Below are positions 1 to 64,000 of a stretch of 64,000 nucleotides of DNA, in pieces. Numbering within the stretch: the first letter of the stretch is position 1; each line of letters starts with the position of its first letter. The notes under the pieces were generated by a model. The model did no database searches. It was given only the letters and a program-made list of their open reading frames with translations, and was not told the DNA's origin. This DNA is from Halorubrum sp. DM2 (GTDB lineage: Archaea > Halobacteriota > Halobacteria > Halobacteriales > Haloferacaceae): NCBI RefSeq assembly GCF_901686465.1, contig NZ_LR594487.1:1299650-1363649 (forward strand). The letters run 5' to 3'. The translations under genes and the position numbers were made by a program.

Positions 1-551
1 CCGCGATCTCAACGGCCAGATCACCGGCAGAAATCTCTGTGTGTGACTGTGAGAGAGAGAGTAAGACGCGCCGGCGCCGACTGTTCGCGATTGAGGTGAA
101 CGCTCTCTGTGGGTCCATCGGAATGGCGAGTGAGGACGGCTCGTCGGGAGCGTCGGTCACTCAGATCGCCCCGTAGATGGACGGCTATTGGTGGTTCGGT
201 AGCGAGGGCTCGGGGAGCCATCGCGGGTGTACGGTACAACGTGGAGTGTCAGAAGGCCAGTGTCGAGAGCGACACGCTGAGACACAGAGTTATCACTCCT
301 GGCCCTGTTCGGGTTGCTTGCTGTCATTGGGTGGCAGCACGACTCCTCCGGCGGTAGGACGCCGGAGGGTTCCGTCAGGAATCGTGCGTGTACTGTTGAG
401 AACTGATTGTAACTTTTATATGGGTGTCACAAAACGCAGATTGTGAATTTAGTCCTTTGAACGCTTCTACCGTGTATATCTGGGTGTGTTCTTAATCACC
501 TCTTAATTCACGCACCACCCACATCCGGTAGCTAAAAACAATACTCACATG
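1..551. other. No gene recognised; left-edge intergenic DNA
   Basis: I see no convincing gene in this stretch. Short open frames on both strands give arginine/serine-rich translations without the acidic composition of the real genes nearby. The part from about 400 to 550 is AT-rich, unlike the GC-rich start of the window. It may be the end of a larger intergenic or eroded region that continues to the left of the window. Confidence 0.4.
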
Positions 552-714
552 ACGTCCAGCCATCGTTGTCAGGGGCTTGGTTGATGAGATACATCTGGAC
601 GGACACGATGTCGCGGCCACCATCAACGTCACTGAGCATGACGCCATCGTCGAACTCGTTGCGGCCAGCGCCAGCGCAAGTCCGCGTTTTAACCGCAGTA
701 CAGTGTCATGGTAG
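552..714 (+). pseudogene. Possible coding remnant upstream of the SWIM gene
   Basis: An open frame of about 53 codons ending in TAG at 712-714 reads like ordinary acidic haloarchaeal protein (for example VDEIHLDGHDVAATINV) with GC-rich third positions. It follows directly on an in-frame TGA and has no ATG; a TTG at 577 is the only obvious start. I read it as the 3' remnant of a decayed gene, or less likely a small gene of its own. No family is recognised. Confidence 0.25.
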
Positions 715-807
715 TAGCTCTTTCAGCCGGAGAGCATTTCGATCCGGAACGAAAGAGAGATCGACGTATCGACTTTTCCGTCTCCCGACAGAACACCGCT
801 CACGCCC

Positions 808-1629
808 ATGGACGTGACTGAGGAGGCCGTTCGGAATATCTGCACGAACGCGGTCTTCGAGCGCGGCGAGAACTATCTCGATGAGGGCCGTATCGGCGAG
901 ATACACCGCATCGAAACCACCGTCACCGCCGTCGTGAGCGGGAGCCGCCAGTACGACGTGCGTATCGACCTCACGGCCGACGAGTTCGACCCGTGGTGTG
1001 ACTGTCCGTATAACGGAGCGGGGGCGTGTAAGCACGTCGTCGCCGTGCTGCTTCGGTGTGTTGACAAGCTTCCTCCTGACGAGGGTGACCGGCTCAACGC
1101 CGCACTCGAGGCTGCCGACGCCGACGACCTGCGAGCGTTCCTTTATGAAACGCTGGCTGGCGACGCTGCTCTCCGCGAGCGCTTCGTCGCCCGGTTCGGT
1201 GAAGATTCGACACGGTCGGTCGACGAACTGCGCGCCGCGATCGACCGGCAGTTCGAGGAGACGAACTCCGACTACTTCGTCGTCTTCGAACCGATCGACT
1301 TCTCGGAGTGGTTCGATCTTGCGGCGGAGTATCGCGAGCAGGAGCAATACGCCCCGGCAGCAGTGGTCTACCGGGCGCTCGTCGAATCACTCGACGACAA
1401 CATGGAGCGCGTCGACGGTGCGTACGACCACTTCTCACAGGCATTCTCGCAGGCACTCGACGGGTACGTTGACTGCGTTGGGGCCACGGACCGTGAGGGC
1501 GACGCCGCTGCGGACGCTGTCGCGTTCCTCAACGAGCGGGCTTCGTCGGGCACGTCGTTCCTCGCGGAACACTTCGAACGGGCAGCAGCTGAGCTCCAGG
1601 AGGGAGTGGGTGAGGGATCTCCCGAATAG
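808..1629 (+). CDS. SWIM zinc-finger domain protein
   Basis: This 273-residue acidic protein has a clear SWIM zinc finger near its N terminus. The motif CxCx7CxH is formed by Cys64, Cys66, Cys74 and His76. SWIM domains bind DNA or protein and are found in bacterial SWI2/SNF2 partners, MuDR transposases and stand-alone archaeal proteins. The remaining 190 residues look helical and repeat-like, with no catalytic motif that I can identify. ATG at 808 is the first start in frame and gives the complete zinc-finger domain. No neighbour shares its operon. A role in DNA binding or scaffolding within the mobile region is an inference from the domain. Confidence 0.8.
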   Translation: MDVTEEAVRNICTNAVFERGENYLDEGRIGEIHRIETTVTAVVSGSRQYDVRIDLTADEFDPWCDCPYNGAGACKHVVAVLLRCVDKLPPDEGDRLNAALEAADADDLRAFLYETLAGDAALRERFVARFGEDSTRSVDELRAAIDRQFEETNSDYFVVFEPIDFSEWFDLAAEYREQEQYAPAAVVYRALVESLDDNMERVDGAYDHFSQAFSQALDGYVDCVGATDREGDAAADAVAFLNERASSGTSFLAEHFERAAAELQEGVGEGSPE

Positions 1630-2319
1630 CTCATCCGACGTCGACTACGCCCGGAGCGAACCGACGTACGACACTCCCAGAGCGCAACAGTTCTGGATCG
1701 CGAACGCGATTTGGACGAGCATTGCGGACGCCACGTCGGCGACTCATCACTGCTAGTCGATAAAAAAAGAGACGGACGAGGCTCTTCTGGAAACTGGTGA
1801 TGAGTGAGGTGGAAGCCTGCGGACGCTAGCGCCCGTCGTCGCGCTTCTGGGGGGTAATACACTACCCTGCGGCTCCAAAGCCTTTGCGCGGCGCAGAGAC
1901 TCGTCTGTGGGTCGTCTGTGTTGTGCCGTCTCCATTCCCCGTTATGTCGGGGGACGATCCGAACGTCGTACGTTGCGGACTGGCCCTCGCGAACGACGAT
2001 GTCCGGATGATTGATGTCGTTCGCCGTTTCGCAAGTGTTGTTGACGGCGACGTCGATCTTTTGTCGGTCTAGCGTTCATGTTTCGATCACCGCCGTTCGC
2101 GAGGCTGAGCCCCTTCGTGGTACTGACTGTCCTACTTATCCCACCTGTCCGGAAAAGCGTTGTCGGAGGGACCACGTAGTGCTGTATGGCTTCGTGCTGA
2201 TACCCACAAAGGCAGAGTGTTGATGTATCCCCTTCCGGTGCTGCTCGCTTCGATCGGGGTGGTCTCCCAGCTCTTCGTCTCGGTCCGGTGTTGCCTGTCG
2301 CTCTCTGCTCGGCGGGCGT
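1630..2319. other. Intergenic stretch with eroded coding sequence
   Basis: No intact gene is visible between the SWIM gene and the ribbon-helix-helix gene. One minus-strand section (about 1950-2081) keeps a coding-like codon pattern and is listed separately. The remainder gives only short, basic or low-complexity translations. Such debris is common in haloarchaeal integrated plasmids. Confidence 0.4.
1950..2081 (-). pseudogene. Degraded gene fragment
   Basis: Reading the minus strand from about 2081 downward gives a run of about 40 codons with GC-rich third positions and an acidic, protein-like translation (for example VAVNNTCETANDINHPDI, then VVREGQSATYDVRIVP). It is preceded by an in-frame TGA, lacks a start codon, and after about 1950 becomes arginine-rich nonsense. 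It is probably an internal piece of a decayed gene; the family is not recognised. Overlapping plus-strand frames are less protein-like. Confidence 0.3.
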
Positions 2320-2673
2320 TCAGTTGTCGTCGTCTTCGTCGTCGTGGTACCAGCCGTTGCCGCCGAAGTACGGGTGCGGTGTGACGAGGTCAACCCCGGT
2401 CGTCCCCTCGGGCAGCGGCATGTTCCCGACCTTTTTGCTCTGTGCTTCGATCTCATCTCCGAACTTCCCATCTGAATTGATCCCTAACTCGACAAGCATC
2501 CGTTCCATCTTGATGTCGATTTGTTCCATCTTAATCCGCTGGTGGCGGTTGTTGATCCCCTCGCGAAGAAGTAGTTTCACAGCCATGCTTCGAGATATCT
2601 CGTGGTGGTCTGCGATGTCATCGATGAGCTCTGCCAGTTCATCAGACACATAGCAGGAGATGTTAGTTGGCAT
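2320..2673 (-). CDS. Ribbon-helix-helix (CopG/MetJ-like) DNA-binding protein
   Basis: The 117-residue product begins with a short beta strand followed by two helices (MPTNISCYVSDELAELID, then EISRSMAVKLLLREGI), the ribbon-helix-helix layout used by plasmid copy-control proteins, antitoxins and partition proteins. A coiled-coil-like segment follows (about residues 40-65) and the tail is very acidic. I chose the ATG at 2673 because it starts the fold directly and has a TATA-like TTAAGTCG about 30 bases upstream; a longer frame to 2775 adds an arginine-rich stretch unlike coding sequence. It stands between eroded DNA and the repeat zone, so control of plasmid maintenance is plausible but unproven. 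Confidence 0.75.
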   Translation of the reverse strand: MPTNISCYVSDELAELIDDIADHHEISRSMAVKLLLREGINNRHQRIKMEQIDIKMERMLVELGINSDGKFGDEIEAQSKKVGNMPLPEGTTGVDLVTPHPYFGGNGWYHDDEDDDN

Positions 2674-3398
2674 TGTAGTTCTTTGTTCACCGGGTCCCCT
2701 GTTAAGTCGTCCCCTCAGACAATCCCCCACATCCGTTCTGCCAACCTCGGCTACTCCCTGCTGACGTGTCACCACTTGGCTCCGTCCTGTCGTCCCCTAC
2801 CTGCGGCAACCGGGGGGGACGATCATCGCCTCTCCATACTCGTCTCCAGTGGACCCGCTTGCCTCCACGCGCCGGGAGGCTCCTCTGCTGTAGCTGTCCA
2901 CCCGTTCTGTCGATCGCCGCGCCGGTCTGTCCCACCGCGTGGCTGGTCGTCAACGCCGGTCCATACACCGAGAGGTTGATGGTGGCCTGTTGCTTTTGGT
3001 CGATGTCGATCGCTGTCCCTGTCTGGGTATGCCAGCCGGGAGCTTGTCTCCGGTCGCTGTTTGGTGTCGCTCTGTCTGAGTGGGTCACCCCCTGGCCCGT
3101 ACTGCTGAGAGTGTCGTCTCAGGCCGCCTCATCTGCGTCCAGAATCCAGTATCTGATTTCTGATATAGATTCCCCGTCTCTCTCATCGATCGCTCACTTC
3201 CCCTCTCTCCTCTCGGCCCCGCCCCGAACTATCGCTACGCGGTCGACCTTCTGGTCGGATTGCCCTCTAGGCCCCTAACACTGTGAATTCGCGGAACCTA
3301 ACCACAGGGGAGGAGAGATATATTAGAGCATCTCTAAAGCCCTCTCAACCGCTTAGAACCTAACCAGCGGGATTATGGGGGTGGGTGCGTTGATTGCG
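2674..3398. other. Non-coding, AT-rising stretch with a short direct repeat
   Basis: No gene is supported here; open frames on both strands have non-coding composition. From about 3150 onward the DNA becomes AT-rich. An 11-base direct repeat, GAACCTAACCA, occurs at 3294-3304 and again at 3356-3366, 62 bases apart, with a very AT-rich segment (GATATATTAGAG) between. This leads into the periodic array that starts at about 3399. Confidence 0.5.
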
Positions 3399-3888
3399 AA
3401 CCCCCCCAAAATCGATAGCCGTCTAGCGATAAACAACTACATCAAATTCAATATATAACATATCAAGGATGCCCTGAAAAGTTGTCGAGTCTTGCGATTA
3501 TAGCCGGTCCTCGGGCAACTATTGCCGCCTATCATGGAATTGGGCTATACCACTCTCGTATTGCGATTGCGTGGTTGATAGTGTACCCCCACAAATCCAG
3601 AGCAGTCTTGCGATTAAATATTGAGACCAGATGTGTCAAATGTGTATTGTGCTGGATTTGTAGTACGATAACAAAACCGGTCAAATCCTTCCCAGTCTTG
3701 CGATTATGAGAATTATCACAACCCCCCTCTATTCGCATCTCGTCCTGCGATAACAGAATTTGATATGTCTCCACCATTCATGTCGTGATGACCCGAGTGG
3801 CTGATAAAGAAACCCCCCAATCTAGTCGCCTTCGTGCGATTATGAGTTTGATAAGAGATCGGCTGTATCGCTCGTCCGTCTTGTGATT
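3399..3888 (+). repeat. 137-base-periodic array of GTCTTGCGATTA sites
   Basis: Eight degenerate copies of GTCTTGCGATTA lie in this AT-rich non-coding stretch. Their GCGAT cores start at 3426, 3494, 3563, 3610, 3700, 3747, 3836 and 3883. Spacings are 68, 69, 47, 90, 47, 89 and 47, so every second site repeats at 136-137 bases. At least four sites (3426, 3610, 3747, 3836) are preceded about 20 bases upstream by an ACCCCC tract, and two are followed by TATGAG. The layout fits protein-binding iterons of a replication origin or centromere, or a very old tandem duplication of a 137-base unit. Repeats are too short and uneven for CRISPR. Confidence 0.65.
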
Positions 3889-4400
3889 TGTTGGTAGCGG
3901 CCCGCCGAAATTATCTGAATTATTATAAGATGGCCGTTATTGTTGTGCTCAATGAGCCGGTGTGATTCCTGTCGGGGGTGATCGACTCTTAATTAGATTT
4001 CTCTGAGATTTCCGATTGATCTCTATTTGCTGTGGTCTAGGTGGCGGCGAGATTCTGGTTAGATTTCCCAGAGATTTCCGATTGATATCCATTTGCTGTG
4101 GTCTAGATGGCAGCGATATTCTGGTTAGATTGTGTTTAGATTGCCGTCTGTATGTCGCTTTTATTGAGTCTCCTAAACGATATCAAAGTGGTTTGCTTTC
4201 TTGTCTTTCAGTACTGTCTTACTCTAGGCGGCCTCATTAGCTTAGAACTTAGTGTGTTCGTAGGCCGTGGCCTTTAGTGCGATATTGGTTGCTGAAGTGG
4301 AAAACTGTTGCTAGCACTTGTTTCAAATGAGAGCTCAGTACAGGGCGGCTGAGTTATTGATTGGCTCCGTACAAGAAAGCGTGTGGCAAAGATATGGCCG
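3889..4400. other. AT-rich non-coding stretch downstream of the ATPase gene
   Basis: No gene is seen. The stretch contains the 66-base tandem repeat listed separately and otherwise AT-rich unique sequence that lies 3' of the large ATPase gene. Together with the periodic array to its left it makes about 1 kb of repeat-rich non-coding DNA, the longest in the window. Confidence 0.5.
3993..4130 (+). repeat. 66-base tandem repeat, two copies and a partial third
   Basis: Copy one (3993-4058) and copy two (4059-4124) begin with TTAGATTTC and share blocks such as GAGATTTCCGATTGAT and ATTTGCTGTGGTCTAG, with only a few mismatches. A third copy starts at 4125 with TTAGAT and then diverges. The repeat contains no gene. 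It may be part of a plasmid origin or simply recent slippage; high copy similarity shows that it is younger than the periodic array beside it. Confidence 0.75.
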
Positions 4401-7400
4401 CTAGTTGTCGTCCAGATCAGTCCTGAGTTTGTTGATGCTGAAGATTTCCTTAGCACACTCCGCATCTAGTTCTTCGTTGATCTTCTCGAAGTTGTCTGTC
4501 TGGCGAGCTTCAACATAGCCGATCTGGTCGATGAGAGATGAGAGGAGCTGCCGCATCCCATCCGCATTTTTCACCACCCAGATAGCATCTCCGGGTTGGT
4601 TCTTGAGCTTGATCGAGTCGTCTACGACGTGTCGCCGTTTGTCTGGTGACGTCTCAACCTCAACGATTTTGATGCGATCGTCGAGAGAGTCGTCGGTCGG
4701 CTTGGCGTAGAGGTCGTACTTCTTCTCTTCGTCGTCCGGGCTGTAGTACATGTGCGTCTCGTAGCCGAGCGCGTCGTAGTGTGCCTGGATGAGCTTGACG
4801 CCGACGCGATGCTCCGGGCTTTCCCGGCCGTACTCACCGCCGTCTCGTGGCGCGAGATTGCGGTCCACGACGACGTTTGCTTCGTCTGTCGGCCAGTAGT
4901 ACGCCTGCCTGTTTCCGAGCGTGAACTTCTCGAGGTATCCCCAGTCGCAGAGGTCTGCTGCTGTCTCGCTGTAGGGAAGTTCCTTCATCGAGTCCTTGAT
5001 GTGGTAGCCGTTTACCCCATCGGTGAGCGCGTCGTAGACCATCCGCAGGAACATTTCGTGTTCATTTGTGAACTCGTCAGTGTCCGCTGGGGAGTCGTCA
5101 TCATCATCGCCGTCGCCGTCATCGTCTTCATCTGCGCGTGCTTTCACGCCGCTGTCCATGTCGATCGCCTCGTGTTCGCGGTTGACGCAGTGGCGATACC
5201 GACTTCGTTCACGCACGGAATCCGCGAGCGAGTTGACGTTGAACGGCCCCGCGTTGTGTCCTGGCGGGATGGGAAGCGGCCGGAGCGTGAGTATCTCCGG
5301 CTTCTGTTTGTGGAAGCCCGTCGACGGCAGCTGGACGATCCACTCACCGCGGCGAAGCCCGGAGATGCGGTCTTTGATCTCATCATTTTCGAGGTCCTCG
5401 TGGAACAGCGACTCTGCGAGGAGGTCGTCGGTCGCGACGTTGCCGATGATCTTCGTGTTGATGTTGTTGAGGATTTCCTTGTACGCCCGCCGGTTGTCGT
5501 GTGGATTGTCTCCGAGTACCTGCTCAGGGTACTGCATGATGAGCCCCAGCGAGAGATTGAATTCCCGCCCTTTCGGGAGTAGCTCTCGGTAGACGATCTC
5601 GTTGCGAGCGATGTTTGCGGACTCCTCGATGATGACGTTCGTGATGTATTCATCGTCGTCTGGCGTCCAGATGGACTGCGCCGATGTCCACAGGTGTGAG
5701 AGGAACAGGACGGTGAAGACTTCGCTGCTGGCTCCACGAAGGCTTCCCGTGTCGATGAGAACGACTTTGTTCGAGTTGAGGATGCTCTTCATGTCGAGCA
5801 TCGGTATCTCCTTGCTGTACCAGTTGGTCTCGTCGTTCCAGTATTTATCCTCGATCGTGTACGACAGCATATCCCAGATGAAGTCGCGTTCCTTCAGCTT
5901 CCGGATCCGATTGAGGACTGCGTCCGTCGTGTTCATGAACTGCCGCGCGTCCTTCTCGAGGTGCGATTCGAGGATGGATGTGACCTGTGTGTCGGCCGTT
6001 CGTGGGATTGCTTCGAGGACTTTGTCGTAGTCCTTGTCGAGGTCTTCGACCTGCTTGCCGTACTTCTGGAACTCCTGTGCGGCCTGCATGAGCTCACCAA
6101 TAGAGAAGTAGTCCTTCCCGTGGTCTTTGTCGAATAGCGCCTTGATCAGGTTGGTGAGGATCTCGTTTGCGACGAACGCCTGTTCGACTGTTTTCTTTCC
6201 CAGAACGAATCTGAGAATCTGAAAATAGTGGTCGATGATATCCTGTTTGGCCGTCTCGCGAGTCCGCCCCGCTCCCTCTGTGAGCGGCCGGAGATCGAAG
6301 AACGGCATCCCCGGAACCATTCCGTCTGCTTCGGGGATCTGGATATATTCGACATCGTCGACGTTGCCGAACAGCGTGCGGTGACACCGCAGGTAGTTCT
6401 CACACATCTCGCCGTCTTTGGGATCGATGAGGATTGTTGGCCCCTCGAGGTCGTTGTGTGTGGTCAGCATGTCGTTGATCGTTGCGACTGTCTTCCCGCT
6501 CCCAGTCGTCGCAGCTCGGATGTAGTGTTGGGTGAGATGGTCCGCAGACAACGATAGCGCGTCTCGTTGCGAGAGGTGGTTCCACCACTCGTTTTTCGTC
6601 TCGATGGTGCTGATATCGTCGGGCTTGTCGCTGTGATCACGCAGCGCGGTGACGGCGTGACCGATGGTCATCCCCTTGGAGAACTCCTTGAACACCTCCT
6701 CGTTCGGCGAGGTGAGCGGCGACTGAGCCGTGGGCATCCCGCCGGTCCCACCGCGACTTGCTTTCGGGAGCGAGTCGATCGACGGGACCGTGATGAAGTT
6801 TGAGAGCTCGTCGATGTTACAGACGAGCAGCGGTTTTCGTCGCGTCCATGACTCCAGCCCGTTCGGGTAGGTGATGCCGTGGTTGAGCATCCGTTCGTAC
6901 TCAGCATCGTTTGTCCCGAGGTAGTTCCCCTCAATCGAGTAGAATTTCCCGCTGATCTGGTTGAGCGCATCTTGGAGATTACGGGCTGTCTCCGGGTTCG
7001 ATGCTGCGGCTCGTAGCGAGACGTTGTACGTGTGTGAGGGATCTTTCAGGTCGATCTGTCCCATCCGGCTAGTCCCTGAGCGGTATCCGCCGGTCTGAGA
7101 GTCGTAGATTGAACCACCGATTTCATGCGGCGTATCACTCCGGTGTCGCTCCTGTTTTTCTTCGTCAGAGACGCCAAGGATACCGTCTATGAGCGTTCGG
7201 AGGAAGAGGCCGCCGGTCGTGTGGACGCCCTGCTTGAGGTTTCCTTTCTGCCGTTCTGCTTTCGGTGACCAGTCCGCGCGTGGCTCGAACACACTCTGAA
7301 AGATGACCGCGCCGTCCGATTGGATGATCGTCTCGAGGAGGTTAGAAAGCGGTGAGCGGTCGATAGCTTCGTTGTCGAACGACGAGAGTGTCGTCATCCA

Positions 7401-8045
7401 GTCGCGCCGCTTCTCTTCGACACCCTCCCAGCGGACCATCTCGGGGACATCCTCGAAGACATCTGTAATGTCGAAGTTTGTCCGACCGAACTCGAAGTCG
7501 TCTGGATACTGCGAGCGCGTGGTACTTTCGAGGCGATCGCAGGTGACATCGCCGCGTCCGCCAGGCCCGATGAAGAACTTGAATTGTGCTTCGTCCGGAG
7601 GTTTGTAGATGATGAACTCGAAATTTGGAGAGGATTCGATGATAGGGAGATGAAGATCCATATCGAGCGGGAGTTTTCGTCCGTTTCCGTATCGGTGGAG
7701 ACCGTACAGTTCGCGTTTGACGGTCTCCGAGTTTACTTCTTCACGGACGGGTATGATCTGGATGTACTCCTGTTCGGATTCGATCTCCTCAATGAAGTTC
7801 TCGGCTTCGTCGTCGCTGAGCGCCCCACTGAGGGATGGATCGGCCGATGATTCGTAGTCCGCAGGGATGGTGATCGGCTCTTCTTCCTCAGTTTCTCCAT
7901 CTAACGCGGCCTCGAAGATGTCGAAGTCGCCGTCAACTACCTCTGGTGTGGGCGTTTCTTCCTGTTCAACCGATGGTTCGTCTGGGCCGGGCGGTTCTCC
8001 AGGTGCTGGGGTATCGCCTTCCCGGTGTTTGTCGTCTTGGCTCAC
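4401..8045 (-). CDS. HerA/VirD4-family conjugation-type ATPase with C-terminal nuclease-like module
   Basis: A very large protein (1,214 residues from the GTG at 8045; a GTG at 8093 would add 16). The N-terminal 500 residues are acidic and unrecognised. The motor domain has Walker A TTGSGKT near residue 510 and Walker B NVIIEESA near residue 802, as in HerA, VirD4 and TraG DNA pumps. An Asp-rich linker leads to a winged-helix-like part and, near residues 1075-1175, a PD-(D/E)xK-like pattern (HRVGVKL, KYDLYA, VEVETS). Such ATPases are common on haloarchaeal plasmids and may move DNA between cells. The start at 8045 is preferred because TATA-like GCTATAGAT sits about 27 bases upstream. Confidence 0.8.
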   Translation of the reverse strand: MSQDDKHREGDTPAPGEPPGPDEPSVEQEETPTPEVVDGDFDIFEAALDGETEEEEPITIPADYESSADPSLSGALSDDEAENFIEEIESEQEYIQIIPVREEVNSETVKRELYGLHRYGNGRKLPLDMDLHLPIIESSPNFEFIIYKPPDEAQFKFFIGPGGRGDVTCDRLESTTRSQYPDDFEFGRTNFDITDVFEDVPEMVRWEGVEEKRRDWMTTLSSFDNEAIDRSPLSNLLETIIQSDGAVIFQSVFEPRADWSPKAERQKGNLKQGVHTTGGLFLRTLIDGILGVSDEEKQERHRSDTPHEIGGSIYDSQTGGYRSGTSRMGQIDLKDPSHTYNVSLRAAASNPETARNLQDALNQISGKFYSIEGNYLGTNDAEYERMLNHGITYPNGLESWTRRKPLLVCNIDELSNFITVPSIDSLPKASRGGTGGMPTAQSPLTSPNEEVFKEFSKGMTIGHAVTALRDHSDKPDDISTIETKNEWWNHLSQRDALSLSADHLTQHYIRAATTGSGKTVATINDMLTTHNDLEGPTILIDPKDGEMCENYLRCHRTLFGNVDDVEYIQIPEADGMVPGMPFFDLRPLTEGAGRTRETAKQDIIDHYFQILRFVLGKKTVEQAFVANEILTNLIKALFDKDHGKDYFSIGELMQAAQEFQKYGKQVEDLDKDYDKVLEAIPRTADTQVTSILESHLEKDARQFMNTTDAVLNRIRKLKERDFIWDMLSYTIEDKYWNDETNWYSKEIPMLDMKSILNSNKVVLIDTGSLRGASSEVFTVLFLSHLWTSAQSIWTPDDDEYITNVIIEESANIARNEIVYRELLPKGREFNLSLGLIMQYPEQVLGDNPHDNRRAYKEILNNINTKIIGNVATDDLLAESLFHEDLENDEIKDRISGLRRGEWIVQLPSTGFHKQKPEILTLRPLPIPPGHNAGPFNVNSLADSVRERSRYRHCVNREHEAIDMDSGVKARADEDDDGDGDDDDDSPADTDEFTNEHEMFLRMVYDALTDGVNGYHIKDSMKELPYSETAADLCDWGYLEKFTLGNRQAYYWPTDEANVVVDRNLAPRDGGEYGRESPEHRVGVKLIQAHYDALGYETHMYYSPDDEEKKYDLYAKPTDDSLDDRIKIVEVETSPDKRRHVVDDSIKLKNQPGDAIWVVKNADGMRQLLSSLIDQIGYVEARQTDNFEKINEELDAECAKEIFSINKLRTDLDDN

Positions 8046-8065
8046 TATAGAGATACCACACGACC

Positions 8066-8152
8066 TATCTATAGCTTTTTTGGGGGGTGCCACTTCAGCT
8101 GGGGGTTAAAAATCAATATTCTGGAACCACCACCCCGCCGGTATGTTTTTAC
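8066..8152. promoter_or_regulatory. Divergent promoter region between ATPase and 309-residue gene
   Basis: Two TATA-like boxes point away from each other. AAAAAAGCTATAGAT (minus strand, about 8067-8081) lies about 27 bases before the GTG at 8045. GGTATGTTTTTA (about 8141-8152) lies about 27 bases before the ATG at 8176. Both distances suit leaderless archaeal transcripts and suggest the two genes are controlled together. Confidence 0.5.
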
Positions 8153-8175
8153 CAGAACTCTGAGTCGATTTCTCT

Positions 8176-9105
8176 ATGCTCACCACACCGAACAGTGCGC
8201 TAAGGCGAATCGGTGACGGATCGGTTTCCCAGCCTGCGCTGGATCTGCTGTACGCGATAGGCGAGTGGTACAACGGCGCTGAGTTCCATCGCGATGGGCA
8301 GCTGCTCTCGATCGCGACCTCACAACCGCCGAACCTTCAGACGCTTATCGGCTGTGGGGACAATTTCTGGGAGTACCGCTACGCGGACGCGTTCGATGAG
8401 TTGGTCTCTCTCGGCTGGGTTCGAGGAAGCGAAGATCCGGAGTGGATCCTGCGCAAGCCGGTGAAGTGGGCTCCGACTCAGCAAGGCCGTGCGGCGATTG
8501 GTGACTTCTTTCGCGAGGAGTTCGTCGAGAAGTACGAACACATAATCCACTACGGTAGCGGCCTCGTCGGAGACGGGGACGAAACGCTGACGCATCGGAC
8601 TGGCGTGGAGCTCTGTCACTTTGCTGGTGGACACGAAAGCTACGCTACAGGATACTTTGAAAATCATCCGTGGGAGAGAGTTGAGATGTACCCTGGGGAT
8701 CACGGCCACGCCCGACCGGACGTCGCCTCTGTCGATAACTGGACCAGCTGGGAAGTCATCACCGGACACAACGATCTCGCCGGGGTCGCCGAGAAGCTGA
8801 TGCGGATTCGTGACCAGTACCAATACGTTCGCTGGCTCTTCGACACGCGGGAGACTGCTTTCCGCGTGCTGTCGTTCTTCCACGAGTCGGACATCACCGA
8901 CATCCGAATCGTGAACGCGCCGTACGACAACCTCGAGAACCACTCACTCCAAATAGGTCAGGACTACCTCAAGCGGAGTCGAGAGGACGATGCGTACTGC
9001 GTGAACGGCATCGACAAACTCGAAACACTCCAGTCGCTCTGGAATCTGAAAGAGCACTTCGCCCAGACCTACAACCAGAAGCCGCCGAACAAATCCACGC
9101 TCTAA
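8176..9105 (+). CDS. Winged-helix protein with PD-(D/E)xK-like C-terminal domain
   Basis: The 309-residue product is not a member of a family I can name. Residues 15-115 look like a winged-helix domain. After an HRTGVEL motif at residues 140-146 comes RPD (180-182) and WEVIT (192-196), then an alternating helix/strand segment with YQYVRWLF. This order matches the C-terminal end of the divergent giant ATPase (HRVGVKL, DLYA, VEVETS, AIWVVKN). The catalytic Lys expected after the second acidic residue is replaced by Thr196, so nuclease activity is doubtful. Divergent promoters suggest joint expression with the ATPase; an accessory role in DNA processing for transfer is inferred. Confidence 0.55.
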   Translation: MLTTPNSALRRIGDGSVSQPALDLLYAIGEWYNGAEFHRDGQLLSIATSQPPNLQTLIGCGDNFWEYRYADAFDELVSLGWVRGSEDPEWILRKPVKWAPTQQGRAAIGDFFREEFVEKYEHIIHYGSGLVGDGDETLTHRTGVELCHFAGGHESYATGYFENHPWERVEMYPGDHGHARPDVASVDNWTSWEVITGHNDLAGVAEKLMRIRDQYQYVRWLFDTRETAFRVLSFFHESDITDIRIVNAPYDNLENHSLQIGQDYLKRSREDDAYCVNGIDKLETLQSLWNLKEHFAQTYNQKPPNKSTL

Positions 9106-9337
9106 CTCGGCTCCATCCTGGATGTCTCACGCCTCCTGCGGAAACTCGGTATCCCCGTTCTCTCTACTATTAGATCTTCTATAGCGGACTCGTACGGGGA
9201 CACCTCTCTGACGCTAGACCGGGTGATGGGCGAGATTCCGGTGCGCAAGCAGGTCTATCGACTCGATAAAATCCAACAATCTAGACTGGCGGTGTACGCG
9301 GTTTACAGTCTAAGCGTAGTTAGAAGCGACGACGCAG

Positions 9338-9694
9338 CTACTTTGTCCGTTCGGTTTCGAGCTGTTCGGCGATCTCCTCAGGGTGCTGTATCGCGACCTT
9401 CAACACCGCCTCGTGTAACTCTCGTCCTGTCTCGTTGCGGATATCCCGGTCACGGAGGTGGCGTTTCACCTCGATATCGAGGAAGTCTTCAAACTTCTCG
9501 TGCGTAGATTTCCGTGGATAAATCTGCGCCTGGACGGATTCGTCGAAAGAGAAGGCCGGCTCGTTTCTGTCGTCTACAGCCGACGTGCCCGTATCCTGCC
9601 CGGTCGTCTCATCAGCGTCGACGACGGGTTCGGACTCCTCTTCCTCTGTCGCTTGGTCTTTTCCCGCCTCATTGAGGTCATCAAATCCGGTCAT
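9338..9694 (-). CDS. Small ParA partner protein (putative partition protein)
   Basis: The 118-residue product has an acidic, disordered first half and a more basic helical second half (about residues 55-118). Its start codon overlaps the parA stop by four bases, so the two are translated together. In haloarchaeal plasmids a small protein in this position usually acts as the centromere-binding partner of ParA. No ribbon-helix-helix motif is obvious by eye, so the DNA-binding role is inferred from position and charge. Confidence 0.6.
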   Translation of the reverse strand: MTGFDDLNEAGKDQATEEEESEPVVDADETTGQDTGTSAVDDRNEPAFSFDESVQAQIYPRKSTHEKFEDFLDIEVKRHLRDRDIRNETGRELHEAVLKVAIQHPEEIAEQLETERTK

Positions 9695-10557
9695 CGGTCG
9701 ATCCCTCCTTGTTCGACGATCTGAGCGAGTTCGGCGTAGTTCTCCAGTTGGTCACAGCTCTCGTCGTAGTCACGGACGGGAAGAGCAGCGTCGTGCGCAG
9801 CGTCGATGGCGCCACGGAACCGGATCCCCGGAAGCCCACCGTCGTACTCACCGACGTCGATAGCGTCCCACTCCTCAGGGGTGATGCGGGCGTAGGAAGG
9901 AATGATATCGTCGGCGATATCGAGGGAGTTAAGCTGTTCGAGCAGACCCCGATCGCGGGTGTCCTGGTCGATCCGACTGTTAAGCGCCGTTGGCGTCACC
10001 GCGAGGATGTTCAGCTCGAAGTATTCCCGAGCTTCCTCGACGAGCCGTTGAATCGTATTCGAGAGGCCGGAGTCGTAGCCACTCTCAGGTTTGAGCGGAA
10101 TGATGATGTTCCGCGTGGCGTACATCGCGTTGTCGTTCAGCTTCCCCCGGTTTGCCGGGCAGTCGACGACAATGTAGTCGTATTCGTCACCGAGTAGCGG
10201 GTCGACGAGATGCTTGCGGAGTCGGGCGCTCCCCATCGTTGCGTTCCGGAGTTCGTTCTCGACGGATTCAAGTTCGGTATGGGCCGGGAAGAGGTCGAGG
10301 CCGTCGACGACGTTCACGATGTACTGAATCGGTTCCTCGCTGTCGACGAGGACACGCTGTGTATGGTTCACCTCACTTGTAAACTCGTCTTCGAACCCGA
10401 GTTGGCGGGTCATGTGACCGTTGTCGTCGAGGTCAATAACGAGCGCGCTCCCGTTGCGGTGGGCGAGTTCGCGCGCTGTGTTGATGGCAGTAGTCGTCTT
10501 CCCGAAACCGCCTTTTAACACGCCGACGCTGACCGCTCGTGGTTCTGTTTCAGACAT
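9691..10557 (-). CDS. parA: ParA-family partition ATPase
   Basis: The 288-residue protein has the deviant Walker A motif KGGFGKTTT (residues 15-23) and later motifs of the ParA/Soj/MinD group (VIDLDDNGHMT, then YIVVDCPANRG). ParA ATPases segregate low-copy plasmids by forming ATP-dependent patches on the nucleoid. Length and lack of an N-terminal HTH are those of small plasmid (type Ib) ParA proteins. It is the first gene of a two-gene operon with the small partner that overlaps its 3' end. The region just upstream carries 9-base-periodic repeats that likely act as centromere and operator. Confidence 0.92.
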   Translation of the reverse strand: MSETEPRAVSVGVLKGGFGKTTTAINTARELAHRNGSALVIDLDDNGHMTRQLGFEDEFTSEVNHTQRVLVDSEEPIQYIVNVVDGLDLFPAHTELESVENELRNATMGSARLRKHLVDPLLGDEYDYIVVDCPANRGKLNDNAMYATRNIIIPLKPESGYDSGLSNTIQRLVEEAREYFELNILAVTPTALNSRIDQDTRDRGLLEQLNSLDIADDIIPSYARITPEEWDAIDVGEYDGGLPGIRFRGAIDAAHDAALPVRDYDESCDQLENYAELAQIVEQGGIDR

Positions 10558-10825
10558 AGGTAGGGTAGCTAAGGTAGCTATGGCAGCTGAGCCACCTAAG
10601 GTGACTAGGGTACCTCATTCAATTGCCATAGTCCCTGTTTCTGCCTGAAACAGCGTCTGCGCCGCACTTGAATCTATCCATGCCAGCTACTCTCGATAAA
10701 GTAGATACCTCAGCTACCTCAGCTACCTCAGCTACCAAATCTGCTTATGATAGCCACGGTAGATTTTCCTGCGAAGTCAGCTAAAGTAGGTGCCTAAGCT
10801 ACCTAATCTAGGGGAGCTATCACGC
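10558..10825. repeat. 9-base-periodic repeats upstream of parA (putative centromere/operator)
   Basis: Three clusters of a 9-base repeat lie in the divergent region. Cluster one (10564-10617) has about six units of GGTAGCTAA or variants. Cluster two (10703-10738) has four units of AGCTACCTC, the reverse orientation. Cluster three (about 10778-10822) has degenerate units around AAGCTACCT. Inverted and direct short iterons next to parA are the hallmark of plasmid centromeres, and their position over the parA promoter suggests autoregulation. Confidence 0.75.
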
Positions 10826-10905
10826 TATCAGAGGTATCTCAGTATCGGACCTACGCGGCTTCATCCCGTCGATAGATTTTTAGGATTTCGCGGAAATTAA
10901 AATAC

Positions 10906-11493
10906 ATGGCCGAATCCGCAGTACCACATTCACACCCGCTTGATACGATGCTGGCCGTCTCCGACGTGATTCGGAACGACCGGCTCGCCAAGCTGTATGC
11001 TCGTGTCCTCGAACTTGACTCACCAACTGTCGAGGAACTGTCTGAGGGCATCGAGAGTTCGACGACAACCATTTACGAGGATGTCAAACATCTCGTGGAG
11101 ATCGATCTCTTGGAGCGGGTCACGGAGACGCAACCGTATCGCTATCGGGCGAGTCAGGTTGATATGACGATTCAGGCTAGCGGAGAGACGTTCCAGATCA
11201 CGCCGACACTCTTAGTCGCTCTCGCGGAACGCCAATCGAACGAGAATATTGGCCTCTATATCGACCGCCACGGTGTCAGCGGACTCGCAACAGCGATCGA
11301 ATACGGCCGAGCGTACACGCAGTCGAAAATGAACGCTCGGATCATGGCCCGTGAACAAGAGATCTCTGTTCTCGAAGCAGAAACCATCCTCCAAGAACTT
11401 CAAGAGATCATTCTGGAAGCTGAGCCTGATATCTCGACAAGCCTCAATATTCAGGAGCTTGACGCTACCGTCGACGAACGATCGGACGAATAA
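10906..11493 (+). CDS. Winged-helix regulator paired with a PIN protein
   Basis: The 195-residue protein has an N-terminal winged helix (about residues 15-75, including SPTVEELSEGIESSTTTIYED) and a C-terminal helical part with no known catalytic motif. Five bases downstream begins a PIN-domain gene on the same strand. Such HTH-PIN pairs are frequent in haloarchaeal plasmids and resemble toxin-antitoxin or regulated nuclease modules, with the HTH protein as repressor or antitoxin. A TATA-like GATTTTTAGG about 27 bases before the ATG at 10906 supports that start and a leaderless transcript. The pairing role is inferred. Confidence 0.7.
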   Translation: MAESAVPHSHPLDTMLAVSDVIRNDRLAKLYARVLELDSPTVEELSEGIESSTTTIYEDVKHLVEIDLLERVTETQPYRYRASQVDMTIQASGETFQITPTLLVALAERQSNENIGLYIDRHGVSGLATAIEYGRAYTQSKMNARIMAREQEISVLEAETILQELQEIILEAEPDISTSLNIQELDATVDERSDE

Positions 11494-11498
11494 TATCC

Positions 11499-12032
11499 GT
11501 GTCAGCGCAACTGTTCCCATCTGTGGAGAGCTATATTATTGACGCAAACCTCTTCATCCGATTCGAGCGGCATAACACCGTCAATCTGCTTGAGCGGGCT
11601 GTCACCGAGCAGAATATCGTCCTCCTTCTACCCACACGAGTCTATGAAGAACTCACGCCTGAATCACATCCCTACGAGACTCCTCCGATAGAGGATGCGA
11701 TCGAAGCTGGCTGGGTACAGCTTTTCGAAGAGGTCGACTATTCTAATCCGGTCGTTTCTGCGACGATGGATCTAATTCGTCAGTATATTTCTGCTGCCAC
11801 CGATCGTCCCGAGCACACGATAGAGCAAGCAGATGCGGAAGTGGGTGGGGCAGCAGCAACACTCCTCGAACAGGGACGGACAGAATCGATCGCCATCTAC
11901 ACGAATGATTTGCCCGCGTTCCGCGGGATTGAGCGCGCCCTCTCACAGCATGGCTACGAGGACGCAGTTCAACTCGTCAAGGCCTTCGACTTCGTCACGT
12001 CCATCGAAAACCGGTACCAGTTCTCTGGATAA
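11499..12032 (+). CDS. PIN-domain ribonuclease-like protein
   Basis: The 177-residue product has the acidic residues of a PIN nuclease in the right order: Asp15 in IIDANLF, Glu50/Glu51 in VYEEL, Asp112 in QADAEVGGAA and Asp137 in YTNDLPAF. PIN domains are metal-dependent RNases, often the toxin of VapBC-type pairs. It starts with GTG at 11499, only five bases after the HTH gene, so both are likely one transcription unit. It is longer than a classical VapC (about 130), as is usual for the haloarchaeal HTH-associated PIN group. The RNA target is unknown. Confidence 0.8.
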   Translation: MSAQLFPSVESYIIDANLFIRFERHNTVNLLERAVTEQNIVLLLPTRVYEELTPESHPYETPPIEDAIEAGWVQLFEEVDYSNPVVSATMDLIRQYISAATDRPEHTIEQADAEVGGAAATLLEQGRTESIAIYTNDLPAFRGIERALSQHGYEDAVQLVKAFDFVTSIENRYQFSG

Positions 12033-12096
12033 GCGCTTTCTGACGCACTGACCGCAGAAGATACGGTCATCATTCGTCGTTGACCTCGACAGGGCT

Positions 12097-13398
12097 CTAC
12101 CGGTCACTCACCCGCTGGTCGGTCTGTGAGAACGCCTCGGTCGCCATGTCGGCGCGCTCGGCCGCCTCGATGTGCTGGTAGGCCTCGCGGACCTGTTCCT
12201 CGCTGTTGTCGAGATACCGCGCCGCGGCGGCGTAGCCGAACTGTCGAACGAGGACCTCACCCACCCCACGCCGACCGCCGTGGAGTTCGAGATAGTTGCC
12301 ATCGAGTGAGAGATCCAGCTCGTCGCGACGCTCCGCAAGCGCGTCGTGGGTCCAGAGCCGCTCCATGATCGACCGTGCGCCGTCCGTGGTGAGCGGCTTC
12401 GGCGCGTCAAGGTCGTGTTCAGCAGCGACGATCAGGTCGGGAGCGCCTGCCCGGACGCGCTCGATCGCGTCGTCGTCGAGACCGGCATCGGTAAGACCCT
12501 CGGTAACGTGTGAGGCGAGCGACGGCCGATGGAGCGTCGTGAACACTGGCCACGAGTCTGAGACATCCAGTACCTCCGTGTATCGCTTCAGCGGCGTGAT
12601 GACGGGTTCCGGGAGGGAGGCTTCCTTCCACTCGCGACTTTTTCGGAACACGGTGACACTGCTGTCTGTGAACGATACGTCACGCCAGCGGATGCTGTTG
12701 CGCCCCTCGCGGTCCTCTTTCGGCGCGGAGAGGAACTCTGACCCGCGCAGGCCGGTGTAGGCGACGACGTACACGAGCGCCTGTTCACGACACCGCTGGT
12801 ACGCTGTGAATCGGGCTTTCTGCTTGGCCTGCCATACCTCGCTTTCGGGGTCGCCCCGGTCGGCGTGGGGGACTTCGATCGCGCCGAGCGCGTCGAACGC
12901 CTCAGAGACGCGGCGGTCGACGAACTGCGTGATCAGGTCGCGGTGGATCGGCTCCCACGCCTGCTGGTCACCTGGACGTCGACCGTCGTTCTCCGGGAGC
13001 GGATCTTCGGCGTCCGACTCTCGGGCGTAATGTCGTGGGAGGTAGCCCTGCGCGTGTGCCCACCCGCACCACGACGCGACGTGCGCGTAGTAGGTGAGGA
13101 TCGTTCCGGCGGCGTATCCGGCGGTCGAGAGGTACCGTGCGTAGTCCGAGAACACCGTCGTGTCGAGGTCGACGAATCGAACGGCGTCGCCGTCGACGAT
13201 GCCGGCCCACGACTCCGGCGGTGTGGCGTTCGCTGAGTCAGCGGTCTTGCCGAGACACCAGCGGCGGAATCGATTCAGCTCGCGCTCGGCGTCGGTTCGG
13301 TACGCGCCCTCCTCGCCGGCATCGCCCTTCCCCTTGTCCGTAAGGTACTTCGTGAACGTGTCCTCGATCGGCGTCTCGACGGAGCGACGCCCCGTCAT
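12097..13398 (-). CDS. Tyrosine recombinase / phage-type integrase
   Basis: The 433-residue protein has an N-terminal SAM-like core-binding domain (about residues 10-150) and a C-terminal catalytic domain with the full set of residues: Arg218 in TGLRGSE, Lys253, His373 and Arg376 in LHGGRRG, and the nucleophile Tyr407 in EAYQHI. It breaks and rejoins DNA at attachment sites and is probably responsible for integration or resolution of the element on its left. ATG at 13398 gives a normal length. No tRNA gene or att duplication was seen next to it. Two inverted repeats upstream (13539-13572 and 13662-13679) may be binding or control sites. Confidence 0.9.
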   Translation of the reverse strand: MTGRRSVETPIEDTFTKYLTDKGKGDAGEEGAYRTDAERELNRFRRWCLGKTADSANATPPESWAGIVDGDAVRFVDLDTTVFSDYARYLSTAGYAAGTILTYYAHVASWCGWAHAQGYLPRHYARESDAEDPLPENDGRRPGDQQAWEPIHRDLITQFVDRRVSEAFDALGAIEVPHADRGDPESEVWQAKQKARFTAYQRCREQALVYVVAYTGLRGSEFLSAPKEDREGRNSIRWRDVSFTDSSVTVFRKSREWKEASLPEPVITPLKRYTEVLDVSDSWPVFTTLHRPSLASHVTEGLTDAGLDDDAIERVRAGAPDLIVAAEHDLDAPKPLTTDGARSIMERLWTHDALAERRDELDLSLDGNYLELHGGRRGVGEVLVRQFGYAAAARYLDNSEEQVREAYQHIEAAERADMATEAFSQTDQRVSDR

Positions 13399-13832
13399 TT
13401 GGCATCCAGAGTGTGGGGGTTGTGTCGTCGGGACACCGCTGCGGACGCGGCGATCCGGCTGGAGCAGCTGTGTAGGGAAGCGTCGGCCATAGTTCTTGAT
13501 CTGCCTCGTTTGGGGGAACGGGTGGGGGTGACATAGAGTTTACTGTGTCTTACCCAACTAAGACAAAGTAAAATAGAATCCCGGATTTGCTCGGGTGTGA
13601 GCGCTGATCGATGGTTTCCGGCCGTGAGAGGGCCTATACTCAGCTTGAGACGTTTGGTATATTGTATTCCGCTATACAAAATTTCAGGCGTGGAGTTGCC
13701 CATAGTTTCGGAGGATAGGCCAGTTTTGGGTTAAATTGGCATCAATTCGTGGTTCTTTTCACCGATCAGGTGCTGATGTCGGGCCCTCTTGGTCGTATCT
13801 ATCAGGCGAACGTGCGAAATTGCGTGGATTTT
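13399..13832. other. AT-rich intergenic region with inverted repeats upstream of the recombinase
   Basis: No gene is supported. An inverted repeat has 14-base arms TTTACTGTGTCTTA (13539-13552) and TAAGACAAAGTAAA (13559-13572) with one mismatch and a six-base loop. A second, perfect one is TTGTAT-N6-ATACAA (13662-13679). Both are candidates for recombinase or repressor binding, or for part of an attachment site. The region marks the change from the plasmid-like section to the transposase section. Confidence 0.45.
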
Positions 13833-13890
13833 GGCTCTGCTGAGCAGGGTTGTCACTCCCGAACGGCAGACTCAGCGAAGGTTCAGCCGA

Positions 13891-15471
13891 TTAGTCGTGC
13901 GGGATCAACCCTGAGGCAACGAGCTCAACACACTCACCCGCAGTTAACACGGGTGCGTAGTCCATCTCACCATCCACGCCCGCTTTCAGCAAGAAGTCGG
14001 TGAGCCGCCAGATATTGTACAAGAGTACCGCGAACACGAAGTAGAACAGGCGAACGCGGTAGTCTTTCGAGGAGGTCTTGGCGAAAAAGTCACCTTTGAT
14101 CGATTTGTACTCACTCTCGATTTGCCACCGGCGGCTGTAGCGGTGACAGAACGACTCGGCCTCCTCCGGACCGACTCGGAGATTCGTCGCAAAGACGGCC
14201 GTCCCCTCACCACTCGTCGACGGCACGTACAGGAGCCGCATTGGATGCGATCCAGATTCCACATGGACAGAAGCTGACTCAACGGCCACCTCTTGGTCAT
14301 CTTCCTCCATTTGTTCGAGTACATCCCGTTCGGAGCTGGAGATCCGCTTCGGAATGAGATAGTTCACATCGAGGTTTGAGAGCGTCTGAAACACGCGTAT
14401 CGAATCGAACTCCCGGTCACAGAGCACCGTCTCAATTGGGACGAGCTCTTTCGCCCGTCGAACCAGTCGCCGCACAGTACGATGGATCTGATTCGACGGG
14501 TTCTCATCCCACTCGGAGCTCTCTCGGACCGGTTCTACGGCGAGAACGAGCGGGATATTCTGTCCAATGATTGAGAGGGTCGCAAATTTGAACGCTCGAC
14601 CGTCTCTGTCCTTCGTCCCGCTGACCATCGGCATCTCATTGACCTCTCCGTAATAGGGAATCGTCGTGATATCGATCGCGGCAGTGACTGGTCGCCGGAA
14701 CGATGCTTCAGAGGCGATCACGGAAAGCAAGCGATCTATCGTCTCGTTAAAACTATTCACGAGCTCTTCGGGATCAAACTGCTTGACTGCTCGGAGGTGG
14801 GTATCTCCGTGGGGACCGTACTCCTCGCCCCGCCGATACTGGAAGCGAGTCGCTCCTTGGGCGGTGCCACAGCGGACCATTCCCATGAACGTCTGTAACT
14901 CGAAGAATTGTGTGTCCTCATAAGAGGCGTTTGAGGCCCGGCCAGAGTCGAAGTGACCGAATGCGTGGTCGCGTGCCAGGCGCGTCATCTGGTCAATCTT
15001 CTCCTGTGAGAAGGATTCGTCTTCTACTGATTCTTGGTCTTCTTCGGTATCGTCGACGATATCTGTCTTAGGCCGGACGCCGGGCACTGAGATGTTACGA
15101 TCGTGGACTTCTTTGACAACGAAGTGGGCGGCAGCGTGGACGTACTCGTGAACAGTGTCGTCGAATCGATTCCGCCACGCCCGCGAGAACGCTGATTCGT
15201 CGGGCACTCGACTGAAGCCGAGGATACCGGCTACTTCTGGTTGCCGTGTAAGTCGCCGAGTGAACTCGGCGTAGGAATCACCCGTGATTTCCATGAAGAC
15301 AGACGAAAAGACCATCGCGCGGAAGGAGAGTGGCGCAGGATGCCACGCTGGATACCCGTCTTCGACCGCGTCAATCGAGTGGTCAAGGTTCTCGAACGCA
15401 GTGACAAGGTCTGATCCTTCGAGTTCGTTCCGGATGGCGATCCCGAGTTGGTACGCTTCGCACCGCCTCAC
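13891..15471 (-). CDS. IS4-family DDE transposase
   Basis: The 526-residue protein has the features of an RNase-H-fold transposase: first Asp in AIDITTIPYYG, second Asp in VLCDREFDS, and the IS4 signature Y-x2-R-x3-E-x6-K in YSRRWQIESEYKSIK. The N-terminal part is the usual helical domain of large halobacterial transposases. Length is full and no frame break is seen, so it may be active. Its start GTG at 15471 overlaps the TGA of the glutaredoxin-like gene upstream (GTGA), unusual for an insertion sequence, where a terminal repeat normally separates transposase from flanking genes. The next in-frame ATG would cut off conserved N-terminal sequence. Confidence 0.88.
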   Translation of the reverse strand: MRRCEAYQLGIAIRNELEGSDLVTAFENLDHSIDAVEDGYPAWHPAPLSFRAMVFSSVFMEITGDSYAEFTRRLTRQPEVAGILGFSRVPDESAFSRAWRNRFDDTVHEYVHAAAHFVVKEVHDRNISVPGVRPKTDIVDDTEEDQESVEDESFSQEKIDQMTRLARDHAFGHFDSGRASNASYEDTQFFELQTFMGMVRCGTAQGATRFQYRRGEEYGPHGDTHLRAVKQFDPEELVNSFNETIDRLLSVIASEASFRRPVTAAIDITTIPYYGEVNEMPMVSGTKDRDGRAFKFATLSIIGQNIPLVLAVEPVRESSEWDENPSNQIHRTVRRLVRRAKELVPIETVLCDREFDSIRVFQTLSNLDVNYLIPKRISSSERDVLEQMEEDDQEVAVESASVHVESGSHPMRLLYVPSTSGEGTAVFATNLRVGPEEAESFCHRYSRRWQIESEYKSIKGDFFAKTSSKDYRVRLFYFVFAVLLYNIWRLTDFLLKAGVDGEMDYAPVLTAGECVELVASGLIPHD

Positions 15472-15707
15472 GAGTACGTGTTCTCAAGGTATGTGACGAT
15501 GTCGTCGCTCTCCGCCATTCCTTCGACCCCATGCTCGGAGTCGACAAGAACCGGGACCCCGGATTGACCGCTCACCGATTTCACTTTGAACCGGAGGAAC
15601 CGGAAAGGGAGGACGTTGTGAGATTTGTAGTCGAGACCGAACCCCTCCAGCTTCCGTTCGACTTTTGCGCAGTACGGACAGCCGGGGAGTCGATAGAGTT
15701 CCAGCAT
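15468..15707 (-). CDS. Glutaredoxin-like thiol protein
   Basis: This 79-residue protein has the thioredoxin fold's N-terminal CPYC motif (LPGCPYCAKVERKLEG) and the VPVL and ESDDIVTYL segments that form the rest of the glutaredoxin site. Such proteins reduce small disulfides or carry glutathione-like thiols; in haloarchaea the partner would be gamma-glutamylcysteine. I chose ATG 15707, which gives the usual domain length; ATG 15764 would add 19 residues. It lies downstream of merA on the same strand with 292 bases between, so it might help mercury detoxification. Its stop overlaps the transposase start. Confidence 0.8.
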   Translation of the reverse strand: MLELYRLPGCPYCAKVERKLEGFGLDYKSHNVLPFRFLRFKVKSVSGQSGVPVLVDSEHGVEGMAESDDIVTYLENTYS

Positions 15708-15999
15708 TGAATCTCGATCGAGAGGAGAAAGGGTAACAGTAAAATTCCGTTGCTGATCCGACATTCGGTCGCACGAGCGTGGATGACGGTTCGATAGCAA
15801 GACGAAGAGACTGAACGGCCCCGATCTGTTTCCGGACTGAGGCTCGAGAAGGACTGTCCCGAGACACACTCCTTCTGTGAGGGACTGAAAACGGGTTTCA
15901 GCCTGTTGAAAAGGCCGAACGGCTTGAAGGCAACATCGACTCTCGTGAGCTGGGTAGCTTCGAGATCAACCACCGGGTCCTGGAGGACCGAACGGCAAC

Positions 16000-17454
16000 T
16001 CACTCGACGCAACAGCTCATCGTTGACGTATCCCGGCGGAACGCCTGACAGGCCTGCTTGAACGCCTCAGAGAACGTCGGGAAGGGATGGATCGTGTCGA
16101 TGATATCGTCGACAGTCAGCTCGAATTTCACCGCCAGCGTCGCCTCCATGATCATGTCGGCTGCCCGTGGCCCGACCATGTGGACGCCGACGATCTCATC
16201 GGTCTCGTGGTCTGTCACCACTTGGACCAGTCCGTCCGTGTTCTCGACGGCCTTCGCTCGGGGGATGTCCTCCATCTGAACGGTTCGGCAGGCACAGGTG
16301 CCGTGCTCGTCCATGTACTCCAGTTCGGTCGTGCCGACGGTGGCGACCTCGGGACTGGTGAACACGACCGCTGGGACGGCGTCGTAGTCGATGGTGGCGC
16401 CTCCGCTGCCGAACGCGTTCTTGACGGCGTGGTTGCCCTCCTTGGCGGCGACCGTCTCGAGTTCGGGCTCACCGATCACGTCGCCGGCGGCGTACACGTC
16501 CGGGTTCGTCGTCTGGTAGTGTCCGTCGACGCGGACCGTCCCGTTGTCGTTTGTCTCGACGCCGACTGCGTCGAGGCCGATGTTCTCGCTGTTCGGTTGT
16601 ACGCCGGTCGCGACGAACAGCGCATCCGCGGTGAACACCTGCGAGTCGCCATTGACGACAGTTTCGACGGTAGCGCCCTGCGGGACGGCTTCGGCGCCGC
16701 CGTCGGTCGCCGGCGACCGAACTCGCTCGAACTCGTTGCCGGTCACCACATCGATGCCCTCCTCGCGGAAGGCCCGTTGCATCTCCCGGCCGAACTGGCC
16801 CTCCATCCCGGAGAGCACGCGCTCGGAGCGCTGAAGGATCGTCACGTCGACGCCGACGCGGTGGAGGATCTGGCCCCATTCGAGCGCGATGTATCCGCCG
16901 CCGATCATGATGATGCTCTCGGGGAGGTCGCGTTCTTCGAGGATGGTCTCGCTCGTGTAGTAGTCGACGGCATTGAGGCCGTCGATGGGCGGTGCCCAAG
17001 GGGAACTGCCCGTCGCGACGAGCGCCTTCCCCCCGGTGATGCGCGTGCCTTCGTCGGGGCCGTCGACGATTTCGATGGTCGTGTCCTCGACCAACTCGCC
17101 GTATCCTTCGGAGACGTCGGTCTCGAAGTGCTCGGCGACATCGACGTAGTTCTCCCGTCGGAACCGTCCGACGAGGTCGTCGGTGCCGTCGAGTGCCTCG
17201 CCCCAGTCGACGGTCGGTTCCTCGGAATACGTGACGGCGTCGAAGGGGTTGTCCGACGCCGCGGCCCCGCTTTCGGCGACGGCGAGCAGATGCTTGCTCG
17301 GGACGCAGCCGACGTTGACGCAGGTACCGCCGATCGGCAGCCCGGTGTTCACAATCGCCGTCGAGAGGTCCCGCTGGCTGGCTTCGGTGATCGCCGCGAA
17401 CGCTGCGGCACCCCCACCGAGAATCACGAGATCGTAGTCTGTCGTACTGGTCAT
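16000..17454 (-). CDS. merA: Mercuric reductase (class I flavoprotein disulfide reductase)
   Basis: The 484-residue protein reduces Hg(II) to volatile Hg(0) with NADPH. It has the FAD motif ILGGGAAAF near the N terminus, the redox pair Cys45/Cys50 in GGTCVNVGCVPSK (a MerA-type signature), a central NAD(P) motif IGGGYIALEWGQ, and the C-terminal vicinal cysteines Cys481-Cys482 (SCCVE) that bind mercury and separate MerA from lipoamide dehydrogenase. The N-terminal heavy-metal domain found in many MerA proteins is missing. ATG 17454 starts directly at the Rossmann fold; a longer frame adds non-coding-like residues. A divergent HxlR-type gene probably regulates it. Confidence 0.9.
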   Translation of the reverse strand: MTSTTDYDLVILGGGAAAFAAITEASQRDLSTAIVNTGLPIGGTCVNVGCVPSKHLLAVAESGAAASDNPFDAVTYSEEPTVDWGEALDGTDDLVGRFRRENYVDVAEHFETDVSEGYGELVEDTTIEIVDGPDEGTRITGGKALVATGSSPWAPPIDGLNAVDYYTSETILEERDLPESIIMIGGGYIALEWGQILHRVGVDVTILQRSERVLSGMEGQFGREMQRAFREEGIDVVTGNEFERVRSPATDGGAEAVPQGATVETVVNGDSQVFTADALFVATGVQPNSENIGLDAVGVETNDNGTVRVDGHYQTTNPDVYAAGDVIGEPELETVAAKEGNHAVKNAFGSGGATIDYDAVPAVVFTSPEVATVGTTELEYMDEHGTCACRTVQMEDIPRAKAVENTDGLVQVVTDHETDEIVGVHMVGPRAADMIMEATLAVKFELTVDDIIDTIHPFPTFSEAFKQACQAFRRDTSTMSCCVE

Positions 17455-17477
17455 TCGTGTTCGCACTTTACGATGGG

Positions 17478-17536
17478 AAATTCTTATACTTCGAAGTCCA
17501 AAGCTATGGAGTACGTTGGAGGCTCCAAAGCTATGG
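17478..17536. promoter_or_regulatory. Divergent merA/HxlR promoter with palindrome and direct repeat
   Basis: TATA-like TTCTTATACT (17481-17490) can serve both directions: it lies about 30 bases before the merA ATG on the minus strand and about 45 before the regulator ATG on the plus strand. A perfect 10-base palindrome ACTTCGAAGT covers 17488-17497. A 13-base direct repeat TCCAAAGCTATGG occurs at 17497-17509 and 17524-17536, the second copy containing the regulator's start codon. These are good candidates for an operator that controls both genes. Confidence 0.55.
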
Positions 17537-17877
17537 CAGATTCCACCCCACAGGCGCCCGTCTGCGATGTCGACGGTACGTGCTACTGCCCGCTCACAGG
17601 CGTTATCGACACCCTGAGTCGGAAATACGCGATACAGCTCGTCAGCATCATCGGGGCACACGACTCACTCCGATTCGCTGAGATCGAAGAGCACCTGCCG
17701 ACAGCGAGCACCTCGACAATCTCGAAGCGGCTCGACGAGTTCGAGGAAGCCGGACTGATCGACCGAACCCAGTACAACGAGATCCCGCCCCACGTCGAGT
17801 ATTCGCTGACCGAGAACGGGACCGAATTACGGACACGGCTCGAACCGCTCTTGGAGTGGGCTGCCTCGACCGAGTGA
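17533..17877 (+). CDS. HxlR-type winged-helix regulator, putative mercury/thiol sensor
   Basis: The 114-residue protein has the HxlR/MarR winged-helix pattern (LTGVIDTLSRKYAIQLVS, then TISKRLDEFEEAGLI and a wing ending in EYSLTENG). Three cysteines, Cys11, Cys17 and Cys19, lie just before the first helix, a common position for redox or metal sensing in this family. It is divergent from merA, so control of mercury resistance is the simplest reading. I chose ATG 17533; ATGs at 17506 and 17473 are in frame but fall within the promoter region and would translate the operator's direct repeat. Confidence 0.75.
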   Translation: MADSTPQAPVCDVDGTCYCPLTGVIDTLSRKYAIQLVSIIGAHDSLRFAEIEEHLPTASTSTISKRLDEFEEAGLIDRTQYNEIPPHVEYSLTENGTELRTRLEPLLEWAASTE

Positions 17878-17972
17878 TCGTGAGGCTCTCCGTCAGCCAT
17901 GGCTTCGGCCGTGCGATCAATTCACACTATCACTCGACAATTAAGTCGATCGTGCCGATATGTTCACGTATC

Positions 17973-18230
17973 GTGACAGACGAAACCACACTCTCGGGCC
18001 AGTCAGCGCCGGATGTACTCCGTGATCTCTCGCCCAGCGCGAAACTGATCGCGAAGACTCTCGAATACGAAGGTGAGGGCACGCAGTCGGATCTTGCCGA
18101 GTCGACGCTCCTTCCTTCGCGGACCGTTCGGTACGCGCTCGATCAGCTCGAGGAGGCCGAGATCGTCTCGTCGCGGATCTCCTTCGCCGACGCTCGAAAG
18201 CGGATCTACACGCTCGAACTGGAGAGTTGA
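17973..18230 (+). CDS. Small winged-helix (MarR-like) regulator
   Basis: An 85-residue protein that is almost only a winged-helix domain. Helix-turn-helix segments are SPSAKLIAKTLEYEG, TQSDLAESTLLPSRTVRYAL and a wing (SSRISFADARKRIYTL). GTG at 17973 is preferred because AT-rich CAATTAAGT lies about 30 bases upstream; the frame further 5' does not look coding. It may be an independent regulator; nothing in its neighbours tells which genes it controls. Confidence 0.7.
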   Translation: MTDETTLSGQSAPDVLRDLSPSAKLIAKTLEYEGEGTQSDLAESTLLPSRTVRYALDQLEEAEIVSSRISFADARKRIYTLELES

Positions 18231-18254
18231 CCGCCGTAGTCTCTCACTGACCTG

Positions 18255-18527
18255 TTATTTACAGTTCGTCTCGCAGTCGTAGGTCCTACTGTACACCCAG
18301 TACCCCTCGTCGCTCGGCGGCGTCAGCGTTGCGAGATCGAGCGAGACCCGCAGATCGGCCTCGGCGTCGTGCGTCTCGACGAACCGCCAGCTTCCGTCCG
18401 GATCGCGGACATCGACACGGTACTGCCACACGTCGACGCCTTGGTCGTTCACGTAGATCGCGTACGAGTCGGGTATTGCGTTACTACGCTCCGGAGCGGG
18501 GCTCGGTTGAGTGACGTTTTCGGCCAT
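18255..18527 (-). CDS. Small haloarchaeal protein of unknown function
   Basis: This 90-residue acidic protein has no motif I recognise. It contains a segment of likely beta strands (SYAIYVNDQGVDVWQYRVDV) and ends in YDCETNCK with two cysteines. The ATG at 18527 (MAENVTQP) is preferred; a longer frame to 18611 is less likely. It lies alone between a plus-strand HTH gene and the histidine kinase gene on the same strand. No function is proposed. Confidence 0.6.
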   Translation of the reverse strand: MAENVTQPSPAPERSNAIPDSYAIYVNDQGVDVWQYRVDVRDPDGSWRFVETHDAEADLRVSLDLATLTPPSDEGYWVYSRTYDCETNCK

Positions 18528-18680
18528 ACGCGACAGTAGTTCATCAAAAATTAATATGTACTGCGCGTCGTCGTCGGGCGGACACGCGTGAGATACATTT
18601 ATATTGTTCAAATTCCGCCGCCGCGATTCGCGATACCCGACGCGGCCCGACCGGCCCGAAGTGCCGCTCGAAGCGACGGC

Positions 18681-19775
18681 TCACTCGCTCGTCCGAACGC
18701 CGTCGACCTCGAACCGTGCCCCGCCGTCCGCCGACTCTTTGAGATCGATCTGCCACCCGTGTGCCTCTGCAATCTCGTCGACGATCGCCAGCCCGAACCC
18801 GGTCCCGTCTCCCGTTGTCGTGTGTCCCCATTCGAAGACGGTCTCTCGGTCCTCTGGTGGGACTCCCGTCCCGTCGTCCTCAACGTAAAATCCACGCTGT
18901 CCTTCCTCGTCGAGCGTGCCGACGCGGACCGTCACGTCCGAACCGCCGTGGTCGCGAGCGTTTTCGAAGAGGTTCACGAGCAGTTCGTGGAGCCGATCTC
19001 GGTCCGCTCGGAGCGTCGTCGTCGACTCGACGCCGAGAATCGCCGGGTCCATCTCGCAGTCGGCCCACACGTCTCGCGCGATCGTCGCCAGGTCGATTTC
19101 GGTCCGCTCGCCGACCAAATCGCCCTCGCGGGTGAGCCGAAGTAGGTCCGACAGCATCTCCTCCATGCGAGCGGCAGCGTCCTCGACGGCGTCGAAGTGT
19201 TCGGAGTCGCCCGTCTCGCGGGCGAGTTCCGCGTGACCCTGGATGATGGACAGCGGGTTCCGGAGATCGTGGGAGACGATGCCGGCGAATCGGTCGAGTC
19301 GTTCGACCTTCTCCTCGAGCCGCTGCCGGTTCCGGGCGCGACCGGAGATATCGCGGAGCATCGCGACCATCCGGGTGGGCCCGGCATCCGTCGCGGTCTC
19401 CCCTCTCGCAGGGTCCAGTGTCGCCCCGGAGATCTCCGTCGGGATTTCGTCCCCGCCCTTCGTCAGACACATCAGGTCGTCGGTGAAGCCGGATCCCTCC
19501 GCTCTGACCTGTGAGACGAACTCCTCCCGTACCCGATCGAAGTCATCCGGATGGATGTCTTCCGGGTTCATCGAGAGGAGCTCCTCCCGAGAGTATCCCA
19601 GTAGCTCACACGCCGTCGGATTGACATCGACGAACGACTCGGTCTCGAAGTCGACGACCATGACGGCGTCGTTGCTGTACTCGAAGACCTTCCGGTACCG
19701 TTCCTCGACGGGCGGTCGCCGGTCGTCCGCTGCCGACTCACGAGCGCCTCGGTCGTCGGCCGGTTCGTTACTCAT
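18681..19775 (-). CDS. PAS-domain sensor histidine kinase
   Basis: The 364-residue cytosolic protein has an N-terminal PAS domain (about residues 25-145, with NDAVMVVDFE and NPEDIHPDD), a HisKA dimerisation helix with the phospho-acceptor His169 in GIVSHDLRNPLS, and a C-terminal ATPase domain with N-box (ELLVNLFENARDHG), G1 (DDGTGVP) and G2 (GTGFGLAIV) motifs. It has no membrane segment, so it probably senses an internal signal such as redox state or light through the PAS pocket. No response regulator is nearby, as is common in haloarchaea, where targets are often unlinked. Confidence 0.9.
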   Translation of the reverse strand: MSNEPADDRGARESAADDRRPPVEERYRKVFEYSNDAVMVVDFETESFVDVNPTACELLGYSREELLSMNPEDIHPDDFDRVREEFVSQVRAEGSGFTDDLMCLTKGGDEIPTEISGATLDPARGETATDAGPTRMVAMLRDISGRARNRQRLEEKVERLDRFAGIVSHDLRNPLSIIQGHAELARETGDSEHFDAVEDAAARMEEMLSDLLRLTREGDLVGERTEIDLATIARDVWADCEMDPAILGVESTTTLRADRDRLHELLVNLFENARDHGGSDVTVRVGTLDEEGQRGFYVEDDGTGVPPEDRETVFEWGHTTTGDGTGFGLAIVDEIAEAHGWQIDLKESADGGARFEVDGVRTSE

Positions 19776-20000
19776 GTGTCAGGTCTCCCCCTGGAGCGCT
19801 CGGCCGGTCGTGGTCCTCCGAGCCGAACGACGAAGTGACCACCACCGGACGGTATAGCGACCGAGTTCGTTCTCTATCGATAAAATACCCGTCGGTCACT
19901 GTCGGCCCGTCTCCTCGACCGAGCGTCGTTCCCGGACGGCACGGTCCGCACCGGCTGACCACTCCGGAGCCCGGCTCGACCGATCCGCCGCGGCTCCGGC

Positions 20001-20147
20001 TCACTCCGGCTTCCGGGCGTCCTCGTCGACGAACTCTCCGCAGGTGAGACAGTACTCGCGCTCTTCTTTCAGTTCTGAGGGTTCAATTATCGCGAGCCGG
20101 CTCTCCGTCTCGTTACTACAGGTCGGGCATGTGGCGTCTCCGCTCAT
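20001..20147 (-). CDS. 48-residue zinc-ribbon microprotein
   Basis: A short gene starts with ATG at 20147 and ends with TGA at 20001. Its product has two CPxC-type knuckles, CPTC near the N terminus and CLTC near the C terminus, separated by about 25 residues with acidic and basic charges, the layout of a zinc ribbon. Codon use is normal for the region. Haloarchaea encode many such zinc-finger microproteins that tune regulation or enzyme complexes; its partner here is unknown. It is followed upstream by a second zinc microprotein on the same strand. Confidence 0.7.
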   Translation of the reverse strand: MSGDATCPTCSNETESRLAIIEPSELKEEREYCLTCGEFVDEDARKPE

Positions 20148-20169
20148 CGTTCGGTGCGTCGATCCTCCC

Positions 20170-20304
20170 TCACTCCTCGTCTCCGAACTTCTCCTCGTAC
20201 GCGTCGGGGTGGTTCTCTTTGGCGTGGTCTTTCAGCTCGTCGAGCGTGTCGAACGTCGCGCCGCAGTTACAGGCGTGAACGTCGCCCTCGTCATGGTCTG
20301 ACAT
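20170..20304 (-). CDS. 44-residue C2H2-like zinc-finger microprotein
   Basis: The product has a single finger: Cys-x-Cys in ACNCGATF, followed by a helix with [12 protein letters not shown] giving two histidines. Start ATG at 20304 (MSDHDEGDV) matches the beginning of acidic coding sequence. It sits 22 bases before the 48-residue zinc-ribbon gene on the same strand, so the two may be one transcript. Function unknown; DNA or protein binding is the usual role of the fold. Confidence 0.65.
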
Positions 20305-20407
20305 CGCATCTGATAATGTGCGGACCACGATTAAATACCCTCGGCGGAAGTGTGTCTCAACCGCGTTCCTGGGAAAGCTAATCACAGCTCCGGGGTCACG
20401 ACCGATT

Positions 20408-21214
20408 ATGTCTCAGAGATCACGCAACTCCGACGAACGGGTCGACCGGGGGGTACAGACCGATCGAGAGAGTCAGACCGAGTCGGACGGTCACGGTGAT
20501 CCGGACGACGACCCGCCCCTCTCGACGTTGACGACGGAGCACGCGAAGCTCCTGTCGGAGATCGGGACGGAACTGAGCGAGTCCGGCGACGCGATCGACT
20601 CGTTGTCTCGCGGCGCTGCGGAGGCAAACGCGTCCAGTTCCGACACGGCTTCGTTGGCAGAGACGGCTCGTGGGTCGGCCCGGGACGCGACCGACGACGT
20701 CGACGAGGCCCAAGTCGCGGCCGCCGCGGCCGAAAAGAAGCTGGAGGCGCTCCGTGAGACCGTCACGGAGATCGACGACATCGTCGAGATGTTGAACGAG
20801 ATCGCCGACCAGACGAACATGCTCGCGTTGAACGCCTCGATCGAGGCCGCCCGCGTGGGCGAGGCTGGCTCGGGCTTCGCCGTCGTCGCCGACGAGGTCA
20901 AGGACCTCGCCGAGCAGGCCCAAGAGCGGGCGACCGAGATCGAGGCGACCGTCGAGGAGGTCCGGTCGACCGCGGACGAGACGATAGATCAGATCGAGAC
21001 CGTCGATACGCGGACCGACACCGCGGCGGCGTCGATCACGGACGCCGTGGACGATCTCGACGGGATCGCCGAGAGTGCGGTACAGACCTCGGAGAACATC
21101 GACGATGTCGCCGAGACGACACAGTCGTACGCGGACGACCTCGACGGGATCGCCAGAGACGTGATCGACGCGATCAGTCAGGCGAACGAGATCGACGAGC
21201 GGACTGACGGGTAG
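20408..21214 (+). CDS. Cytosolic chemoreceptor-like signalling protein (MCP domain only)
   Basis: The 268-residue protein consists of an acidic N-terminal tail and a methyl-accepting chemotaxis signalling domain. The conserved hairpin tip [18 protein letters not shown], which contacts CheA/CheW, is intact, with long coiled-coil arms on both sides. There is no membrane segment, HAMP domain or sensor domain, whereas normal halobacterial transducers have 400-800 residues. It may be a minimal transducer reading signals through a partner or a shortened paralogue. ATG 20408 is chosen because the frame further upstream crosses the likely promoter of the divergent microprotein gene. Confidence 0.85.
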
Positions 21215-21300
21215 GTCGCGTGCGGTACGCACGTATCGACGGAACTCGTCCTAACGGATCCGCCGACTGCCGTCTCGGGATTCCGATTTTCCGTCCGTCG

Positions 21301-23355
21301 TCACTCGGACGTCCCGTCGGGCGCGAGCCCGAACGGTTCCCCGCGGACGTGGTTCTCGACGAGCAGGAGGTAGGTCGCCTGGCTCCACTGGAGGTTCGAG
21401 TTCCACCGGACCCGCCCGCTCCCGTCGACGCGCTCGGGCAGCAGGCCGGCGCTCGTCGTCCACTCGTGGGCGTCCTCGAACACGTGGTCGGCGACCGCGT
21501 CGGGGTCGTGTCCGCCGAGCCGGCGTGCGACGTCAGCGTACGCCTCACAGAGCGGCCACCCGCCGTCCTCGACGGTCCCGGTTGGGGTGTAGCGGTCGCC
21601 GGGATAGCGACCGAGACAGGGGGTATCGCCCGCGACCCACGCCTCGTCGTCGGTAGCGGCGAGGGTCGCGGCGACGGCGTCGCCCTCCGCGTCGACGACG
21701 TTCCACGGCCAGACGCTCATGAACGCGGCCGCGTCGGGCCGGGCGTCGGCCGGCGGGTCAGACGGAGTCTCCGGGCTGTCCGCGGTGACGAGTGCGTCCC
21801 CGTACGGCGTAGACTTGAAACAGTACTTCTCGAAGTTGCTCGCCCACACGGCCGCCCGCTCGCGGCACTCCTCCGCGAACGTATCGTCGCCGTGCGCGTC
21901 GGCGAGCTCGCCCATCGCGCGCAGTCCCGCGATCGCCGCGGCCGTGCCCTCGGTGCTGTGACCCCAGATCTCCTCCCACGGATCCTGGTGTTTCTTCGGG
22001 AAGCCGTAGCCGTTGTCGTACGAGAGCAGGAACTCGGCCGCCCGTCGCGACATGTCGTAGTGCTCGTCCAGCAGGTCGTCGTCGCCGGTCTCCCGCCAGA
22101 CCAACCAGTGGGCGTATATCGGCCCGCCGACCTGGTCCAACTGGAGCGCCCGCCAATGTGGCTCCCCGGTGACGAAGTAGTTCTGCCACCACGTCCCGTG
22201 CCGGTCGATCCCGCGGTCGTCGACGATGTCGCCGGTGATCTGGTTCTCGTCGAACCACCGGAGCGCGAGCCGCGCCTCACGTTCGGCTCCCGCCGCGATC
22301 AGCGCCTGCGTGATGATCACTTGGTCGCGCGGCCAAATGAACTTGTACGTCATGTCGCTCGGCTTGAACGCGCCCGCGATGACGCCGCAGCAGCCGTCCT
22401 GCGCGCACTTCATCGCCGTCAGCGACCGCTCGTATACGTCGTTGACTGCGGGGTCGTCGGTCGGGCCGTCCGAGACCGTCTCGTGCCACTCCTCCCACGC
22501 CGTCGCGAACGACTCTCGCTCCGACTCGTACCCCCGGTCGAGGAGTTCCAGCGCGTGTTCGACCGCTGAATCTTCGCCGTAGCCGAAGCCGACAGCCGTG
22601 AGCCACGACGCCGCGTCGGTCTCGCCGATGTACAGCCCGACGCCCACGTCGAGGTTCCCCTCGGCCCGTTCGTTGTCGTCGACGAACCCGTCGTTCCCCT
22701 CGTAGATGTCCGCCCACGCGCTCCGGTCCGGTCCGGCCGCGACGCCGGTATGACCGATCCGTCGGCCGTCGAATCTCCGGCCCCCGTCGCGCTCCTGCGC
22801 GAGCGCCAGCCACCGGTCGCCGTCGGTCGCGACGATCAGCTCCGCGCCGTCCCGCTCCGTGAGGAACGCCTCTTGGACCGCGTTGGGGTCCTCGTGGTCG
22901 TGCCCGTGAATGCCGAGGTCGGCGACGGTGTAGAAGGTCCGCTCCGCGACCGTCTCAAATTCCGCGTCGGTTCGGATCAGGAGGCCGCAGGTGTCGACGC
23001 TCCCGACCACCCGCTGGGTGAGGGTCCCCGTCGACCCCGGCTCCTCGAAGCGGTTCTCGAGGGTTATCTCCGGGACGCGGCTCGACGCGTACGACACATC
23101 GCCCTCGACGACGTCGTCTCTGGCGTCCAAGGTGTGTCTCTCGTCGGCGTTCCACGCGAGCGTGTGGAGGTCGTAGAACAGTTCGATGTCCGACCGGAAC
23201 GCCGACGTCTCCTCAATGATCGCCCCGTGACGGCCGCGTTCGGGGTCGTCGTAGCTGTTCGCCGTCAACAGGACGTTCGCGCCCTCCTCGCGCGGCGCGC
23301 TGAGGATCGCGTCCTTGTCGCTCGGGACCGACGGCGCGTTGGATTCGACTGGCAT
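21301..23355 (-). CDS. Glycoside hydrolase family 15 (glucoamylase-like)
   Basis: The 684-residue protein has the GH15 layout: an N-terminal beta-sandwich (about residues 1-280) and an (alpha/alpha)6 barrel with WPRDQ, the acid-containing DPWEEIWGHS segment and a C-terminal WSQATY segment near the expected base. GH15 enzymes remove glucose from alpha-linked glucans such as starch, glycogen or trehalose. No signal peptide is present, so it is likely cytosolic and acts on internal glycogen or oligosaccharides. ATG 23355 (MPVESNAP) is preferred over an arginine-rich extension to 23421. It is transcribed away from the thioredoxin gene. Confidence 0.9.
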   Translation of the reverse strand: MPVESNAPSVPSDKDAILSAPREEGANVLLTANSYDDPERGRHGAIIEETSAFRSDIELFYDLHTLAWNADERHTLDARDDVVEGDVSYASSRVPEITLENRFEEPGSTGTLTQRVVGSVDTCGLLIRTDAEFETVAERTFYTVADLGIHGHDHEDPNAVQEAFLTERDGAELIVATDGDRWLALAQERDGGRRFDGRRIGHTGVAAGPDRSAWADIYEGNDGFVDDNERAEGNLDVGVGLYIGETDAASWLTAVGFGYGEDSAVEHALELLDRGYESERESFATAWEEWHETVSDGPTDDPAVNDVYERSLTAMKCAQDGCCGVIAGAFKPSDMTYKFIWPRDQVIITQALIAAGAEREARLALRWFDENQITGDIVDDRGIDRHGTWWQNYFVTGEPHWRALQLDQVGGPIYAHWLVWRETGDDDLLDEHYDMSRRAAEFLLSYDNGYGFPKKHQDPWEEIWGHSTEGTAAAIAGLRAMGELADAHGDDTFAEECRERAAVWASNFEKYCFKSTPYGDALVTADSPETPSDPPADARPDAAAFMSVWPWNVVDAEGDAVAATLAATDDEAWVAGDTPCLGRYPGDRYTPTGTVEDGGWPLCEAYADVARRLGGHDPDAVADHVFEDAHEWTTSAGLLPERVDGSGRVRWNSNLQWSQATYLLLVENHVRGEPFGLAPDGTSE

Positions 23356-23458
23356 GGTCGATAGACGACGAACGAGTGGATAAAGACGTGGCGAGCGTGT
23401 ATCTGCGTTACCATTCGGCACGGAGAGACGAGTTCGATTCGTCGCTCGGTGACCCGTC

Positions 23459-23473
23459 GGTAACCCGCTTACC
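23459..23473. promoter_or_regulatory. GGTAAC-N3-CTTACC inverted repeat upstream of thioredoxin
   Basis: GGTAACCCGCTTACC is an inverted repeat with one mismatch, about 40 bases before the thioredoxin start. The same half-sites occur before the TusA operon (51340-51362) and the DUF6789/TauE operon (58945-59032), which suggests a shared regulator for thiol and sulfur genes. Confidence 0.4.
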
Positions 23474-23513
23474 GTCCGGTTCGGGAAGGGATATCCCTCC
23501 GCGCGGCGTATTT

Positions 23514-23864
23514 ATGACTATGTCATCCGACACGGCTTCCGGTAACGGCGCACAGGCGGGCGGGATCGTCGACGTGGAGAGCGCGGAGTCGTTCCGCGAG
23601 ACCGTCGCGAACAACGAACAGGTCGTCGTCGACTACTTCGCGGACTGGTGTGGCCCCTGTAAGCAGCAGACGCCTATCCTCGAAGAGCTGGCGGGCACAA
23701 TCGACGCCCCGGTGCTCGGCGTCGACACCGACGAGCACAACGACCTCGCCGCGGAGGCGGGCGTCCGATCGATCCCCACGGTCGCGATCTACCGCGACGG
23801 CGAGGAGGTCGAGCGGTTCGTCGGCGTGACGGGCGCCGACGAGATTCGGGCCGCACTGAACTAA
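23514..23864 (+). CDS. Thioredoxin
   Basis: The 116-residue protein is a canonical thioredoxin with the active site WCGPCK (Cys46, Cys49), a preceding DYFAD strand, and the cis-proline loop RSIPTVAIY. It reduces disulfides in target enzymes and peroxiredoxins. ATGs at 23514 and 23520 are both possible; either keeps the whole fold after a short Gly/Ser-rich tail. A class I flavin disulfide reductase gene lies 230 bases downstream on the same strand and could be its reductase. Two peroxiredoxin genes at the right of the window are possible clients. Confidence 0.92.
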   Translation: MTMSSDTASGNGAQAGGIVDVESAESFRETVANNEQVVVDYFADWCGPCKQQTPILEELAGTIDAPVLGVDTDEHNDLAAEAGVRSIPTVAIYRDGEEVERFVGVTGADEIRAALN

Positions 23865-24094
23865 CGAGTTCAGCGTACTCTGACCAGCCGTCCCGATCTG
23901 ACTCCCGACAGGCGGCGATCTTTCGACGTGGTTCGGCGACGTCGAGTCCGTCTGACGTCGGCGACCTCGCGATCGAGTGTGCGCCGATGTCGCACGCCGC
24001 TGTGATACGAGGCTCAGGTCAAACGAGCGCCACGCCCATCGCATTCCCTTCTGGTCGCGGAATCATTAAGAGATGGCGACCGACATCGGATAGC

Positions 24095-25501
24095 ATGCCT
24101 ACACACGTGGCGGTCGTCGGTGCATACGGAAGTGCGGGCGCCGCCGTGGCCGAGCGGCTCGCGGACGACCCGGACATTACATTGACACTTATCGACGACG
24201 GCGAGCCGGGCGGCGGCCTCTGTATCCTCCGTGGCTGTATGCCCTCAAAGGAGGTTCTCTCCGCCGCTGAGCATCGGTTCGCCGCCCGTCACGACGACCG
24301 ACTCACGGGAGCGGTACCAGACGTCGACCTCGAGGCCGTCGTCGGCCGCAAGGACGAACACACGTCGAACTTCGCGGCGCATCGCCGCGCCGCGGTCGAA
24401 GGACTCACCGAACGCGACGGCGTCAGCTTCGTTCACGACACCGCGCGGTTCGTCGACGACGGGAAACTCGCCGTCGGAGAGCGGACGATCGATCCGGATT
24501 ACGTGGTGATCGCCACCGGCTCGACGACGAATCTCCCGTCGCTTCCCGGGATCGACGACGTCGAGGTACTGACGAGCGCGGACGTCCTCGACGCCACGTC
24601 GTTCGGCGACTCCGGCGTCGTCATGGGGTTCGGTTACGTCGGCATGGAACTCGTGCCCTACCTCAGCGAGGCCGTGGGGATGGACCTGACTGTGATTGAA
24701 CACGACGCGCGACCGCTCGACGAGGCGGACGCCCCGTTCGGCGACGCGCTCCTCGAGTATTACCGGGACGCCTTCGACATCGACGTGCTCACGCGGACCG
24801 ACGAGCAACAGGTCGAACCCACCGACGCGGGCGGCGTCAGGCTTCACGTCACGCGTGACGGCGTCGAAGAGACGATCGAGGCCGACCAGCTGTTCGCGTT
24901 CACCGGTCGTCGCCCGACGCTCGATCGGCTGGGGCTCGACGAAACGGCCCTCGACCCCGGTCCGGGGTGGGTCGAGGCGACGATGCAGGCCCGCGACGAC
25001 GACCGAGTCTTCGTCGCGGGCGACGCCAACGGCAAGGAGCCGATCCTCCACGTCGCGAAAGAGCAGGGGTTCGTCACCGCGGCAAACGTTCGAAACCACC
25101 GCGACGGGGAGCCACTCGAGGAGTACACCAACGTTCATCACCACGTGGTGTTTTCGGGACTGGGCGTCCTGCCGTTCGCTCGGGTCGGCCACTCGGCGGC
25201 CTCGGCCGAGGCGGCGGACCTCGATCACTTGGTCGTCACCCGCGACGCGTCGAGTGACGGCGTGTTCAAGACCAAGAACGTCCCGGAGGGTCTCGCCCGG
25301 CTCGTCGTCGGTACCGACGGGACCGTCCTCGGCTATCAGGGCCTCCACTACCATGCCGACGCGATGGCGAAAACGATGCAAGTGATCGTCGAAATGGGAC
25401 TGGACGTGCGGGAGGTCCCCGACCGAGCGTATCACCCGACGACGCCCGAGATACTCGACGGACTGTTCCGGGACGCGGTGGCGGCGCTCTCGGAGGAGTG
25501 A
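24095..25501 (+). CDS. Class I flavin disulfide reductase, atypical FAD motif
   Basis: This 468-residue protein resembles lipoamide dehydrogenase and glutathione reductase: redox Cys43/Cys48 in GLCILRGCMPSK, NAD-binding VVMGFGYVGMELVPY, FAD-closing FVAGDANG and a C-terminal dimerisation domain with HPTTPE in place of the usual HPT(L/F)SE. The N-terminal FAD motif is VVGAYGSAG, lacking the standard GxGxxG spacing. The substrate disulfide is unknown. Its place behind thioredoxin suggests a thioredoxin or low-molecular-weight thiol reductase role, but haloarchaeal thioredoxin reductases are normally smaller class II enzymes, so this is inferred. ATG 24095 begins right at the Rossmann fold. Confidence 0.8.
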   Translation: MPTHVAVVGAYGSAGAAVAERLADDPDITLTLIDDGEPGGGLCILRGCMPSKEVLSAAEHRFAARHDDRLTGAVPDVDLEAVVGRKDEHTSNFAAHRRAAVEGLTERDGVSFVHDTARFVDDGKLAVGERTIDPDYVVIATGSTTNLPSLPGIDDVEVLTSADVLDATSFGDSGVVMGFGYVGMELVPYLSEAVGMDLTVIEHDARPLDEADAPFGDALLEYYRDAFDIDVLTRTDEQQVEPTDAGGVRLHVTRDGVEETIEADQLFAFTGRRPTLDRLGLDETALDPGPGWVEATMQARDDDRVFVAGDANGKEPILHVAKEQGFVTAANVRNHRDGEPLEEYTNVHHHVVFSGLGVLPFARVGHSAASAEAADLDHLVVTRDASSDGVFKTKNVPEGLARLVVGTDGTVLGYQGLHYHADAMAKTMQVIVEMGLDVREVPDRAYHPTTPEILDGLFRDAVAALSEE

Positions 25502-25576
25502 ATCGAGCCGTTTCGCCGCCGTTATTCCACGATTCCGCGGAAAAATAATAACTCACCGTCACTTAGTTACGGTGTG

Positions 25577-25687
25577 ATGACGAACGACACATCGGACGAA
25601 CCGCACGTCTGTGAGATCTGTGACGAACCGTTCGAGACCGAGTCCGAACTGACGCGTCACGTCCGTGACGTCGGTATCGTCGACTGA
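25577..25687 (+). CDS. 36-residue C2H2-like zinc-finger microprotein
   Basis: A tiny gene from ATG 25577 to TGA 25685-25687 with normal codon use. The product contains CEICDEPF followed by SELTRHVRD, a C2H2-type finger in which the last histidine is missing from the normal place. An inverted repeat CACCGT-N9-ACGGTG (25553-25573) overlaps the region just upstream of the start. Function unknown; the convergent cupin gene also ends in a zinc ribbon. Confidence 0.6.
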   Translation: MTNDTSDEPHVCEICDEPFETESELTRHVRDVGIVD

Positions 25688-25727
25688 GCGAGGCTCTTCA
25701 GTCGGCCGCGACGGCGTCGACATCGGT

Positions 25728-26249
25728 TCAGGGCACCTCCCCGTCCATCGAGCCCTCGTACCACCGTCCGGTCTTGACCCCGCACTCGACGCACTCCGCG
25801 ACGATGGCGTCCTGTCCGTCCTCATCTCCTTCTCTGTCCACGTCCGGGACGGTGCGCAGGTCCGCCTCCGTCTCCGCGTCGCAGTCCGGACAGTACCGGA
25901 GTTTGATCTGTGTCCCGTACTCCAGCGGCGCGCCGATAGCGAGCGCCCGAACGGGCTCGTCGCCGCGGTTCCACCCGCGCTGGAACTCGTTGCGGCCGAA
26001 CCGAACGATCTCGTTCGGTCCCACCTCAACCGGTCCGTCCGCCGTCTCGAACGTCGCAGTACCCGAGACGACGTAGAACGCCTCCTCCTGAACCTCGTGG
26101 CTGTGATACGCGAACGCGAAGCTGTCGCCCGGCTCCAGCTCGTAGTAGTTGATCGCCATGTCCGTCAGCCCGAGCGCGTCGGTGAGGTGTCGCATCACCG
26201 CGGCCGGCTGGATCGAGTTCTCGACGTCGTCGACGCTGACGCGTTTCAT
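25728..26249 (-). CDS. Cupin-domain protein with C-terminal zinc ribbon
   Basis: The 173-residue protein starts with a single cupin barrel: metal-binding motif one is AYHSHEVQEEAFYVVSG, motif two is FGRNEFQRGWNRG. After a linker come two CxxC knuckles (CPDC and CVEC) forming a zinc ribbon. Cupins of this kind are small-molecule-binding or isomerase-like proteins; the first motif has the His-x-His and Glu needed for a metal site. It begins 73 bases downstream of the Rieske-glutamate-synthase gene on the same strand, so it may be co-transcribed. The ligand is unknown. Confidence 0.75.
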   Translation of the reverse strand: MKRVSVDDVENSIQPAAVMRHLTDALGLTDMAINYYELEPGDSFAFAYHSHEVQEEAFYVVSGTATFETADGPVEVGPNEIVRFGRNEFQRGWNRGDEPVRALAIGAPLEYGTQIKLRYCPDCDAETEADLRTVPDVDREGDEDGQDAIVAECVECGVKTGRWYEGSMDGEVP

Positions 26250-26322
26250 GATCGGTCGTCTGCGGCGAGGGACATAAATTGTCTCGCGCCGGCGGCCGCC
26301 CCGCCCGCTCCGTCTTGGCCAG

Positions 26323-28041
26323 TCATCGCCGGCGATTCTCGGCGCCGATGCCTGCGTATTCGACCCCCGTCAGGTCGGCGACGTCGCGCTTCCACGTCGT
26401 CAGGTCGCGACGCTCGAAGCCGCCGAGGTCGTCGTGGCCGCACGCCCGGGCCATCACCTTCATGAGCTTGACCGTGGCGGCGAAGTAGTTCGCGAGCCCC
26501 TCCGCGGCAGAGTCGATCACGAGTCGACTTCGGAGGTCCTCCCGCTGGCTTGCGATCCCGACCGGGCAGTTGTTCGAGTCGCACGCGCGCATCCCGAGAC
26601 AGCCGATCGCCTGCATCGCAGCGTTCGCGACCGCGACGCCGTCCGCGCCGAGCGCCAGCGCCTTGATGAAGTCCGACTCGGTCCGGAGCCCGCCGGTCGC
26701 GATCAGCGTCACGTCGGTCGCGTCGCGGGCGTCGAGGTGCCGGCGGGCCCGCGGGATCGCGGCGATCGTCGGCACCGAGATGTTGTTTTTGAACACATCC
26801 GGCGCAGCGCCGGTCCCACCGCCGCGGCCGTCGAGGATGAGGTAGTCCGCCCCCGCCTCTAACGCGAAGTCGATGTCGTCCTCGACGTGTTGAGCGGAGA
26901 GCTTGAACCCGACCGGGATGCCGCCGCCGACCTCGCGGACGCGGTCCGCCACCGCCGCGAAGTCTGCGGGCGTCTCTAAGTCGCCGAACCGCGAGGGACT
27001 GACGGCGTCGGTACCCGGTTCGAGATCGCGCACCTCGGCGATCTTCCCTTGGACCTTCTCGCCCGGCAGATGGCCGCCGGTCCCCGTCTTCGCGCCCTGG
27101 CCGGCCTTGAAGTGGAACGCCTGTACGTCGGCGACCTTCTCGATGTCCCAGCCGAACTTCCCTGTGGCGTACTCGTAGAAGTACCGGGAGTTGGCCGACT
27201 GCTCTTCGGGCAGCATTCCCCCTTCACCGGAGCAGACGCCCGTTCCCGCGGCGTCCGCGCCCTTCGAGATAGCGACCTTCGCCTCCTCGCTCAGCGCGCC
27301 GAAGCTCATGTCGCTGACGAACACCGGGATCTCCAGTTCGAGCGGATTCTCGGCGTTCGGGCCGATCACTAGCCCCGTGTCGACGGGGTGGTCGTCGATC
27401 AGGGGCGTCCGGTCGAGCTGCGCGGTGAGGATCTGGAGGTCGTCCCAGCTCGGGAGCTCCGTCCGCGGAACGCCCATCGCGGAGACGCTCCCGTGCTCGC
27501 CGATCCCCTCCGGGCCCTCGCGGGCGAGCTTCTGGATGTAGTGGGCGTACGGTTCCGTCTCCGCCTCCGGCTCGCCGTAGAACTCGGGGTTGACTGCGCC
27601 GCTCTCGAGGCCGTCGGCCGTCGCCCGCATCGACCCGTCGCTTTCCTCGCCGGGCTCGGGCTCGCCGTACGGCTGCGGGTTCTCCTCGGCCCACGCAGCC
27701 ACCTCGTCGGCGTCGACGTAGACGGCGTCCTCGCTCTCGTCGACCCACACCGTGAACGTCGCTAACACCTCCGAGTTGTCGTACTCGCTGACGCCCGTGT
27801 CGACCCGGTAGTCCCAGCCGTGGACGCCGCAGATGAGGTCGTCGCCCTCGACGTGGCCGTCGCCCAGGAGCACGCCGCGGTGGAGACACCGGCCGTACAG
27901 AACGGACACCTCGCCGTCGTACCTGATGACGACGAGGTCGACGCCCTCGACGCGGGCGTGTACCGGATCACGGTCGTTGAGGTCGCTCCAGGCGGCCACC
28001 CGGCTGGGGGATCCCACGTCGGCCGGCGGCGTCCCGGTCAT
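26323..28041 (-). CDS. Rieske-FMN glutamate synthase-family fusion protein
   Basis: The 572-residue protein joins an N-terminal Rieske [2Fe-2S] domain (Cys52, His54, Cys71, His74 in GRCLH and CGVHGW) to the FMN-binding domain of glutamate synthase. The latter shows SDMSFGALSEEAK, the FMN loop LDGRGGGTGAAP, and MRACDSNNCPVGIASQ, whose cysteines match the iron-sulfur site of GltB. It lacks the glutaminase domain, so ammonia or another electron-accepting reaction is possible; related stand-alone FMN proteins are found in archaea. The Rieske part would feed electrons to FMN. A second, unrelated Rieske fusion is encoded 1.1 kb away on the same strand. Confidence 0.85.
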   Translation of the reverse strand: MTGTPPADVGSPSRVAAWSDLNDRDPVHARVEGVDLVVIRYDGEVSVLYGRCLHRGVLLGDGHVEGDDLICGVHGWDYRVDTGVSEYDNSEVLATFTVWVDESEDAVYVDADEVAAWAEENPQPYGEPEPGEESDGSMRATADGLESGAVNPEFYGEPEAETEPYAHYIQKLAREGPEGIGEHGSVSAMGVPRTELPSWDDLQILTAQLDRTPLIDDHPVDTGLVIGPNAENPLELEIPVFVSDMSFGALSEEAKVAISKGADAAGTGVCSGEGGMLPEEQSANSRYFYEYATGKFGWDIEKVADVQAFHFKAGQGAKTGTGGHLPGEKVQGKIAEVRDLEPGTDAVSPSRFGDLETPADFAAVADRVREVGGGIPVGFKLSAQHVEDDIDFALEAGADYLILDGRGGGTGAAPDVFKNNISVPTIAAIPRARRHLDARDATDVTLIATGGLRTESDFIKALALGADGVAVANAAMQAIGCLGMRACDSNNCPVGIASQREDLRSRLVIDSAAEGLANYFAATVKLMKVMARACGHDDLGGFERRDLTTWKRDVADLTGVEYAGIGAENRRR

Positions 28042-28250
28042 CGGCCAATCACCCGGGTTGGATTTCCCCGCTCGGCCGGCTGGGTCCCCCAGGCGCGGGA
28101 TCGTCGTTCGTCGGCCGTTCCGTTCGTCGACATACTCACTGTTGACACGGCCGAACCGATCGCGCCCGAGGTTGTAGGCGTTCGGGCGGTCGTGTAACCC
28201 ACTTCAACACCCGAGAGGGAGATATATCCCGGCGCGAGGGACAGAGTACC

Positions 28251-28664
28251 ATGGCATCCACGTACCCGGACCGCCTGTCCATCGACGAGATAGAATCGAC
28301 GGTCGGCTCGATCAAGAAGATGCTGAAGGTCGGAGCCGTCTTCGCAGCAGTTGGCTACCTGTTGGTCGGCACGGCGCTGTTCTTCGAGCTGACGGAGTTT
28401 CACCCCCTGCTAGAGAGCTTCTTCAGGACCTACACGGACACGAGCCTCGCAGGTGGGAGTGGCGGCACTCGCGGCAGCGAGGTCAACGGAGCCTTGATCA
28501 GCATTCACAAGTGGCCGTCCACGCTGATGTGGCTCAAGCTCGGCGGCGTCGCACACGTCCTGGTCGGGATCTTCGTCTCGCTGGCTGCCATCGTCCGCGC
28601 CCTGAGCGTCATGCCCCACCGCCTGAGCTACGAGATGGAGCGCGCACAGGAGACGCAGGACTGA
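28251..28664 (+). CDS. Small membrane protein, two transmembrane segments
   Basis: The 137-residue protein has two hydrophobic helices, about residues 27-47 (VGAVFAAVGYLLVGTALFF) and 97-120 (VAHVLVGIFVSLAAIVRAL), separated by an external loop rich in Gly/Ser. No catalytic motif is visible. TATA-like GAGATATATCC lies about 26 bases before the ATG, fitting a leaderless transcript. A second small membrane protein follows eight bases after it. The pair stands between the two Rieske-fusion genes but on the opposite strand; a membrane partner for electron flow is conceivable but unproven. Confidence 0.65.
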   Translation: MASTYPDRLSIDEIESTVGSIKKMLKVGAVFAAVGYLLVGTALFFELTEFHPLLESFFRTYTDTSLAGGSGGTRGSEVNGALISIHKWPSTLMWLKLGGVAHVLVGIFVSLAAIVRALSVMPHRLSYEMERAQETQD

Positions 28665-28671
28665 GGCGGCT

Positions 28672-29079
28672 GTGACTCGTCTCGATCGCACGCGAACGGG
28701 TGGCGACGCGCTCGTGGTCGGTTACGTCCTCGTGCTCGCCCTGCTCTTCCGCGATCCGGGGAGCGCGCTCGTGGCCGCGACGGCGGAACCCGAGGCCGCG
28801 GCGTACTTCCTCGTGCTCCCGACGCTCGGGATATTCGCGGGACTCTACGCGTCCCTCGACGGGCCGCTCGCGTCCGCCGGACTGTTCGCGTTCGGGAGCT
28901 ACCTCGGCGTCTTCGGGCTCGGGCTCACGTTTGGAGCCCTCCTCTCTCCGACCTCGGCCGGTCTCCTGCTCGGCGTCGGCCTCCTCGGGCTAGCGCTGGC
29001 CGTAGCGGCGCTGGCGGCGAGCGTGCTGGAACTGGCGTCGGTCCTCGGACCCGCGGCACCGTGGGCCGGGATCGACTGA
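28672..29079 (+). CDS. Small polytopic membrane protein
   Basis: The 135-residue product is mostly hydrophobic with about four transmembrane helices (for example VVGYVLVLALLF and LGVGLLGLALAVAALAA). It starts with GTG at 28672, seven bases after the stop of the previous membrane-protein gene, so the two form an operon. No charged residues are conserved in the membrane in a way that I can link to transport. The family is not recognised. Confidence 0.6.
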   Translation: MTRLDRTRTGGDALVVGYVLVLALLFRDPGSALVAATAEPEAAAYFLVLPTLGIFAGLYASLDGPLASAGLFAFGSYLGVFGLGLTFGALLSPTSAGLLLGVGLLGLALAVAALAASVLELASVLGPAAPWAGID

Positions 29080-29166
29080 GCGAGACCGCGACTTCCCGAA
29101 CGCCCGGTCGACGGCCCGAATCGTCGCTCGACGCGGTGCGAGTAGTCGCTCCGTGGGAGAGACGGG

Positions 29167-31158
29167 TCACACCGGATCGGAGTCGCTGCTGATCTCGACG
29201 AGCGCTGGCCCGTCGTACGCGATCGCCTCCCGGAGCGCGTCGTCGAGGTCTGCCTTGTCGTCGACGTAAGCGCCGTGACCGCCGCAGTTCTCCGCGAACT
29301 CGGCGAATCTCGGGTTCACGAGGTCAGTCTGCCAGACATCCCAGCCGCCGGTGCGCTGTTCTTTGCTGATCTTCCCGAGTTCGTCGTCATTGAGCAAAAC
29401 GTGGGTGAGGTCCATGTCGTACTTGACGGCGGTCGTGAACTCGCTCATGTACTGCCCGAAGCCGCCGTCGCTGGAGATCGAGACGACCGGCCGGCCCGCG
29501 AACCGCGACCCCGGCTCCTGCGTGGCGGCCCAGGCTCCCAGCGCCGCGGGAAACGCGAACCCGATCGAGCCGAGGTACCCCGACATCAGCACCGACTGGT
29601 CCTCGGGCTCGAAGTACCGCCCGAACGCGTAGGTGTTGTTGCCCACGTCGACGGGGACGACCGCGTCGTCGGGGACGATCTGACTCATCGCCTCGAAGAC
29701 GGTCGCGTAGTTGACCCCGCGCTCGGCGGGCTGGTCGCGCCGGGTGGCCTTCTCGTCGCGCCAGATTTCCCAACGGTCGGCGAGCTCCTCGCGCTGGCTC
29801 TCGGCGGCGACGTCGGCGCCGTCGAGCCGGTCGTTCAGTTCGTCGACGGTGACCCCGATCTCGCCCCACACCGGCACGTCGACGCTGTGGTGTTTCCCCA
29901 GCGTCATCGCGTCGAAGTCGACGTGGATGATCGGCTTGTACTCCGCGATACCGGTGTGGTTCGAGAAGCTCGCGCCGAACACCGCGAGTAGGTCTGACTC
30001 GTTCATGAAATGGCTCGCGATAGGCGTACCCGACCGGCCGAGAACGCCCCCCGCGAGCGGGTGGGAATCAGGGATCTGACCTTTGGCCTTGAACGTCGTC
30101 AGGACCGGGCAGTCCAGGCGCTCGGCCAGCTCGACGACGGGGTCCATGTGGAAGCGGGCGCCGTGGCCGACGACGATGACCGGCCGTTCGGCCTCCGCCA
30201 GCAGCTCCTCGGCGTCGTCCAGCGCATCCGCGGGCGGGCTGATGTCCCGGTCGGTGATGCGCCCCTCGGGATCGGCCGGCTTGACGCCCTCGGCGGACTG
30301 GGTCTGGATCTCGTCGGGGAAGACCAGGTGCGAGACGCCGCGTTCGAGGACCGCGGTCTTCGCGGCCCGCGTAGCGAGCTCGGCGGAGTCCGAGTCGTGC
30401 AGCACCGTCGCCTCGAACGCGGCGACATCGCCGTAGGCGGCCTCGAGGTCGACCTCTTGGAAGTTGCCCGTACCCAAGACCTGCGACTCGACCTGGCCGG
30501 TCAGCGCGATCGTCGGCGAGCGGTCGACGTTGGCGTCCCACAGCCCGGTGAGCATGTTCGTCGCCCCGGGGCCGGCGATGGAGAAGCAGGCCGCCGGCCG
30601 GCCGGTGAGCTTCCCGTACGCCGAGGCGGCGAACGCGGCGGCTCCCTCGTGCCGGACGCCGTAGTACGTGAGGTTCCCCGTCTCGGCCTCCCGGCGGAGC
30701 GCGTCCGCCAGTCCGAGGTTCGAGTGGCCGACGATGCCCCAGACCTGTCTGACCCCCCAGTTGACGAGCGTCTCGGCGACCACGTCCGAGACGGTTCGCT
30801 CGTGCGGCTCCTCCTCGGGGAACCCGACGTAGATCCCGTCCTCGCGTTCCTCGACCGGGAACGTCTCCACGGCGTCGTCGTGCGATCCGGGAGTCTCGCC
30901 GGTCAGCGGGTCGAAGTCCCACCCGTGCCAAGGACACCGGAGGCAGCCGGTCTCGATCGATCCCTCGCCGAGGGGGCCGCCTTGGTGCGGACAGCTGTTG
31001 TCGAGCGCGGCGTACTCCCCGTCGTAGTGTGTCATCGCGACGGTGGTGCCGCCGCAGCTCACCGCCTCCACTCTGCCCTCGGGTAACTCGCCCGGCGAGA
31101 GCGCCTTGTGCCAAGTGACGTTCCCCGCCGGTTGACCGGGAGAATCGTTCGTTCCCAT
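29167..31158 (-). CDS. Rieske-thiamine diphosphate enzyme fusion (acetolactate synthase/pyruvate oxidase-like)
   Basis: The 663-residue protein starts with a Rieske [2Fe-2S] domain (Cys56, His58, Cys75, His78 in CPHQGG and CPWHGWDF). The remainder is a complete thiamine-diphosphate enzyme of the acetolactate synthase/pyruvate oxidase superfamily: the activating Glu in VRHEGAAAF, a central cofactor domain, and the Mg/ThDP motif SSDGGFGQYMSEF ending with NDDELG. Such enzymes decarboxylate 2-oxo acids. An attached Rieske domain suggests electron transfer from the carbanion-enamine intermediate, as in an oxidase or acceptor-linked dehydrogenase. The substrate is not evident. ATG 31158 precedes the Rieske domain directly. 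Confidence 0.85.
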   Translation of the reverse strand: MGTNDSPGQPAGNVTWHKALSPGELPEGRVEAVSCGGTTVAMTHYDGEYAALDNSCPHQGGPLGEGSIETGCLRCPWHGWDFDPLTGETPGSHDDAVETFPVEEREDGIYVGFPEEEPHERTVSDVVAETLVNWGVRQVWGIVGHSNLGLADALRREAETGNLTYYGVRHEGAAAFAASAYGKLTGRPAACFSIAGPGATNMLTGLWDANVDRSPTIALTGQVESQVLGTGNFQEVDLEAAYGDVAAFEATVLHDSDSAELATRAAKTAVLERGVSHLVFPDEIQTQSAEGVKPADPEGRITDRDISPPADALDDAEELLAEAERPVIVVGHGARFHMDPVVELAERLDCPVLTTFKAKGQIPDSHPLAGGVLGRSGTPIASHFMNESDLLAVFGASFSNHTGIAEYKPIIHVDFDAMTLGKHHSVDVPVWGEIGVTVDELNDRLDGADVAAESQREELADRWEIWRDEKATRRDQPAERGVNYATVFEAMSQIVPDDAVVPVDVGNNTYAFGRYFEPEDQSVLMSGYLGSIGFAFPAALGAWAATQEPGSRFAGRPVVSISSDGGFGQYMSEFTTAVKYDMDLTHVLLNDDELGKISKEQRTGGWDVWQTDLVNPRFAEFAENCGGHGAYVDDKADLDDALREAIAYDGPALVEISSDSDPV

Positions 31159-31263
31159 GGTTTCGGCCCGTCGAGAACGGTCTTAATCGCGCCGCGGTCG
31201 TGCGTTCGCGTTCAACGGCCGCGCCGTCGTTTAATAGTCCCCTCGCGTCGTTCGAACCGAACC

Positions 31264-31689
31264 ATGGCCTCAGTCATCGCTGGACTCGCCGGCGGCGTAG
31301 TCGCAACGATCGTCATGACCGTCGCGATGATGGTAATGGGAGACGGTGGACCGCCGCCGACGGCGGCGCTCGTCGCGATGTTCGCTGGCGGGCAGCCCGA
31401 GGACCACGCGATGCCAGGCATGGCGTTACACCTCCTCTACGGGATCGCGGCCGGGGCGGTGTTCGCGGTCGGGGTCCCGTTGGTCGGTCTGAGTCTCGGC
31501 TCTATCGGCGTTGCGGTCGGGCTCGGCCTCGTGTACGGCCTCGTCCTGATGATCGGCGGGATGATGTTCTGGATGCGAATTGTCATCGGGATGGAACCCG
31601 ACAAGGGGACGATGATGACCTTCGGCACCGTCCACGTCATCTACGGCGTCGTCCTCGGTGCCTTCCTCGGCGCGGGAATCGTCGCGTGA
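31264..31689 (+). CDS. DUF6789-like membrane protein (copy 1)
   Basis: This 141-residue membrane protein has about four transmembrane helices and a distinctive MMVMGDGGPPPTAAL segment after the first. It is a clear paralogue of the 143-residue protein at 58483-58914 (MTMGDDSPPPTAAL). Each copy precedes a TauE/SafE gene, here 112 bases downstream on the same strand. The function is unknown; association with TauE suggests a part in anion export or its control. ATG 31264 starts right at the first helix; the frame upstream is not coding-like. Confidence 0.7.
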   Translation: MASVIAGLAGGVVATIVMTVAMMVMGDGGPPPTAALVAMFAGGQPEDHAMPGMALHLLYGIAAGAVFAVGVPLVGLSLGSIGVAVGLGLVYGLVLMIGGMMFWMRIVIGMEPDKGTMMTFGTVHVIYGVVLGAFLGAGIVA

Positions 31690-31801
31690 ACGGCGACGTC
31701 ACCGCGTCCGAGCCGCGCGTCGGCCACCGGAGTTCGCCGCGTGCGTATCGCTCGTCTCCGGGGAGTTCCAACGGTCACTCGACCCGGCACGACCTCCGGA
31801 G

Positions 31802-32809
31802 ATGAGCCGATCGAACGCGCTCGCCCTCGGTCTCGTCGGGCTGTCGGGAGCGATCGTACTCGCGATGCTGGGAGGTGACGTCGGGGTTCGAGTCGGTGAC
31901 GCCGACCTCAGAGCCGGTGCGGCGGCACTTCGATCCCTTCCGCTCCCGGCCGGATTCCCGGTCGAGCGGTTCCTCACGCACTGGTGGGTGTTCCCCGCCT
32001 CGGTCGTCTTCTCGCTGGTCGCGCTCGCCTCCGGCGTCTCGGGCGCGCTGTTCTTCAGTCCCTTCTTCATGCTGGTCGTCGGCCTGTCGCCCTCGCAGGC
32101 GATCGGTGCTGGCCTCCTGACGGAAGTGTTCGGGATGGGAAACGGACTGGTGAACTACGTCCGCCAGCGCGTCGTCGACTATCAGACCGCCAAGTGGCTG
32201 CTCCTCGGCGCGGTTCCGGCGGTCGTGGTCGGCGCGGTCGCGGCCCACTACGTCCCGACGGCGCTCCTCAAGCTCGCCTTCGGCCTCGGGCTCCTGCTGC
32301 TCGGCGGATTTTTGATCTACTACGACCCGCCCGAGGAGCAGGTACCGGGCGAGCGCGAGGGCGAGTACCTCAGACGAAAGAACACTGGTCGGGGCACGAC
32401 GACCGTCGAGACGACGGACGGAGAGACGTTCACCTACGACACCTGCTGGCGTCTCCCCGGCGTCGGTCTCGCCACGGCCGGCGGCTTCATCACCGGACTC
32501 ATCAGCGCCGGGCTCCCCGAAGTGACGACGACGCAGCTGATCGTCCGCTGTCGCCTGCCGCCCCGCGTCGCCGTCGCGACGAGCGTGTTCGTCCTCGCCG
32601 TCGCGGCGGTCGCGGGCGCGGCCGTCCACGCGCTCGCCGCGACGCCGGTCTGGTACGTCGTCGCGTGGTCGATCCCGGGCGTGATCGTCGGCGGAACGCT
32701 CGGGACCCGCGTCGGCAAGTACGTCCCCAGCGAAGTCATGGAGCCCGCGCTCGGAGTCGTCTTCGGTATCGTCGGCGTGGTGGTTCTCGGGAGCGAGCTC
32801 CTCGTGTGA
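31802..32809 (+). CDS. TauE/SafE-family sulfite/sulfonate exporter (copy 1)
   Basis: The 335-residue membrane protein has about eight transmembrane helices. It shows the family repeats SGVSGALFFSPFFMLVVG in the first half and GGFITGLISAGLPEVTT in the second. TauE/SafE proteins export small sulfur anions such as sulfite and sulfoacetate. The middle loop (about residues 175-215) is long and charged, as in the paralogue at 57250-58182, to which it is very similar. The DUF6789-like gene directly upstream is duplicated there as well. ATG 31802 begins just before the first hydrophobic helix. Confidence 0.85.
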   Translation: MSRSNALALGLVGLSGAIVLAMLGGDVGVRVGDADLRAGAAALRSLPLPAGFPVERFLTHWWVFPASVVFSLVALASGVSGALFFSPFFMLVVGLSPSQAIGAGLLTEVFGMGNGLVNYVRQRVVDYQTAKWLLLGAVPAVVVGAVAAHYVPTALLKLAFGLGLLLLGGFLIYYDPPEEQVPGEREGEYLRRKNTGRGTTTVETTDGETFTYDTCWRLPGVGLATAGGFITGLISAGLPEVTTTQLIVRCRLPPRVAVATSVFVLAVAAVAGAAVHALAATPVWYVVAWSIPGVIVGGTLGTRVGKYVPSEVMEPALGVVFGIVGVVVLGSELLV

Positions 32810-32822
32810 GGACGGCGTCGAC

Positions 32823-33425
32823 TTACTCCTCGGAGAAGGATTCCCAGAAGACGTCCGTCAGTTCCTGGTCGGGGTTCGCTTCGAGGTAGTCCCGCTTCGT
32901 CAGGTTCGCGTCCTCGATGAGAGAAGCCGCCTCCCCGGCCCAGACGTAGAACCCGATGAGCGTCTCGTAACGCATCCGTTCGAGGTCGGTCGAGTGGAAC
33001 ACGTTGACGACGCCGCCGCCCTCTCGGTTCAACTCGGACCGTCGGAGCAGTCCGAGCTCGACGAGCCTGTTGAGGTAGCGCGTGACGGTACTCCGGTCGT
33101 ACCCCAGCTGGTCGGCCACCTCGTTCGCCGAGAGCGGCCCCTCGCCGATGACGCAGAGACAGATGTCGAGTCCGGCCTTCGGAAGGCCGAACGCCTGTAG
33201 CAGGACCTGTTTCACGTCCGGCGGTTTGACCGTCATGTCGACCTCTCTCACCGGCTCCATCGGCTGCCCGTGACAGGACATCGGCGGGTTGTCGCGACCT
33301 ATTCCGAGGACGACGTTGTCGCAGTCGGGGTCGGAACACTCGTAGATGTCGTACCGATCGTTATCGGGATCGTACTGGACTTCGTCGGGTTGCTCGTCGG
33401 ACTGAGACGAACGTCCGTCAGTCAT
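32823..33425 (-). CDS. Winged-helix regulator with N-terminal zinc-binding motif (copy 1)
   Basis: The 200-residue protein has an acidic N-terminal tail, a cysteine cluster (Cys30, Cys35, Cys51 and adjacent His52) that can bind zinc, and a winged helix around residues 80-140 (PLSANEVADQLGYDRSTVTR). The C-terminal part is helical (TLIGFYVWAGEAASLIED). A close paralogue lies at 34792-35391. A purine-rich GGAGGAG about 12-18 bases before the ATG and a TATA-like TATTTATC at about 45 bases upstream support the start at 33425. It likely regulates nearby transport or sulfur genes, but no target is shown by the sequence. Confidence 0.8.
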   Translation of the reverse strand: MTDGRSSQSDEQPDEVQYDPDNDRYDIYECSDPDCDNVVLGIGRDNPPMSCHGQPMEPVREVDMTVKPPDVKQVLLQAFGLPKAGLDICLCVIGEGPLSANEVADQLGYDRSTVTRYLNRLVELGLLRRSELNREGGGVVNVFHSTDLERMRYETLIGFYVWAGEAASLIEDANLTKRDYLEANPDQELTDVFWESFSEE

Positions 33426-33502
33426 CGGTGATCTGCTCCTCCATTAGGTCGTCCGTCGGTCGGTACGCCGATAAATACCGTCCCTCTCGAGCCTTGGCGT
33501 CG

Positions 33503-33757
33503 CTACTCCGGGTCGACGATCGCCAGCTCGTCGGTGTCGAGGGCCAGCAGTTCCTCGCCGGTGATCGTGATCCGGACCCGTCCGTCCGGGTACGTTCGGA
33601 CCAGCTCGCACGCCGCGAGCCTGTCCAGATGCGCGTCGACCGTCCGTTCGTCGGCGCTCAGCGACGCCGCGAGCGCCGACCTCGTCGTCGTCTCCCGGCG
33701 GTCGGCGTCGCTCAACGCGGCCAGTCCCTCCAAGACGGTCCGTCTCGTCGCGGTCAT
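33503..33757 (-). CDS. Small winged-helix protein (copy 1)
   Basis: The 84-residue product is a minimal winged helix: TTTRSALAASLSADERTVD and HLDRLAACELVRTY, then a beta wing GRVRITITGEELLAL. It closely resembles the protein encoded at 35451-35723, and each is followed by a 200-residue zinc/HTH regulator on the same strand. The ATG at 33757 is chosen because upstream sequence is not coding-like. It might pair with the larger regulator as a heteromer; that is inference from the conserved order. Confidence 0.75.
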   Translation of the reverse strand: MTATRRTVLEGLAALSDADRRETTTRSALAASLSADERTVDAHLDRLAACELVRTYPDGRVRITITGEELLALDTDELAIVDPE

Positions 33758-33910
33758 GATCGAGAGTGATTGTGTCTCCGCTCGTCCCCAAACTCGGTGC
33801 CCGAGTCCGATTCGGCGGATCGTGACCGCAACGACGGCCCGGAGTGAATTGACTGCTCCGATGCCGGCCGAGAACGCCGTCGATCGACATCGTCTCATTA
33901 TTTTCGGGTG

Positions 33911-34795
33911 TCACGGGACGACGGTCAGGTGACCGGTCGCGGCCGTGACGACGAGCAGATAGAACGCCGTCCCGAGCGCAGCGCTCGTGACGACGACGAG
34001 GTCAGGATCCCGACGCGGAAGCGCCCGACTGACGACGGGAATTTCTGTTAACTCCGGCCGCGTCAGGATGCGGTTCATCGCGACGCCGAACAGGCCCACG
34101 AGGAGTGGACCGACGGCGATGCTGTTCACCGCTCGAAACAGCCGGCGAGCGGTGTCATCGTCGAGCGTGGCCGTCGCGACGGGACCGAGAACGGTCGCCG
34201 GATTCGGAAGCCACGACACCGCCCCGCCGTAGCTCGCGTAGAGGAACACGGTACCCCCGAGTGCGAACGCGAGGAGCTTGACGTGATTCCGACGAGCAGT
34301 CGGCAGCAGCCTCGGGACGAGGAACACCCCGACGAGGAAGACCGCGTTCATTCCGGCCCACGGCCCGACGTTCTGTATCGCGAGCGGAAGGCCCGTCGTC
34401 AGTATTCCCACGCTGAACCAGTCGAGGCTCATCAGTCGCGTGGTCGGACACGACCCCGAGAGAACCTGCTTGCGATGTACGGGGTGGATCAGGTGTACGG
34501 CGATCCTCGTGAGGAGGAACGTCGGTACGACCAAGAGATACGCGAGCAGGCGTACCTGAAGTCCCGCCGGCGTTGCGACCGCACCGATGGCAATCGCGGT
34601 CGAAAAGTCGAGGACGCCGTTCACAAACCAGAAACCGAGCAGGGACGGCGCGAACAGACAGCCGTTGAGTATCGCCGTCACGTGACCCGTCGAGTAGGAG
34701 AACTCCTGTGAGAGGAGGTCCCGCAGCGCCCCTCGAACGCCGTTCCCGATGTCGAGAAGGCGTGTGCGAAGGGCATGTGTCCGGTGTCGACTCAC
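33911..34795 (-). CDS. Polytopic membrane protein between duplicated regulators
   Basis: The 294-residue protein has about seven hydrophobic helices (for example LLAYLLVVPTFLLTRIAVHL, LLAFALGGTVFLYASYGGAV and VGPLLVGLFGVAMNRIL) and an N-terminal basic tail. Its GTG start overlaps the stop of the upstream 200-residue HTH gene (GTGA), so they are translated together. It is not a family I recognise. Being the only non-regulatory gene inside the duplicated HTH block, it may be the target or membrane anchor of those regulators. Confidence 0.65.
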   Translation of the reverse strand: MSRHRTHALRTRLLDIGNGVRGALRDLLSQEFSYSTGHVTAILNGCLFAPSLLGFWFVNGVLDFSTAIAIGAVATPAGLQVRLLAYLLVVPTFLLTRIAVHLIHPVHRKQVLSGSCPTTRLMSLDWFSVGILTTGLPLAIQNVGPWAGMNAVFLVGVFLVPRLLPTARRNHVKLLAFALGGTVFLYASYGGAVSWLPNPATVLGPVATATLDDDTARRLFRAVNSIAVGPLLVGLFGVAMNRILTRPELTEIPVVSRALPRRDPDLVVVTSAALGTAFYLLVVTAATGHLTVVP

Positions 34796-35391
34796 TTGTC
34801 GCGAAACGACTCCCAGAACATCCCGGGGAGTTCCTGATCCGGGTTTTCGTCGAGATAGTCCTGTTTGGTCACGTTCGCGTCCTCGATGAGCGCGGCGGCC
34901 TCGCCAGCCCAGACGTAGAAGCCGATCAGCGTCTCGCGTCGCATCCGTTCGAGGTCGACCGAGTGATAGACGTTGACCACACCGCCCGCTTCGCGGTTCA
35001 GCTCGGACCGCCGAAGCAGTCCGAGCTCGACGAGCGTATTGAGGTATCGGGTGACTGTGCTCCGATCGTAGCCGAGCGACTCGGCGACCTCGTTCGCTGA
35101 CAGAGGGCCTTCACCGATGACGCACAGACAGATGTCGAGTCCCGCCTTCGGCAGCCCGAAGGCCTGAAACAGTACCTGCTTGACATCCGGCGGCTTGACG
35201 CTCATCTCCACGTCAGTCACGCGCTCCATCGGCTTATCGTGACAGGACATCGGGGGTTCGTCCCGCCCCAGCGCGAGGACGATGTTATCACACTCGGGGC
35301 ATTCGAAGAGATCGTAGCGGCTGGACGTCGGATCGTACTGCACTTCGTCGGGCTGTGCTTCCTCGGACTGACTCGCCTCGTGGTCTACCAT
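34792..35391 (-). CDS. Winged-helix regulator with N-terminal zinc-binding motif (copy 2)
   Basis: The 199-residue protein is a close paralogue of the one at 32823-33425: same cysteine cluster (here Cys31, Cys34, Cys50, His51), same winged helix (PLSANEVAESLGYDRSTVTR) and same C-terminal helix. It differs mainly in the acidic tail. Its stop overlaps the start of the membrane protein gene by four bases. The strong similarity and identical neighbour on the 5' side (a short HTH gene) show a tandem duplication of a two-gene unit. Confidence 0.8.
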   Translation of the reverse strand: MVDHEASQSEEAQPDEVQYDPTSSRYDLFECPECDNIVLALGRDEPPMSCHDKPMERVTDVEMSVKPPDVKQVLFQAFGLPKAGLDICLCVIGEGPLSANEVAESLGYDRSTVTRYLNTLVELGLLRRSELNREAGGVVNVYHSVDLERMRRETLIGFYVWAGEAAALIEDANVTKQDYLDENPDQELPGMFWESFRDK

Positions 35392-35450
35392 TAGTTATTC
35401 ATCTCCGTTTGAGTGCCAATTACGTGGAGTGCGGTTAAACATCATCTCTC

Positions 35451-35723
35451 TCAGTACTCTCGGTGTGGCGTAGAGGCGTCGACGATCACTGCCTCGTCGG
35501 TATCGAGTTTGAGGAGTTGCTCGCCGGTGATCGTCACTCTCACGCGCCCGCCGGCCTCGCTTCGAGCCAGCTCGCAGGCTTCCAGTCCGTTCAAATGTGA
35601 TTCGACGGCGGACGTCTCTGCCCCGAGAGCCGTCGCAAGTGCTTCGATAGACGTCGTTTCTTTCCGCTCTGCGTCGCTCGCGGCGGCCAGTTGCCGTAGA
35701 ACGGCCCGTCTCGTGACGTTCAT
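35451..35723 (-). CDS. Small winged-helix protein (copy 2)
   Basis: The 90-residue product matches the 84-residue protein at 33503-33757 over its whole length (TRRAVLRQLAAASDAERKET, GRVRVTITGEQLLKLDTDE) with a short extra tail. It lies 10 bases downstream of the ATP-grasp gene and 59 bases upstream of the second zinc/HTH regulator, all on the same strand, so the genes may be one transcript. ATG 35723 is preferred as the paralogue starts at the same residue. Confidence 0.75.
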   Translation of the reverse strand: MNVTRRAVLRQLAAASDAERKETTSIEALATALGAETSAVESHLNGLEACELARSEAGGRVRVTITGEQLLKLDTDEAVIVDASTPHREY

Positions 35724-35733
35724 CTCACGCGGC

Positions 35734-37119
35734 CTATTCCTCCACCGTGTTACTGATATCGAGCGTGTAGGCTTCGAGGACATCTCGACCGAGCAGGACG
35801 GGATAGGTCATCTCCGTCCGATCGGTGATACTGGCCGTGACGGTCCGCCATCGCCCGTTCAAGCACAGGTCCACGTCGACCAGCGGGCGGGTTTCCGTCT
35901 CGCTTCCCGTCCCCGACCGAACCTGTGTCGTTCCGACGAGCGGCCCGGCACCGATTCGACCGGCGAGATCCGTGTCGATACTGGTCCGTTCGGCACCGGT
36001 ATCCGATTTTGCGACTACCTGTTCCGCTCCGTCACGACCGTTGATTCGTATTCGAGAGGTGTAACCGAGCACGCCGTCGTCGCCGCTCTCCTGCACGAGC
36101 GGCGGTTTGCAATCCGGCACCGAATCGTCTAACGTCGATTCCAATTCGACGATCTGCGACTGATCAACGCCACCGCCAACTCGCTCGATAGCCAGGCGAG
36201 CGATATGCGGGGCCGCAGAGACGCCGGTCGCCGAGAACAGGCCCTTGAACCCTGCTGTCGCGTTGACCTCGAGAACGAACCACTCGCCGTCGACGGGCAT
36301 CAGATCGACGCCGGCCAGATCCAACCCCAGAACGTCCGTTGCCTCTTTCGCTATCTGTCGAGGCCGTACACCGAGTTCGTTCGTGATTCCTTCGACCTCA
36401 CCGCCGAGGGCGACGTTGGTTCGCCAGTCCCCAGCGGGGGCGTGGCGTCGCATCGCGCCGACGATTTCCCCACCGACCACATAGACACGCACGTCTGAGG
36501 GCCGATTATCACTGTCTTCTAAAAATTCTTGGACGAACGACTGTTCGTCGTCGATCTTGGGACCGATCGGGTCCGTCGGCGAGACGACCGACATCTGCTG
36601 GCCGTTCGTCCCGATCGTGTGCTTGTGTGCGGCGTTGGCGGGAAGGTACTCGGGCCACTCCTCGACGGTTCGCGGCGACCGTCCGAAGTAGGCGTCCGGA
36701 ACCGGGAGGCCGGCCGCCGCGAGCTTCGCCCCCGCTCGATACTTGTGTAGCGTGTCCGTCACGGCCTGCGAACCGTTGACGACGGGTGTCGTCTCCTCGT
36801 AGAGCGCGGCCAGCTGGAGGTCTTCGAGTTGGTGATCGCTTTTGGTAAACAGCATCCGATTCACGAGGACGTCGACGCGCGGCGAGAGGTGGACCGTCCC
36901 GTCCTCGATCCACGACGTGACGTTCTCGTTCCGGATCCAGACGGGCTCGTGTCCCAGCGCCCGAACGGCGTTGAGGATCGCCTTCGTCTCCTTGCTGTTG
37001 TGCGTGCTCAAGACGCCGACGCGAATCGCCCCGCTGGCGGTCTGTGACTCGTCGGCGCTCACGGATCGACCCGCTTCGGTCGTGTTCTCTCGTCCGGGTG
37101 AATCTGAGGAGGCAGTCAT
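35734..37119 (-). CDS. RimK-like ATP-grasp ligase fused to a retropepsin-like protease domain
   Basis: The 461-residue protein has an N-terminal RimK-type ATP-grasp ligase (about residues 30-305): a pre-ATP domain, the KHTIGTNGQQM nucleotide-binding segment and the metal-binding end LEVNATAGFKG. Its C-terminal 130 residues are a retropepsin-like domain with SDTGAERTS near residue 372 and VLLGRDVLEAY, as in the RimK-associated ATP-dependent protease family. RimK-type ligases add amino acids such as glutamate to protein or small-molecule carboxylates. In many organisms the two domains are separate neighbours. A divergent M14-like hydrolase gene completes the known gene association. Confidence 0.85.
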   Translation of the reverse strand: MTASSDSPGRENTTEAGRSVSADESQTASGAIRVGVLSTHNSKETKAILNAVRALGHEPVWIRNENVTSWIEDGTVHLSPRVDVLVNRMLFTKSDHQLEDLQLAALYEETTPVVNGSQAVTDTLHKYRAGAKLAAAGLPVPDAYFGRSPRTVEEWPEYLPANAAHKHTIGTNGQQMSVVSPTDPIGPKIDDEQSFVQEFLEDSDNRPSDVRVYVVGGEIVGAMRRHAPAGDWRTNVALGGEVEGITNELGVRPRQIAKEATDVLGLDLAGVDLMPVDGEWFVLEVNATAGFKGLFSATGVSAAPHIARLAIERVGGGVDQSQIVELESTLDDSVPDCKPPLVQESGDDGVLGYTSRIRINGRDGAEQVVAKSDTGAERTSIDTDLAGRIGAGPLVGTTQVRSGTGSETETRPLVDVDLCLNGRWRTVTASITDRTEMTYPVLLGRDVLEAYTLDISNTVEE

Positions 37120-37234
37120 ATGAGGTTCTCACGCCTCTGTTGGTGATATCGGTCATTACGGGTTTTGGGAGCGTGTAACACGATTACACGCCCTCTGTAG
37201 GTTTACCCCGAACGGGGTCGCTATCTTCGTGATG

Positions 37235-38254
37235 ATGACCGATCAGGAGGCTGAAGCGTTCACGTTCGATGGTGGTCGCGTCGATCCGGGAGAGACGGAG
37301 GAGTTCCGCTATCCGGTAACCGAAACGTATCTCGGTGATCCAGTTCGCATTCCAGTCACGATCATCAACGGCCCACGACCGGGGCCGACGGTGTTTCTTT
37401 CGGCTGCGATTCACGGCGATGAACTCAACGGCATCGAAGTCGTTCGGGAAGTCGCTCAGGAGTGGGATCACTCGGATATCTGTGGAACGCTCGTCTGTTT
37501 GCCCGTCCTGAACGTCCAGGGTTTCGTCACCCAAGAACGGTATCTCCCCATCTACGAGCGCGACCTCAATCGTGCCTTCCCGGGGAAACAACACAGTACG
37601 GGATCGAACCGGATCGCCTACCAGATATACCACAATTTCATCGAACCCTGTGATTTCGGCCTTGATTTCCACACATCGACGCGCGGCCGGACAAATATGC
37701 TTCATGTTCGTGTAGACATGGACGACGAGGGTGCCGCCCGACTCGCGCGAGCGTTCGGGACGAACCTCATCATGGCCGGCGAAGGCTCCTCGGGAATGCT
37801 TCGTCGCGAAGCGACAGACGAGGGGATTCCGACGATCACCTTGGAGATGGGCGAGGCGCACCGCTTCGAGCGAGAGTTGATCGACCACGCGCTGGAGGGC
37901 GTCCGGAGCGTCTTCGCTGAATACGGTATCTATCAACAGGAGACGGTTCGGTGGCCGGGGTGGCGAACCGTTATCGGCGACTGGAGCGAAAAGACGTGGC
38001 TCCGGGCCGATTCCGGGGGGATAGTTGATATGTACTACGAACAGGGCGATCTGGTTCACGAGGGAGAGACCATCTGTCGGATCACGAACCCGTTTAAGTC
38101 CGACGCGACGGTCGTCGAGGCGCCGTTCACCGGGCTCCTCGTGGGCGTCCTCGAAAATCCGGTCGTCTATCCGGGGAACCCCCTCTGTCACTTCGTCAAG
38201 ATCGGAGAGATGCAGGAGCGTATCATCGAAGCGGGCTCCGGCGCACACGGGTAG
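37235..38254 (+). CDS. Succinylglutamate desuccinylase/aspartoacylase-family (M14-like) hydrolase
   Basis: The 339-residue protein is a zinc carboxypeptidase-fold deacylase. Zinc ligands are His60 and Glu63 in AAIHGDELNG and His146 in LDFHTSTRG; Glu204 in ITLEMGEAH is a candidate catalytic base. A C-terminal beta domain (about residues 255-335) is typical of the group. It would remove an acyl or amino-acid group, perhaps the one added by the divergent ATP-grasp enzyme. GTG 37229 and ATG 37232 precede the chosen ATG 37235 in frame, so the exact start is uncertain by two residues. The next gene starts two bases after its stop. Confidence 0.85.
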   Translation: MTDQEAEAFTFDGGRVDPGETEEFRYPVTETYLGDPVRIPVTIINGPRPGPTVFLSAAIHGDELNGIEVVREVAQEWDHSDICGTLVCLPVLNVQGFVTQERYLPIYERDLNRAFPGKQHSTGSNRIAYQIYHNFIEPCDFGLDFHTSTRGRTNMLHVRVDMDDEGAARLARAFGTNLIMAGEGSSGMLRREATDEGIPTITLEMGEAHRFERELIDHALEGVRSVFAEYGIYQQETVRWPGWRTVIGDWSEKTWLRADSGGIVDMYYEQGDLVHEGETICRITNPFKSDATVVEAPFTGLLVGVLENPVVYPGNPLCHFVKIGEMQERIIEAGSGAHG

Positions 38255-38256
38255 CC

Positions 38257-38778
38257 GTGGACGTCGTTCGCTGGGACCGGGTCGGCGAGTGGAACCGGAC
38301 GTGGGCGCTCGCGGCGGTGTTCGGCGCGGCCTCGGTGCCGTGGACGTACGCGTTCGTGGCGGGCCTACAGATTCCCCTGTGGCCGTCGTTCATCGCCTCC
38401 GCGACCTTCTACGCCGCCGGAGAAGGGTTGGACGGACTCGCGCGCGGCTACGCGAGCAACGCCGCGGGGATCGCATACGCCGCGCTCACGCTCGCCGTCG
38501 TGGAGGGACTCCTCGGCGGTGGAGTCCTCGCGCTCAGCGTCGTCGTCGGCGCGTTCATGTTCCTCGCGAGCCTCCACGAGTTCGTTCCGCTGCTGTCGTT
38601 CACGCCGGGCGCGTTCTTCGGGTACGCGACGCTGTTCAGCGTCCACGCCGCCGGAGCGACGGCGTTCGGTCTCACCGGACTGCTCGGCGAAACGGTCGCC
38701 GCAGCGGTATCGATGCTCATCGGAGCCGTCATCGGCCTCGTCACCGCCGAAGCGAGTTCGACGCTCGACGAACGGTGA
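38257..38778 (+). CDS. DUF1097-like membrane protein
   Basis: The 173-residue protein has about five transmembrane helices and the Gly/Ala-rich sequence of the DUF1097 family (for example VVVGAFMFLASLHEFVPLL and GAFFGYATLFSVHAAG). It starts with GTG two bases after the stop of the M14-like hydrolase gene, so they are probably one operon. Transport of the hydrolase's substrate or product across the membrane is possible; no direct evidence is visible. Confidence 0.65.
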   Translation: MDVVRWDRVGEWNRTWALAAVFGAASVPWTYAFVAGLQIPLWPSFIASATFYAAGEGLDGLARGYASNAAGIAYAALTLAVVEGLLGGGVLALSVVVGAFMFLASLHEFVPLLSFTPGAFFGYATLFSVHAAGATAFGLTGLLGETVAAAVSMLIGAVIGLVTAEASSTLDER

Positions 38779-39036
38779 CAGCGCACCTTCGATCCGGCGT
38801 GCGGTCCCGGTGAGGTCGACGGGTCTCGACGATCCCCTGCGAGCCGGCATCGACGTCCTCTCCCGCGGAAGTACAGCGAGACGCGACTCCCCCGCGGGCC
38901 GTTCGCGCCGAACTCGACGTACCCGCCGGACCGCGTACATCGCGGTTGACGGCGAGGACTTCGAGTCGGTTTCGGAGCGCCTCCGACGCGTGCCAATAAA
39001 AACCGGCCGGCGTCACGGGCGTACGGCGGTCCGACG

Positions 39037-41166
39037 TTAGTCTAGGGTGTTCGTCTGTCCGGGGACGCCGCGACCCTCGTAGAAGTCACCGCTCCACTGG
39101 CTGATCCAGATCTCCTGGTTCGAGAGGTACAGCGCCATCTCGGTGTCGAAGGTGTCGTCTGTGACCGCCCATTCATCACTTTCGGTATCGTACTCAACCT
39201 CCCGGTTGTAGACGGCCGCCTGCCCGAACTCGCCGCCGGCCATCGGCGGCAGCGGGAGCGTGAACTCGGCGTTCTCGTCCCGAGAGTTGGGTCGTTCGGC
39301 TCGCTGGAGCCGCCCGCGGTTGAACGTCTGGTTGAAGAAGGACGCGTACTGCGACTGGACCTCCGGTCGGTCGAGCAGCACGTCGGCGGCGTTCAGTCCG
39401 CCGGTGATGTCGCCCGCGTCCCGGGCGGTGATCGTGTACGTCGAGTCGTCCGGCCCGGACGCGAACGTACCGGCGTCGTCGTCGTACAGCTCCTCGGTGA
39501 GGTAGCCGAGCACGTCGTCCGCCGTGCCCGCGTGGTCGACACCGTCGATCTGCGAGGCCCATAGCAGCCCCTGTCCGACGACTCCCTGCGTCGCGGCCTG
39601 GTTTTCGACGCCGTTATCGACGCGACCGTTGCCGTCGAGGTTTGACTCGATGCGACCGGCGAGGCCGTCGGCGTAGTCCGCGGCCGCGCCCCGGAGCTGG
39701 TCTTTGTCCGTCTGCGTCCCGAACCAGCCGATCGCGCCGAGCAGCTCGCCGGCCAGCCGCGTGTTCCCGAGGTCGGCGGGATCGACGGCGTTCATCATCG
39801 TCTGTCCCATCCCGTTTGTGAGCATCTGGATGTTCTCCGCGGGGATCAGCGGCTCGGGGTTCTCGTAGCCGAACCAGCCCCCCTGTGCGAAGCTGTTGAG
39901 GTTCGAGAGGAACCACAGCATCGCGGAGTGGTGGCGCGGGCGCGGCGTCTCGTCGATCAGTCCCTCGCCCGGTCGGAACGCGGAGCCGAGCAGGAGGTTC
40001 TCGTCGTTCAGCCGGAAGTTGCCTCCCTGCTCGGGGACGAGCGAGAAGGCGGTCCCGACCTGCGCCATCGTCGAGAGCACCATCGCCCGGAACAGCGGGG
40101 CGAGGGCGGGCGGGAGGACCTCCGCGTGGTCCTCGAAGTTCTTCGCCCAAGTGATCCCCTTGAGGTGGGTCCAGCCCAGCGAGGAGGGACTGACCGTCAT
40201 CGACGACCGCGAGCGGTCCCACGTCAGCGTCCGGGCGTCAGGTCGCCCGCCGTCGCCGTCGAAGACCGGCTGCTCGGTGAAGTGGGGGTCGCCCTCAGTG
40301 AACGGCGCCATGTTGAGGTTCGGCTCGATGACCGGCGGCCGGTCGGCGTCGGCGGCCTCGACGATCGCCGGGAACCGCTGCTCGAACTGCTCCTGCTGCT
40401 GGTCGTTGGCGGGGAAGATGATCCCGTTGCCCGACAGCGTGATCGTCGTGCTCATGTTGTACAGCGAGTACCAGTACGAGTCCCACGTGCCATCGGTCCA
40501 GCCGTAGCTCGCCGTCGGCGCCTCGACCTCGACGCCGGCCAGCTCTAGCAGGTCGGCCAGCCCGTTGCTCTCGGCGCTGTCGAGGTCCTCGATCGGGGCC
40601 GTCCCCGGTCCGGTCGCCGCCTCGCCGACGATCACCAGTCCGACCATCCCCAGCCCGCGGTGCGGTCGACAGTAGTAGTCGTAGACGCCCGGCGTCTCGA
40701 AGGTGTGCTCGAAGGTCCCCTCGGACATCGTTCCGGAGTCGAACGGTTCGGCCGCCTCGGGAATTCGCAGCACGGCGTCCGTCTCCGGGTGATACGCGGT
40801 CGCCGAGTGGCTGCCGCTCGCGATCTCCCACGTGACCGTCGCGCCCTCTTCGACCCACGCGACGGCGGGCGAGAAGACGTTCTGGCCCGCCCCCTGATCG
40901 GCGTCGAGCGACAGCGCCTCGACCGTCGCCGACCCCTGGAGGTCGTCGGGACCGCCGAGCACGTCCGCGCCCGGCACCGACTCGTCGTCGGTGCCGTCTG
41001 TCCCGTCACCGTCGTCCGACCCGTCCGTCCCGTCATCACCGTCCGATCCGTCGGCGCCGTCGGCACCGTCGTTGTTGCCGCCACACCCGGCCAACCCGAC
41101 CGCCGCGCCCGCACCGAGTATTTGCAACAGCCTTCGCCTGTCAGTGTCTCGTATGGTCCGTGTCAT
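39037..41166 (-). CDS. Tat-exported lipoprotein with cupredoxin domain and large C-terminal helical domain
   Basis: The 709-residue protein has a twin-arginine signal (RRRLLQ) and lipobox ending at Cys28, then a linker of Gly-Asp repeats. Residues 85-182 form a cupredoxin: copper ligands are probably His120, Cys166, His169 and Met174 (YCRPHRGLGMVG). The remaining 520 residues are acidic with repeated helical pairs, reminiscent of an (alpha/alpha) toroid, and I do not recognise a family. An extracellular redox enzyme with a built-in copper electron carrier is the natural reading. ATG 41166 is placed right before the signal peptide; a longer frame is arginine-rich. Confidence 0.75.
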   Translation of the reverse strand: MTRTIRDTDRRRLLQILGAGAAVGLAGCGGNNDGADGADGSDGDDGTDGSDDGDGTDGTDDESVPGADVLGGPDDLQGSATVEALSLDADQGAGQNVFSPAVAWVEEGATVTWEIASGSHSATAYHPETDAVLRIPEAAEPFDSGTMSEGTFEHTFETPGVYDYYCRPHRGLGMVGLVIVGEAATGPGTAPIEDLDSAESNGLADLLELAGVEVEAPTASYGWTDGTWDSYWYSLYNMSTTITLSGNGIIFPANDQQQEQFEQRFPAIVEAADADRPPVIEPNLNMAPFTEGDPHFTEQPVFDGDGGRPDARTLTWDRSRSSMTVSPSSLGWTHLKGITWAKNFEDHAEVLPPALAPLFRAMVLSTMAQVGTAFSLVPEQGGNFRLNDENLLLGSAFRPGEGLIDETPRPRHHSAMLWFLSNLNSFAQGGWFGYENPEPLIPAENIQMLTNGMGQTMMNAVDPADLGNTRLAGELLGAIGWFGTQTDKDQLRGAAADYADGLAGRIESNLDGNGRVDNGVENQAATQGVVGQGLLWASQIDGVDHAGTADDVLGYLTEELYDDDAGTFASGPDDSTYTITARDAGDITGGLNAADVLLDRPEVQSQYASFFNQTFNRGRLQRAERPNSRDENAEFTLPLPPMAGGEFGQAAVYNREVEYDTESDEWAVTDDTFDTEMALYLSNQEIWISQWSGDFYEGRGVPGQTNTLD

Positions 41167-41390
41167 ACGATAACAACTTCGGGAACTGGGCGTATGATGC
41201 TGTGTTCGTCGTGTACCCTCACCGCCTATCGGCGATAGAATTATTAACACGAAACGGACGGCGGTGTCGTCTCGACCGCGAGTGACGACGCGCTCCTGCC
41301 GTCGGGCTCGGCTCCCGGTCGTGGCCGACCCGAGAGTTCGGTCGCGCCCACCGATCCGATGCTGCGTGTCGGACGAACGGCCGCCAAACA

Positions 41391-41421
41391 CTCTTTATAA
41401 TATCGGGTCTGTGATCGGTAG
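41391..41421 (+). promoter_or_regulatory. TATA-box promoter of the aldehyde dehydrogenase gene
   Basis: CTCTTTATAATATC at 41391-41404 is a very good archaeal TATA box whose centre lies 25 bases before the ATG at 41422. Transcription would start at or right beside the start codon, that is, a leaderless mRNA. Confidence 0.65.
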
Positions 41422-42864
41422 ATGACCGACCCCGACTCACTGCGGTCCGAGCGGATCTACATCGACGGCCAGTGGCGCGAGGGCGCCGACAGCATCGCGG
41501 TCCGTGACCTCGCCGACGGCGGCGAGTTCGCGCGCGTCGCGGCCGCCGGCAGCGAGCAGGCCGAGGACGCCCTCGCCGCCGCGGCCGACGCCCAAGCGGC
41601 GTTACGGGAGACGACGCCGGTCCAGCGAGCCGGATGGCTGGAGGCCATCGCCGACGAACTCGAGTCGCGGGCGGACGAGTTCACCGACTCGATCGTTCGC
41701 GAGGCGGGGAAGCCCGTTTCCTCGGCCCGGGGCGCCCCGACGAACGCGGCGCGTCGGTTTCGGTTGGCGGCCGGCGAGGCCCGCGACCTGGCGCGGACGT
41801 ACGGCGAGTACCGCGAGGGGGCGACCCCGGGCCACGAGGACTGGACCGCGATCGTCAGGCCCGAACCGATCGGCACCGTGCTCTGTATCGCGCCGTACAA
41901 CTACCCGCTTCAGACGACCGTACTTCAGATCGCGCCGGCGCTCGCCGCGGGCAACGCCGTCGTCGTCAAGCCGTCGAGCAAGACCCCGGCGACGGCGGCG
42001 CTCCTCACCGACGTTGTCGTCTCCGCCGCCGACCTCCCGGACGGCGCGTTCAATTTCGTCCCCGGTCAGAGCCGAGAGATCGGCGACACGCTGGCGGGGG
42101 ACGACCGCGTCGACACCGTCGCCATGACGGGGTCCTCAGGCGCAGGAAAACACGTCGCCTCGGAGTCCGGCATCACCAACCTCGTGATGGAACTGGGCGG
42201 GAACGCGCCCGCGCTCATCTTCCCGGACGCCGACCTCTCGGACGCGGCGGGGGCCTGCGCGACCGGCTCGTTCAAGCTCAGCGGGCAGCGCTGCTCGGCA
42301 GTCTCGCGCGTAATCGCCCACGAGTCGGTCCACGACGACCTCGTGGAGCGGTTGGCGGCGACCATGGACTCGTGGGTCGCCGGCGACCTGTTCGACGAGT
42401 CGACGAACTTCGGGCCGCTCATCGACGAGTCCCACGCCGAGGAGGTCGCGGGGCTCGTTGACGCCGCAGTCGAGGACGGCGCGGACCTGGTCGTGGGCGG
42501 CGAGCGCGACGGTGCGTTCCACGAGCCGACACTGCTCGCGAACGTCCCGCAGGACGCCGATATCATCCACCGGGAACAGTTCGGCCCCGTGGCCGCCGTG
42601 ACCACCTTTGAGACGGAGGAAGAGGCGATCGAACTGGCCAACGACGACGAGCTCGCCCTCGACGCCTCCGTGTTCACGACCGACCACGACCGCGCGATGC
42701 GCATCGCCGAGCGCGTCGACGCCGGCAGTGTCCGCCTCAACGGAGCGCCCTCACACGGGCTGGGCGACGTTCCGTTCGGCGGGAACGACGCCTCCGGAAT
42801 CAACCGCGAGGGCATCCACGCGGCGATAGAGCAGATGATCCGGAAGAAGTCGATCGTGCTCTGA
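41422..42864 (+). CDS. Aldehyde dehydrogenase (NAD(P)-dependent)
   Basis: The 480-residue protein is a full-length member of the aldehyde dehydrogenase superfamily. It has the coenzyme motif FNFVPGQ, the catalytic Glu257 in VMELGGNAP and the nucleophile Cys291 in SGQRCSA. It oxidises an aldehyde to the acid. The sequence looks close to the group that includes non-phosphorylating glyceraldehyde-3-phosphate dehydrogenase and lactaldehyde dehydrogenase; I cannot tell the substrate. A leaderless promoter lies just upstream. It is transcribed away from the cupredoxin lipoprotein gene. Confidence 0.9.
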   Translation: MTDPDSLRSERIYIDGQWREGADSIAVRDLADGGEFARVAAAGSEQAEDALAAAADAQAALRETTPVQRAGWLEAIADELESRADEFTDSIVREAGKPVSSARGAPTNAARRFRLAAGEARDLARTYGEYREGATPGHEDWTAIVRPEPIGTVLCIAPYNYPLQTTVLQIAPALAAGNAVVVKPSSKTPATAALLTDVVVSAADLPDGAFNFVPGQSREIGDTLAGDDRVDTVAMTGSSGAGKHVASESGITNLVMELGGNAPALIFPDADLSDAAGACATGSFKLSGQRCSAVSRVIAHESVHDDLVERLAATMDSWVAGDLFDESTNFGPLIDESHAEEVAGLVDAAVEDGADLVVGGERDGAFHEPTLLANVPQDADIIHREQFGPVAAVTTFETEEEAIELANDDELALDASVFTTDHDRAMRIAERVDAGSVRLNGAPSHGLGDVPFGGNDASGINREGIHAAIEQMIRKKSIVL

Positions 42865-42935
42865 GCGGGCTCCGTATCCGAACGTCCCTCCGGCGAGACC
42901 GAAGCCGGTCCGGTTATTTCGATCGACCCATACTC

Positions 42936-43943
42936 ATGACCGTGAACGTTCGAGATGTCCTCCCACGCGACGCGATCCCGAGCGTCGACAACCCGGCGTT
43001 CGGCGACGCGTACGACTGGAGCCCCGACGACGAGGTCATCGCGGTGACATTCGCTGACCCGCCGCGCGCGTACCCGGTGCGGTTCCTCCAGTTCCACGAG
43101 ATCGTGAACGACGCCGTCGGCGGCGCGACCGACGCGTCCAAAAAGGGTTCGACTGACGAGTCCGGGGCCGACCCGATCGCCGTGACGTGGTGTCCGCTCT
43201 GCGGGAGCGGGATCGTGTACGACCGGACCCACGCGGGTCGGACCCTCGAGTTCGGCGTCTCCGGGAAGCTCGCGGACGACGACCTCGTCATGTACGACCG
43301 CGAGACCGGAAGCGAGTGGAAACAGTCGACCGGCGAGTGTATCGCCGGCGCGTTCGAGGGGGACTCGCTCGTCGTCCGACCGGCGGCATTGCTGTCAGTC
43401 CGGGAGTTCCGCGAGTCGTTCCCAGACGGCGTCGTGCTCCGCCCGCCGGGCGGCGAGAGCGAGGCCGCGAGCCCCGACGACGAGCCCGTTCCGATCGACT
43501 ATGACGCGTCGCCGTACGAGGAATACGCGTCGGGCGAGGGGTTCGGCCTCGCGGCCCACCGGGGGACTAACGGTCGGAGAGAGTGGGGCCGCACCGACGA
43601 CCTGGACCCGAAGACCGTAGTGTTAGGCGTCGAGGTCGACGACGACGCGCTTGGGTTCCCGGTTCCCCGCGTCCGGGCTGCCGGCGGCGTCGTCCGGACG
43701 ACCGTCGGGGACCGCGACGTCGTCGTGTTCGCGACGGACGAGGGCGAAGCTCACGCGTACGCCGATCCCGGGTACGACTTCGCCGTGACCGACACAGGTG
43801 TCACTGCCGACGGGACGACGTGGGGCCCCGCGACCGGCGTCGCCGCCGACGCTCGACGGCTCGAACGACTGCCGACGCGCCGACTGTACGCGTTCGCGTG
43901 GCGGGACGACCACGGTCCAGACGCCTTCTATCGGGCAGACTGA
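42936..43943 (+). CDS. DUF3179-family protein
   Basis: The 335-residue protein matches the DUF3179 layout: an N-terminal AYPVRFLQFHEIVND segment, WCPLCGSGIVYDR with a CxxC pair, and MYDRETGSEWKQ. The family is common in halophiles and bacteria, its function is unknown; cysteines and histidine suggest a metal or redox site. It is on the same strand as the aldehyde dehydrogenase gene, 71 bases downstream, and may be co-transcribed. No signal peptide is visible. Confidence 0.85.
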   Translation: MTVNVRDVLPRDAIPSVDNPAFGDAYDWSPDDEVIAVTFADPPRAYPVRFLQFHEIVNDAVGGATDASKKGSTDESGADPIAVTWCPLCGSGIVYDRTHAGRTLEFGVSGKLADDDLVMYDRETGSEWKQSTGECIAGAFEGDSLVVRPAALLSVREFRESFPDGVVLRPPGGESEAASPDDEPVPIDYDASPYEEYASGEGFGLAAHRGTNGRREWGRTDDLDPKTVVLGVEVDDDALGFPVPRVRAAGGVVRTTVGDRDVVVFATDEGEAHAYADPGYDFAVTDTGVTADGTTWGPATGVAADARRLERLPTRRLYAFAWRDDHGPDAFYRAD

Positions 43944-43959
43944 TCTCGTCTCCGACGCG

Positions 43960-44694
43960 TCACGCCCTCGACAGCGGGACAGCGAACTCGTCCCCGAACG
44001 GTGCCTCGTACTCGACGCCGACGCGGTCGTACACCGTCGCCGGGATCGAGAGATCGACGAGCAGGAGGTCACCGCTGACCGCCGCGAGCCCGGTCTTCGG
44101 GAGCGCGAGCGTGGCGATGAGGTCGGGATCGACCGCGGCACCCGGGGCCTCGCCCGTCGTCGCGTCCACGCCGGAGGGAACGTCGAGCGAAACGACCGTC
44201 CCCGCCGCGTCGCTCGCGGCGTCGACCAGTTCTGCGACGGGGCCGCGCGGCGCGCCGGACAGTCCGTAGCCGATCAGCGCGTCGACTACGACGCCGTCGA
44301 GGGGGGCGTCGACGTCGAAGCCGGAACCGCCCCCGCCGGTCTCGATCGGCACGTCGGTTGCCTTCAGGATCCGGAGCTGTTCCGCCGTGACGCCGTCGAT
44401 ATCGGCGGGATCTCGGTCGAGGACGAGCTGGACGGGTAGGTCTCGGTTTGCGAGGTGACGGGCGCACGCGAGCCCGCCGCCGCCGTTCCCGCCGTTGCCG
44501 GCGAGGATCGTGACGGGACCATTCTCCCGGCGGTCGAGCACCGCCTCGGCGAGTCCGCGCCCGGCGTCTTCCATCATCCGCGGGAGGTCGAGACCGACCT
44601 CCTCGACGGCGACCCGGTCGACCGCGCGCATCTCTTCGGCGGTGACAGCTGGGACCCTTCGGCCCGTCGGCCCGACGAACAGCATCTCGTCCAT
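43960..44694 (-). CDS. NAD(P)H-hydrate epimerase (YjeF N-terminal domain)
   Basis: The 244-residue protein has the YjeF_N fold: AGNGGNGGGGLACARHL, VDALIGYGLSG, and SLDVPSGVDATTG, which form the phosphate and nucleotide site. It epimerises damaged NAD(P)HX for repair. The dehydratase domain, often fused at the C terminus in archaea, is missing here and must be encoded elsewhere if repair is complete. ATG 44694 is preferred; an upstream extension is arginine-rich. It is convergent with the DUF3179 gene. Confidence 0.88.
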   Translation of the reverse strand: MDEMLFVGPTGRRVPAVTAEEMRAVDRVAVEEVGLDLPRMMEDAGRGLAEAVLDRRENGPVTILAGNGGNGGGGLACARHLANRDLPVQLVLDRDPADIDGVTAEQLRILKATDVPIETGGGGSGFDVDAPLDGVVVDALIGYGLSGAPRGPVAELVDAASDAAGTVVSLDVPSGVDATTGEAPGAAVDPDLIATLALPKTGLAAVSGDLLLVDLSIPATVYDRVGVEYEAPFGDEFAVPLSRA

Positions 44695-44783
44695 GTTGAC
44701 ATGTCGGTCTCGACCGATAAAATACTCCCCTAGACCTGCGGACGGTCGAGTCGAGTGGCCTCTGACACCCCGTCCGGCCGGTT

Positions 44784-44933
44784 TTACTCCGGCGTGACGA
44801 CCTCGCCGCACTCCGGGCAGTCCGCGAACCGCCGTCGCTCGCCGTTCGCGCGTTCGTACTCGACGAGCGTCCGACCGCTCGGGATCGCCGTTCCGCAGAT
44901 CGGACAGCGACCGAGCGGCGAGTCACTCGACAT
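44784..44933 (-). CDS. 49-residue zinc-ribbon microprotein
   Basis: A small gene from ATG 44933 to TAA at 44784. The product has CPIC at residues 10-13 and CPEC near residue 40, the two knuckles of a zinc ribbon, with a charged beta hairpin between. It lies upstream of the epimerase gene on the same strand. Function unknown; codon use is normal, which supports that it is real. Confidence 0.65.
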   Translation of the reverse strand: MSSDSPLGRCPICGTAIPSGRTLVEYERANGERRRFADCPECGEVVTPE

Positions 44934-45030
44934 GGGGAAAGCGGGAGCGTGTGCCGTCTCCCGTCAGTGGATACGCCTGATATTCATCTAAAAACGTCGC
45001 GTCCGTGTAACATGCTTACCGATCCGACCG

Positions 45031-45129
45031 TCAGAACGTGACGATCTCGTAGTCGTCGTCAACGACCCAGCGGATCCCCGAGTGGCCGTCGTACTGGTCG
45101 CGGGCGGCGAAGTTGAGCTCGACCGCTGT
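45031..45129 (-). pseudogene. C-terminal remnant of a DsrE-family gene
   Basis: The minus strand encodes a fragment ending in YDGHSGIRWVVDDDYEIVTF before TGA. This matches the C terminus of the intact DsrE protein at 54635-54991 (DEYDGHPSIRSLVDDDYEI). The rest of the gene is absent; sequence upstream changes abruptly about 15 bases after the stop of the neighbouring DsrE gene. It shows that a second gene of the 54635 type once stood here. Confidence 0.65.
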
Positions 45130-45145
45130 CTCTCTGGGGTACTAC

Positions 45146-45529
45146 TTATAATGTGATAATCTGGTCGACGCCGACCCCGTCGAGCGCCTCGTAGAGGTCC
45201 GGGAAACAGCCGACGGTCGCGCCCTCGACCGTGTTCGTCGGCTCGTAGCGGTCCCGCCCGTGCTCGTCGGTCCGCTCGTACTCCGCAAGGCCGCGACGGG
45301 TCGCACACTGGTCACACAGCATGAGCAAGATATCCCGCTCGGCCGCGACGTCCGCGAGCCGTTGTCCGAGCGGGTCGTCCTCCCGAAGCGCGTAGGTGTT
45401 GTCGTGAAAAAAGAACATCCCGACGACGTCGGCACCGTGTGCCCCCGCCTCCAACTGCGGAAGGATCATGTCGCCCAAGACGTAATCGATCGTCTGTCCG
45501 GCCGTCGCGAAGACGTATGCGACCTTCAT
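45146..45529 (-). CDS. DsrE/DsrF-like sulfur-relay protein
   Basis: The 127-residue protein has the DsrE-like fold: KVAYVFATAG at the start, the LLMLCDQCATRRGL segment with two cysteines at the usual catalytic position, and a C terminus GVDQIITL. Proteins of this group carry persulfide sulfur or act with TusA. A Shine-Dalgarno-like GGAGGTG about 12 bases before the ATG overlaps an inverted repeat GGTGT-N4-ACACC (45533-45546). It lies 104 bases downstream of the propeller/rhodanese operon on the same strand, so it may be part of the same sulfur system. Confidence 0.8.
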   Translation of the reverse strand: MKVAYVFATAGQTIDYVLGDMILPQLEAGAHGADVVGMFFFHDNTYALREDDPLGQRLADVAAERDILLMLCDQCATRRGLAEYERTDEHGRDRYEPTNTVEGATVGCFPDLYEALDGVGVDQIITL

Positions 45530-45633
45530 ACGGGTGTGACTACACCTCCCATTATTGCCCCGCTGAGTCCGGCAGGAATCTCCGGCGTCGGTGACGATCG
45601 GGCGGAGCGTTGGCGGAGCCGCGGCGTCCCGAC

Positions 45634-46656
45634 TCAGACGACGACGGATCCGAACGGGTACTCGGGAGTCTCGGCGGTCCAGACGACGCCGTCGTCGACG
45701 TCGACGAGCGACACTACGTTATCGTCGTAGTGGGAGACGACGAGCCGGTCGTTGATCGAGGCGGCGGCGAGTCCGGGCGCGGGGGTCGCGACGGTCGCGC
45801 CGGACAGCGACCGGAGTTCGGCGGCGCCCGCGTCGAGGACCCACCACCGGTCACGGACGCGAAACAGGTCAACCGGGCGGTCGAACCCCTCGTGGACCGC
45901 GTCGAGTCGGAGGTCGGCGTCGAACTCGTGGACGGTCCCGGCGGCGCGGCCGGGGACGAACACGCGGTTCCCGGTGACGACGAGATCGTAGGGGTCCGCA
46001 CCGACGGCGGCGGTCGCGTCGACCGGCAGGTTCCCGTCGGCGGTCAGACCCTCCGCGGTCGCCGAATCGAAGGCGACTACGCTCGCGCCGCGCTGGTCGA
46101 CGGCGTAGCCGCGGTCGCCGTCCGGGGCGAGCGCGACGCCTTGGACCCGCGCGTCCTCGCCGGCGTCGACCGCGCCGACCCGCTCGCGGGCCGCCACGTC
46201 GACGACGTCGACGACGCCGTCGCGCCGGCTTCCGGAGTACAGCCGTTCGCCGCCGGGAGAGACGGCGAGTTCGTGAGGCTCCGCACCCACCGCGATCCGC
46301 CCCGCGAGCCGGGGGCCATCGGGATCGATCACCGCGAGCGCGTCTCCGGCCGAACACGAGACGACGAGTTCGTCGCCCGCGGTCGCGAAGTGCGAGGGAC
46401 CGAGCACGCCGGTCCCGACGTGCGTAACCGTCCCTTCGGGGTCGACCGCGGTGACAGCGCGCTCGCCCATCGTCGCCACGAACGTCCGACCGCGGTGCGT
46501 CGCGGCGTGGACCGGATGGCTGCCGACGGGAACCTCTCCCAGCCCTTCGCCGGTCGAGAGGTCGAACAGCGCGAGGAGGTCGTCGCCCTCGCAGGGGACC
46601 GCGACGACCCGACCGGTCTCGTCACCACCTTCCCCGTCGCGGCCGTCTCCACTCAT
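45634..46656 (-). CDS. Beta-propeller (YncE-like) protein
   Basis: The 340-residue protein consists of repeated 40-45 residue blades (for example VAVPCEGDDLLALFDLSTGE, VSCSAGDALAVIDPDG, VVDVVDVAAREVG-type) as in seven-bladed YncE propellers. No signal peptide is visible at the chosen ATG 46656. The start overlaps the stop of the rhodanese-fold gene by four bases, showing translational coupling. It may form a complex with the exported propeller and rhodanese lipoproteins of the operon; if it stays in the cytosol it would act on the inner side. Confidence 0.75.
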   Translation of the reverse strand: MSGDGRDGEGGDETGRVVAVPCEGDDLLALFDLSTGEGLGEVPVGSHPVHAATHRGRTFVATMGERAVTAVDPEGTVTHVGTGVLGPSHFATAGDELVVSCSAGDALAVIDPDGPRLAGRIAVGAEPHELAVSPGGERLYSGSRRDGVVDVVDVAARERVGAVDAGEDARVQGVALAPDGDRGYAVDQRGASVVAFDSATAEGLTADGNLPVDATAAVGADPYDLVVTGNRVFVPGRAAGTVHEFDADLRLDAVHEGFDRPVDLFRVRDRWWVLDAGAAELRSLSGATVATPAPGLAAASINDRLVVSHYDDNVVSLVDVDDGVVWTAETPEYPFGSVVV

Positions 46657-47774
46657 CCCGTACAGGAGAAGTCGCCGCCGTCGTCGTCGCCACCGACGCT
46701 CCCGTCGGTCTCTATCACGACGCTCGTCGCGGTCTCGACCGGGTAGCGCGCGCGATCTTCCTCGACGTTCGCCCACTCGTCGAAGCCGCCGTCGTACACG
46801 CGTACGTCGTCGAACCCGATCGCCTTCAGCGTCAGCCACGTCGACGTGGGATCGACGTTATCGCCGCCGTAGACGACGACCGGCGCACCGCGGTCGAGCC
46901 CAGCCTCCCCCTCGTACAGCTGGACCAACCGGCTCGGCTCGGCCATCCGGCGGCCGGCGACGTTCCCGATCCAGTTGACGTTGACCGCGCCCGGGAGGTG
47001 TCCGTGCCGGTCGTGGTCCGGGTCGAGCGCGTCCGACCCCGGCGCGCCGAGGTACGCCTCCGGGACGCGGACATCGATCAGTCCCGGGCCGTTGCCGTTG
47101 AACGATCCCACGCGCTCAGCGATCCACTCGCGGGTCACCCACGTCGACGGGTCCGGATCCGGGTCGTATTCGACCGGGTCGCGGTCGCGGCCGTCGCCGG
47201 TGCCGAGCCGACCGTTCCAGCCGTCGAGCCCGCCGTTGAGGACTCGTACGTCGCCCTCGTGGCCGAGGGCTTCGAGCGAGAACGCGACCCGCGTCACCCG
47301 CGACCCGACGCTGGCGCCGTAGATGACGACATCGTCGTCGGGCGCGACGCCGAGGCCGCCGACGGCGGATGCGATCGTCTCTGGGTCGGGAACGAAACCG
47401 TTCTCGCTCGACGTTCTTGCGGTGACCTGATCAAAGGGGACGCGCCGCGCGCCGTAGACCCGCTCGCGGCGGTACCGCTCCGCGTTCCGCGCGTCGAGGA
47501 CGACGACGTCTCCGCGGCGCTCGGCCAGCCAGCCGGGCCCGACGAAGTACCCGACGTTTCCGGTGACGGCGTTCGCGGCGGCGACGTCAGCCGGCGTCGT
47601 CACGCTCAGACAGCCGGCAGTGCTGGCGGCGCCCGCGACCGTCGCGCCGGCCGCGGCCCGCAGGAGCCCGCGACGAGTCGCGTCGTGGTTGCCACCGTCC
47701 TCGCCCGAGACGCGGTCACCGTCGTCCCCGTCCGGAGCCCGGTCGTCGTCGACCGGAGTGTGGTCGCCGGTCAT
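46653..47774 (-). CDS. Tat lipoprotein with two rhodanese-fold domains lacking the catalytic Cys
   Basis: The 373-residue protein has a twin-arginine motif (Arg34-Arg35) and lipobox Cys55, followed by two rhodanese domains (VVVLDARNAERYRRERVYGA and LIDVRVPEAYLG) as in thiosulfate:cyanide sulfurtransferases. In a normal enzyme the second domain has a catalytic Cys after VVxY; here the loop is VVVYGGDNVDPTSTW, so the Cys is replaced by Gly. The first domain also lacks it (VVIYGASVGSR). The C terminus ends in FSCTG, with a lone cysteine three residues from the end. It may bind sulfur compounds outside the cell or use the tail cysteine. The start adjoins the stop of the upstream propeller gene. 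Confidence 0.85.
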   Translation of the reverse strand: MTGDHTPVDDDRAPDGDDGDRVSGEDGGNHDATRRGLLRAAAGATVAGAASTAGCLSVTTPADVAAANAVTGNVGYFVGPGWLAERRGDVVVLDARNAERYRRERVYGARRVPFDQVTARTSSENGFVPDPETIASAVGGLGVAPDDDVVIYGASVGSRVTRVAFSLEALGHEGDVRVLNGGLDGWNGRLGTGDGRDRDPVEYDPDPDPSTWVTREWIAERVGSFNGNGPGLIDVRVPEAYLGAPGSDALDPDHDRHGHLPGAVNVNWIGNVAGRRMAEPSRLVQLYEGEAGLDRGAPVVVYGGDNVDPTSTWLTLKAIGFDDVRVYDGGFDEWANVEEDRARYPVETATSVVIETDGSVGGDDDGGDFSCTG

Positions 47775-49106
47775 CTACCCGCAGTAGCAGTGGTCGTCCA
47801 TACAGTACGTCGCCTCCATGTCGCCGAAGGTGATTCCGAGCGAGGCGAGCTGCGCCTGTACGCTCGCGACGGCGTCGCCCTCCGGGCGGACCGTGCCGGC
47901 GAGCGCGCCGGTCGGCGCTTCCCCCGTCTCGACCGTCGCGACCACCTCGCGGGAGGCGTGTTCGACGACGGCCACCTGGTTCGCGTCTTGGACGGGGACG
48001 TACAGCTTCTCGCGGTTCGGTCCCCACGCGGCGGATATCGCGCTCCCGCCGACGTCGAGGGTCGTTTCGTACTCGAACGACTCTAAGTCGATCACGCCGA
48101 CGCCCTCGCCGGGGATGAGGAGGTACGCCGCCTCGTTGTTCGGGTCGACTTCGCTCGTGATCGGCGCGCCCGGGAGGCCGTCGTCGCGGGTGATCTTCCC
48201 GACCTCCTTGGGGTTTTCCGGGTCCGAGATGTCCCAGAGGCTCTCGGAGCCCTCACGCGGGACCTCGGGGTCGCCGCCGAGGGTCCCCTCGCCGTTCTCG
48301 ACGAGGAGGTGCTGCCCGTCGAACGACGCGGTACACATGAACGGCAGCACGTTGCCCTCGTTGACCGGCTCGCCAGAAGCGACGCGCGTGACCGTCTCAA
48401 AGGGGTCGACGCTCACCACGCGGATCGACTCGTCGGCGACGTCGACGACGAACGCGTAGTCGCCGTCCGGACCCATCGTCATGTCGCAGGGGCCGACGTA
48501 GCCGGTCTCGATCTCGGCAGTCACCTCGCCGAAGGAGTCGCTGTCGGGGTCGGCGTCGACGCGGAAGATCGCGTGCGCCGCGTCGCCCTCGGGCTCCATG
48601 CCGGTCGTCCCGCCGGAGGCGATCAGCAGGTGTTCGCCGTCCGGCGTCACGTTCGGGTAGTTCGGGCCGTAGCCCGTCTCCACGAACGCGAGCTCTTCAA
48701 GGGTGCGCTGGTCGAACGCGCGGACCCCGCCGGAGACGTTCAGCCACGCCACGTGGTAGTCGTCATCGATCCCGGTGGAGTACTGGTTCGCCGGGAACGA
48801 CGCCGTCGTGTCGAGGAACTCCGTCGTGATCAGCTCGTCGCTCTCGACGTCGATGACGCTGACGGTCCGGTCCCCGTTGTTGAACGTGAACACCGTCGGA
48901 GCCGCCTCGTCGCCGCCGTCTCCGCCCTCGCCGCCGCCGGAACAGCCGGCGAGCGCGGTCGCCGCGCCGACCGCCCCGGACGCCTGAAGCAGCCGCCGTC
49001 GGTCTACGCCGTCCGCGAACGGGTTCGTCCGGTCGTCGTTCGCGAGGTCGGCACCCTTCGACGGACGGGGGTCCGATCCGCAGTCACAGCCGCAGTCGTC
49101 GCTCAT
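47775..49106 (-). CDS. Tat lipoprotein beta-propeller with Cys-rich termini
   Basis: The 443-residue protein has an unusual Cys-rich start (MSDDCGCDCGSD), a twin-arginine motif at residues 36-38 and a lipobox ending at Cys55. The remainder is a beta-propeller of the YncE type (blades such as VFTFNNGDRTVSVIDVES, YVPVQDANQVAVVEH). It ends in YCMDDHCYCG with three cysteines. It heads an operon with the rhodanese-fold lipoprotein and a second propeller. The cysteine tail could bind metal or carry sulfur on a flexible arm, like the C-terminal GGCGG arm of SoxY; that comparison is speculative. The divergent gene is a thiosulfate transporter. Confidence 0.8.
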   Translation of the reverse strand: MSDDCGCDCGSDPRPSKGADLANDDRTNPFADGVDRRRLLQASGAVGAATALAGCSGGGEGGDGGDEAAPTVFTFNNGDRTVSVIDVESDELITTEFLDTTASFPANQYSTGIDDDYHVAWLNVSGGVRAFDQRTLEELAFVETGYGPNYPNVTPDGEHLLIASGGTTGMEPEGDAAHAIFRVDADPDSDSFGEVTAEIETGYVGPCDMTMGPDGDYAFVVDVADESIRVVSVDPFETVTRVASGEPVNEGNVLPFMCTASFDGQHLLVENGEGTLGGDPEVPREGSESLWDISDPENPKEVGKITRDDGLPGAPITSEVDPNNEAAYLLIPGEGVGVIDLESFEYETTLDVGGSAISAAWGPNREKLYVPVQDANQVAVVEHASREVVATVETGEAPTGALAGTVRPEGDAVASVQAQLASLGITFGDMEATYCMDDHCYCG

Positions 49107-49261
49107 ACGGTTCCAATCGCGCGTCGCGGGTAAAGTCTCGCCGGCCCGCCGCGTCGTTGCCCCGTGTCCGTCGTACGAGCAATTATTACACCTTTCTCCG
49201 ATCGAAGGGGGTCGTTACCGTGTCCGGCGACAATTTAGGGGCGAGGGAAGTACCTCGGGTG

Positions 49262-50470
49262 ATGATGCTATCGCCCGCCGGATACGTCGGGATCTCGATC
49301 GCGGTCGGTCTCTCGTTCGGAATCTTGCTCCAGAAGGCGCGGTTCTGCTTCGTGAGCGCCTTTCGCGACTTCGTCGCGTTCAAAGACACCCGCGTGCTGA
49401 AGGGTCTCCTCGCCGGAATCGCCGTGATGACGGTCTTTTGGAGCGTCCAGGCCACGTTCGGCTATTTCCGCGGCTTCTGGACGCCCGCGTGGGGGCTCGG
49501 ATCGGTGTTCGGCGGCTTCGTCTTCGGGCTCGGCATGACGCTCGCGGGCGGCTGCGCCTCGGGGACGCTGTACCGCGCCGGACAGGGGTACATCCAGTTC
49601 TGGCTCGTCCTCCTGTTCATGTTCGTCGGCTACGTCCTCTTCGCGTTCGCGTTCCCCGTCGCGGAGACGTACTACTTCCAGACGCTGAACCCCTTCGAGG
49701 GCCGGACGCTGTACCTCTCGTTACCGTTCTCGCCGGCCGTAACCGGCGCCGGAGCGGTCGCGCTCGGCACGCTCGGGTACGCGTACGTGAAGGGCCGGAG
49801 CCGGCTCCCGGACGAGCCTTCGGGCGGCGCCGGCGTGGGATCGGACACCCGTGCGCAGGCCGCGGTCGGCGGGTCGCGGGCGCTCTCGGCCGTCTCGGTC
49901 GGGCTCCGCGGAATATTCGACGGCACGGTCGAGTACGTCCGCGCGCTCCGCGACGACGACCGCCCGCTGAAGGCCCGGCTCCGCGACTCGTGGGACGCCC
50001 GCGGTGTCGGCGTGGCACTGGCGCTCGTCGCGAGCCTCTGGTTCTGGGTGTACGGCCACTGGGCGATCACCGGCAGCGAGGCGCGCTGGGCCGGCTACCT
50101 GCTCTCGCAGGCCGGCTACGACGCAGGCGGCGTCAGGTACTGGGGGTCGATCCTCTTCCGCGACGGTGGCATCACGATGACGATCGACATGCTGATGATC
50201 GCCTCGCTGATCGTCGGCTCCTTCCTCGCCGCGTACGCGTCCGGCGACTTCCGGATCCGCAAGCCGAAACTCCGGCGCGTCCCGAACTACGTCGGCGGCG
50301 GGCTGCTAATGGGCGTCGGCTCGCGGCTCGCGGCGGGCTGTAACATCGCGAACCTCTTCTCCGGGGTCGCGCTGCTGTCCGTCCACTCCTTCCTCGCGGG
50401 CGCGGGGATCATCCTCGGCGTGTACGTGATGACCCACTACATGTACCGCGAGGTCGGCTGCGCGATCTGA
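49262..50470 (+). CDS. YeeE/YedE (TsuA-like) thiosulfate transporter
   Basis: The 402-residue membrane protein has about nine to ten hydrophobic helices. Three cysteines sit in the conserved places known to pass thiosulfate in bacterial YeeE/TsuA: Cys29 in KARFCFVSAFRD, Cys98 in LAGGCASGT and Cys360 in AAGCNIANLF. It probably brings thiosulfate, or a related sulfur anion, into the cytosol, where rhodanese and TusA encoded just downstream could use it. The propeller/rhodanese lipoprotein operon is divergent. ATG 49262 lies before the first helix; a GTG at 49220 with AT-rich DNA upstream is an alternative. Confidence 0.85.
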   Translation: MMLSPAGYVGISIAVGLSFGILLQKARFCFVSAFRDFVAFKDTRVLKGLLAGIAVMTVFWSVQATFGYFRGFWTPAWGLGSVFGGFVFGLGMTLAGGCASGTLYRAGQGYIQFWLVLLFMFVGYVLFAFAFPVAETYYFQTLNPFEGRTLYLSLPFSPAVTGAGAVALGTLGYAYVKGRSRLPDEPSGGAGVGSDTRAQAAVGGSRALSAVSVGLRGIFDGTVEYVRALRDDDRPLKARLRDSWDARGVGVALALVASLWFWVYGHWAITGSEARWAGYLLSQAGYDAGGVRYWGSILFRDGGITMTIDMLMIASLIVGSFLAAYASGDFRIRKPKLRRVPNYVGGGLLMGVGSRLAAGCNIANLFSGVALLSVHSFLAGAGIILGVYVMTHYMYREVGCAI

Positions 50471-50680
50471 GCGGCCGGAAAATCTTCTGATAGTCCTTCT
50501 CATCGACACCTCCACAACCGTTTCCGCTCGCTATGCCGGTACCTACCGATCACCGTTTATCAGACTCTAGACGGTCGGCGCAGTACGAGACGATCCGAAT
50601 AAAAGGCGGTTGTCGGTCCGTCCCGTAGCTAAAAGTTACTACTGCTCGGGGAACACGGGTTCCCTCGGAAAACAGCTCGC

Positions 50681-51016
50681 TCAGGCGTCGGCCGGCTCGC
50701 TCGTCTCCAGCTCGAAGTCCCACTCCTCGTAGCCGCCGGCCATGCTGGCGACGGCGACGTCCTCCTCGACTCCCTCGTAGCTGCTGATCAGCATGGCGGC
50801 CTGTTTCGAGGACTGACCGACCGGACACGCACACACCACGTCGGTGTCGTCCCAGTCGATATCGGGGACCATCGACGGCAGGTCGCCGAGCGGGAGGTTG
50901 ATCGCGCCCGGGATGTGGCCCCGCTCGTACTCCGCCGCCGGTCGCGTGTCGATCACGCGGATGTCGCCCTCCTTCACGCGCTCGTTGACTTCCTCGGGGG
51001 AGAGTTCTTCCACCAT
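50681..51016 (-). CDS. Single-domain rhodanese (sulfurtransferase)
   Basis: The 111-residue cytosolic protein is a one-domain rhodanese with VIDTRPAAEYERGHIPGA and the active loop VVCACPVGQSS. The catalytic cysteine is probably the second one, before PVGQSS; a Cys two residues earlier is unusual. It starts two bases after the stop of tusA, so both are in one operon. In other organisms rhodanese passes sulfur from thiosulfate to TusA as persulfide, which fits the transporter gene nearby. Confidence 0.88.
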   Translation of the reverse strand: MVEELSPEEVNERVKEGDIRVIDTRPAAEYERGHIPGAINLPLGDLPSMVPDIDWDDTDVVCACPVGQSSKQAAMLISSYEGVEEDVAVASMAGGYEEWDFELETSEPADA

Positions 51017-51018
51017 GG

Positions 51019-51318
51019 TCACTCCTTCCGCATGAAGATCCGGTAGCGACCGTCGCCCGACTTCCACACCTTGGCGGTCGCGTCGTCCCCGACCGCCTTC
51101 GGGACGTTCTCCGTGCTCGGCACGTGATCGGTCTTCTGAACCAACACGTCGCCGGGCGAGAGCCCCGCGATCGCCTTCTTCGCCTCGACCTGCGGGTACG
51201 GACAGACCTCGCCGGTCATGTCCTGAACCTCCGTCGCGTCCTCCAAGAGCGTCTCGGCGGTCTCGTCGTCGAGTTCGTCGGGCATCTCGACGACGTCGTC
51301 CCACGATGGTTGACTCAT
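51019..51318 (-). CDS. tusA: TusA-family sulfur carrier
   Basis: The 99-residue protein has the TusA fingerprint CPYP (Cys39) in MTGEVCPYPQVEAKKAI followed by GLSPGDVL. It carries persulfide sulfur between enzymes. The first 30 residues are an acidic helical extension not found in the shortest members. The gene precedes rhodanese in a two-gene operon. An inverted repeat CCGGTAAC-N7-GTGACCGG lies 22 bases before the ATG and may control it and the divergent cysteine synthase gene. Confidence 0.9.
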   Translation of the reverse strand: MSQPSWDDVVEMPDELDDETAETLLEDATEVQDMTGEVCPYPQVEAKKAIAGLSPGDVLVQKTDHVPSTENVPKAVGDDATAKVWKSGDGRYRIFMRKE

Positions 51319-51339
51319 GCCGACACGTAGCCTTCTCGA

Positions 51340-51362
51340 CCGGTAACCCCTTTCGTGACCGG
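51340..51362. promoter_or_regulatory. CCGGTAAC-N7-GTGACCGG inverted repeat between tusA and cysteine synthase
   Basis: The arms CCGGTAAC (51340-51347) and GTGACCGG (51355-51362) are inverted with one mismatch. The site lies 22 bases upstream of tusA and about 107 upstream of the cysteine synthase gene. Its half-sites match those before the thioredoxin and DUF6789/TauE genes; spacing differs. Confidence 0.4.
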
Positions 51363-51468
51363 CAGGCTTCTCCCGTATCTCGGACGGGCGATCGCCGCGT
51401 ACGACCGTCTCGACCGTCGAGAACACCGTTTCCGTCGGACTCTTACCACCGACCGACGAACGAGAGGT

Positions 51469-52488
51469 ATGAGCGACTACGTCGTGGACGAGTCCACGAT
51501 CTTCGAGACGCCCCTCGTCGAACTCGACCTCGACTTGGCGAGCGACGCGACGGTGTTCGCGAAAGCCGAGTGGTTCAATCTCTATGCGGCCCCGCACGGC
51601 GGCGGGTCGATCAAATCGCGGATCGCGAAGGGGATGTTGGACGGCGCCGAAGAGCGCGGCGACCTCGAACCGGGAGTCACGGTGATCGAGCCCACCTCCG
51701 GCAACACCGGCAGCGAAGTCGCCCGCCTCGCCAGCGACCGCGGCTACGACGTCGAGATCGTGATGCCCGACAACGCCGCCGGCGGCAAGGTCGAGGCCGT
51801 TCGCGACGCGGGCGCCGAGATCGAATTCGTCGACGCGGACTTAGGGTACGACGCGGTGATCGAGCGCTGCGAGGAGATCATCGCAGAGGACCCCGCCAGC
51901 TACTACCGGCCGAACCAGTACGAGAACCCCGACAATCCGGGGACACACCAGCGGACGACCGCGCCCGAGATCCACGGGGCCACGGACGGGGAGGTGACTC
52001 ACTTCGTCGCCGGGGCGGGCACCGGCGGCACGATCACGGGGACCGGCCGTGGACTGGCGGAACTACGCGGGGACGACGTGGAGATAATCGGATTCGAACC
52101 GTCGGAACCGCTCCACGCGATTGACGGGCTGAAGTACCTGCGGACGGGCGACCACTACCATCCCGAAACCTACGACGAGTCGGTCCTCGACCAGAAACTG
52201 TACGTCCCGACCGATGAGGCATACGATCGCGCCCGCACCCTTCGGGAGCGGTACGCCGACGAGTCTGTCCCGATTGCCGACCCCGGCAAACACGACGAGA
52301 AAACGGTCCGCGAACACCTCCGCGTCGATGGTCAGTTCGTCGTTGGGACCTCGGCCGGCGCCGGCGCGGCGGCCGTCGCGGCGCTCGACGAGGCTGACGA
52401 TCTCGCGGACGACGACGTGGTCGTGTTCATGCTTTGCGACCGCGGTGACAAGTACGCGGACATCCCCCTCTGGGAGGAGTATCTGTAG
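51469..52488 (+). CDS. Cysteine synthase-family PLP enzyme (CysM/CysK-like)
   Basis: The 339-residue protein is a fold-type II PLP enzyme. The Schiff-base lysine is Lys49 in GGGSIKSRIAKGM; the substrate loop is PTSGNTG (residues 75-81); a glycine-rich phosphate loop GAGTGGTITGTGR follows. Such enzymes make cysteine from O-acetyl- or O-phosphoserine and a sulfur donor. Next to it are genes for a CysO-like carrier, an E1-like enzyme and a JAMM protease, as in the mycobacterial CysM system, in which the sulfur donor is a protein thiocarboxylate. The N-terminal part differs from CysK, which may adapt it to a protein donor. ATG 51469 is the natural start. Confidence 0.85.
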   Translation: MSDYVVDESTIFETPLVELDLDLASDATVFAKAEWFNLYAAPHGGGSIKSRIAKGMLDGAEERGDLEPGVTVIEPTSGNTGSEVARLASDRGYDVEIVMPDNAAGGKVEAVRDAGAEIEFVDADLGYDAVIERCEEIIAEDPASYYRPNQYENPDNPGTHQRTTAPEIHGATDGEVTHFVAGAGTGGTITGTGRGLAELRGDDVEIIGFEPSEPLHAIDGLKYLRTGDHYHPETYDESVLDQKLYVPTDEAYDRARTLRERYADESVPIADPGKHDEKTVREHLRVDGQFVVGTSAGAGAAAVAALDEADDLADDDVVVFMLCDRGDKYADIPLWEEYL

Positions 52489-52541
52489 GCTTACTCTCGA
52501 ATAGCCGAAAAGAACGCTCGACCTCCGTCCTTTTTACCGTC

Positions 52542-52805
52542 TTACCGGCCGCCGCTGGCTGCCGGAATGACCCGCACCTGTGCGTCGTCCGGGACTTCGA
52601 CGTCGAGCCCCTCGACGGGCGTCCCATTGACGTAGACGTTGATGAATTCCTTGATCTCGCCGTCCTCGATCACGCTGTCTCTGAGTTCGTCGCCGTGTTC
52701 TGCGGCGTGGTTGTCGAACAGTTCCGCCACTGTCTCGCCGGCGACCTCGACCTTCGAGGTCGCCGACCCACCGACTAGCGCGGCCGGGAGTTTAATCGTC
52801 GCCAT
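52542..52805 (-). CDS. CysO/MoaD/ThiS-like ubiquitin-fold sulfur carrier with C-terminal GGR
   Basis: The 87-residue protein is a beta-grasp carrier of the MoaD/ThiS/SAMP group. The pattern FINVYVNG in the middle and the C terminus RVIPAASGGR resemble mycobacterial CysO (FVNIYVN and ILPAVAGG). All active members end in Gly-Gly, the site of adenylation and thiocarboxylation; here one Arg follows. An inactive precursor that must be trimmed is therefore likely, as for QbsE and HcyS, whose partner JAMM proteases remove extra residues. A JAMM gene lies 1.2 kb away. It converges on the cysteine synthase gene. Confidence 0.85.
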   Translation of the reverse strand: MATIKLPAALVGGSATSKVEVAGETVAELFDNHAAEHGDELRDSVIEDGEIKEFINVYVNGTPVEGLDVEVPDDAQVRVIPAASGGR

Positions 52806-53067
52806 ACTCCCGGTTGACTGCCCGACCTCAAAAGGAGCGCGCCGACGGCAACGACGACCCGCGCCTATCACGACCGGCGCAGAGCGTCGACCGAGCGTCA
52901 GGGGTGTACCGACGGCTCGGAACGCTCGTCGTTGCGGGTCTCGCCTCGTTCGTTCCCTCGTCATCGGCGCGTCGACCGGTCGTGCGTTGCGGCTACACCT
53001 CCGAGATGCCGGCAGTACGCACCGGTGGGCCGCCGGCTTAACCGTCCGGAACCGATAACATTGGTGA

Positions 53068-53922
53068 ATGACTGATCTCGATCTCGACCCGACGCAGCTC
53101 GACCGCTACTCCCGACACGTCATCCTCGACGACGTCGGTCCCGAAGGCCAGAAGTCCCTGTTAGATGCCGAAGTACTCGTCCTCGGCGCCGGGGGACTCG
53201 GCGCACCGATCATCCAGTACCTCGCGGCCGCCGGCGTCGGAACGCTCGGTATCGCCGACGACGACGAGGTCGAGCTGTCGAACCTCCAACGACAGGTGAT
53301 CCACGGCGACGACGACGTGGGGCGCAAGAAGGTCGACTCCGCGGCGGAGTTCGTCGCCGACCTCAACCCCGATGTCGACGTCGAGAGACACGACCTCCGC
53401 GTCACGCCGGACAACATCGAGGAGCTGATCGAGGGGTACGACTTCGTCGTGGACGGAACGGACAACTTCGAGACGCGGTACCTCGTCAACGACGCCTGTA
53501 CGCTCGCCGGAATCCCGTTCTCGCACGGCTCGATCTTCCGGTTCGAGGGGCAAGTGACCACGTTCGCAGGCGACGACGACTCGCCGTGTTACCGCTGTCT
53601 GTTCCCCGAAGCGCCGCCCGCCGGGATGGTTCCGAACTGCGCGACCGCGGGCGTCCTCGGCGTCCTTCCGGGGACGGTCGGCTGTCTTCAAGCGACGGAG
53701 ACGGTGAAACACATCATGGGAAAAGGCGAAAGCCTGGACGGCTCCATGCTCTTCTTCGACGCGCTGGAGATGGACTTCGACAAGGTCGAGATCCCCAAAC
53801 AGGACGACTGCCCCGTCTGCGGCGACGACCCAGCCATCGAGTCGGTCCACGACGTCGAGTACACCGCCTCCTGTGCGATCGACGTCGGCGGCGACGAGCC
53901 CGAGATCGAAGCTGGCGACTGA
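53068..53922 (+). CDS. E1-like adenylyltransferase (MoeB/ThiF/UbaA family)
   Basis: The 284-residue protein activates the C terminus of a ubiquitin-fold carrier by adenylation. It has the nucleotide motif VLGAGGLGAPIIQYLAAAG, the SNLQRQV segment, zinc cysteines Cys174/Cys177 and Cys248/Cys251, and the crossover-loop cysteine Cys191 in VPNCATAGV that can take part in sulfur or thioester transfer. A C-terminal rhodanese domain, present in MoeZ, is absent; the separate rhodanese or TusA gene nearby could supply sulfur. It may serve the CysO-like carrier next to it and perhaps also SAMP proteins. A TATA-like GGCTTAACC about 29 bases upstream suggests a leaderless start. Confidence 0.88.
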   Translation: MTDLDLDPTQLDRYSRHVILDDVGPEGQKSLLDAEVLVLGAGGLGAPIIQYLAAAGVGTLGIADDDEVELSNLQRQVIHGDDDVGRKKVDSAAEFVADLNPDVDVERHDLRVTPDNIEELIEGYDFVVDGTDNFETRYLVNDACTLAGIPFSHGSIFRFEGQVTTFAGDDDSPCYRCLFPEAPPAGMVPNCATAGVLGVLPGTVGCLQATETVKHIMGKGESLDGSMLFFDALEMDFDKVEIPKQDDCPVCGDDPAIESVHDVEYTASCAIDVGGDEPEIEAGD

Positions 53923-53965
53923 GCTGCGCGCAGACGCTCGCCGACGCGGCACACGCGCCGGCCGG

Positions 53966-54394
53966 CTACCGTTCGCCGCTCACCGCGACTGACTCCTGCT
54001 CGAACGCCTCCGCCTCGTCACGCCAGCGCCACGAACCGACGAACGGGTAACCGTCGAGCGCACAGATGACGTACGAGTGGTCCGGCCACGTGGCGCGCGC
54101 GGCGTCCGTCTCGCTCGGGTGCGTCGGGCCGGTAGGGTGTGAGTGATAGAACCCGACCACGTCGAGCCCGTCGTCCTCGATCGCTTCGATCAGCTCGAAC
54201 TGCTCTTCGGGATCGATGAGGTACCGGATCTGTGGCGTTTCGGCGACGTTCTCCGCCGCGTACGTCTCCGTGACCACGCTCGTATCACCGTCGGTGCCGT
54301 GTTCACCGGCGAGGACGCCACAGATCTCCGCTTCACCGCCCTCGTACGCCCGGTACACGATGTCGTCGTACGCCGCCCGCGTGAGTTCGATCAC
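53966..54394 (-). CDS. JAMM/MPN-domain metalloprotease (Mec/QbsD-like)
   Basis: The 142-residue protein has a complete JAMM zinc site: Glu23, His84, His86, and Ser94/Asp97 in the pattern HSHPTGPTHPSETD. Relatives release SAMP from conjugates in haloarchaea (JAMM1), cut CysO-cysteine (Mec in mycobacteria) or trim carrier precursors (QbsD). Its place beside the E1-like enzyme and the GGR-ending carrier suggests it both trims the Arg and frees the cysteine formed on the carrier. The start is GTG 54394, with TATA-like GATTTATTCG about 25 bases upstream. Confidence 0.88.
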   Translation of the reverse strand: MIELTRAAYDDIVYRAYEGGEAEICGVLAGEHGTDGDTSVVTETYAAENVAETPQIRYLIDPEEQFELIEAIEDDGLDVVGFYHSHPTGPTHPSETDAARATWPDHSYVICALDGYPFVGSWRWRDEAEAFEQESVAVSGER

Positions 54395-54634
54395 GTCTCG
54401 AAGTACGCCGACGGGCGAATAAATCCGTTCTGACCGGCAACGAAAGCGGTGCGCTGCGGAGCTCGGCAGGTGCCGGGCTACGAGGGGAACTCACGGCGAA
54501 AAAAGTGTCCGCGCGTCGGGTCTGACCGGGGATGAACCGGTTTCGTCGGACACCGGAGCCCGCGGTCTCGGCGTCTCCGTGGCGTCCGCGTCTCTGTCAG
54601 CGATCCGGCCGAACCGCACGGCGAGCAGAACGGC

Positions 54635-54991
54635 TCAGAACGTGATGATCTCGTAATCGTCGTCGACGAGCGAGCGGATGCTCGGGTGCCCGTCGTACTC
54701 GTCGAGGGTGACGAGTCCGGCGTCGGCGACGGCGTCCTCAACGCCGAACGCGCCGGAACAGAAGTCACAGACCGCCGCGTCGTCGCGGACCGCCTGGTAG
54801 AGTTCGTGGTAGTCGCTGTCCTCGTCCTCCAGCTCGGGGATCCACTGGGTCCCCGCGCCGTCGAAGATGAGTTCGAGCTCGTCGCCCTCGGTCTCGGCGA
54901 ACTCCTTTGCCGCCTCCAGCGCGTTCGCGAGGCGACCGTAGTCGGAGTGCGATTCGTTGCCGGCGAGAATCACGATTGCTGCTTTTGCCAT
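54635..54991 (-). CDS. DsrE-family protein
   Basis: The 118-residue protein has the DsrE-like start AAIVILAGNESHSDYGRL and a central Cys pair in AVCDFCSGAFGVEDA, the usual sulfur-binding place. Its C terminus (YDGHPSIRSLVDDDYEI) is duplicated as the remnant at 45031-45129. It likely carries sulfur in the cytosol with the TusA/rhodanese set. ATG 54991 starts at the first strand. Confidence 0.8.
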   Translation of the reverse strand: MAKAAIVILAGNESHSDYGRLANALEAAKEFAETEGDELELIFDGAGTQWIPELEDEDSDYHELYQAVRDDAAVCDFCSGAFGVEDAVADAGLVTLDEYDGHPSIRSLVDDDYEIITF

Positions 54992-55108
54992 CGTGTTAGG
55001 ACACAGGCCCTGCTCGCAGATAACTCGTCCGCGGGTGTGTGTTCTGAACGCCGACTCGTCATGCGATGACGTGGCACGTATCTCTCGTCCCGTCACAGCA
55101 CCCGCGTG

Positions 55109-55633
55109 TCACGGACAATCGCTCGCGTCGAACGAGCGCGGGTCGGATCCCTGAGCAACTCGCCGGACTGCGGCGTCGTCGATGTCGACCACGGCGGCGA
55201 CCCCGCCGTACCCGTGTGTCTGGTCGTGGCCACGAACGACGACACAGGACACGTCGTCGGGAACCTCGACAGTCTCGGAGCGCGTGAACGGCTGCTCGGA
55301 GTGCGCGTGCAGCAGCTCTCGGCGACCGAGCCGCCTCCCGTCGAGCCGCTCGACCTGCCACCAGTTCGCGTACCCCTCCTCACCGTCGTCGTCGTGGTGG
55401 AGGCTCACGTCGAACGCGTACCCCTCGTCCGTCGCCTCGAACGCGACCTCAACGACGTTCGCTTCTTGGAGGTCGAGGTCCGTGTCGTCCGCTTCGTCGT
55501 CCGCCTCGTCCACTTCGCTGTCCGTATTGCCTGTCTCGCCGTCGCCGCCGACACACCCGGCCATCGGCGCGAGCGCGACTCCGGCGGCTCCGATGAGTAA
55601 TTCCCGACGGGAGGGGCTCGGATTCCGGGCCAT
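55109..55633 (-). CDS. Tat-exported lipoprotein of unknown function
   Basis: The 174-residue protein has a twin-arginine signal (SRRELLIG) and lipobox MAGC, then an acidic linker rich in Asp/Glu and a C-terminal domain of about 110 residues with probable beta strands (VEVAFEATDEGYAFDVSLHH, SCVVVRGHDQTHGYGG). Two His-rich places could bind metal. It lies 67 bases downstream of the flavin reductase gene on the same strand. No family is recognised. Confidence 0.65.
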   Translation of the reverse strand: MARNPSPSRRELLIGAAGVALAPMAGCVGGDGETGNTDSEVDEADDEADDTDLDLQEANVVEVAFEATDEGYAFDVSLHHDDDGEEGYANWWQVERLDGRRLGRRELLHAHSEQPFTRSETVEVPDDVSCVVVRGHDQTHGYGGVAAVVDIDDAAVRRVAQGSDPRSFDASDCP

Positions 55634-55700
55634 ACGTGTCGTTCGACGACGAACGTGAAAACGCCTCTCCCGCGCCGCGTCGACGGCGTCCGGCCGCCGA

Positions 55701-57161
55701 CTACCCGTGATGGTGGTGGTCGTGTCGGCTACCCCGAGAGAACTGCCCGGAGAACGCCCTGTCGACGACCTCCGAGAGCGCCGGGTGGATGTGGACCGCC
55801 TCGCGGATGTCCGCAACCGTCCCGGAGCCCGCCGTCATCGCGACGACGACCTCCTCGATCAGGTTCGACGCCTCGGGGCCGACGATGTGACAGCCGAGAA
55901 TTTCGCCGTCCAAGTCGATGAGCACCTTCACGAACCCGTCTGCGTGCATCGCGCTCCCGCGGGCCGTCTCGTCGTACGCGTACGTGTTCGTGGCGTACTC
56001 ACGGTCCGTACCGCGGAGGTCCTGCTCGCGCGCGCCGACACCGGCCACCTCGGGCGAGCCGAACACCGCGAACGGCATCGCCGAGTAGTCGACCGGCTTG
56101 AGCTCATCGCCGAGCAGATTCCGGACTACGGCCTTCGCCTCGTGGTTCGCGCTGTGTTTCAGCAGGTACTCGCCGACCACGTCGCCGAGCGCCCACACGC
56201 CCTCAGCGTCGGTCCGCAGGTACTCGTCGGTCTCGACGAACCCGCGCTCGTCGGTCTCGACGCCGGTCGCGTCGAGGTTCAGCATGTCCGTGTTCGGCCG
56301 ACGCCCAGCGGCGACGAGCAGTTCGTCGCTGGCGACAGTCACGTCTTCGGCGTCCTCTGGCGCGCCGACCGTCTCGTCCCCCGCGCGGACGGTGTCGGCC
56401 TCGGGGTACGGCCGGGCCTCGACGGCCACCCCGTCGCCGTCCTCGTCGACTGCGACCGCCTCGTAGCCGGTGTACACGTCAAGGCGGTCGGCGTAGCGGT
56501 CGGTGACAGCCTCGCCGACCTCCGCGTCGGCCTCGGGGAGCAGGTGCTCGCGGCGGCCGACGATCGTCACGTCGCTGCCGAACGTCTCGAAGAAGTGGCC
56601 GAGTTCGGCCGCGATGTACCCGCCGCCGACGATCACGAGGTGGTCCGGCGCCGTCTCTAAGCGGAGCGCCTCCGTGCTCGTGAGGTAGTCCACCTCGTCG
56701 ATCCCGTCGATCGGCGGGATCGACGGGCGCGTGCCAGTGGCGACGAGGACGGTGTCCGCGCGCAATGTGGCGCCCTCGTCGTCGCCGTCGACGACCTCGA
56801 CGGTCCGGTCGTCGACGAACCGGCCCGTCCCCGAGAACAGGTCATGGGCGTCCGACGACTCCAGGCCCCGTCGGATCGACTCGGAGTTCCCGGCGACGTC
56901 GTCGGTGACCTTCTCGACGATCTCCGCGAAGTCCACGTCCCTGACCTCGGCGTCGATTTCGAACTCGCCGGCCCGCTTGACCGTCTCCAGCACGTCGGCG
57001 TGATACAGCAGCTGTTTCGACGGGATACAGCCGCGGTTGAGACACGTCCCGCCGAGCCGCCCCTCCTCGACGACGGCGACCGAGTTCCCGCGGCCGGCCA
57101 TCGCGTTCGCCACGTCCAGCCCTGATCCCGATCCGATCACGAGGAAATCGAACTCCTGCAT
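55701..57161 (-). CDS. Lipoamide dehydrogenase/mycothione reductase-like flavin disulfide reductase with His tail
   Basis: The 486-residue protein is a class I disulfide reductase with redox Cys40/Cys45 in GGTCLNRGCIPSK, NAD(P) motif IVGGGYIAAELG, GDVVGEYLLKH and C-terminal HIHPALSEV. Its FAD motif IGSGSGLDVAN resembles that of mycothione and haloarchaeal thiol reductases. The end is HDHHHHG, a likely metal-binding tail not found in the family core. The C-terminal Cys pair of MerA is missing, so it is not a mercuric reductase. Substrate may be bis-gamma-glutamylcystine or another thiol. ATG 57161 starts at the Rossmann fold; an ATG at 57188 is possible. Confidence 0.85.
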   Translation of the reverse strand: MQEFDFLVIGSGSGLDVANAMAGRGNSVAVVEEGRLGGTCLNRGCIPSKQLLYHADVLETVKRAGEFEIDAEVRDVDFAEIVEKVTDDVAGNSESIRRGLESSDAHDLFSGTGRFVDDRTVEVVDGDDEGATLRADTVLVATGTRPSIPPIDGIDEVDYLTSTEALRLETAPDHLVIVGGGYIAAELGHFFETFGSDVTIVGRREHLLPEADAEVGEAVTDRYADRLDVYTGYEAVAVDEDGDGVAVEARPYPEADTVRAGDETVGAPEDAEDVTVASDELLVAAGRRPNTDMLNLDATGVETDERGFVETDEYLRTDAEGVWALGDVVGEYLLKHSANHEAKAVVRNLLGDELKPVDYSAMPFAVFGSPEVAGVGAREQDLRGTDREYATNTYAYDETARGSAMHADGFVKVLIDLDGEILGCHIVGPEASNLIEEVVVAMTAGSGTVADIREAVHIHPALSEVVDRAFSGQFSRGSRHDHHHHG

Positions 57162-57249
57162 GACTGGACCGACGGGACCCACGGTCATCAAGACCAGTCC
57201 GCCGTGGTGCGAGTCGCACACGACCGCGTCCCAGTCGGAACCGCCCGCA

Positions 57250-58182
57250 TCAGACGCCGAACGTCGTCGCGAGGACGATTCCGCCGACGACCCCGAAGAC
57301 GACGCCGAGCCCGCGTTCCATAAGACCGCTCGGGATGTGTCTGCCGACGCGAGCGCCGACCGTTCCGCCGACGATCACGCCCGGGATCGACCAGACGACC
57401 ACGTACCAGACCGGCGTCGCAGCGAGCGCGTGGACGGCGGCGCCGGCGACCGCCGCGATCGCCAGCACGAACACAGACGTGGCGACGGCGACGCGCGGCG
57501 GCATCCGGCATCGCGCCACGAGCTGCGTGGTCACGATTTCGGGGAGCCCGGCGCTTATCAATCCCGTGATCAGCCCGCCGAGGCCCGCGAGCGCGACGCC
57601 CGGCGGACGCCAGCAGGTCGGGTAGACGAACCGCTCACCGTCGGCGGCGTCGACGACGGTGGTGCCGCGCTCTGCGTTCTTTTGTTTGAGGAACTCGCCC
57701 TCCCTCTCTCCGGGTTCGGTCTCTTCCGGGGAGTCGGAGTACAGCAGGAACCCGCCGAGCGCGAACAGCCCGACTCCGAATCCACCGCGGAGGAGCGTGT
57801 CGGGGACGTAGTGGGCTGCGAACGATCCGATCACGATCGCCGGGAGCGCCCCGAGTAGCAGCCACTTTGCCGTCGCGTAGTCGACGACACCTTGCTTGAC
57901 GTAGGATCGAAGCCCGTTGCCCATTCCGAACACTTCCGTCATGAGGCCCGCGCCGACCGCTTGGGCGGGACTGAGCCCGACGACCAGCAGGAAGAACGGG
58001 CTGAAAAACAGCGCGCCCGAGACGCCGGCGGCGATGGCGACCAGCGCGAACAGCACCGACGCGGGAAACACCCACCAGTGGTCCAGAACGCGATCGACCG
58101 GCACCGCCGAGAGCGACGGGACCGGATCGAGTCCGGACGTCGCCGCGATCACCTCACTCGTCGCCACGATAGCCCCCGCCAT
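57250..58182 (-). CDS. TauE/SafE-family exporter (copy 2)
   Basis: The 310-residue membrane protein is a close paralogue of that at 31802-32809, with the same SGVSGALFFSPFF repeat, the same charged middle loop (EPGEREGEFLKQKN) and GGLITGLISAGLPEIVTT. It likely exports sulfite or a small organic sulfur acid. It is the third gene of an operon with a DUF6789-like protein and a small membrane protein; four and three bases separate the coding regions. Operator-like inverted repeats lie upstream of the first gene. Confidence 0.85.
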   Translation of the reverse strand: MAGAIVATSEVIAATSGLDPVPSLSAVPVDRVLDHWWVFPASVLFALVAIAAGVSGALFFSPFFLLVVGLSPAQAVGAGLMTEVFGMGNGLRSYVKQGVVDYATAKWLLLGALPAIVIGSFAAHYVPDTLLRGGFGVGLFALGGFLLYSDSPEETEPGEREGEFLKQKNAERGTTVVDAADGERFVYPTCWRPPGVALAGLGGLITGLISAGLPEIVTTQLVARCRMPPRVAVATSVFVLAIAAVAGAAVHALAATPVWYVVVWSIPGVIVGGTVGARVGRHIPSGLMERGLGVVFGVVGGIVLATTFGV

Positions 58183-58185
58183 CGT

Positions 58186-58479
58186 TCACTCCGGGTGGTG
58201 GGCGCCGTGCCCGACCCAGAGGAGCAGCAGGTTCGCCGCGATCGCGACCGGTAGCCAGCCGGCCGGCAGGATCAACGAAACGGGCTCCGCGGCCCCGACG
58301 ACGTACGCGGCCGGGAACGCGATCGCGGTCCAGAACGCGGCACGGCGGACGGTTGCCTCCGCTCCGCGACTGACTGCCGACCCGGCAGCTGCGGTACAGC
58401 TACGCACGGGCCGGTCGTCGCGCAGGCAGCGCGGTCGGTGCGCGTCGTCGGCCGTCTCGGTAGACGCATTCGCCTCCAC
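58186..58479 (-). CDS. Small membrane protein in the TauE operon
   Basis: The 97-residue product has a basic, Cys-containing N-terminal half (RPRCLRDDRPVRSCTAAAG) and two hydrophobic helices toward the C terminus (FWTAIAFPAAYVVGAAE, LPVAIAANLLLLWVGHG), ending in HGAHHPE. It stands between the DUF6789 gene and tauE with only three-base gaps, so it is surely co-transcribed. The first TauE locus has no such gene. Its function is unknown. Confidence 0.65.
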   Translation of the reverse strand: MEANASTETADDAHRPRCLRDDRPVRSCTAAAGSAVSRGAEATVRRAAFWTAIAFPAAYVVGAAEPVSLILPAGWLPVAIAANLLLLWVGHGAHHPE

Positions 58480-58482
58480 GGC

Positions 58483-58914
58483 TTACACCGGGAGTAGGGC
58501 GATCCCCGCACCGAGCACGACACCGTAGACGACGTGGAAGAAGCCGAACGCACCCATCGTCTTCGGGTTCGGCTCCATCGCGAGGATGATCCGCATCCAG
58601 AAGACCATCCCGCCGACCATCAGGACGAGCCCGAAGGCGAGCCCCCAGAGGACGCTTCCGACGAGGACGCCCGCGCCGACGTCGAGCCCGAGCGCAGTCG
58701 CGCCGAGGGCGAACGCGACCCCCGCCCCGATCCCGTACAGCATGTGGAGCAGCATGCCTTGTTTCATGTACGCTTCCGGCCCCTCGTCGCCGACGTACTT
58801 CGCCCAGAGGGCGGCGGTCGGCGGCGGCGAGTCGTCTCCCATTGTCATCATGAACATCGTCATGACGACAGTCGCGATCAGTCCAGCGATCAGTCCAGTG
58901 AATATGCTTACCAT
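58483..58914 (-). CDS. DUF6789-like membrane protein (copy 2)
   Basis: The 143-residue protein with about four transmembrane helices is a paralogue of that at 31264-31689: it shares MTMGDDSPPPTAALWAK and GGMVFWMRIILAMEPNPKT. It starts the TauE operon. A TATA-like TTTATTTG (minus strand, about 58975-58984) and three inverted repeats lie upstream. The joint occurrence of this family and TauE at two loci suggests that they work together. Confidence 0.72.
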   Translation of the reverse strand: MVSIFTGLIAGLIATVVMTMFMMTMGDDSPPPTAALWAKYVGDEGPEAYMKQGMLLHMLYGIGAGVAFALGATALGLDVGAGVLVGSVLWGLAFGLVLMVGGMVFWMRIILAMEPNPKTMGAFGFFHVVYGVVLGAGIALLPV

Positions 58915-58944
58915 GATATGTTCTCGCGCCGGCGTGCCGACGCA

Positions 58945-59032
58945 GGTTACCTCTAGTAACCTTGACGCGAGGATACCAAATAAAGTCGCGCGAACGGACG
59001 GGTAACCAAGTTACCGACTGGTTACGGTGACC
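58945..59032. promoter_or_regulatory. Cluster of three GGTTAC/GGTAAC inverted repeats upstream of the TauE operon
   Basis: Site one is GGTTAC-N5-GTAACC (58945-58961, perfect). Site two is GGTAACCAAGTTACC (59001-59015, perfect arms with N3). Site three is GGTTAC-G-GTGACC (59020-59032, one mismatch). A TATA-like box lies between sites one and two. The pattern suggests a repressor or activator that binds at several positions. Site three also touches the 3' end of the peroxiredoxin gene region. Confidence 0.6.
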
Positions 59033-59047
59033 GGCGAGCGGTCGGCC

Positions 59048-59563
59048 TCACAGGTACGACTTGCCGTCGGGAAGCGCACACTCGTCGCCGTGACAGCGCG
59101 CCGCTCGCTCAACGGCTTCGAGGTCCGCCTCGTCGTCGGGCTCCTCGCTCCGCCAAGCGTACTGAACGGTGCGGTCGGGATCGATCACGAAGACTGCCGA
59201 GCGCGCGACACCGCGGTGGTCCTCGATCTCGTCGACGCGCACGCCGTACGCCTCGGCGGCGCGCCCGTCGCTGTCTGCGAGCAGCGGGAAGTCGATCCGG
59301 TGTTTCTTGGCGAACGCGCGGTGGCTGTAGACCCCGTCGGTCGAGATCCCGAGGACAACCGTGTTCTCCAATAGCGACAGCGTCTCGCTGTCCCGCAACG
59401 TACACATCTGCGTCGTACACACGGGGTGGAAGTCAAACGGGTAGAACACGGCTACGACCGCCCACCCGTTGTCGGTGTACTCGGTCAGCGCGTGCGTGTC
59501 AATCCGACCGCCGCCCGCGCCGGGGAGTTCGAACGTCGGCGCTGTCTGTCCGGTCTGAAGCAT
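59048..59563 (-). CDS. Peroxiredoxin (BCP/AhpC type)
   Basis: The 171-residue protein has the peroxidatic Cys49 in FHPVCTTQMC and a likely resolving Cys54 five residues later, the atypical 2-Cys layout of BCP peroxiredoxins. It reduces peroxides with thioredoxin as donor. The C terminus has two more cysteines (ARCHGDECALP) that are unusual and may bind metal or act in resolution. ATG 59563 gives the normal N terminus; ATG 59590 is possible. It lies upstream of the TauE operon on the same strand. Confidence 0.88.
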   Translation of the reverse strand: MLQTGQTAPTFELPGAGGGRIDTHALTEYTDNGWAVVAVFYPFDFHPVCTTQMCTLRDSETLSLLENTVVLGISTDGVYSHRAFAKKHRIDFPLLADSDGRAAEAYGVRVDEIEDHRGVARSAVFVIDPDRTVQYAWRSEEPDDEADLEAVERAARCHGDECALPDGKSYL

Positions 59564-59733
59564 ACGTGAGACTCGGAGGTAAAACGACATGAACCTCGCC
59601 CGATCGTGCGAACACATTACACACATCGAGAACGGATCACCGTCTCGGTACCAGCGTCGACGGCTCCCGTCGTTCGTGTCCCCGTACCGCACGCCTTGCG
59701 GTGATTTATTAGCGGTCCTCCCGTCCCGCCGGT

Positions 59734-60519
59734 ATGACGCTCGCGCTCTCTGCTGGTCTGGTCGCGACGATCGTCGTTGTGGTCGCAGTCGCGGGCGCCG
59801 TCAACGGCGTCGCCGGGTTCGGATTCGCCGTCGTCGGGACGATGGTACTCGCCGCGACGCTCGATCCGGCGACCGCCGTCGCGTTCATGATCCTGCCGAT
59901 GTTCGCCGTGAACCTCTCGCTCGTCGGCGATCTCACCCGCAAGGAGCTCCGCACGTGCGGGACCCGGTTCGCGCCGCTGCTCGTCGCCGCGCTTGTCGGC
60001 ACCGTCGCGGGGATGGCCCTGCTCGACCGACTCCCCGAGGCCCCGGTGCGCGTGCTGCTCGGACTCGTCTCGCTCGGCTTCGTGGCGGCCGCTCAGCGTG
60101 CGGTGCCGCTTCCGGACCTGTCGAGCGTGAGCAATCGCGGGACCGCCGAAACGCCGCTCGTCATGGCCGTCGTCGGCGTCGTCTCCGGCGTCCTCTTCGG
60201 CGCGACGAACGTCGGCGTCCAGCTCGTCGCGTACGTCCGGAGCTTCGACCTCTCGCACGGGCTGTTCGTCGGGGTCGTGGCGCTGGTGTTCGTCGGGATC
60301 AACGGCCTCCGGGTCGTCGCCGCCGGCGCGCTCGGCTTCTACCCGGACGCAGCGTTTGCCCTCGCGTCCGTCGCCGCGGCTGTCCCGGCGGTCGTCGGCG
60401 TCGCCGTCGGGAAGCGGCTCCGCGACCGGGTGAGCGAACGGCTCCGCCGCGGCGTCGTCCTCGGCCTACTGACGGTAATCGGCGTCAGGCTCGTACTCGG
60501 CGGTGCCGGGGTCCTCTGA
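59734..60519 (+). CDS. TauE/SafE-family membrane protein (copy 3, divergent)
   Basis: The 261-residue protein has about eight hydrophobic helices and the family repeats NGVAGFGFAVVGTMVLA and SGVLFGATNVGVQLVAY. It is shorter than, and only distantly like, the other two TauE proteins in the window, as it lacks the charged middle loop. Substrate unknown; sulfite or another anion is the family's usual cargo. It is divergent from the peroxiredoxin gene. Confidence 0.82.
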   Translation: MTLALSAGLVATIVVVVAVAGAVNGVAGFGFAVVGTMVLAATLDPATAVAFMILPMFAVNLSLVGDLTRKELRTCGTRFAPLLVAALVGTVAGMALLDRLPEAPVRVLLGLVSLGFVAAAQRAVPLPDLSSVSNRGTAETPLVMAVVGVVSGVLFGATNVGVQLVAYVRSFDLSHGLFVGVVALVFVGINGLRVVAAGALGFYPDAAFALASVAAAVPAVVGVAVGKRLRDRVSERLRRGVVLGLLTVIGVRLVLGGAGVL

Positions 60520-60536
60520 CCGTCTCCGCCACCGAC

Positions 60537-60767
60537 TCACCGATTCAGCCGCCACCGAATCACGGCGGCCGCGACGAACACCGTCGCGAACGTGACGCCC
60601 CCTGAGATCAGCGCGCCGCGAGCGCTCGACGCGCCCGTGGTGAGGACGGTCGCGGAGGCGCCGCCGCCGGCGAGGACCGCACCGCCCGCGATCCCGCCGA
60701 CGCCGATACAACAGAGGCTCAGGAGGCCGACCACCGACAGCGAGCCCAGCAGGCCGTCGTCGCTCAT
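60537..60767 (-). CDS. Small membrane protein with a Cys-Cys motif
   Basis: The 76-residue protein has two hydrophobic helices. The first has vicinal cysteines in SLLSLCCIGVGGIAGG-like sequence, reminiscent of small metal-transport proteins such as MerT/MerC, in which a Cys pair lies in the first helix. Its start overlaps the DUF547 stop by four bases. No other transport gene is joined to it, so metal transport is only a suggestion. Confidence 0.6.
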   Translation of the reverse strand: MSDDGLLGSLSVVGLLSLCCIGVGGIAGGAVLAGGGASATVLTTGASSARGALISGGVTFATVFVAAAVIRWRLNR

Positions 60768-61522
60768 TCGTCTCCTCCCTCGTCGCGGAACGCGCCGAGC
60801 GCGAGCGACCAGTCGTACTCGCGGTACCGGACCCGCGACACGCCGTCGGGGTCGACGACGTCGTACTCGCGCAGGATCCGTCGAATGCCGCTCCGGCCGC
60901 CGAAGTCGCCCCGGTACCAGAGGAGGAGCCGCGGCACGTACGCGGTCCCGTCCTCGACGAGGGTCTCACTCCGGAGGTAGTTCTCGGTCGACGCGTCGAG
61001 GTCCGCGTCGACCGTCTCGGCGTCGTAGGCGGCGACCGCCGGACAGGAGGCAGCACCGCAGTTGAGCGCGAAGTGGACGCGGAAGTCCGGCTCCGCCACT
61101 CGATGCCGCCTGACGAACGCCGAAGGGAGCGGGTTCGGGACGTATCCGAGTCCGTACTTCCACTGCGAGCCGCGGAGGATCCCGTGTTCGATCGCATCGA
61201 GACTCAGGTCCTCGCCGGCCACGGTGACGATCGGCTCCGAAAAGAACCGGCGACGGCTCTCGAACCGGTCCGGTTCCGACAGTAGCGCGTCGCCCGTCGC
61301 AGCGTTGTACGCGTTCAGCCAGAAGGCGAGCCGCTCGTCCGGACCGAGGGCGTCCAAGTCGCTCTCCGAGAGATAGGCGAGACGAGTGCGCGCGTCCTCG
61401 CGCGCTGGATCGTGTTCCGAGCCGGCACGGACCGCGCGGAGGAACCGCTGCGAAGTCTCGACGGGGGCGGAATCGATCTCCGACGGCGGACCGGGGGCCG
61501 GCGTCGACTCGGACGCTGTCAT
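60764..61522 (-). CDS. DUF547-family protein
   Basis: The 252-residue protein has the DUF547 pattern: AFWLNAYNAATGDALL, an HGILRGSQWKYG segment and VHFALNCGAASCPAV with two cysteines and a Cys/His place typical of the family. DUF547 proteins are papain-like in fold by some proposals, but their role is unknown. It is translationally coupled to the small Cys-Cys membrane protein. ATG 61522 is preferred to an upstream arginine-rich extension. Confidence 0.82.
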   Translation of the reverse strand: MTASESTPAPGPPSEIDSAPVETSQRFLRAVRAGSEHDPAREDARTRLAYLSESDLDALGPDERLAFWLNAYNAATGDALLSEPDRFESRRRFFSEPIVTVAGEDLSLDAIEHGILRGSQWKYGLGYVPNPLPSAFVRRHRVAEPDFRVHFALNCGAASCPAVAAYDAETVDADLDASTENYLRSETLVEDGTAYVPRLLLWYRGDFGGRSGIRRILREYDVVDPDGVSRVRYREYDWSLALGAFRDEGGDE

Positions 61523-61621
61523 AGTCGGATCTCTCGGGCGGGAAGCGAAAAGCCGCTGCGGTTGGGCGCGGCACGCGGCAGACCGACCGAGCGTTATGTC
61601 GCGGGACCGCGTATGTACGGT

Positions 61622-62140
61622 ATGACCGACGCGACCGCCTCCTCCGAGCCGGTCCCCGACTTCGAACTGCCGAACGTCGCCGCCGGGCCGGACCCGTTTT
61701 CGCTGTCCGCGGCCGCCGCCGACTCGGACCTCGACGCTATTGTCCTGCTGTTCCAGCGGGACTACCACTGCGGGAACTGCCGGAAGCAGGTCCAGGCGAC
61801 CGCCGACCGGTACGACGAGTTCGAGGCGCTGAACGCGTCGGTCGTCTCGATCCTTCCGGAACCCGTGGAGCGGGCCGCCGAGTGGCAGGACTCTTATGAC
61901 CTCCCGTTCGCGCTACTCGCGGACCCGAACACCGACGTGAGCGACGCCTACGACCAGCCGGTGCGGTTCGGCGTCCTCGGCTCGCTCCACGACCTCGTCG
62001 GGCGGATGCCGGTCGCGATGGTCCTCGATGTCCGGTCCGGCGAGCCGGTCGTCGCGTACACGTACGAGGGGCGGATGCCCGCCGACCGCCCGGAGATCGA
62101 CGACCTGCTCGACGAGGTTCGGGCGTTGCGCGCCGACTGA
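61622..62140 (+). CDS. Peroxiredoxin-like protein (AhpC/TSA domain)
   Basis: The 172-residue protein has a thioredoxin-like fold with a CxxC in FQRDYHCGNCRKQVQ (Cys50, Cys53), followed by DSYDLPFALLADPN and a GMPV-like cis-Pro region (VGRMPVAMVLDV). The active site differs from true peroxiredoxins by having CxxC in place of a single peroxidatic Cys, so it may be a disulfide reductase. ATG 61613 is a possible alternative start. A UbiA gene starts three bases after its stop. Confidence 0.8.
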   Translation: MTDATASSEPVPDFELPNVAAGPDPFSLSAAAADSDLDAIVLLFQRDYHCGNCRKQVQATADRYDEFEALNASVVSILPEPVERAAEWQDSYDLPFALLADPNTDVSDAYDQPVRFGVLGSLHDLVGRMPVAMVLDVRSGEPVVAYTYEGRMPADRPEIDDLLDEVRALRAD

Positions 62141-62143
62141 CGG

Positions 62144-63064
62144 ATGTGCGAGTCCGACCGTCGCACCGTTCTCGTCGCGCTCTGGCGGATGTCCCGCCCC
62201 GCACAGATCGCGCTGATCGGGCTCGTGTACGCCCTCGGTGTCTCGATGGCGCTCGGTCGGGGCGCGACGGTCGACCTTGCGAATGTGGGTATCGGTCTAG
62301 CCGCGCTCGTCTCGGTCGCCGCGAGCGTCCACTACGCGAACGAGTACGCGGACGCTGAGACCGACGCGCTCACGGACCGCACCCCCTTCTCCGGCGGGAG
62401 TGGCGCGCTCGCCGAGACCGGTCTCCAGCGTCGCCTCGCGCTGTGCGCCGCGGTCGCGTCCGCCGCGATCGGTCTGTTGCTGCTCGCCTGGGCCGCGAGT
62501 CCGCTGGGCGGACGACCGCTGTCGACGGTTCACGCCGTCCTGCTCGGTGGGATCCTCCTCGTCGGCTGGCAGTACTCGGTCGGGCCGCTCCGGCTCGCGT
62601 GGCGCGGATTCGGCGAGATCACGAACGCCGCGCTCGGCGGGATCGCACTGCCGCTGTACGGGTTCGCGGTCGTCGCCGGCGAACTGACACTCGACGCCGC
62701 GCTCGCGACCGTTCCGTTCGCGCTCGTTGTGTTCGTGAACCTCCTGGAGACGCAGTGGCCGGACCGCCGGGCGGACGCCGCGGTCGGGAAGCAGACGCTC
62801 GCGACGCGGTGGTCACCCCGTCGACTTCGAGCGGTGTACGGGCTCGTAAGCCTCGCCGCCGCGGGATCCGGCGTCGCGCTCGCCGGTCGTGTGCTCCCGT
62901 CGGTCGTTGTGGTCGGAACGCTCGTTCCGATGGTCGGTCTAGTTCCCGGGTACCGGCGGTTCACGCGGCGGGAGGAACCACTGCCTGCGGTCGCGACGAT
63001 GGTGGTCACGGCCGCGACGACGACGGTCGCGTGGGGCGCGGTCGCCGCCGGACTCGTCGGCTGA
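62144..63064 (+). CDS. UbiA-family prenyltransferase
   Basis: The 306-residue membrane protein has about eight to nine transmembrane helices. It shows the first Asp-rich motif NEYADAETDALTD and a second WPDRRAD motif, which bind the prenyl diphosphate through Mg. It attaches isoprenoid chains in lipid, quinone or heme pathways; which one is not evident from sequence. It starts three bases after the peroxiredoxin-like gene, so the two are one operon. Confidence 0.88.
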   Translation: MCESDRRTVLVALWRMSRPAQIALIGLVYALGVSMALGRGATVDLANVGIGLAALVSVAASVHYANEYADAETDALTDRTPFSGGSGALAETGLQRRLALCAAVASAAIGLLLLAWAASPLGGRPLSTVHAVLLGGILLVGWQYSVGPLRLAWRGFGEITNAALGGIALPLYGFAVVAGELTLDAALATVPFALVVFVNLLETQWPDRRADAAVGKQTLATRWSPRRLRAVYGLVSLAAAGSGVALAGRVLPSVVVVGTLVPMVGLVPGYRRFTRREEPLPAVATMVVTAATTTVAWGAVAAGLVG

Positions 63065-63103
63065 CTCGGCCGTCGTCGGCCGAACGTCCACTTGCTCGAC
63101 GAC

Positions 63104-64000
63104 TCAGGGGAGTTTTCGACCGACCGCGGTCGACAGCCGGTTCCGAACGGCCTGCCGGTCGGGGAGCGACGGGAGCGTCGCCGAGAGCGCGCCGACGAGT
63201 CCGCCCCACAGGAGGTGACCGACGAGCGAGGCCGCGTTCAGGTTCGGGAGCGGCGTCGCGACACCCACGGCGTTCAACCAGAGGCTCATGACGACGCCGG
63301 CCATGACGAACCATAGGAAGAGCCCGTAGGCGATCCCCGCGGCGACGGTAGCGCCGACGGAGTCACCGAGGAGATCGTCCGGCACCTCCGACCGAGCGAC
63401 GGTGAACACCGTCGCGAACACGGCGCTGTGGAACAGGTGCGCGACCCATCCGACCGACGAGACGGAAGCCCCGTACAGCGCGCCGATCACAGGTAGCGTT
63501 CCGGTCGTCGCCTGGAAGAAGGCCCCCATCGCGACGCCGGCCGCCAGCCCGATACCGAGCGTCCGCCACAGCGTCCCGCTCGCGAGCCCCGGGGCGTCCC
63601 CGCTCGCCGCGTTCCGACTGCTCCGCGGGAGCAACACCCGGACCGTCGTTTCCTTGTCGGTCGCGTCGACGACCACCTCACCGCCGTATCTGGCTACGAG
63701 GAGCCGCAGGACCGGGACGCCGTAGTCCACGTCGTTCCGCTCCTGTTCGGGGACCCCTTCGACGAGCACCTCGCGTTCGCGGTCGCTGAGCCACGCTCCG
63801 GGGGCGGTGACGGACAACTCCACGAGTCGGTCCCGGACATCGACTGCGAGGGGGCCGGCACCCCCGTCCGCCCAGTCGGGAAGCGCCGCGAGCTCGTCGA
63901 GCAGCCGGTCGAAGTACCGGTCGGCCCTGATCGTCACCGACGGGGGTGACTCCGCCGACTCGACGCGGGCGGTCCGTTCCGCGTGTCGCCGTATCGCCTC
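63104..64000 (-). CDS. Histidine kinase-like protein with C-terminal membrane domain (5' end outside the window)
   Basis: The frame stays open to the right edge of the window, so the gene is partial and the GTG at 63937 is probably not the start. The visible N-terminal part looks like the ATPase domain of a histidine kinase: a helix DRYFDRLLDELAALPDW, a LSDREREVLVEG segment and YGVPVLRLLVARYGGEVVV like the G2 box. A C-terminal membrane part of about 140 residues with four helices follows (GLFLWFVMAGVVMSL, AASLVGHLLWGGLVGAL). The kinase-to-membrane order is reversed from the usual. Glycine positions in the G box are partly lost (YGVPVL), so activity is uncertain. Confidence 0.65.
   Translation of the reverse strand, partial: EAIRRHAERTARVESAESPPSVTIRADRYFDRLLDELAALPDWADGGAGPLAVDVRDRLVELSVTAPGAWLSDREREVLVEGVPEQERNDVDYGVPVLRLLVARYGGEVVVDATDKETTVRVLLPRSSRNAASGDAPGLASGTLWRTLGIGLAAGVAMGAFFQATTGTLPVIGALYGASVSSVGWVAHLFHSAVFATVFTVARSEVPDDLLGDSVGATVAAGIAYGLFLWFVMAGVVMSLWLNAVGVATPLPNLNAASLVGHLLWGGLVGALSATLPSLPDRQAVRNRLSTAVGRKLP

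Follow-up and report, generated by a model that had tools for sequence, protein, structure and literature searches.

The locus and its array

The window, the whole stretch of 64,000 nucleotides that was analysed (G000:C1:1299650-1363649), is part of a 3.45 Mb haloarchaeal chromosome. GC content at 1-16 kb is lower than in the rest of the window, and this region looks like a mobile element; its genes are listed with the other features in Table 1. Immediately left of the window the same genome carries a gene that matches the Mrr_cat nuclease significantly, and a further ParA. Near the element, neither a tRNA nor long att-like repeats were found. A SWIM zinc-finger protein at 808-1629 was matched by PADLOC to PDC-S62 (E 9e-14) and DpdE (E 6e-7), and a 526-aa ORF at 13891-15471, beside the integrase, resembles an IS-type transposase in sequence appearance only.

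The array lies in a 1.7 kb noncoding gap with the gene of a ribbon-helix-helix (RHH) protein on one side and the large ATPase gene on the other. The RHH protein matched Pfam RHH_1 at E=0.0097, below the curated cut-off; its monomer model, of low confidence, has helices at residues 11-23 and 28-64, and a PDB sequence search returned no useful relative. The predicted structure of the ATPase (pLDDT 33) was too poor for a structure search.

Table 1. Features of the array locus and its surroundings (window positions)
Feature	Position	Strand	Remarks
RHH protein, 117 aa, strand TNISCY, putative box reader	2320..2673	-	Pfam RHH_1 and covariation with dialect
Noncoding spacer, RHH start to block	2674..3272	.	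Pyrimidine-rich on +: purine 0.38, GC skew -0.18, AT skew -0.36
Conserved block adjoining array	3273..3385	.	Precedes every tabulated array, also in L037
Block direct repeats GAACCTAACCA x2	3294-3309, 3356-3371	.	Flank the palindrome
Block palindrome TTAGAG-CAT-CTCTAA	3323-3337	.	In other loci like TTAGAG-N3-CTCTAA
Eight-unit array	3391..3889	+	Unit: left box, ~23-bp core, GTC-box and right box
Unit spans	3391-3432, 3459-3500, 3528-3569, 3575-3616, 3665-3706, 3712-3753, 3801-3842, 3848-3889	+	
Site 1 right box GTCTAGCGATAA	3421..3432	+	
Site 2 right box GTCTTGCGATTA	3489..3500	+	
Site 3 right box GTATTGCGATTG	3558..3569	+	
Site 4 right box GTCTTGCGATTA	3605..3616	+	
Site 5 right box GTCTTGCGATTA	3695..3706	+	
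Site 6 right box GTCCTGCGATAA	3742..3753	+	
Site 7 right box TTCGTGCGATTA	3831..3842	+	
Site 8 right box GTCTTGTGATTT	3878..3889	+	
Large P-loop ATPase, weak coupling-protein similarity (TraD/TrwB-like)	4401..8093	-	TIGR03743 E=1.5e-4; PF10412 E=0.013 on a fragment
ParA	9691-10557	-	7 kb from RHH; own adjacent downstream partner gene at 9338-9694
HTH and PIN-like genes	within 1-16 kb		
Integrase	12097-13398	-	

Eight direct sites, all on the + strand and with at most two mismatches to GTCTTGCGATTA, were located at 3421-3889; one further site of that quality was found in the 64-kb window outside the array. The gaps between site starts are 68, 69, 47, 90, 47, 89 and 47. An earlier note, made from the sequence alone, had reported alternating gaps of 47 and 90 preceded by 68 and 69, and the pattern proved stronger than was claimed: region 3300-4300 has eight matches, where 2000 dinucleotide shuffles gave 0.08 on average and never more than 2, and the geometry score of the eight sites was 0.80 against 0.33 ± 0.016 (maximum 0.42) for shuffles. 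The recurrence every 136-137 bases described in the same note is present in the window (137, 137, 136 and 137, 136) but is peculiar to its subgroup and no general rule, relatives having 115 or 126; the period is a by-product of 47+90, and the conserved rule is that gaps differ by whole helical turns. Plain autocorrelation is only modest at 136/137 (2.7-2.8 SD, with lags 47 and 184 higher), because conservation is limited to the boxes.

The unit is larger than was noted. Each site is only the right half of a unit of ~42 bp, whose left box starts about 30 bp before the right one, and between the two lies a weakly conserved C-rich/AATC core. The C-tracts placed by the note some 20 bp upstream of several sites are real at sites 1, 4, 6 and 7 only; in relatives they form part of this core. 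The spacers have nothing in common between units of the array. At 10.5 bp per turn, gaps of 47, 68, 79 and 90 correspond to 4.5, 6.5, 7.5 and 8.6 turns; being near half-turns, they would make neighbouring units face opposite sides of the helix. The boxes are 12 bp long with irregular gaps, unlike the near-identical repeats and regular spacers of CRISPR, as the note had also held. No Rfam match up to E=1 was obtained for 2300-4600. A tandem 66-bp repeat (2.1 copies, 89% alike) follows straight after the array at 3993-4131, and this stretch is more diverged in a relative that is 80% identical.

Each array is preceded by a block of ~120 bp with a GTGAATTC-like motif, the palindrome and two flanking direct repeats. 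The block repeats are alike within a locus and vary between loci independently of the letters of the array boxes; the block is probably read by a protein other than that of the array. A DNA hairpin in the block was not unusual (z -1.6 and -0.5). The noncoding spacer between RHH gene and array is strongly pyrimidine-rich in nearly all loci (about 0.6-1.7 kb, purine 0.30-0.41).

Conservation of the array across haloarchaea

Loci were gathered from homologues of the RHH protein in plasmids and genomes, and arrays were then located by a geometry search near the RHH gene; an earlier de novo finder was swamped by GC-rich codon repeats. The same array was present at nearly every RHH-gene homologue with enough upstream sequence (about 20 loci in several haloarchaeal families), on plasmids and on chromosomes. 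Carriers include Halorubrum, Halohasta, Haloarcula, Halobacterium R1 PHS2, Halosimplex, G074, G267 and Natrialba. The note had proposed a search of related plasmids for the same spacing; across these loci the gaps are identical to the base, or the long gaps are shifted by whole helical turns (68/79/89). Plasmid-type relatives have long gaps of 79/80 (period 47+79/80 = 126-127), Natrialba has 68 (period 47+68 = 115), and the Halobacterium array has gaps of 89 and 69.

At the DNA level, G033 has a copy with 80% identity; other genomes matched only over 80-120 bp beside the array. A separate DNA search of plasmids with the array region gave no match because conservation is limited to the boxes. 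A geometry scan independent of letters recovered the same gaps with other letters, namely GTCTTGTCATTA (G041, G015), GTCTTGTRATTA (G003) and GTCTGCTTATTC (G003, G037); G003 has two arrays in tandem. The RHH gene of L063 is broken and its array partly decayed, and those of L016 and L037 are broken with arrays still good. RHH and ATPase profiles gave no matches in viral contigs. L052-L054 were considered as RHH homologues and rejected, being weak matches with no array; L052 and L053 had no RHH match on re-check. No description of the array was found in a search largely confined to open literature.

Several neighbours were also recorded. TCATTA-type arrays with no adjacent RHH gene occur in L017 (~17250-17725), L085 (~8550-9010) and L078 (~8615-9080); a TCATTA-type RHH is encoded elsewhere in these strains, and the arrays of L017 and L078 lie near genes for methyl-accepting chemotaxis proteins. 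A small protein family (AYNED...DVYSL) is encoded just after plasmid-type arrays (L017 16303-16746, L018 9111-9668, L021 9135-9665, also L034, L036, L057 and L062), including both arrays of the Fb21 replicons. The gene with the Mrr_cat match left of the window (L067 7701-9457, E 3.4e-6) overlaps a 238-aa gene; in relatives, a three-gene cluster that has a DUF7344 protein is near the array in nine loci.

Box dialects and the RHH protein

Box letters differ from element to element and agree inside each array. At least eight such dialects were distinguished (CGATTA, TCATTA, TAATTA, TATTTA, GTATAC, CTATAG/CTATTA, CTTATT and TGAATA), and Halobacterium KA-4 has an additional divergent array. Box statistics were taken in separate registers; automatic unit registration misplaced several arrays, among them L016, L018, L019, L021, L036, the second L017 array and L078. 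Identity at position +7 was 0.88 within arrays against 0.23 between them, and the specificity letters were at chance level between arrays. Left-box positions -26/-25 gave 0.76/0.66 within and 0.36/0.30 between. Fixed frame letters are T at +1 (1.00 within, 0.89 between) and A at -11 (0.84 and 0.81). The boxes were better conserved than core and spacers in 7 of 8 related locus pairs; in one example pair the boxes kept 84% against 49% for the core and 22% for the spacers, which are saturated. Purifying selection acts on the boxes, and dialect changes are concerted. Gene conversion is an unlikely source of box uniformity because it has left the spacers unhomogenised; each of the 16 boxes seems to have followed a changing protein individually.

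The note had suspected a link to an RHH gene, and it is this gene that the array adjoins. The array tracks the RHH gene rather than the wider ATPase family, since six plasmids with distant ATPases (~34-44% identity) have no such geometry, and plasmid p117 of BOL3-1 has array and RHH in a genome where no ATPase relative was found. Residues 4, 6 and 8 of the RHH protein, which by alignment to CopG we take to be the DNA-facing residues of the strand, correlated with dialect (permutation p~0.001). Over 10 dereplicated loci r was 0.59 (p=0.0002), and controlling for the rest of the protein left the correlation in place (partial r=0.59, p=0.0006). The three residues were picked by knowledge of the fold, yet after some sequences had been viewed. 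The remainder of the protein gave r=0.08, and random residue triples equalled the correlation in 0.8%. CGATTA goes with strands TNISCY and TNVTCH, TCATTA with KISGY and QISAM, TAATTA with RISxY and TATTTA with RIGxM; no RHH was paired as reader with the CTTATT arrays. This covariation supports the RHH protein as the putative reader of the boxes.

Two mismatches were seen. L058 combines strand QIS with a TATTTA array, and the RHH of L028 is identical to that of L029 while their arrays differ. L028 and L029 share 98.8% identity as far as the array start and are unrelated beyond it, so arrays undergo exchange by recombination near that border. The L028 contig stops just past the array, and the L058 contig end has DNA resembling the stretch after the Fb21 TCATTA array. 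Either contig may have ended short of a second array, given the tandem arrays of G003, the L028 contig end and an ATPase in G037 that starts 302 bp from another contig end.

Function of the array

Judged from its sequence, the array is best read as the phase-locked site at which an RHH-type nucleoprotein complex of a mobile element assembles, and not as a decayed tandem repeat. The latter, offered by the note, and a chance AT-rich pattern were suggested by base composition and the modest plain autocorrelation; they can be dismissed as extremely improbable, since shuffles never reach the array, relatives keep the exact geometry with different letters, spacers are unrelated between units, and boxes are kept where spacers are saturated. 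The note's other proposal, an origin, centromere or nucleoprotein scaffold of an integrated plasmid, named the right class, spacing and boxes being kept in about 20 related elements.

We tentatively favour an RHH cis assembly site that would most likely start DNA transfer or mobilisation. RHH dimers would occupy the left and the right box of each unit, both short pseudo-palindromes, so that an array could take up to 16 dimers. The fixed left-to-right distance of about 35 bp and the half-turn phase of the units would join them in a single rigid complex, probably wrapped, beside the conserved block with its palindrome. The complex might mark the element DNA for a motor, so that transfer would begin there as at an oriT or clt, with the RHH in an accessory role and the neighbouring ATPase acting as the coupling motor. 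Systems for comparison are oriT regions with an RHH accessory protein and a coupling ATPase, and TraB/clt of Streptomyces. They share with the array a noncoding multi-site region beside an RHH gene and a motor ATPase, here a putative one, on integrative elements; they differ in that here no relaxase, nic site or pilus gene was identified among those element genes that were scanned, and the ATPase is only weakly similar to TraD/TrwB.

For the function (transfer start, centromere or origin) we infer only that a transfer site is more likely than a partition centromere. Transfer is favoured because the ATPase family adjoins the array in 13 compared loci (window counted), with an integrase in several, because an Mrr-type nuclease gene lies immediately left of the window and its homologue is close to the array at other loci, because chromosomal copies exist, and because the ParA of the window has its own downstream partner. 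Counting against transfer, p117 has an array without the ATPase.

A partition centromere, in which the RHH would be a ParR/ParG/SegB-like adaptor, the array a parC-like site and the dialects incompatibility groups, is somewhat unlikely. In ParMRC systems RHH proteins as a rule read direct-repeat arrays whose sites are specific to the family (PMC9426499), the elements carry ParA genes, and several plasmids bear the array. However, neither ParA nor ParM was found beside the RHH gene where loci were annotated, nor in the set of neighbours that loci share; ParA is paired with its own adjacent gene (in the window, on p117 and on the Fb21 plasmid), chromosomal copies keep the array, and arrays of one dialect occur together in a single cell or on a single replicon (NZ_CP034942 has two of TCATTA type; G015 C20 and C11). 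As in type II ParR/parC of Clostridium perfringens, where both the sequence and the spacing of parC repeats vary from family to family (PMC9426499), an RHH gene (a weak call, Pfam E 0.0097) stands beside direct repeats; here, in contrast, the operon has no ParM or ParA, spacing is fixed while letters change, and units have two boxes. In archaeal SegAB, too, palindromic sites upstream of the operon are read by an RHH protein that the operon encodes, but segB is paired with segA, which it overlaps, and the 13-bp SegB motif TCTAGA-S-TCTAGA occurs dispersed along the chromosome in a form that different genera have in common (PMC12284271), whereas the sites in the window are clustered, phase-locked and variable, with other neighbours and another motif.

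It is unlikely that the boxes have another reader (the C-terminal domain of the ATPase, the small ORF that follows plasmid arrays, or a trans factor) and that the RHH merely tags along. The L028/L029 and L058/L021 exceptions would fit, as would a family of ORFs of ~100-215 aa that follows most plasmid-type arrays, including two with no adjacent RHH. Yet the small ORF was not detected in window-type loci, p117 speaks against the ATPase, and the RHH strand residues correlate with dialect.

A replication origin, with the RHH as control or wrapping protein, is more doubtful still. The array is richer in AT than the DNA around it, GC skew changes in every tabulated locus from negative on the side of the RHH gene to positive on the other, and the two-repeat block with its palindrome resembles initiator sites. 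Against this, no orc1/cdc6 or other initiator gene adjoins the array, whether in the plasmid loci with annotation or in the part of the window genes that was scanned; on the p117 and Fb21 plasmids orc1/cdc6 is several kb away. The skew is local, one side being the unusual pyrimidine-rich segment. Iteron origins consist of phased direct repeats; the array differs from them in having no Rep gene, two-box units and irregular gaps.

It is possible, though this fuller statement is a little less likely, that the array is a new type of cis site on archaeal mobile elements: an RHH assembly of 16 boxes with frozen geometry, whose code would have been rewritten many times at all boxes. Every element would then have an address of its own for transfer or segregation, and the block would contain another code that evolves independently. 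One RHH family with at least eight recognition codes on a constant layout amounts to a natural experiment in protein-DNA co-evolution, and specificity could be mapped residue by residue. The transfer and segregation mechanisms of haloarchaeal integrative plasmids are poorly known, and the array is a candidate for their missing cis site, be it a transfer origin or a centromere.

Follow-up and report, generated by a model that had tools for sequence, protein, structure and literature searches.

To our knowledge, the poly-glutamylation of proteins has been little studied in archaea. In bacteria, the Rim system of Pseudomonas fluorescens combines a RimK ligase with the retropepsin RimB and is known to act on the C-terminus of a protein; Escherichia coli RpsF, the acceptor of RimK, ends in Glu-Glu (...GDSEE). 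RimB leaves 4–5 Glu on RpsF, and a 'reset' protease still to be found is needed (PMC7343187). According to PMC11957791, RimK-like ligases also occur where a suitable RpsF is missing, and RimBK hybrids, in which the RimB domain is N-terminal to RimK, are found mainly in Flavobacteriales and Rhodobacterales. RloA of Pseudomonas aeruginosa, a further RimB-like retropepsin, cleaves RimB substrates in vitro (PMC12239564).

Here, we compare with these systems a locus in a 64,000 nucleotide stretch of the genome of Halorubrum sp. DM2 (hereafter, the window). We tentatively propose that two of its genes form a module that writes and erases glutamate chains at a C-terminus, and that the acceptor is most likely the Glu-Glu end of the ligase–retropepsin fusion protein itself. 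In a search of the open-access literature, neither the haloarchaeal fusion nor its Glu-Glu end was the subject of a paper, though one may exist, and the fusion may be mentioned in the survey of amidoligases by Iyer et al. 2009.

The ligase–retropepsin fusion

The gene at 35734–37119 (minus strand) encodes a protein of 461 aa made up of a RimK-like ATP-grasp ligase followed by a RimB-like retropepsin, as judged from the open reading frame, Pfam, curated profiles and a structural model. PF08443 (RimK) matches residues 165–308 with 84.3 bits (cut-off 21) and PF05618 (Zn_protease/retropepsin) matches residues 393–448 of the same chain with 41 bits (cut-off 27). In an AlphaFold2 model built from 80 sequences (mean pLDDT 87) both domains are folded, and the retropepsin domain, which had a pLDDT of <50 in an earlier model from 11 sequences, became confident. 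The ATP-grasp domain, residues 32–316 (36172–37026, minus strand), is delimited by PF08443 and by structural alignment to RimK 7qys_E (Z 30.1, rmsd 2.2, 277 residues aligned), and the nearest structures are those of RimK, one entry including RpsF, and of ArgX/LysX with LysW. The retropepsin domain, residues 350–454 (35758–36072, minus strand), is delimited by PF05618, the strands of the model at 350–454 and phmmer matches to 9g59 and 9g58. Because the ATP-grasp domain fills the lists of structure matches, the retropepsin fold rests on Pfam and phmmer.

The first-pass annotation had described a ligase and a retropepsin in one 461-residue chain facing a hydrolase, and the open reading frames, PF08443, PF05618 and, for the hydrolase, PF24827 all agree with this. 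It had also accepted that loss of the retropepsin Asp or of the ATP-grasp residues in homologues would overturn the proposal, and both proved to be conserved. K166, Q197, R233, N235, D272 and N286 are present in 122/122 fusions and E284 in 121/122, while D373, in the retropepsin active-site motif Asp-Thr-Gly-Ala (residues 373–376; 35992–36003, minus strand), is kept in 121/122; a PF05618 score above the cut-off goes together with the DTG motif.

Scores against the curated profiles fall below the cut-offs. The ligase reaches 134.4 bits with the RimK subfamily TIGR00768 (cut-off 143.4) and 69.1 bits with the RimK equivalog NF007764, 30S protein S6 glutamate ligase (cut-off 331), and the retropepsin reaches 12.2 bits with the RimB equivalog NF052261 (cut-off 200). 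As the ligase is below the curated RimK cut-offs, its donor and acceptor could differ from those of RimK. The reactions of the two domains would follow by analogy with their relatives, ligation to a C-terminal Glu being taken from RimK and ArgX/LysX and the cutting of poly-Glu from RimB. An enzyme that makes free poly-alpha-glutamate or a small-molecule amino-acid conjugate, primed by the Glu-Glu end or making no use of it, and with its product recycled by the hydrolase, would be in keeping with the action of the RimK relatives CofF and MptN on coenzymes and with the stimulation of RimK by RimB to form free poly-alpha-L-glutamate (PMC11957791). However, the ligase scores only 56 and 109 bits with the CofF and MptN equivalogs (cut-offs 300 and 350), and a purely small-molecule enzyme is not expected to conserve a protein end, making this reading improbable.

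The fusion had been implied to be a peculiarity, but it prevails across the order and is near-universal there: of 81 genomes sampled, 74 have the retropepsin domain, and with one listed exception the frames are as long as expected of the fusion. A match in Vibrio campbellii, considered as a bacterial fusion with the same domain order, was rejected because it extends over two genes, one for RimK followed by one for the retropepsin; an apparently longer fusion of 624 aa (L013/L055) was set aside as unrelated sequence interrupts its retropepsin part.

The hydrolase and the neighbouring genes

The fusion gene is separated by the intergenic region between the two divergent starts (37120–37228) from a gene on the plus strand (37229–38254; ATG at 37232 or 37235 are possible alternative starts) for an AstE/aspartoacylase-type zinc hydrolase of 341 aa. 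It matches PF24827 (AstE_AspA_cat) with 162.6 bits (cut-off 25) and falls well short of the profiles for AstE (TIGR03242; 23.6 bits, cut-off 305.65) and DoeB (TIGR02994; 95 bits, cut-off 402.7). H62, E65, R115, H148 and E206 are invariant in 86/86 relatives, and we take H62, E65, H148 and E206 to be the zinc ligands and catalytic Glu of the AstE/AspA family, which breaks the amides of acyl amino acids. An orthologue is present in all 131 family genomes that have the fusion versus 4 of the 17 that lack it, a split that was read by eye from tables, and in a second genome set the figures are 14/14 and 0/7, respectively. The hydrolase is hence a conserved partner of the fusion. A second divergent pair lies in the same genome (G000:C1:601050-603495; 48 % identity for the fusion and 71 % for the hydrolase), and for this reason the pairing is not due to chance. 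The invariant residues and the co-occurrence make the hydrolase a candidate for the partner that would remove glutamate.

The chemistry of the hydrolase family would also suit a LysW-like carrier in cis, with an amino acid or amine loaded on the gamma-carboxyl of the enzyme's own terminal Glu, processed there and released by the hydrolase. The nearest structures include ArgX/LysX with LysW, and the LysW of the Halorubrum sp. DM2 genome, encoded beside ArgX/LysX, ends in Glu. Against this, the ligase scores 93.8 bits with the LysX profile (cut-off 275.6), none of the most frequent neighbours across 64 tabulated loci was recognised as a processing enzyme of such a route, and a carrier cycle of one residue leaves no place for a poly-Glu protease domain; we consider it distinctly improbable.

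The hydrolase gene is followed by one for a DUF1097 membrane protein (38257–38778, plus strand; PF06496, 68.7 bits, cut-off 24.6), to which movement of the product had been attributed. Among the loci compared, this arrangement recurs only in Halorubrum tebenquichense, and with just two species sharing it the role of product exporter was rejected; the gene adjoins the module without being conserved in it. Two regulator genes on the minus strand (34792–35783) immediately downstream of the fusion gene, for a small HTH protein (35451–35783) and a Sta1/Lrs14-like regulator (34792–35391), belong to a tandem duplication and may be accessory. In the neighbour survey, relatives of the latter adjoin the fusion in 5/64 loci and are near it in 7/64.

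The C-terminal Glu-Glu end

The last two residues of the fusion, 460–461 (35737–35742, minus strand), are Glu-Glu and form the proposed acceptor end. The first-pass annotation did not mention this end, in our view the most telling feature of the locus. Tails were counted in fusions of 430–500 aa, with one entry per identical last 200 residues, giving 122 distinct intact fusions. Loci with broken or short frames (L045, L057, L085 and L091; also L013/L055) were left out, as were L109 (707 aa) and L024 (561 aa), though both end in Glu-Glu, and L144 and L151, for which the wrong start had been picked and which both read through to Glu-Glu; L161, with a frame ending early (...DVGS), was retained and counted as a miss. 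The named loci favour near relatives because they are the best 80 of 317 relatives; to correct for this bias, a second set was picked by hand from the genomes of the order-wide survey, in most cases with one or two loci from each genus.

Glu-Glu is the end of 105 of the 122 fusions and Glu the final residue of 116, leaving 17 that do not end in Glu-Glu and six that do not end in Glu; thinning to one fusion per 70 % identity gives 25/26. In a subset of 85 proteins, the last two positions have entropies of 0.34 and 0.46 bits, compared with 2.4–3.4 bits at the next thirteen, and the tail past LLGRD is 15–38 residues long with 17 different lengths. Each of the four possible GAA/GAG codon pairs is used, as is each of the three stop codons.

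Haloarchaeal proteins are acidic, Glu and Asp making up 8.2 % and 7.9 % of residues in the neighbouring genes, and the Glu-Glu end might reflect no more than the acidic surface that halophilic proteins have, unrelated to catalysis. However, only 27 of 1001 neighbouring genes, and 6 of 73 among those with acidic tails, encode a Glu-Glu end; within the same last 15 residues of the fusions, Glu-Glu makes up 200 of 1586 other adjacent pairs (12.6 %) versus 86 % at the end; and short, barely acidic tails such as ...DISNTVEE still end in Glu-Glu. This explanation is, in our estimation, very improbable indeed.

The conserved Glu-Glu end is the reason for placing the acceptor tail on the enzyme itself, and the nearest structures, RimK and ArgX/LysX, act on a protein C-terminal Glu. 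The Glu-Glu end of E. coli RpsF, the different ends of five stand-alone archaeal RimK proteins and of a Thioclava RimBK, the tight co-occurrence of the hydrolase and the Glu-Glu kept by a paralogue that has lost its retropepsin motif (L160, below) also speak for this reading. In the cycle that we propose, the ATP-grasp domain would use ATP to couple a free amino acid, most likely glutamate, through an amide to the Glu at a protein C-terminus, and with the fusion's own Glu-Glu end as acceptor, in cis or on a neighbouring subunit, the enzyme would tag itself with poly-glutamate. The retropepsin domain would clip the chain once it is long, and the divergently encoded hydrolase would take off the leftover residues one by one and reset the end. 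The tag might serve as a state switch, a polymer primer or a timer. We infer the use of the enzyme's own tail, glutamate as the added residue and the exo-role of the hydrolase from the features described above. The shorter tails may perhaps be unable to reach the ligase active site in cis; that of the window fusion extends about 7 residues past the last strand of the AlphaFold2 model. Of the two options in the first-pass annotation, an amino-acid-conjugated compound or the modification of a protein tail, the second is the better and can be sharpened, the likely tail being the enzyme's own.

The conserved end could instead serve docking or inhibition. RimK and ArgX/LysX modify another protein, as seen in the structures and in PMC11957791, and the fusion may act in trans on a haloarchaeal counterpart of RpsF, its own Glu-Glu being a docking, product-mimic or autoinhibitory element at the ligase or retropepsin site. 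The same source has RimB recognising poly-Glu, and the Glu-Glu end could therefore occupy the retropepsin site; it also reports that the RimBK of D. psychrophila cut poly-Glu and did not glutamylate the RpsF offered, a result that counts against self-tagging. However, when the neighbours were sorted into 15 protein clusters, the fusion had a Glu-Glu end in 55/64 and the runner-up in 2.8 %, so that none of the 14 other clusters, which cover only genes near the fusion, has a conserved Glu-Glu end. Furthermore, the paralogue L160, with NPAH in place of DTGA and the listed ATP-grasp residues intact, ends in LEE, which argues against a role for Glu-Glu in the retropepsin site. Action in trans is thus rather unlikely, though it is the alternative that we take most seriously. 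The paralogues L159 and L162 (K126E) and L079 (E284K) also keep Glu-Glu despite changes in the ligase, and the end is therefore not strictly tied to an intact ligase.

Returning to self-tagging, a wider form of the proposal, which we put forward with slightly more reserve, is that across the haloarchaea a single polypeptide would be glutamate ligase, poly-glutamate protease and acceptor tail, and that the tail would be reset by a hydrolase devoted to it and encoded on the opposite side. It would then work as a molecular counter or switch complete in itself, or as a polymer synthase that primes itself, with a logic like that of glycogenin. Were this so, the union of ligase, eraser and substrate in a single chain would make the enzyme an autonomous post-translational switch of a rare form. 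The Glu-Glu end is a concrete candidate acceptor in a tractable archaeon such as Haloferax volcanii, where the PF05618 search also gave a match. The AstE-type hydrolase, given its strict co-occurrence with the fusion, is an equally concrete candidate for a 'reset' enzyme of the sort that PMC7343187 describes as lacking.

Comparison with known systems

ArgX/LysX share the ATP-grasp fold and ligate to the C-terminal Glu of a protein, but their carrier, LysW, is a separate small protein, a retropepsin is not involved, and the LysX profile is not matched here at its cut-off. RloABC resembles the locus in having a RimB-like retropepsin together with an ATP-grasp protein; however, RloA is separate and secreted and the set includes a transglutaminase-like membrane protein, RloB (PMC12239564), whereas the haloarchaeal retropepsin is in the ligase chain and none of the 9 window proteins scanned is of the RloB type.

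The pairing of a RimK-like ligase with a RimB-like retropepsin is that of RimK/RimB, but the haloarchaeal enzyme is one chain in the order ligase–protease with a built-in Glu-Glu end, its domains score far below what the equivalog profiles of RimK and RimB require, and an AstE-type partner is encoded opposite. In the bacterial RimBK hybrid (D. psychrophila DP2392; PMC11957791) the two matching domain types are likewise fused. The haloarchaeal order is the reverse, with the ligase first and the protease last, placing it outside the definition of RimBK, and the RimBK of Thioclava (L132), the one bacterial RimBK compared, ends in RKA whereas most haloarchaeal fusions end in Glu-Glu.

The first-pass annotation rightly noted that ligases, retropepsins and hydrolases of these types are known as neighbours, since five archaeal genomes from elsewhere in the phylum, presumably those of methanogens (L121–L125), have a retropepsin–RimK–AstE row that shares its domain types with the haloarchaeal pair. 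The five stand-alone RimK proteins end in RGKG rather than Glu-Glu, and that of L121 scores 479.5 bits with the S6 ligase equivalog (cut-off 331), which the haloarchaeal ligase does not reach. These rows consist of three separate genes on one strand, whereas in the haloarchaea the ligase and retropepsin are fused and the hydrolase is divergently encoded.

Locus and neighbouring genes

The window lies in a haloarchaeal chromosome (G000:C1:1299650-1363649), and the nearest named relative of the locus is that of Halorubrum tebenquichense (L040), where the fusion is 98 % identical. The fusion gene (35734-37119, minus strand) encodes 461 residues that include a RimK-like ATP-grasp domain and a C-terminal retropepsin domain of the RimB/RloA type (PF05618). 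The gene for an AstE/aspartoacylase-type zinc hydrolase (37229-38254) runs divergently from the fusion gene, the two listed starts lying 109 bases apart, and is followed by one for a DUF1097 membrane protein. The first-pass annotation had described this arrangement correctly.

Elsewhere in the window, a 663 aa protein (29167-31158, minus strand) carries a Rieske [2Fe-2S] domain (61.7 bits) at its N-terminus, fused to a complete thiamine-pyrophosphate enzyme of three domains; to our knowledge, this is an unusual fusion of redox domains. A two-gene unit is duplicated in tandem (32823-33898 and 34792-35783, minus strand), with Sta1/Lrs14-like regulators that are 78 % identical and small HTH proteins that are 60 % identical over 82 residues; the protein encoded between the units (33911-34795) has no Pfam match. 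A large protein (39037-41391, minus strand) has a single plastocyanin/azurin-type copper domain (PF00127) in its N-terminal third, and its >500 other residues match no Pfam family. The same genome encodes another RimK-like ligase, of approximately 297 aa (L004, G000:C1:1424331-1424906), which at 127 bits falls under the RimK subfamily cut-off and reaches no named equivalog cut-off.

Distribution, types and linkage to the hydrolase

PF05618 matches were found in 138 of 392 genomes in the phylum sample and in 74 of the 81 sampled genomes of the order. In haloarchaea, a fused ligase and retropepsin is the rule. Among the matches listed, those in the order were in open frames of at least 444 aa, one broken copy excepted, and those outside it in frames of approximately 100-300 aa; hence, the retropepsin is there a separate gene. 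In five genomes that belong to the phylum but not to the order, and are presumably those of methanogens, separate retropepsin, RimK and AstE-type genes follow one another on the same strand. One of these genomes (L121) encodes a RimK that scores 479.5 bits against the S6 ligase equivalog cut-off of 331, and the haloarchaeal ligase domain, at 69.1 bits, lies well below it.

The divergent pair is present twice in the genome, the second copy being the more usual one, and the copies share 48 % (fusion) and 71 % (hydrolase) identity. Only seven of 148 family genomes, this one included (G000, G138, G142, G004, G122, G118 and G088), had a fusion at least 70 % identical to the window's among the matches listed, and relatives of the window type are also found on plasmids. 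In a tree built by a quick method with SH-aLRT support and no bootstrap, six window-type rows form a supported group (98) nested in a group of 15 (99), and 57 core-type rows lie apart from both. A third type (L049, L050 and L011, from Halorubrum and a relative), 52-55 % identical to the window's fusion, has a NucS-like endonuclease gene alongside instead of the hydrolase. In the 52-60 % identity class, five of seven fusions end in Glu-Glu.

The hydrolase is linked to the fusion. When genomes were divided using the search tables, all 131 of the 148 family genomes with a full fusion had a hydrolase orthologue (best E < 1e-150), compared with four of the 17 without (G031, G072, G087 and G120; 70, 83, 93 and 79 % complete, respectively; Fisher p 1.6e-15, kinship ignored). 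A second set, comprising 21 genomes, had it in 14/14 with the fusion and 0/7 without. The hydrolase gene is near and divergent at 54 of 80 named loci (the best 80 of 317 relatives) and, in the set spanning the order, at 23 of 41; most of the remainder are second copies, contig ends or members of one family (f4), where the hydrolase is more distant but within approximately 5 kb in 11 of 14 genomes. In one f4 locus (L133), polysaccharide-flippase-like and GNAT genes intervene. By-eye naming at 64 loci from among L040-L119 placed a DNA-glycosylase-like gene on one side of the core pair in 21 and, from the commonest upstream pair, succinate dehydrogenase-subunit-like genes on the other in 14.

Catalytic residues and the Glu-Glu end

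In 122 distinct fusions, K166, Q197, D209, R211, R233, N235, D272 and N286 are invariant, E284 is present in 121 and K126 in 120. D373 of the retropepsin DTGA motif is found in 121, the sole exception being a paralogue (L160) in which NPAH replaces DTGA and the listed ATP-grasp residues are intact. H62, E65, R115, H148 and E206 of the hydrolase, which we take from the aspartoacylase family to serve zinc binding and catalysis, are invariant (86/86 distinct hydrolases).

Inspection of the C-termini revealed that nearly all fusions finish in Glu-Glu. The first sets yielded 85 distinct intact fusions, of which 74 end in Glu-Glu and 81 in Glu, the last two positions having entropies of 0.34 and 0.46 bits against 2.4-3.4 bits for the preceding thirteen. 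The stretch past LLGRD varies (15-38 residues, 17 different lengths), 70 different last-12 sequences occur, and all four Glu-Glu codon pairs and all three stop codons are used. Across the order, 33 of the 41 loci have this end, with broken or mis-started copies left in the total, and in all sets together Glu-Glu ends 105 and Glu 116 of 122 fusions. The p-values of the control comparisons below ignore kinship, and the better guide is the thinned counts (25/26 at one per 70 % identity, 11/12 at one per 60 %) together with a tree of 72 rows, on which 11 changes suffice to explain the pattern.

In the flanking sequence of the named loci, 27 of 1001 further genes end in Glu-Glu, as do six of 73 flank genes with acidic tails; gene calling was by a simple script, so this background includes some false genes. 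Among 15 clusters of at least 10 proteins, the fusion cluster had this end in 55/64 and the next best in 2.8 %. Elsewhere in the final 15 residues of the fusion proteins, neighbouring residue pairs are Glu-Glu in 200/1586 cases.

A possible self-modifying ligase and known systems

The solved structures nearest to the ATP-grasp domain are RimK, one entry with RpsF, and ArgX/LysX with LysW; thus, the nearest families extend a protein at its C-terminal Glu by a residue. The LysW of this genome has a C-terminal Glu, and its gene adjoins that for ArgX/LysX. RpsF of Escherichia coli, which RimK extends with glutamates (PMC11957791, PMC7343187), ends DDAEAGDSEE. As the fusion has a Glu end of its own, this end may be the acceptor. 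Five stand-alone archaeal RimK end in RGKG and a RimBK encoded on a Thioclava plasmid, the one example compared here, in RKA. L160, with its retropepsin motif lost, still ends LEE, which links this end more closely with the ligase than with the protease; however, L159 and L162 (K126E) and L079 (E284K) keep Glu-Glu with a conserved ligase residue changed, which counts against such a link.

By analogy with their relatives, the two domains would ligate residues and cut chains. We infer that the ligase domain lengthens the fusion's own Glu-Glu end, probably with glutamate, and that a neighbouring subunit could serve if the window protein's tail should prove too short to reach its own active site; long chains would then be trimmed by the retropepsin domain, as by RimB. 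AstE breaks an N-acyl bond to release glutamate, which in formal terms removes a Glu from a C-terminus, and the hydrolase may take off the remaining residues. According to PMC7343187, 4-5 glutamates remain after RimB has acted, and the system requires a 'reset' protease that is yet to be identified. Of the roles first suggested, modification of a protein tail was the better half, and transport can be set aside.

The open-access literature searched yielded no paper on a haloarchaeal fusion variant with a Glu-Glu end. The fusion belongs to a known kind, the Rim-type ligase-protease system, and RimBK (PMC11957791) is a bacterial fusion of both domain types, though in the opposite order. The haloarchaeal protein differs further from the Rim-type system in its built-in Glu-Glu end and its strictly co-occurring AstE-type partner.
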